Shown here: piece by piece, positions 1-14,403 of the stretch | Numbering within the stretch: position 1 is the first letter of the stretch | Layout: every line of letters begins with the position of its first letter | DNA from: Chloroflexota bacterium | GTDB taxonomy: Bacteria > Chloroflexota > Anaerolineae > UBA1429 | Direction: 5' to 3' | Length of the DNA stretch: 14,403 bases | Assembly (NCBI GenBank): GCA_012513595.1 | Contig: JAAZBY010000223.1 | Span: 1-14,403 of the forward strand | Program-made: the position numbers and the translations under genes | The notes under the pieces: model-generated | Seen by the model: only the letters and a program-made list of their open reading frames with translations | Told to the model about the DNA's origin: nothing | The model's database searches: none

Positions 1-551
1 AAGAGTCGCTGGACGTCCTGCGGCGCTGCGTACGCGATCGGCGCTGCGCGCACATCGCCTACCGCGCTCAGGGGCGCGAAGAGGAGACCGAGAGGGTCGT
101 GGAGCCCTACGCGCTGACGTTCCAGTCGGGGCTCTGGTACCTGATCGCCTTCTGCCGGCTTCGCGGAGAGATGCGCACCTTCCGCGTTGACCGTGTGGCG
201 CGGGCGGCGGTGCTGACGGAGCCCTACGTCCTCCCGCGCACCTTTTCGGTGACGGAGTACATCCACAGCACGCTCTGGCCGCCGCCGGACCACAGCGTGA
301 CGGTGTGGCTGGACGCCGACGTGGCGGCCGAGGTCCGTGAGCGTGACGGCAACTGGATGCGCCTGAGCGACAACCCCGATGGCAGCGTCGTGGCGCGCTT
401 TGGCGTCAACGGCCTCGAGTGGCCGACCACCTGGGTGCTCGGCTGGGGCGGCAAAGCGCGCGCCCTCGAGCCGCCGGAGCTCGTCGAGCGCGTCAGGCGG
501 GCCGTCCTCGAGATGGTCGAAACGTACGACCTGCTGCCGGTGGAGGCCTAG
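1..551 (+). CDS. WYL-domain transcriptional regulator, 5'-truncated
   Basis: The frame is open from the window edge (first whole codon at 3) to TAG at 549-551, giving the last 182 residues of a larger protein. The segment begins with the IAYRAQGRE-type strand typical of WYL domains, then VVEPYALTF, then the eponymous WYL in LWYLIAF, then MRTFRVDR. That order (E..R.V.PY.L, WYL, R.FR.DR) is the classic WYL core, followed by a C-terminal WCX-like extension. Family members (YafY/DeoR-like) carry an N-terminal helix-turn-helix, which would lie outside the window, and the WYL domain binds a ligand or nucleic acid to control DNA binding. The gene ends 12 nt from the convergent DUF3788 gene. An internal GTG at 99 is not the true start, because the conserved domain begins before it. 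The target of regulation is unknown. Confidence 0.88.
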   Translation, partial: ESLDVLRRCVRDRRCAHIAYRAQGREEETERVVEPYALTFQSGLWYLIAFCRLRGEMRTFRVDRVARAAVLTEPYVLPRTFSVTEYIHSTLWPPPDHSVTVWLDADVAAEVRERDGNWMRLSDNPDGSVVARFGVNGLEWPTTWVLGWGGKARALEPPELVERVRRAVLEMVETYDLLPVEA

Positions 552-563
552 GTCCGCCCGTCC

Positions 564-992
564 TCAGCGCAGCGGGCGCCTCTTGACGGCCAGCAGCGCG
601 CCGATGCTCTGCACATCCTCGGCGACTAGCACCCTGGGCCACATCCAGTGCCCGTCGGCGTACTGCCCGGCCCGCTCAAAGGCCTCGCGCACGGCGGGGC
701 TGAGCGTGTCAAGGACGGACGTGACCTTGGCCACCTCTTTGGCGCCGAGGACGATCAGCACGGTGACGGCGTCTCGCTCCGGGAAGAGGGTGCAGTGGGT
801 CCTGCCGCCCTTGCGGTAGCGGATCTGCCAGCCGTACTTGGCCCCTCCGAACGACACCTCGGGCGGCATGCCAAAGCGTTCCTCGGCCTCATCGCGCAGG
901 GCCTGCCAGTGGGCGGCGGCACCGGCCGTCCAAGCGAGCATCTGCGCGTCGGTGGGAACGGTGGCCTTGTCCAGCATGCGTTCGTGGGCCAC
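564..992 (-). CDS. DUF3788 domain-containing protein
   Basis: A 142-residue protein of unknown function. Its core is a W-x-A-L helix, then FGGAKYGWQIRYRKGGR, then CTLFPERDAVTVLIVLG, then a WMWPRV segment and a final AVKRRPL. This matches my recollection of the DUF3788 family (about 140 residues, single domain, cytosolic). I chose the GTG at 990-992 because a GGAAGGGGG Shine-Dalgarno lies 7 nt upstream; the ATG at 977 would put that site 22 nt away. The same frame stays open much further upstream, but there it overlaps the two DUF3795 genes and has no family resemblance. It is the last gene of the minus-strand set and stops 12 nt from the WYL gene. No catalytic residues are recognisable. Confidence 0.8.
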   Translation of the reverse strand: MAHERMLDKATVPTDAQMLAWTAGAAAHWQALRDEAEERFGMPPEVSFGGAKYGWQIRYRKGGRTHCTLFPERDAVTVLIVLGAKEVAKVTSVLDTLSPAVREAFERAGQYADGHWMWPRVLVAEDVQSIGALLAVKRRPLR

Positions 993-1038
993 TGCTGCAC
1001 CCCCTTCCGGCTGCCGGGGCCAGACGGCGCTGCGATCG

Positions 1039-1377
1039 TTAGGCGCGCAGGCCGTCCAGCGTGGCGCGGGCCTTGGGGACCATCTGCAGAAACGCGTCCA
1101 GCGTCGGGCAGGCGTACTCGGCGCAGGCGGCGCAATGCGGCACGCCCCGGGCGACGGCGCAGGCCCGCACCGCGCACTGGCCGCAGTAGCCGATCTGCCG
1201 GCCACTGCCGAGGCAGCCATCGCACATGACCGAGTCTGCCGTGGCATCGGCCACGCCCATGTCCTCTCTGAAGCGTACGGCGAGCTTTTCCAGCTCAGCG
1301 CGGTTGCCGGCCTGAGTGTGTATGTACCCAGGGCACTCGCTGCAGACCAGGCCGCAGTAGGCGATGATCGGCTCCAT
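1039..1377 (-). CDS. DUF3795 cysteine-rich protein (downstream copy)
   Basis: A 112-residue protein with eleven cysteines (8, 12, 15, 52, 55, 65, 68, 73, 82, 85, 90). It opens with the DUF3795 hallmark AYCGLVCSEC, then has CDGC, YCGQC, IR/VRAC and HCAAC clusters. The arrangement suggests binding of zinc or an iron-sulfur cluster, but the family has no established function. An AGGAGGG Shine-Dalgarno sits a few nucleotides before the ATG. It is about half identical by eye to the neighbouring gene at 1408-1749, with the same start (YCGLVCS at residues 7-13) and the same C-terminus LDGLRA, so the two arose by duplication. They are separated by 30 nt, consistent with co-transcription. Confidence 0.88.
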   Translation of the reverse strand: MEPIIAYCGLVCSECPGYIHTQAGNRAELEKLAVRFREDMGVADATADSVMCDGCLGSGRQIGYCGQCAVRACAVARGVPHCAACAEYACPTLDAFLQMVPKARATLDGLRA

Positions 1378-1407
1378 GGGGCTCCCTCCTGTTGATGACC
1401 GATGAGG

Positions 1408-1749
1408 CTAGGCGCGCAGACCGTCCAGCACGGCGCGCGCCGCGGGCACAGAGGTGAAGAACCGCTCGAGGCGGGCACACGGGTAGGCGGCGCAGGCGGA
1501 GCAGTTCTCCACCCCCGCCGCCAGGCCACAGGCGCGGATGTCGCACTCGGCGCAGTGAAAGCACTTGCGCCCCGCGCTGCCCGGGCAGCCGTCGCAGGGC
1601 ACCGTCGCGGCGACGATGCCCGGGGCGTTGTGCTCGACGCGCCACTCGGCGGCGACGCGCTCCAGGGCCTCCGGGTCGTTGGCCTGGGTCGCCAGGTACG
1701 CTTTGCACTGGCTGCAGACCAGCCCGCAGTACGCAACGATGCGCTCCAT
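1408..1749 (-). CDS. DUF3795 cysteine-rich protein (upstream copy)
   Basis: A 113-residue paralogue of the next gene with twelve cysteines (8, 12, 15, 52, 55, 63, 66, 69, 74, 83, 86, 91). It has the AYCGLVCSQC opening, a CDGCPGS block, a CFHCAEC cluster with one more cysteine than its paralogue, and NCSACAAYPC. These look like several metal-binding knuckles; the bound metal cannot be read from sequence. A GGGAGG Shine-Dalgarno lies 5 nt before the ATG. The last 33 bases of both paralogues differ at only about four positions, so the duplication is either recent or strongly constrained at the C-terminus. It follows the transglutaminase-like gene after 77 nt. Cytosolic; no signal peptide or membrane segment. 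Confidence 0.88.
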   Translation of the reverse strand: MERIVAYCGLVCSQCKAYLATQANDPEALERVAAEWRVEHNAPGIVAATVPCDGCPGSAGRKCFHCAECDIRACGLAAGVENCSACAAYPCARLERFFTSVPAARAVLDGLRA

Positions 1750-1826
1750 GGTGTCCTCCCTGATGATTGCCTGGACCGTGATGTGGCTGCGGATCGGGTC
1801 ACGGAGCGTGCCGGCTGGCGACCGCG

Positions 1827-2693
1827 CTACCCTGCGGCGACCCGCTCGAGCAGCGGCACCGGCACGCCGAACTGCCGCCTCTCGTTCTCATATGTGGCCC
1901 GCAGGGCCAGGAAGAGGGCGTCCCCGGAGGTAGTCAGGCGCGCCAGCCGGTCGATCAGCGCGACGTTCCGGGTGATCGCCTCGGCGTCGCTGGAGGCCAT
2001 AGGGCCCCAAGCGTCCCAGGGCAGCAGCTCGATCTTGTTCAGCGCCAAAAAGTCGCGCACCACGTTCCCGCGCACAAAGGCGTAGCCGTGCATGTCCAGG
2101 ATGCCAAAGTCGTCCGCGTCGGCCTGGCCGTGGCGACACTGGAGCCAGGCCTCCCCTCCGCTGACGAACTGCTCGCGGGGCACGTCGAGCGGGTCAAAGG
2201 CGATGTGCAACGCCTCTCGCTGAAAGGCGTCGAGCTGGGCATCCACCAGCACCCAACGCTCCTCGTCGTTCTGCCAGACCTCACACACCCAGTGGTCCTC
2301 AAAGTGCCCGCGCCGAAAGTAGGTGCCGAACCCGGCACGGGCCCGCGCCGGCACGCCCTGCTGGCGGAGCATGGCGCACAACAGCACGGAAAAGTCGCGG
2401 CAGTTGCCCACCAGCCGTCGCGACAGCGGGCGCTCTTCGGTAAGGGGCGCCGGGTCGATGGCCAGCAGGCGTTCCATCTTTTGCTCTACGTTGCGCAGCC
2501 CCACCTCCGCCTCGCGATCGGGCGGCAGCCGCAGCCCGTAGCGTTCGGCCCAGAAGACGTGGACCAACAGCCCCTGGACGACCTCTACCAGGGCAGCGAG
2601 GTCGGTGGGCAGCCCGGCAAAGGCCCGGGAATAGGTCCCGGCGTCGGTCATGATGCCGGGACGGGAGTAGTAGGCTAGAGCGTTTGCATCCAT
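1827..2693 (-). CDS. transglutaminase-like superfamily protein
   Basis: A 288-residue cytosolic protein. The transglutaminase/protease-like catalytic triad is visible: Cys98 in GNCRDFSVLLCAMLR, His134 in FEDHWVCEVW and Asp151 in WVLVDAQLD, with the usual spacing. The family includes cysteine proteases, amidases and cross-linking enzymes, so the triad does not tell which reaction or substrate applies here. The C-terminal half has no feature I recognise. Start choice is open: the ATG at 2693 has GAGG 6 nt upstream, while a GTG at 2705 in the same frame has AGGAAGG 8 nt upstream and would add four residues. It starts 22-34 nt after the uvrA stop codon, so co-transcription with uvrA is likely. 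Confidence 0.85.
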   Translation of the reverse strand: MDANALAYYSRPGIMTDAGTYSRAFAGLPTDLAALVEVVQGLLVHVFWAERYGLRLPPDREAEVGLRNVEQKMERLLAIDPAPLTEERPLSRRLVGNCRDFSVLLCAMLRQQGVPARARAGFGTYFRRGHFEDHWVCEVWQNDEERWVLVDAQLDAFQREALHIAFDPLDVPREQFVSGGEAWLQCRHGQADADDFGILDMHGYAFVRGNVVRDFLALNKIELLPWDAWGPMASSDAEAITRNVALIDRLARLTTSGDALFLALRATYENERRQFGVPVPLLERVAAG

Positions 2694-2727
2694 CTCGGTC
2701 CTCACGTCTGGTTCCTTCCTGGCGCAG

Positions 2728-5661
<2,934 letters not shown>

Positions 5662-5745
5662 GGGGGTGGCGTTCTCCGCTCGATCTGGGTGCTGGGTTGG
5701 ACGGCGGGCCTCTCTGGCTGGCACGAGCCCACCATAGCACCGGTA

Positions 5746-5784
5746 CCTGTCAGGGCCTGTCATATATAGACGCGATATGACAGG
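5746..5784 (-). promoter_or_regulatory. palindromic operator candidate upstream of uvrA
   Basis: CCTGTCATAT (5756-5765) and ATATGACAGG (5775-5784) form a perfect 10-bp inverted repeat around a 9-nt spacer. A further CCTGTCA copy at 5746-5752 precedes the left arm with a 10-bp period, one helical turn. The element sits in an AT-rich island of otherwise GC-rich DNA. On the minus strand it overlaps a possible -10 (TATATA) for uvrA, although no good -35 is visible. The geometry suits a dimeric repressor. A DNA-damage regulator such as LexA is an obvious guess given the target gene, but the sequence matches neither the Escherichia nor the Bacillus LexA box. Confidence 0.5.
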
Positions 5785-5995
5785 AAATTAGAAAATCTGT
5801 TCGATAATCCGGCGTGCCGCCAGCCGAGGCGGCCTCTGCAAGAGGCCCTCCGGCGAGGAAGCGGGCGCGGCGCGGGGGGGACCGCAGCGCGGCGGGGCGG
5901 GGCACTGCATCTGTCCGCTCAGAAGTATACGCCATCCGGGCGGGCAGACGAAAGCCAAGGATGCGTGTGGCCGAATACCGTCGCGCCAGGGCCGC
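5785..5995. other. non-coding part of the uvrA / methyltransferase gap
   Basis: Together with the operator region this forms a 334-nt gap between the uvrA start and the stop of the methyltransferase gene. I see no credible gene. It holds GC-rich hairpins (GGCCTCT-gca-AGAGGCC at 5831-5847, overlapped by GCCGCC/GGCGGC at 5816-5833) without a T-tract, which may help end the methyltransferase transcript. A minus-strand TATACT at 5924-5929 resembles a -10 box but has no -35. Short open frames on both strands here have low-complexity Arg/Ala/Pro composition and are judged spurious. Confidence 0.5.
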
Positions 5996-6754
5996 TCAGC
6001 CGGGCTGCAGGGCGGCCACGAACCACACCCGGCCGCTCTCGGCAGTGGGGGGCGTCAGCTCCAGGATGCTGCCCCAGCAGGCCAGTTCGGCCAGGCCGGC
6101 GCGGTGCAGGCAGCCACGGATCTCCTCGAGCGTGTAGCCGCGCTCCTGGTGCACCTCGGTGTAGCGCAGCCAGTGCCCACCGTCGCGCAGGAACCCGTCG
6201 ATGCGCAAGGTCGCCGTGGCGGCCTCATAGTCGTAGGTGGGGCGGTGGAGCTCCAGGATGTCGGGCGTGTCCTGCTGGACGTAGGCGCGATCACGCTGCC
6301 ACTGCACGGCCAGACCGTAGAGGGTATTCATGTCAAAGATGAACAGGCCGTCGTCGGCCAGGCTGCGGGCGACGCCGGCAAAGGCGCTCTCCAGGTCCTC
6401 GGCGAGGAGGAGGTAGTTCAGGCTGTCGAACCAGCAGGTCACCAGGTCGAAGCGCTCGGGCAGGGCCAGGCTGCGCATGTCCTGGCAGAGGAAGCGCACG
6501 TCGACCCCTGCCAGGCTGGCGCGCTGGCGGGCGATGTCCAGCATGCGCGGCGCGCGGTCGACGCCGGTCACCTGGTGGCCAGCACCGGCCATGGCCACGG
6601 CAAAGGTCCCCTCGCCACAGGCCACGTCGAGCACCGAGCGCGGGCTGCGGCCGAACTTGCCCAGTACGAAGGGGAGGTGCTCGGCCATGCTCTGGCTGAA
6701 GCGCGGATAGGGGCCCTGCGTGTAGGTCACGGCGAACGTCTCATAGGTGCCCAT
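5996..6754 (-). CDS. class I SAM-dependent methyltransferase
   Basis: A 252-residue cytosolic enzyme with a Rossmann-type methyltransferase fold in the N-terminal half. Motif I is VLDVACGEGT at 41-50, the ribose-binding acid is Asp66 in TGVDRA, a CQDMR motif follows at 90-94, and the fourth strand is FDLVTC near 102-107. The C-terminal part (TPDILELHRPTYDYE and onward) is a beta-rich insertion as in small-molecule methyltransferases. The methyl acceptor cannot be predicted. The gene starts 10 nt after the MFS transporter stop, and its GGGAGG Shine-Dalgarno abuts that stop codon, which implies translational coupling in a two-gene operon. Confidence 0.88.
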   Translation of the reverse strand: MGTYETFAVTYTQGPYPRFSQSMAEHLPFVLGKFGRSPRSVLDVACGEGTFAVAMAGAGHQVTGVDRAPRMLDIARQRASLAGVDVRFLCQDMRSLALPERFDLVTCWFDSLNYLLLAEDLESAFAGVARSLADDGLFIFDMNTLYGLAVQWQRDRAYVQQDTPDILELHRPTYDYEAATATLRIDGFLRDGGHWLRYTEVHQERGYTLEEIRGCLHRAGLAELACWGSILELTPPTAESGRVWFVAALQPG

Positions 6755-6764
6755 GGCAGCCTCC

Positions 6765-8039
6765 CTAGGCGTGTGTGGGGTCCAGGTTCAGTTCGGCCCG
6801 CACCGGGGGGCGCCATGAGAAGAGCAGCACCGCCGCAAGAAGCGCCATGGCCGCCCCGAACACAAACGGGGCGCTGGGCCCAAAGCCCTGCCACGGGCCG
6901 ACTCCCTGCCAGAGGAACCCGGCGATCAGCGAGGCCGGCAGGTCGAGCATGCCGAGGACGGCGTTGTAGGTGCCGTAGGCCGTCCCCCGCAGGTGCTGCG
7001 GCACCAGGTCCGCAACGAGGGCCTTGGTGGTGCCGTAGGCCAGGCCGTAATAGACCCCGTAGAGAGCATAGAGCACCCAGACGTGCCAGCCCGTCCGTGC
7101 CAGCGCAAAGCCGGCATAGATGGCCGCATAGGTCAGCCATCCCCCGATAATAACCAGACGCCTATCGAGCCGGTCGGAAAGCGAGCCGGCCGGGGCCGAT
7201 ACCAGCGTGTACACCGCGTTGAAGGTGATCAGCATGCCCAGGATGCCGGCGAGGTCGAGCCCGCGCTCCTGGGCCCGCAGGACCAGGAAGGCGTCGGACG
7301 AGTTGCCCACATCGAACAGGCCGACGATGAACAGGAACACAAAGAAGGGCCGCCCCAGGCCGCGGAAAGAGACCGGCGAGGCCGCCCCGCGCCGCTCGGG
7401 GGCCACCTCTCGCGACAGGACGGCCAACGAGATGACCGCCAGCGTGGCGGGGATGACACTCACCAGGACCAGGGTCTGGAACGTGCCGCGTTGCAGGGCG
7501 CTGCCTGCCACCTGCATGCTCAGCACCAGGCCCAGCGCCACCAGCAGACCAACGACCGCGCCCCCCGTGTCGGCCGCGCGATGAAAGCCAAAGGCGACGC
7601 CGCGCTGCGCCGGCGTGATGCTGTCGGCGATGAGGGCGTCTCGCGGGGCGGTGCGGATCCCCTTGCCGAGGCGGTCTCCCCAGCGCGCGGCAAAGACGTC
7701 CTCCCACGATCCGGCCAGGTAGAAGAGGGGCTTGGCCACGGCCGACAGGCCGTATCCGGCCACCGCCAGCCACTTGCGTGAGCCCAACCTGTCAGAAAGC
7801 CATCCGGAAAAGACCTTCAGGAGGCTGGCCGTGGCCTCGGCGCTCCCCTCGATGAAGCCGATCACGCCGGTGCGCACGCCGAGCACGCTGCTGAGAAAGA
7901 GCGGCAGCAGGTTGAGGACCATCTCGCTGGAGACGTCCATCAGAAAGCTGGTCACGCCGACGGCCCAGACGTTACGCGGAAGGCCCGCCAGGCGCTGCCA
8001 GAACGTCGTTACCTCCTGAGGCTGTACTGGTTCGGACAT
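6765..8039 (-). CDS. MFS transporter
   Basis: A 424-residue integral membrane protein with about twelve hydrophobic segments in two halves. The loop 2-3 motif A appears as GWLSDRLGSRK at about 79-89 and recurs in the second half as GSLSDRLDRR near 285-294, as expected for the major facilitator superfamily. The N-terminal SFLMDVSSEM block and the GDRLGKGIRTAPRDALIADS block (about 121-140) mark an MFS_1 subgroup common in environmental bacteria. The substrate is unknown; drug or metabolite efflux is possible. AAGGAG lies 9 nt upstream of the ATG. It is translated ahead of a methyltransferase and transcribed from a divergent spacer with a visible promoter. Confidence 0.92.
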   Translation of the reverse strand: MSEPVQPQEVTTFWQRLAGLPRNVWAVGVTSFLMDVSSEMVLNLLPLFLSSVLGVRTGVIGFIEGSAEATASLLKVFSGWLSDRLGSRKWLAVAGYGLSAVAKPLFYLAGSWEDVFAARWGDRLGKGIRTAPRDALIADSITPAQRGVAFGFHRAADTGGAVVGLLVALGLVLSMQVAGSALQRGTFQTLVLVSVIPATLAVISLAVLSREVAPERRGAASPVSFRGLGRPFFVFLFIVGLFDVGNSSDAFLVLRAQERGLDLAGILGMLITFNAVYTLVSAPAGSLSDRLDRRLVIIGGWLTYAAIYAGFALARTGWHVWVLYALYGVYYGLAYGTTKALVADLVPQHLRGTAYGTYNAVLGMLDLPASLIAGFLWQGVGPWQGFGPSAPFVFGAAMALLAAVLLFSWRPPVRAELNLDPTHA

Positions 8040-8088
8040 GTGAGCCGTCTCCTTCAGGCTGGGGCACCACCGCGCCCGCGCTCATGTC

Positions 8089-8117
8089 AGTGTAGCGTTC
8101 CTGAGAGGACCGATCAA
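8089..8117 (-). promoter_or_regulatory. promoter for the MFS / methyltransferase operon
   Basis: On the minus strand, TTGATC (8112-8117) and TACACT (8089-8094) are separated by exactly 17 bp. Each box matches the sigma70-type consensus at four of six positions. This predicts a start near 8082 and a leader of about 43 nt before the MFS ATG. Confidence 0.5.
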
Positions 8118-8151
8118 GCCCGTGCTGCGCCGCCCGGCCCCCGGGGGGGCG

Positions 8152-8180
8152 TTGGCAGTGCCCGCCGGCCATGCTATAGT
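8152..8180 (+). promoter_or_regulatory. promoter for the plus-strand methyltransferase
   Basis: TTGGCA (8152-8157) and TATAGT (8175-8180) are separated by exactly 17 bp, each one base from the sigma70-type consensus. This is the best promoter in the window and predicts a start near 8187 and a leader of about 86 nt before the ATG at 8273. It lies 35 bp from the divergent MFS promoter, so a shared regulator could bind between them. Confidence 0.65.
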
Positions 8181-8272
8181 GGGCAAGGTCGGCGCCAGGG
8201 TCGACCCGCTGCGCGGAGAGCCGCGCCCGCCGGGGGCCGATCCAAGGCCTCTCTTCTCTCGAGGGTGGTGAG

Positions 8273-9049
8273 ATGAACGCGTACGCCAGCCTGCTGGTGG
8301 AGCCGCGCTTTCCGCGCGCGTCCACCTATGACGCGGATTGGATCCTGCGCAACCAGATGGGCCCCAACGCCCTCTGGCTGACCGAGTGGGTCACCCAGGC
8401 CATGCCCCTTGGCCCAGGGATGCGGGTGCTGGACCTTGGCTGCGGCAAGGGGCTCTCCAGCATCTTTCTGGCCCGGGAGTTCGGCGCCCAGGTGTGGGCC
8501 ACCGACCTGTGGATCAAGCCCACCGACAACTGGGCGCGCATCGAGGCCGAAGGGCTGGGCGGGCAGGTCTTTCCGATCCACGCCGAGGCACACGTGTTGC
8601 CATTCGCCGAAAGGTTCTTTGACGCGATCGTCTGTGTCGACGCGTACGCCTACTTTGGCACCGACGACCTGTACCTGAGCTACCTGCACCGCTTCCTTCG
8701 CCCGCAGGGGCAGATTGGCATCGTGGTGCCGGGCCTGGGGCAGGATTTTGGCGGGGCTGTTCCTGAGCACCTAACGCGCCGCCAGCAGAGCGGCGGAGTC
8801 TTCTGGGGCCCCGACTGCTGGAGCCTGCACACGGCGGCCTGGTGGCGGGAACACTGGGCGCGCACGGGCCTCGTGGAGGTGCAGGTTGCCGACACCCTGC
8901 CCGGCGGGATCGACCTGTGGCGCCAGTGGGACCGCGCCGTACAGGCCTCCGGCGGGGGGCACTTTCCCTCCGACGCCGAGGTGCTCGAGGCGGACGGCGG
9001 CCGCTACCTCGGCTTTGTGCGCATGGTGGGGCATAGGGCGGCTGAGTGA
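8273..9049 (+). CDS. class I SAM-dependent methyltransferase
   Basis: A 258-residue cytosolic protein. Motif I is RVLDLGCGKG at 51-60, the acidic residue after strand 2 is Asp78 in WATDLW, and the post-motif segments PFAERFFDAIVCVDAY (110-125) and FLRPQGQIGIVVPG (141-154) are typical. The conserved NQMGPNALWLTEW block at 27-39 and the HWARTGL...ADTLPGGIDLW block near 195-216 define a methyltransferase family seen in Chloroflexi and Firmicutes, often loosely annotated as cyclopropane-fatty-acid-synthase-like. The acceptor is not established. GAGG lies 8 nt before the ATG. It is unrelated in detail to the methyltransferase at 5996-6754 and is transcribed divergently from the MFS gene. Confidence 0.88.
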   Translation: MNAYASLLVEPRFPRASTYDADWILRNQMGPNALWLTEWVTQAMPLGPGMRVLDLGCGKGLSSIFLAREFGAQVWATDLWIKPTDNWARIEAEGLGGQVFPIHAEAHVLPFAERFFDAIVCVDAYAYFGTDDLYLSYLHRFLRPQGQIGIVVPGLGQDFGGAVPEHLTRRQQSGGVFWGPDCWSLHTAAWWREHWARTGLVEVQVADTLPGGIDLWRQWDRAVQASGGGHFPSDAEVLEADGGRYLGFVRMVGHRAAE

Positions 9050-9088
9050 GCCCTGTGAGGCCAGCAGCGTCGGCGGCGCACCGAAAGG

Positions 9089-9850
9089 ATGGCAGTGGTT
9101 TCTGAGGTTGGAGCTGTGGCCGAACCTAGCGGGAACGGTATCGGCTCACTGAATGAGAGCTCGTTGCACCGCGACGTCAAGGCCTGGTACGCGCAGCCCG
9201 GCGACCTGCTCGAGGCGCAGGTTGATGGCTATGTCATCGACGTCGTGCGGGGCGACCTGCTCGTGGAGGTGCAGACGGGCAGCTTTGCCTCGATCCGTGG
9301 CAAACTGGGCGACCTGTTGACCGGTCACCGGGTACGCCTGGTCTACCCGTTGCCGGTGCGCCGGTGGATCACGCGCGTCTCGCCGGAGACCGGCGAGATC
9401 CTGGGGCGGAGGCGTTCGCCCAAGCGGGGCCGCGCCATCGACGTGTTCGACGAGCTGGTGCGCATCCCCGAGTTGATGGCCGACCCGGGCTTCTCGCTCG
9501 AGCTGTTGCTCATCGAGCAGGACGAGATACGCTGTGTCGACGGGCAGGGCAGCTGGCGCCGCGGCGGGGCCAGCGTCGTGGATCGGCGCCTGTTGCGGGT
9601 GGTCGAGTCCGTCGAGTTCTGCGAGCCGGCCTGCCTGGCGCGCCTGCTGCCGGAGGGGATCTCGCGGCCCTTCACCAACCGCATGCTGGCGGCTGAGGCA
9701 GCGGTGCCGCTGCGGTTGGCGCAGCGGATGACGTACTGCCTCCGCAAGATGGGCCGCCTGGTGAGCGTGGGGCGCACGGGGCGCCAGATGCTGTTCGACG
9801 TGGCCCCCCAGCCGGCGGCGCAACTCACCGCGGCGCAGCGCGTAGAGTGA
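9089..9850 (+). CDS. uncharacterised protein, PD-(D/E)XK-like core plus winged helix
   Basis: A 253-residue protein that resembles hypothetical proteins I associate with Chloroflexota. The N-terminal third has E23 in SLNESSLH, D51 in YVIDVVRG, and E60-V-Q62 in LLVEVQTGSF. The helix-Glu, Asp, Glu-x-Gln order resembles the PD-(D/E)XK nuclease core with Gln in place of Lys; this is my inference. Residues 105-115 form a basic RRRSPKRGR patch. The C-terminal region (about 195-238: FTNRMLAAE...RLAQRMTYCLRKMGRL...RQMLFDV) looks like a winged helix. Start choice is uncertain: the ATG at 9089 directly abuts GAAAGG, so a GTG at 9095 (AAAGG 6 nt upstream) or 9116 (GAGG 8 nt upstream) may be used. It follows the methyltransferase by 39 nt. 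Confidence 0.75.
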   Translation: MAVVSEVGAVAEPSGNGIGSLNESSLHRDVKAWYAQPGDLLEAQVDGYVIDVVRGDLLVEVQTGSFASIRGKLGDLLTGHRVRLVYPLPVRRWITRVSPETGEILGRRRSPKRGRAIDVFDELVRIPELMADPGFSLELLLIEQDEIRCVDGQGSWRRGGASVVDRRLLRVVESVEFCEPACLARLLPEGISRPFTNRMLAAEAAVPLRLAQRMTYCLRKMGRLVSVGRTGRQMLFDVAPQPAAQLTAAQRVE

Positions 9851-9899
9851 CTGGCGATCAAGACCATCCGACAGCGCCCGCGGCGCGGGAAGGAGTACC

Positions 9900-10268
9900 A
9901 TGTCGACCGAGCAGTTGCCGCCCCTGGATACCGCTCCCAAGGACGCGCAGACCCTCAACAAGCGCCTGGAGACCATCTCGTGGGGTCTCTTCCTGGTCAT
10001 GTTCGGCGGCCTGAAGCTGGTGCCGGCGAGTATCGTGCCCGAGGGCGCCTGGCTGCTGGGCGCCGGCCTGATCATGCTGGGCCTCAACCTGGCCCGCTAC
10101 CTGAATGCGATCCCCATCAGCGGGTTCACGACCGTGTTGGGCGTGATCGCCCTGGCCTCGGGGATCGGCAGTATCGCCCACCTCAGCGTTCCCGTGTTCC
10201 CGTTGCTCCTGATCCTGGTGGGGGCCAGCCTCATCCTGGGGCCGTTCTTTGAGCGCCGTCGCCCGTAG
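9900..10268 (+). CDS. small four-helix membrane protein
   Basis: A 122-residue inner-membrane protein. After a polar N-terminus of about 25 residues there are four hydrophobic segments at about 26-44, 49-66, 74-92 and 96-115, ending in a positive FFERRRP tail. The short helix pairs and LiaF/DUF5668-like composition suggest a small membrane-stress or structural protein, but I do not recognise a specific family. GGAAGGAG lies 5-6 nt before the ATG. It is 49 nt downstream of the winged-helix protein and could share its transcript. Confidence 0.8.
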   Translation: MSTEQLPPLDTAPKDAQTLNKRLETISWGLFLVMFGGLKLVPASIVPEGAWLLGAGLIMLGLNLARYLNAIPISGFTTVLGVIALASGIGSIAHLSVPVFPLLLILVGASLILGPFFERRRP

Positions 10269-10292
10269 GGTGAACTCGGCCTAGCCCAGCCC

Positions 10293-10324
10293 CGGTGCGC
10301 AGGCGCGAACCGCCGCCTGCACCG
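10293..10324 (+). terminator. hairpin after the membrane protein gene
   Basis: CGGTGC-gc-AGGCG (10293-10305) pairs with CGCCTGCACCG (10314-10324) across an 8-nt loop, giving 11 base pairs with a 2-nt bulge. There is no T-tract afterwards, so it may be a weak or Rho-assisted terminator or an mRNA-stabilising hairpin between this gene and the next. Confidence 0.35.
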
Positions 10325-10354
10325 AGCCGTACTTGACCCAGAGGAAAGGTGACC

Positions 10355-11269
10355 ATGCTCTATACCGACTCTAGCCGTGGGCGCTCCTTTGCCAAAGACC
10401 CCGCCGTCGTGTGGTACGCGGGGCGTTACCTCATGTACTACAGCATCCCTGCCTACGGTGATGGGCGGCCCGGGGACGGCTTGGCCATCGGCATCGCCGA
10501 GAGCCAGGACCTGGAGGCGTGGCGGCGCATAGGGGAGATCGCGCCACAGGCCGACTATGAGAAGAACGGGCTATGCGCCCCCGGGGCGCTGGTGCACGAT
10601 GGCCGCCTGCACCTCTTTTACCAGATGTACGGCAACGGCCCGCGCGACGCGATCTGCCACGCCGTGTCGGACGATGGCCTCCACTTTGAGCGGAACGCCA
10701 CCAACCCGATCATCCGCCCCAGCGGGGCGTGGAACTGCGGCCGGGCCATCGACGCGGATGTCGTCGTCGACGGCGAGCGGCTGCTCCTCTACTGGGCGAC
10801 GCGGGACCCCGCCATGCGCGTGCAGATGCTGGGCGTCTCCGGCGCGCCGCTGGCCTCGGCATTTGGCAGGGAGGACTGGGTCCAGCTATGCGAGGGCCCG
10901 ATCCTGGCCCCCGAGCTGGCCTGGGAGCAGGAGTGCATTGAGGCGCCGGCCGTGTGCCGGCACGAGGGCCGGTTCTACATGTTCTACGGAGGAGCGTACA
11001 ACTGCATGCCGCAGCAGATCGGCTGCGCCGTGAGCGACGATGGCGTGCTGTGGAAGCGCCTGTCCGCAGAACCCTTCCTGCCCAACGGGCCGGCGGGGGC
11101 CTGGAATGCCTGCGAGTCGGGCCATCCCTACGTCTTTGAGGACCGCGACGGGCGCACCCACCTCTTCTACCAGGGCTCGGCAGACAAGGGGCAGACCTGG
11201 TACCTGTCGCGCGTCGAGCTGGCCTGGGGGCCGGCCGGCCCGCGGATCATGGCCGGCTCGGTGCGTTAG
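10355..11269 (+). CDS. GH43-like five-bladed beta-propeller glycosidase
   Basis: A 304-residue protein made of repeated propeller blades (GRYLMYYS, GRLHLFYQ, ERLLLYWA, GRFYMFYGG, GRTHLFYQ, each preceded by a short polar strand). The three carboxylates of the GH43/GH32 clan fall where expected: Asp15 in FAKDPAVVWY, Asp134 in AIDADVVVDG and Glu196 in ECIEAPAVCR. It probably acts on or binds a plant-type or other oligosaccharide; linkage and sugar cannot be read from sequence. There is no signal peptide, so it would be cytosolic. The ATG at 10355 has GAGGAAAGG about 5 nt upstream and is preferred to a GTG at 10349. It is followed by a strong hairpin terminator. The TIM-barrel and oxidoreductase genes beyond the gap support a sugar-metabolism role. 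Confidence 0.82.
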   Translation: MLYTDSSRGRSFAKDPAVVWYAGRYLMYYSIPAYGDGRPGDGLAIGIAESQDLEAWRRIGEIAPQADYEKNGLCAPGALVHDGRLHLFYQMYGNGPRDAICHAVSDDGLHFERNATNPIIRPSGAWNCGRAIDADVVVDGERLLLYWATRDPAMRVQMLGVSGAPLASAFGREDWVQLCEGPILAPELAWEQECIEAPAVCRHEGRFYMFYGGAYNCMPQQIGCAVSDDGVLWKRLSAEPFLPNGPAGAWNACESGHPYVFEDRDGRTHLFYQGSADKGQTWYLSRVELAWGPAGPRIMAGSVR

Positions 11270-11291
11270 GGCCCGGCGCTGAGCAAGCAGC

Positions 11292-11324
11292 ACGCCCCCT
11301 GGATGGCATCCATCCAGGGGGCGT
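11292..11324 (+). terminator. strong hairpin terminator of the beta-propeller gene
   Basis: A perfect 15-bp stem: ACGCCCCCTGGATGG (11292-11306), loop CAT, then its exact complement (11310-11324). A short T-run (11330-11333, GTTTTCC) follows on the plus strand. It lies 22 nt after the stop codon. Read on the minus strand the same hairpin would close the RNA element described at 11342-11575, but without a T-tract there. Confidence 0.75.
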
Positions 11325-11349
11325 TCGCGTTTTCCACCTGCCAGACGGG

Positions 11350-11382
11350 CTAGGGGCCCGTCTGACCGCCTAGGGCAATCAT
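11350..11382 (-). other. mini-ORF of repeat unit 3 (10 codons plus stop)
   Basis: ATG at 11382 encodes MIALGGQTGP and ends at TAG (11350-11352). GGGAG ends 8 nt upstream. Here the frame passes through the conserved CTAGGC out of phase and stops later, inside the 9-bp hairpin. That argues the stem, not the reading frame, is the conserved object. Confidence 0.28.
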
Positions 11383-11430
11383 AGGCCTTACTCCCTTGCT
11401 CGGCCACGCCGAGCGTGCGAGGTTTCTTGC

Positions 11431-11451
11431 CTAGCTCGTGCATCCATCCAT
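11431..11451 (-). other. mini-ORF of repeat unit 2 (6 codons plus stop)
   Basis: ATG at 11451 encodes MDGCTS and ends at TAG (11431-11433). GGGAG again ends exactly 8 nt upstream. The stop overlaps the conserved TAGGC strand, as in unit 1. Confidence 0.3.
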
Positions 11452-11499
11452 AGGCTCATCTCCCTGCGCCGGCGATAGCCGGCTGTCGTGGTGACTTGC

Positions 11500-11520
11500 C
11501 TAGGCGGCGTCTGCAACCAT
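11500..11520 (-). other. mini-ORF of repeat unit 1 (6 codons plus stop)
   Basis: ATG at 11520 opens a frame encoding MVADAA and stops at TAG (11500-11502). A GGGGAG Shine-Dalgarno ends 8 nt before the ATG, which is optimal spacing. The TAG is part of the conserved TAGGC stem strand. Translation is possible but unproven. Confidence 0.3.
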
Positions 11521-11571
11521 AGGCACAACTCCCCGGCTGGGGTACTAGGTCCCGTGGTTGAACCAGCCCTT

Positions 11572-11589
11572 CTGACTGTCAGTATAGCA
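11572..11589 (-). promoter_or_regulatory. extended -10 promoter with small palindrome at the start site
   Basis: On the minus strand TGC-TATACT (11581-11589) is an extended -10 element, five of six bases matching the -10 consensus; no clear -35 is seen, which extended -10 promoters tolerate. The predicted start near 11575 coincides with the beginning of the repeat array. CTGAC-T-GTCAG (11572-11582) is a perfect 5-bp palindrome that overlaps the end of the -10 and the start, so it could be a repressor site. Confidence 0.45.
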
Positions 11590-11673
11590 GATCACCGCGC
11601 GTTGGTGCGTAAAGACTGAGTTACAGATTTGGCGACCATTCCTGCGCGGGAGCGGCGCGGGACGGCCCAGGTC

Positions 11674-11702
11674 TTGCACCGCGAAGGGAGAGATCGTACA
11701 CT
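11674..11702 (+). promoter_or_regulatory. weak promoter candidate for the TIM-barrel gene
   Basis: TTGCAC (11674-11679) and TACACT (11697-11702) have 17-bp spacing. The -35 is poor (three of six) and the -10 matches four of six, the same TACACT as the MFS promoter. It predicts a start near 11709 and a leader of only about 14 nt, which still contains AAGGAGG (11712-11718). The rest of the 11590-11673 stretch shows nothing recognisable. Confidence 0.3.
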
Positions 11703-11722
11703 GGACAGCGCAAGGAGGCACG

Positions 11723-12490
11723 ATGCGGATCGCCTATTCGCGCGGTACCGGCAGCCCGAGCGAGCTGACCTTGCTGCTGCGTACGTGCGCCAGGGTGGGC
11801 TATGACGGTCTATGCTTGCGCCCGAGCCAGTACGAGCCGTGGCTTGCGGACCCGGGCGCCTTTGTGCACACCTACGGGAGCCTGGGCTGCGCCGTGGCCG
11901 GCGTGCACGTCGGAGGGGGGCTCGACGGCGCGGGTGTGGCGCGCCTGCGTGCCGCGCTGCGGTTCGTGCGCGCCCTGGGGGGCGAGCGGGTCGTCCTGGC
12001 ACACCGGGTGGACCGCCGTGACCTGTCGGCCATCGACCTGCGCGCCGCGGCCAGGCAGCTTTGTGACCTCGGCCACGAGGCCGCTGACCAGGGGGTGGCT
12101 CTGTCTCTGCAGAACCATCTGGGCGGCCCGGCCATGTACCGCAAGGACCTCGAGGTGCTCTTTGACGCGATTGACGACGAAACCGTCTGGTGGACGGCCG
12201 ACGTCAGCCAGCTGTACCTGGCCGGCGAGTTCGACATCGCCGGCCTGCTCCGCGAGTTCCGCTTCGCGCTCGACAACGTGCACCTGAACGACTGCGCCGG
12301 CGGAACCTGCCGTGCCCTCGGGCAGGGCGAAGTGCCGCTGGCGCCGGTGTTCGCGGCCCTGCAGGAGATCGGCTTTGGCGGCTGGCTCACGGTGCACGAC
12401 GACAGCGGCCTGCCCCTCGAAACGGCGGCGGCTGCCGGGTACGAGTACGTGTTGGGCGCCCTGGGCAGGCGGGAGGCGACCGCCGCCTAG
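11723..12490 (+). CDS. xylose isomerase-like TIM-barrel protein
   Basis: A 255-residue cytosolic protein of the AP-endonuclease-2 / sugar-isomerase TIM-barrel superfamily, which includes inosose dehydratase, hydroxypyruvate isomerase and sugar epimerases. The strand motifs follow in order: YDGLCLRPSQY, CAVAGVHVGG, GERVVLAHRV, GVALSLQNHLGG, VWWTADVSQLYLAG, NVHLNDC, GFGGWLTVHDD. The family's metal site is Glu-Asp-His-Glu; here Asp160 and His187 are kept but the first Glu is Gln130 and the last is His225. It may therefore bind metal differently, or be inactive or specialised. AAGGAGG lies 4 nt before the ATG. The Gfo/Idh oxidoreductase follows after 62 nt; such pairs commonly act together in inositol or keto-sugar metabolism. 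Confidence 0.85.
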   Translation: MRIAYSRGTGSPSELTLLLRTCARVGYDGLCLRPSQYEPWLADPGAFVHTYGSLGCAVAGVHVGGGLDGAGVARLRAALRFVRALGGERVVLAHRVDRRDLSAIDLRAAARQLCDLGHEAADQGVALSLQNHLGGPAMYRKDLEVLFDAIDDETVWWTADVSQLYLAGEFDIAGLLREFRFALDNVHLNDCAGGTCRALGQGEVPLAPVFAALQEIGFGGWLTVHDDSGLPLETAAAAGYEYVLGALGRREATAA

Positions 12491-12510
12491 CAGGGCGCTT
12501 CGCCATTGGG

Positions 12511-12535
12511 CGCGCCGGGCACGGTGCCCGGCGTG
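12511..12535 (+). other. intergenic hairpin between TIM-barrel and oxidoreductase genes
   Basis: CGCCGGGCA (12513-12521), loop CGG, TGCCCGGCG (12525-12533) is a perfect 9-bp stem, extendable to 11 with one G-U pair. It ends 6 nt before the AGGAGG Shine-Dalgarno of the next gene and has no T-tract. It may adjust expression of the downstream gene or stabilise the upstream mRNA. Confidence 0.45.
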
Positions 12536-12552
12536 CAGTCCAGGAGGGTGTC

Positions 12553-13575
12553 TTGACGGATCTGACGATTGGGGTGTTGGGGCTGGGCCTGGGCAGGCAC
12601 TATGTGGCGGCGTTCGCCCAGGCCTCGGCGGTGGGGCGGCTGCTCGTGTGCGATACCGATGCGGCGAGGGTGGCGGAGGCGCGGGCGAGCCAGCACCGCA
12701 TCACGGCCGGCTACACCGAACTGGACGCTATGCTCGAGCAAGGCCGGCCCGACGCCGTCGCCGTGGTGACGCCCGATCCGCTCCACCGCGCCCACGTCGA
12801 GCGCTGCGCGGAGGCAGGCTGCCACATCCTGGTGACCAAGCCACTGGCCAACTCTCTCGAGGACGGCCGCGCCATCGTCCGCGCCGGAGAGCGGCACGGC
12901 GTCACTCTCATGGTGGGGCACGAGCGCCGCTTCCGGCCGAGTGCCTTGCGCATCAAGGAGCTCCTCGAGGCCGGCGAGCTCGGGGAGATCATCCTGATCC
13001 AGGCGGACCGGGTGGCCGACCGGCGCGGGGCCCATGCCGTGGCGCCCTGGAAGGCGACCGCGGCGGGCGGCCGCACGCCAATGATCTCGTACGCCATCCA
13101 TGAGATCGACCTGGTGCGCCACCTGGTGGGGCGGCCGATCCTCTCCGTCAGCGGGCACAAGAACGCCTTGGGCACGCTCGATTTCCACGGCCACCGCACC
13201 GAGGCGGCCCTGTTCGCCTTCGAGGGCGGCGCCATCGGCGTGGTATCGGCATCCTATGAGGTACACTGGCCCCGCCAGGAGGCCAACACCAACCTGACGG
13301 ACGAGTTCTTCCGCCTGGTGGGCACCCGCGGGGTGATCCTCGGGGGGCGCGTGGCCCGCGACGGCCGCGAGGGCTGGGAGGATCTGCCGGTCGACTCTCC
13401 GCGGGTGCCCAGCGGCATCCATGGCTGCGCCAAGGCCTTCCTGGAGGTACTGGTGGAGGGCAAGCCGGTGCCGACGCCCGGCCGCGAGGCCTTCGCCTCG
13501 ATGGCAGCAGCCTTTGCCGTGGAAGAGTCCGCAGAAACCGGTCTGCCCGCGGTGCCCGTGCCGGCCGACTTCTAG
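12553..13575 (+). CDS. Gfo/Idh/MocA family oxidoreductase
   Basis: A 340-residue NAD(P)-dependent sugar or cyclitol dehydrogenase. The N-terminal Rossmann motif is GVLGLGLGRHY at 7-17, with Asp34 in VCDTD after strand 2, which favours NAD. The signature VVTPDPLHRAHV is at 71-82 and the catalytic lysine lies in VTKPLA (usually EKP; here Thr replaces Glu). The catalytic-region histidine is His183 in SYAIHEIDLVRHL. The C-terminal part is the usual open beta-sheet domain. The start is TTG at 12553 with AGGAGG 5 nt upstream; the frame is open further upstream but lies over the preceding gene in another frame and has no family resemblance. The substrate is unknown, and the TIM-barrel neighbour suggests a keto-sugar or inositol-like compound. 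Confidence 0.9.
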   Translation: MTDLTIGVLGLGLGRHYVAAFAQASAVGRLLVCDTDAARVAEARASQHRITAGYTELDAMLEQGRPDAVAVVTPDPLHRAHVERCAEAGCHILVTKPLANSLEDGRAIVRAGERHGVTLMVGHERRFRPSALRIKELLEAGELGEIILIQADRVADRRGAHAVAPWKATAAGGRTPMISYAIHEIDLVRHLVGRPILSVSGHKNALGTLDFHGHRTEAALFAFEGGAIGVVSASYEVHWPRQEANTNLTDEFFRLVGTRGVILGGRVARDGREGWEDLPVDSPRVPSGIHGCAKAFLEVLVEGKPVPTPGREAFASMAAAFAVEESAETGLPAVPVPADF

Positions 13576-13650
13576 TGATAGCCTGCAGAGCGATCTCGGC
13601 GGCGTGAGTGCCCATCGGAGGGCCACCCTTGCGGAGGCCCGGGAGGTCCC

Positions 13651-14403
13651 GTGAGCGAAGAGATCTACCGTCAACTGGCACGGCGGCTGGACATGATCCC
13701 GAACGGCTTCCCCGCCACCCGCAGCGGGGTGGAGCTGCGCATTCTGGCCAGGCTGTTCACCGCCGAGCAGGCTCGCCTGGCGGCGGTGATGCGCCTGACG
13801 CCGGAACCCTCGTCCGACATCGCTGCACGAGCGGGCCTGGAGGAGCGTGCTGCGCACGCCGCCCTGAAGGATATGGCTCGCCTGGGGCTGATCCGCGCGG
13901 AGGTGAGCGGCCGCCGGATGCGGTTTGGCCTCCTGCAGTTCATCGTGGGGTTCTATGAGGCGCAGCGCCCCCGCCTGGACGCCGAGCTAGCCGCCCTGAT
14001 GGAGCAGTACTTTGCGGAGACGCGCGGCATCGTGGCCTTTGAGGCTCCCTCGGTGCACCGCGTCATCCCCGTCAGCCAGGCGATCGACGTCGGCGTGGAG
14101 GTGTTCCCCTACGAGCACGCCGAGCGCATCGTGAGTGAGGCCAAGTCGTGGGCCGTGGGCACCTGTATCTGCCGGCTGCAGCGGAGCCTGGTGGGGCAGG
14201 CCTGTGGGGCGCCCCTCGAGGCGTGCCTCTGGTTCGCCCCGGTGGAGAACGCCTTCCGGGGGATTACCGATGGCCGGGCTCTCAGCAAGGAAGAGGCCCT
14301 GGACGTCCTGCATGCCTGCGCGGAGGCCGGCCTGGTGCACACGGTACGCAACCAGCGGGACGGTATCTACTACATCTGCAACTGCTGCACCTGTTGCTGC
14401 GGC
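13651..14403 (+). CDS. wHTH plus cysteine-cluster (ferredoxin-like) protein, 3'-truncated
   Basis: The frame starts at GTG 13651 (GGGAGG 4 nt upstream) and is still open at the window edge, giving 251 residues. The N-terminal half (about 20-100) is a winged-helix-like segment: IPNGFPATRSGVELRIL, FTAEQARLAAVM, then DIAARAGLEERAAHAALKDM and a wing. From about 172 there is a CIC...C...C pattern (Cys172, 174, 185, 192), and after a helical stretch the sequence ends in ICNCCTCCCG (Cys243, 245, 246, 248-250). I recognise the general type as 4Fe-4S-binding proteins widespread in anaerobes and Chloroflexota, typically with further ferredoxin clusters beyond this point. The clusters are likely redox or regulatory; no partner is known. 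It follows the oxidoreductase by 75 nt. Confidence 0.82.
   Translation, partial: MSEEIYRQLARRLDMIPNGFPATRSGVELRILARLFTAEQARLAAVMRLTPEPSSDIAARAGLEERAAHAALKDMARLGLIRAEVSGRRMRFGLLQFIVGFYEAQRPRLDAELAALMEQYFAETRGIVAFEAPSVHRVIPVSQAIDVGVEVFPYEHAERIVSEAKSWAVGTCICRLQRSLVGQACGAPLEACLWFAPVENAFRGITDGRALSKEEALDVLHACAEAGLVHTVRNQRDGIYYICNCCTCCCG

Follow-up and report, generated by a model that had tools for sequence, protein, structure and literature searches.

Locus and Neighboring Genes

The window analyzed here is a stretch of 14,403 nt from an Anaerolineae-like Chloroflexota lineage; the best match of its MFS protein is at 73%, and its UvrA reaches 77% to the best near-full-length match (40 genomes). 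A gap without genes lies between a glycosyl hydrolase family 43 (GH43)-like gene and a gene for a xylose isomerase-like TIM barrel protein (XylI), and it was measured at 453 nt, the length reported in the initial annotation (Table 1). The XylI neighbor protein was not matched in any of 48 genomes of the nearest order at E 1e-20 (a search without a positive control), and the closest other protein among 7997 candidates scored was 54% identical, so far as these candidates go a protein that looks rare; its protein cluster represents 3 contigs. It is possible that the GH43-XylI-Gfo stretch represents an acquired cluster of sugar genes. When 80 MFS-gene loci were examined for synteny, none contained a second window gene at E 1e-10, many of these loci being short.

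Elsewhere in the window, two adjacent cysteine-rich ORFs of 112 and 113 aa are found on the minus strand (1039-1377 and 1408-1749). Both start with M-E-x-I-x-A-Y-C-G-L-V-C-S and finish with L-D-G-L-R-A; they look like tandem paralogues and are presumably DUF3795-like. A 251-aa ORF at 13651-14403, open at the window edge, has no Pfam or NCBIfam match and carries a cysteine cluster, CNCCTCCC, at its window-edge end.

Table 1. Features in and around the gap between the GH43-like and XylI-like genes.
Feature	Position	Strand	Remarks
GH43-like gene, convergent neighbor	10349..11269	+	Pfam PF04616
Gap without genes	11270-11722		453 nt
15-bp perfect hairpin	11292..11324		z -7.74 for 11285-11330
Hairpin, 11 pairs, 5-nt loop	11340..11366	-	z -6.90
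Unit 3 putative mini-ORF	11350..11382	-	ATG...TAG, MIALGGQTGP; predicted from sequence; enters next hairpin
Unit 3 core	11368..11395	-	GGGAG 11391-11395; H2 arms GCCTA 11382-11386, TAGGC 11368-11372
Unit 3 H1	11398..11414	-	GCTCGGC/GCCGAGC, 7 bp, 3-nt loop; sequence, folding
Unit 2 core	11429..11464	-	GGGAG 11460-11464; H2 arms GCCTA 11451-11455, TAGGC 11429-11433
Unit 2 putative mini-ORF	11431..11451	-	ATG...TAG, MDGCTS; predicted from sequence
Unit 2 H1	11468..11483	-	GCCGGC/GCCGGC, 6 bp, 4-nt loop; sequence, folding
Unit 1 core	11498..11533	-	GGGAG 11529-11533; H2 arms GCCTA 11520-11524, TAGGC 11498-11502
Unit 1 putative mini-ORF	11500..11520	-	ATG...TAG, MVADAA; predicted from sequence
Unit 1 H1, doubtful	11535..11568	-	GGCTGG/CCAGCC, 22-nt loop; sequence
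Extended -10 promoter-like element	11581..11589	-	TGCTATACT; sole TGNTATAMT of window
XylI-like gene, divergent neighbor	11723..12490	+	Pfam PF01261

Three Tandem Units with a Conserved Core

Within the gap, the initial annotation had described three tandem minus-strand units, each with a first stem (H1), a GGGAG linker and a second stem (H2). The quoted strings were all found in place, and the units follow one another with a period of 69 nt, which is tighter than had been claimed. The window contains exactly three copies of a 16-nt core, GGGAG-N4-GCCTATG, all of them on the minus strand; they begin at 11533, 11464, and 11395 and are hence spaced by exactly 69 nt, and three copies (12 specified bases each) were present in none of 200 shuffles. 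GGGAG lies within 1-3 nt of H1 as described (offsets of 1, 3, and 2 nt). The H2 stem, GCCTA/TAGGC, does not differ between units and encloses loops of 17, 17, and 9 nt. The 14-nt linker starting with AAG that two units were said to share is of equal length in both, and 8 of its 14 bases agree.

Identity at lag 69 over 11360-11575 amounts to 75/147 (51%), a level reached in none of 1000 dinucleotide shuffles by the best lag between 20 and 110. When the window was divided into 263 slices, the highest lag identity came from the array (0.503), but a slice at 3619 inside the uvrA gene reached 0.486; TRF did not detect the array. All 12 core columns are invariant, compared to 11 of 57 elsewhere, and the invariant columns are concentrated in GGGAG and GCCTATG. 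An invariant 12-column core block was given by 0 of 20000 column permutations, for a block picked after being seen, and a run of at least seven invariant columns alone by 220 of 20000. The case for past selection on some feature here depends mainly on this pattern of invariance within the locus.

One alternative, to which we give about a one-in-three chance at best, is a decaying tandem duplication without function, in which a 69-bp triplication has been drifting and the core was left by chance or by conversion between copies. The copies are indeed only distantly alike (40, 36, and 30 of 69 positions in the ungapped unit pairs), as such drift would predict. Against it, identity is distributed unevenly between the core and the remaining columns, with the reservation about post hoc choice of the block given above, and the period between cores has been held while about half of the bases differ.

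A protein-coding tandem repeat was considered (69 = 3 x 23, with a stop-free frame of 67 codons) and rejected, as unit 3 has stops in the 67-codon frame and the substitutions at lag 69 favor no codon position. As a separate observation, CTAG occurs 19 times in the whole window, five of them in the 199 nt of 11350-11548, with at least one in each unit.

Stems, Covariation, and Folding

The initial annotation had taken the differing H1 stems as compensatory changes. The 5' arm of the unit 1 H1 sits off the position homologous to that of units 2 and 3, and loose stems of its kind (loops of 3-23 nt) stand ahead of 140 of 4000 sampled plus-strand positions. Of the 33 GGGAG sites, 5 have such a stem in front of them, and two of these are unrelated to the array. 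Short-loop stems like those of units 2 and 3 (loops of 3-8 nt) stand ahead of 342 of 28686 window positions and of 2 of the 33 GGGAG sites, each of them inside the array. Only the H1 of units 2 and 3 is therefore notable against this background. In the three-unit alignment, which has the H1 of unit 2 one base out of register and is thus biased against H1, two pairs change on both sides, as was matched by 111 of 500 shuffles; H2 gives no evidence of covariation because its sequence never varies.

Folding of single units gave z-scores of -0.24, -0.89, and -1.80 for units 1, 2, and 3, respectively, and the three units together had a z-score of -1.88, with 8 of 200 shuffles equally stable. When unit 3 is folded alone, the minimum-energy fold picks another, overlapping stem instead of H2, and the best global fold pairs units with one another rather than forming three tidy modules. 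Compensatory stems are thus not established, given the loose H1 of unit 1, a covariation that shuffles match, and unit folds that are weak and near the shuffled level. The weak unit folds and the lack of significant covariation also agree with a decaying duplication.

Folding of the whole 291 nt is considerably stronger, with z-scores of -5.10 for the minus and -3.89 for the plus strand, and the minus-strand value comes with two strong downstream hairpins. The upstream one of these had been described with 9 bp; it is present but folds with 11 pairs. The other is a perfect 15-bp hairpin, as had been reported, and is possibly a terminator common to the convergent plus-strand gene and a minus-strand RNA. 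The loop of the unit 2 H2 (a hairpin at 11429-11455) and this 15-bp hairpin have an 11-mer, TGGATGGATGC, in common.

Promoter-Like Signals and GGGAG-ATG Cassettes

An extended -10 box precedes the first H1 arm by 12 nt, and a transcription start would be expected near 11574. The pattern TGNTATAMT has a single copy in the window, counting both strands, and one such copy was present in 4 of 200 shuffles. Hexamers with at most one mismatch from TATAAT (A2 and T6 kept) number four per strand in the window; those on the minus strand include the extended -10 box and one at 11383 inside unit 3, and none on the plus strand falls inside the gap. A two-hexamer promoter scan found nothing in the array region on either strand, and a terminator scan that required a T-run found none on either strand.

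These observations also bear on a control region of the XylI-Gfo sugar genes acting at the DNA level or on the plus strand, in the form of regulator-bound GCCTA...TAGGC dyads upstream of the gene at 11723 or of a leader on the plus strand whose three linkers read CTCCC (anti-SD). The array does lie between two plus-strand sugar-gene neighbors, its conserved parts include the dyad arm and the CTCCC beside it, and the plus strand folds well. We nevertheless regard such a region as unlikely: the spacer of the dyad is variable, the 69-bp period does not correspond to an integral number of helical turns, the array stops about 150 nt short of the XylI start, and the gap offers no TATAAT-like hexamer on the plus strand.

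In all three units, GGGAG stands 8 nt ahead of an ATG, and each ATG is followed by an in-frame stop. This stop is located within the H2 arm in two of the three units and outside it in unit 3. In units 1 and 2, the A of the ATG closes the 5' arm of H2 and the TAG opens its 3' arm, a placement that is partly a given, as CTA is the pairing partner of TAG; that the length of the mini-ORF is in frame is a one-in-three event common to two copies. From its sequence, each unit reads as a ribosome-binding site followed by a putative mini-ORF. Among the gene starts listed, five of nine have GGAG near upstream when judged by eye, two of them as GGGAGG, and GGGAG before ATG is thus an ordinary-looking local start signal.

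Search for Relatives

Relatives of the array were sought with the core pattern, with a covariance model built from the three units (R1), and with blastn. The exact core pattern was found in none of 298 genomes of the class (three matches for a control pattern). In a pattern search of the phylum, five of 400 genomes had one match each, compared to 12 for the reversed control pattern. Core patterns had no match in 80 MFS-gene loci, and the exact pattern had none in plasmids and phages. In viral contigs, the exact pattern was present in seven stretches with one match each, none of which had an R1 tandem in a run that also covered 30 of the 80 MFS loci and the window.

With R1, 25 of the 298 class genomes had one match each at E <=1, one of 41 order genomes had one match at E <=0.2, and, at E <=0.5, one match each was detected in 5 of the 11 genomes from the family of G289 and in 2 of the 15 from that of G268. 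The best E across these genome sets was 0.0098, and certain genomes recur between sets. The runs on 298 and 41 genomes used stricter filters, which weak copies could escape, and the former scored 16 candidates per genome. In addition, R1 was built with the H1 of unit 2 one base out of register and recovers only unit 2 in the window, probably as a result of a one-base overlap between units.

Seventeen of these R1 matches were inspected in context, and every one falls in a frame of 308-941 codons without a stop. This suggests coding sequence but does not prove it where the DNA is GC-rich. The match in L113, one of the 17, appears intergenic when judged by eye but has three broken H2 pairs. Three of the 25 class loci (L109, L127, and L132) have a second weak R1 match approximately 370-400 nt off. 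When 132 loci were scanned for pairs of core-like sites separated by 40-120 nt, eight weak pairs were obtained, none of them close to the core; three of the eight are a single 107-nt-spaced pair that recurs in L109, L117, and L132, which are alike. When the array region was compared by blastn with the 26 genomes behind the MFS loci, 20 were matched at E <=1, and the matches were short and scattered (best E 0.016). Several fell on the H1 of unit 3; five of six such loci checked are a short stretch alone, and in the sixth the search string was not matched.

Overall, neither model nor pattern searches revealed in Chloroflexota genomes an array like the GGGAG-N4-GCCTATG triple, and homologous intergenic copies with compensatory changes, by which the initial annotation had proposed that its claim be judged, were found in none of the Chloroflexota genomes searched. 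This outcome is what a decaying duplication would lead one to expect. The source lineage seems to be hardly sampled, however, and the missing homologues therefore say little; even the XylI gene is unmatched in the 48 order genomes.

Comparison with Known RNAs

No match in the window reached the gathering thresholds of Rfam 15. When the search was relaxed to E 5, six matches were obtained in the gap; the best had an E of 0.2, and each fell well short of its cut-off. No tRNA or tmRNA was found, and searches of open-licence papers turned up no description of such an element.

A tandem aptamer (riboswitch) on the minus strand, one of the roles first proposed, would suit the tandem layout and the invariant core. 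It appears highly improbable, since there is no minus-strand gene downstream and the reading runs into the convergent GH43-like gene; the absence of Rfam matches at threshold and of homologues in the searches above also speaks against it.

Small RNAs sequester CsrA, a protein that binds GGA motifs, and such sponges carry GGA in the apical loops of several hairpins. The array resembles sponges of the CsrB/RsmZ type in having several GGA-containing sites between hairpins, and a CsrA/RsmA-titrating RNA with GGGAG as its GGA sites had accordingly been suggested. CsrA is present in G009, which is among the nearer genomes by UvrA (a partial match, 77%). The suggestion has proved weak and we consider it quite improbable: only 2 of the 48 nearest-order genomes were found to have CsrA (the same search gave 3 of 14 control genomes), the GGGAG motifs lie in linkers 1-3 nt after H1 and not in the apical loops of the named hairpins, and there are three sites only.

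Several described RNAs are partly similar. According to Weinberg et al. (2010, PMC2864571), the STAXI motif consists of repeated modules, usually three in tandem, that are mainly pseudoknots and frequently near genes of DNA-handling proteins. The array shares with it the repetition of modules in threes and differs in having hairpins, sugar-gene neighbors, and no match to Rfam at threshold. Some small RNAs are described as coding for small proteins (PMC5521070); like these, the candidate small RNA contains short ORFs with ribosome-binding signals, but here they are three tandem putative ORFs of 6-10 codons with unlike sequences. Chloroflexi-1 RNA (RF01698), listed for Chloroflexus aggregans, is a candidate RNA from the same phylum, whereas the array has no match at threshold to any Rfam model.

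A Candidate Orphan Small RNA

The reading that we tentatively favor, while holding it level with a decaying duplication, is a stand-alone minus-strand small RNA whose GGGAG-8-AUG cassettes would engage the translation machinery or a C-rich RNA. It is favored on account of the exact spacing, the invariant core, the well-placed -10 box, the local start signal, the strong hairpins, and the lack of codon-position bias at lag 69, which speaks against a protein repeat. The 69-nt period, the conservation focused on the core, the SD-8nt-ATG geometry, and the extended -10 box go beyond the initial annotation and, like the array itself, are plain features of this DNA, from which we infer that the array may be transcribed, that the RNA would have the ends proposed below, and that ribosome contact may be part of its function.

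The locus would then hold a single-locus RNA gene of about 285 nt, composed of three diverged 69-nt modules and closed by the two strong hairpins. Transcription would begin from the extended -10 box and end at the 15-bp hairpin. Each module would offer GGGAG as a purine-rich linker 8 nt ahead of an AUG on the rim of H2, and would thereby mimic, or be, a ribosome-binding site. It is possible that 30S subunits are engaged in this way, with the mini-ORFs being translated or merely initiated and H2 opening and closing as a result; alternatively, GGGAG may pair with a C-rich partner RNA.

Several findings weaken the small RNA reading. Searches yielded only isolated weak matches to model and pattern and no homologue, units 1 and 2 fold barely above shuffles, and unit 3 prefers a stem other than H2. 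The promoter scan gave no two-hexamer promoter and the terminator scan no T-run terminator; moreover, the plus strand folds well too and the global fold runs between units. The uvrA slice nearly equals the array in lag identity, and the stop of unit 3 falls outside the H2 arm. Of the minus-strand RNA originally claimed, a non-random repeat in a gene-free gap that lacks an Rfam match at threshold has stood, to which a plausible promoter element just upstream is added here; a structure demonstrated by compensation is not supported.

A more specific version, which we consider rather improbable, is that of a tandem array of ribosome-engaging cassettes, the RNA being a decoy for ribosomes or for anti-SD sequences, or a sensor of them. 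The start codon and, in two of three units, the stop codon of a six-codon ORF would form the two rims of a hairpin loop, such that initiation would open the hairpin and termination would close it. This mini-ORF reading is the more unusual one, but geometry is its sole argument.

As matters stand, the array is an orphan small-RNA candidate. If it is not transcribed, it offers a caution, as stem changes between tandem copies in a GC-rich locus can mimic compensation by chance. If it is transcribed, it would represent a small RNA not described before, from an Anaerolineae-like lineage that has hardly been sampled. The geometry of its mini-ORFs would then provide a design, open to testing, by which an RNA could sense or titrate initiating ribosomes.
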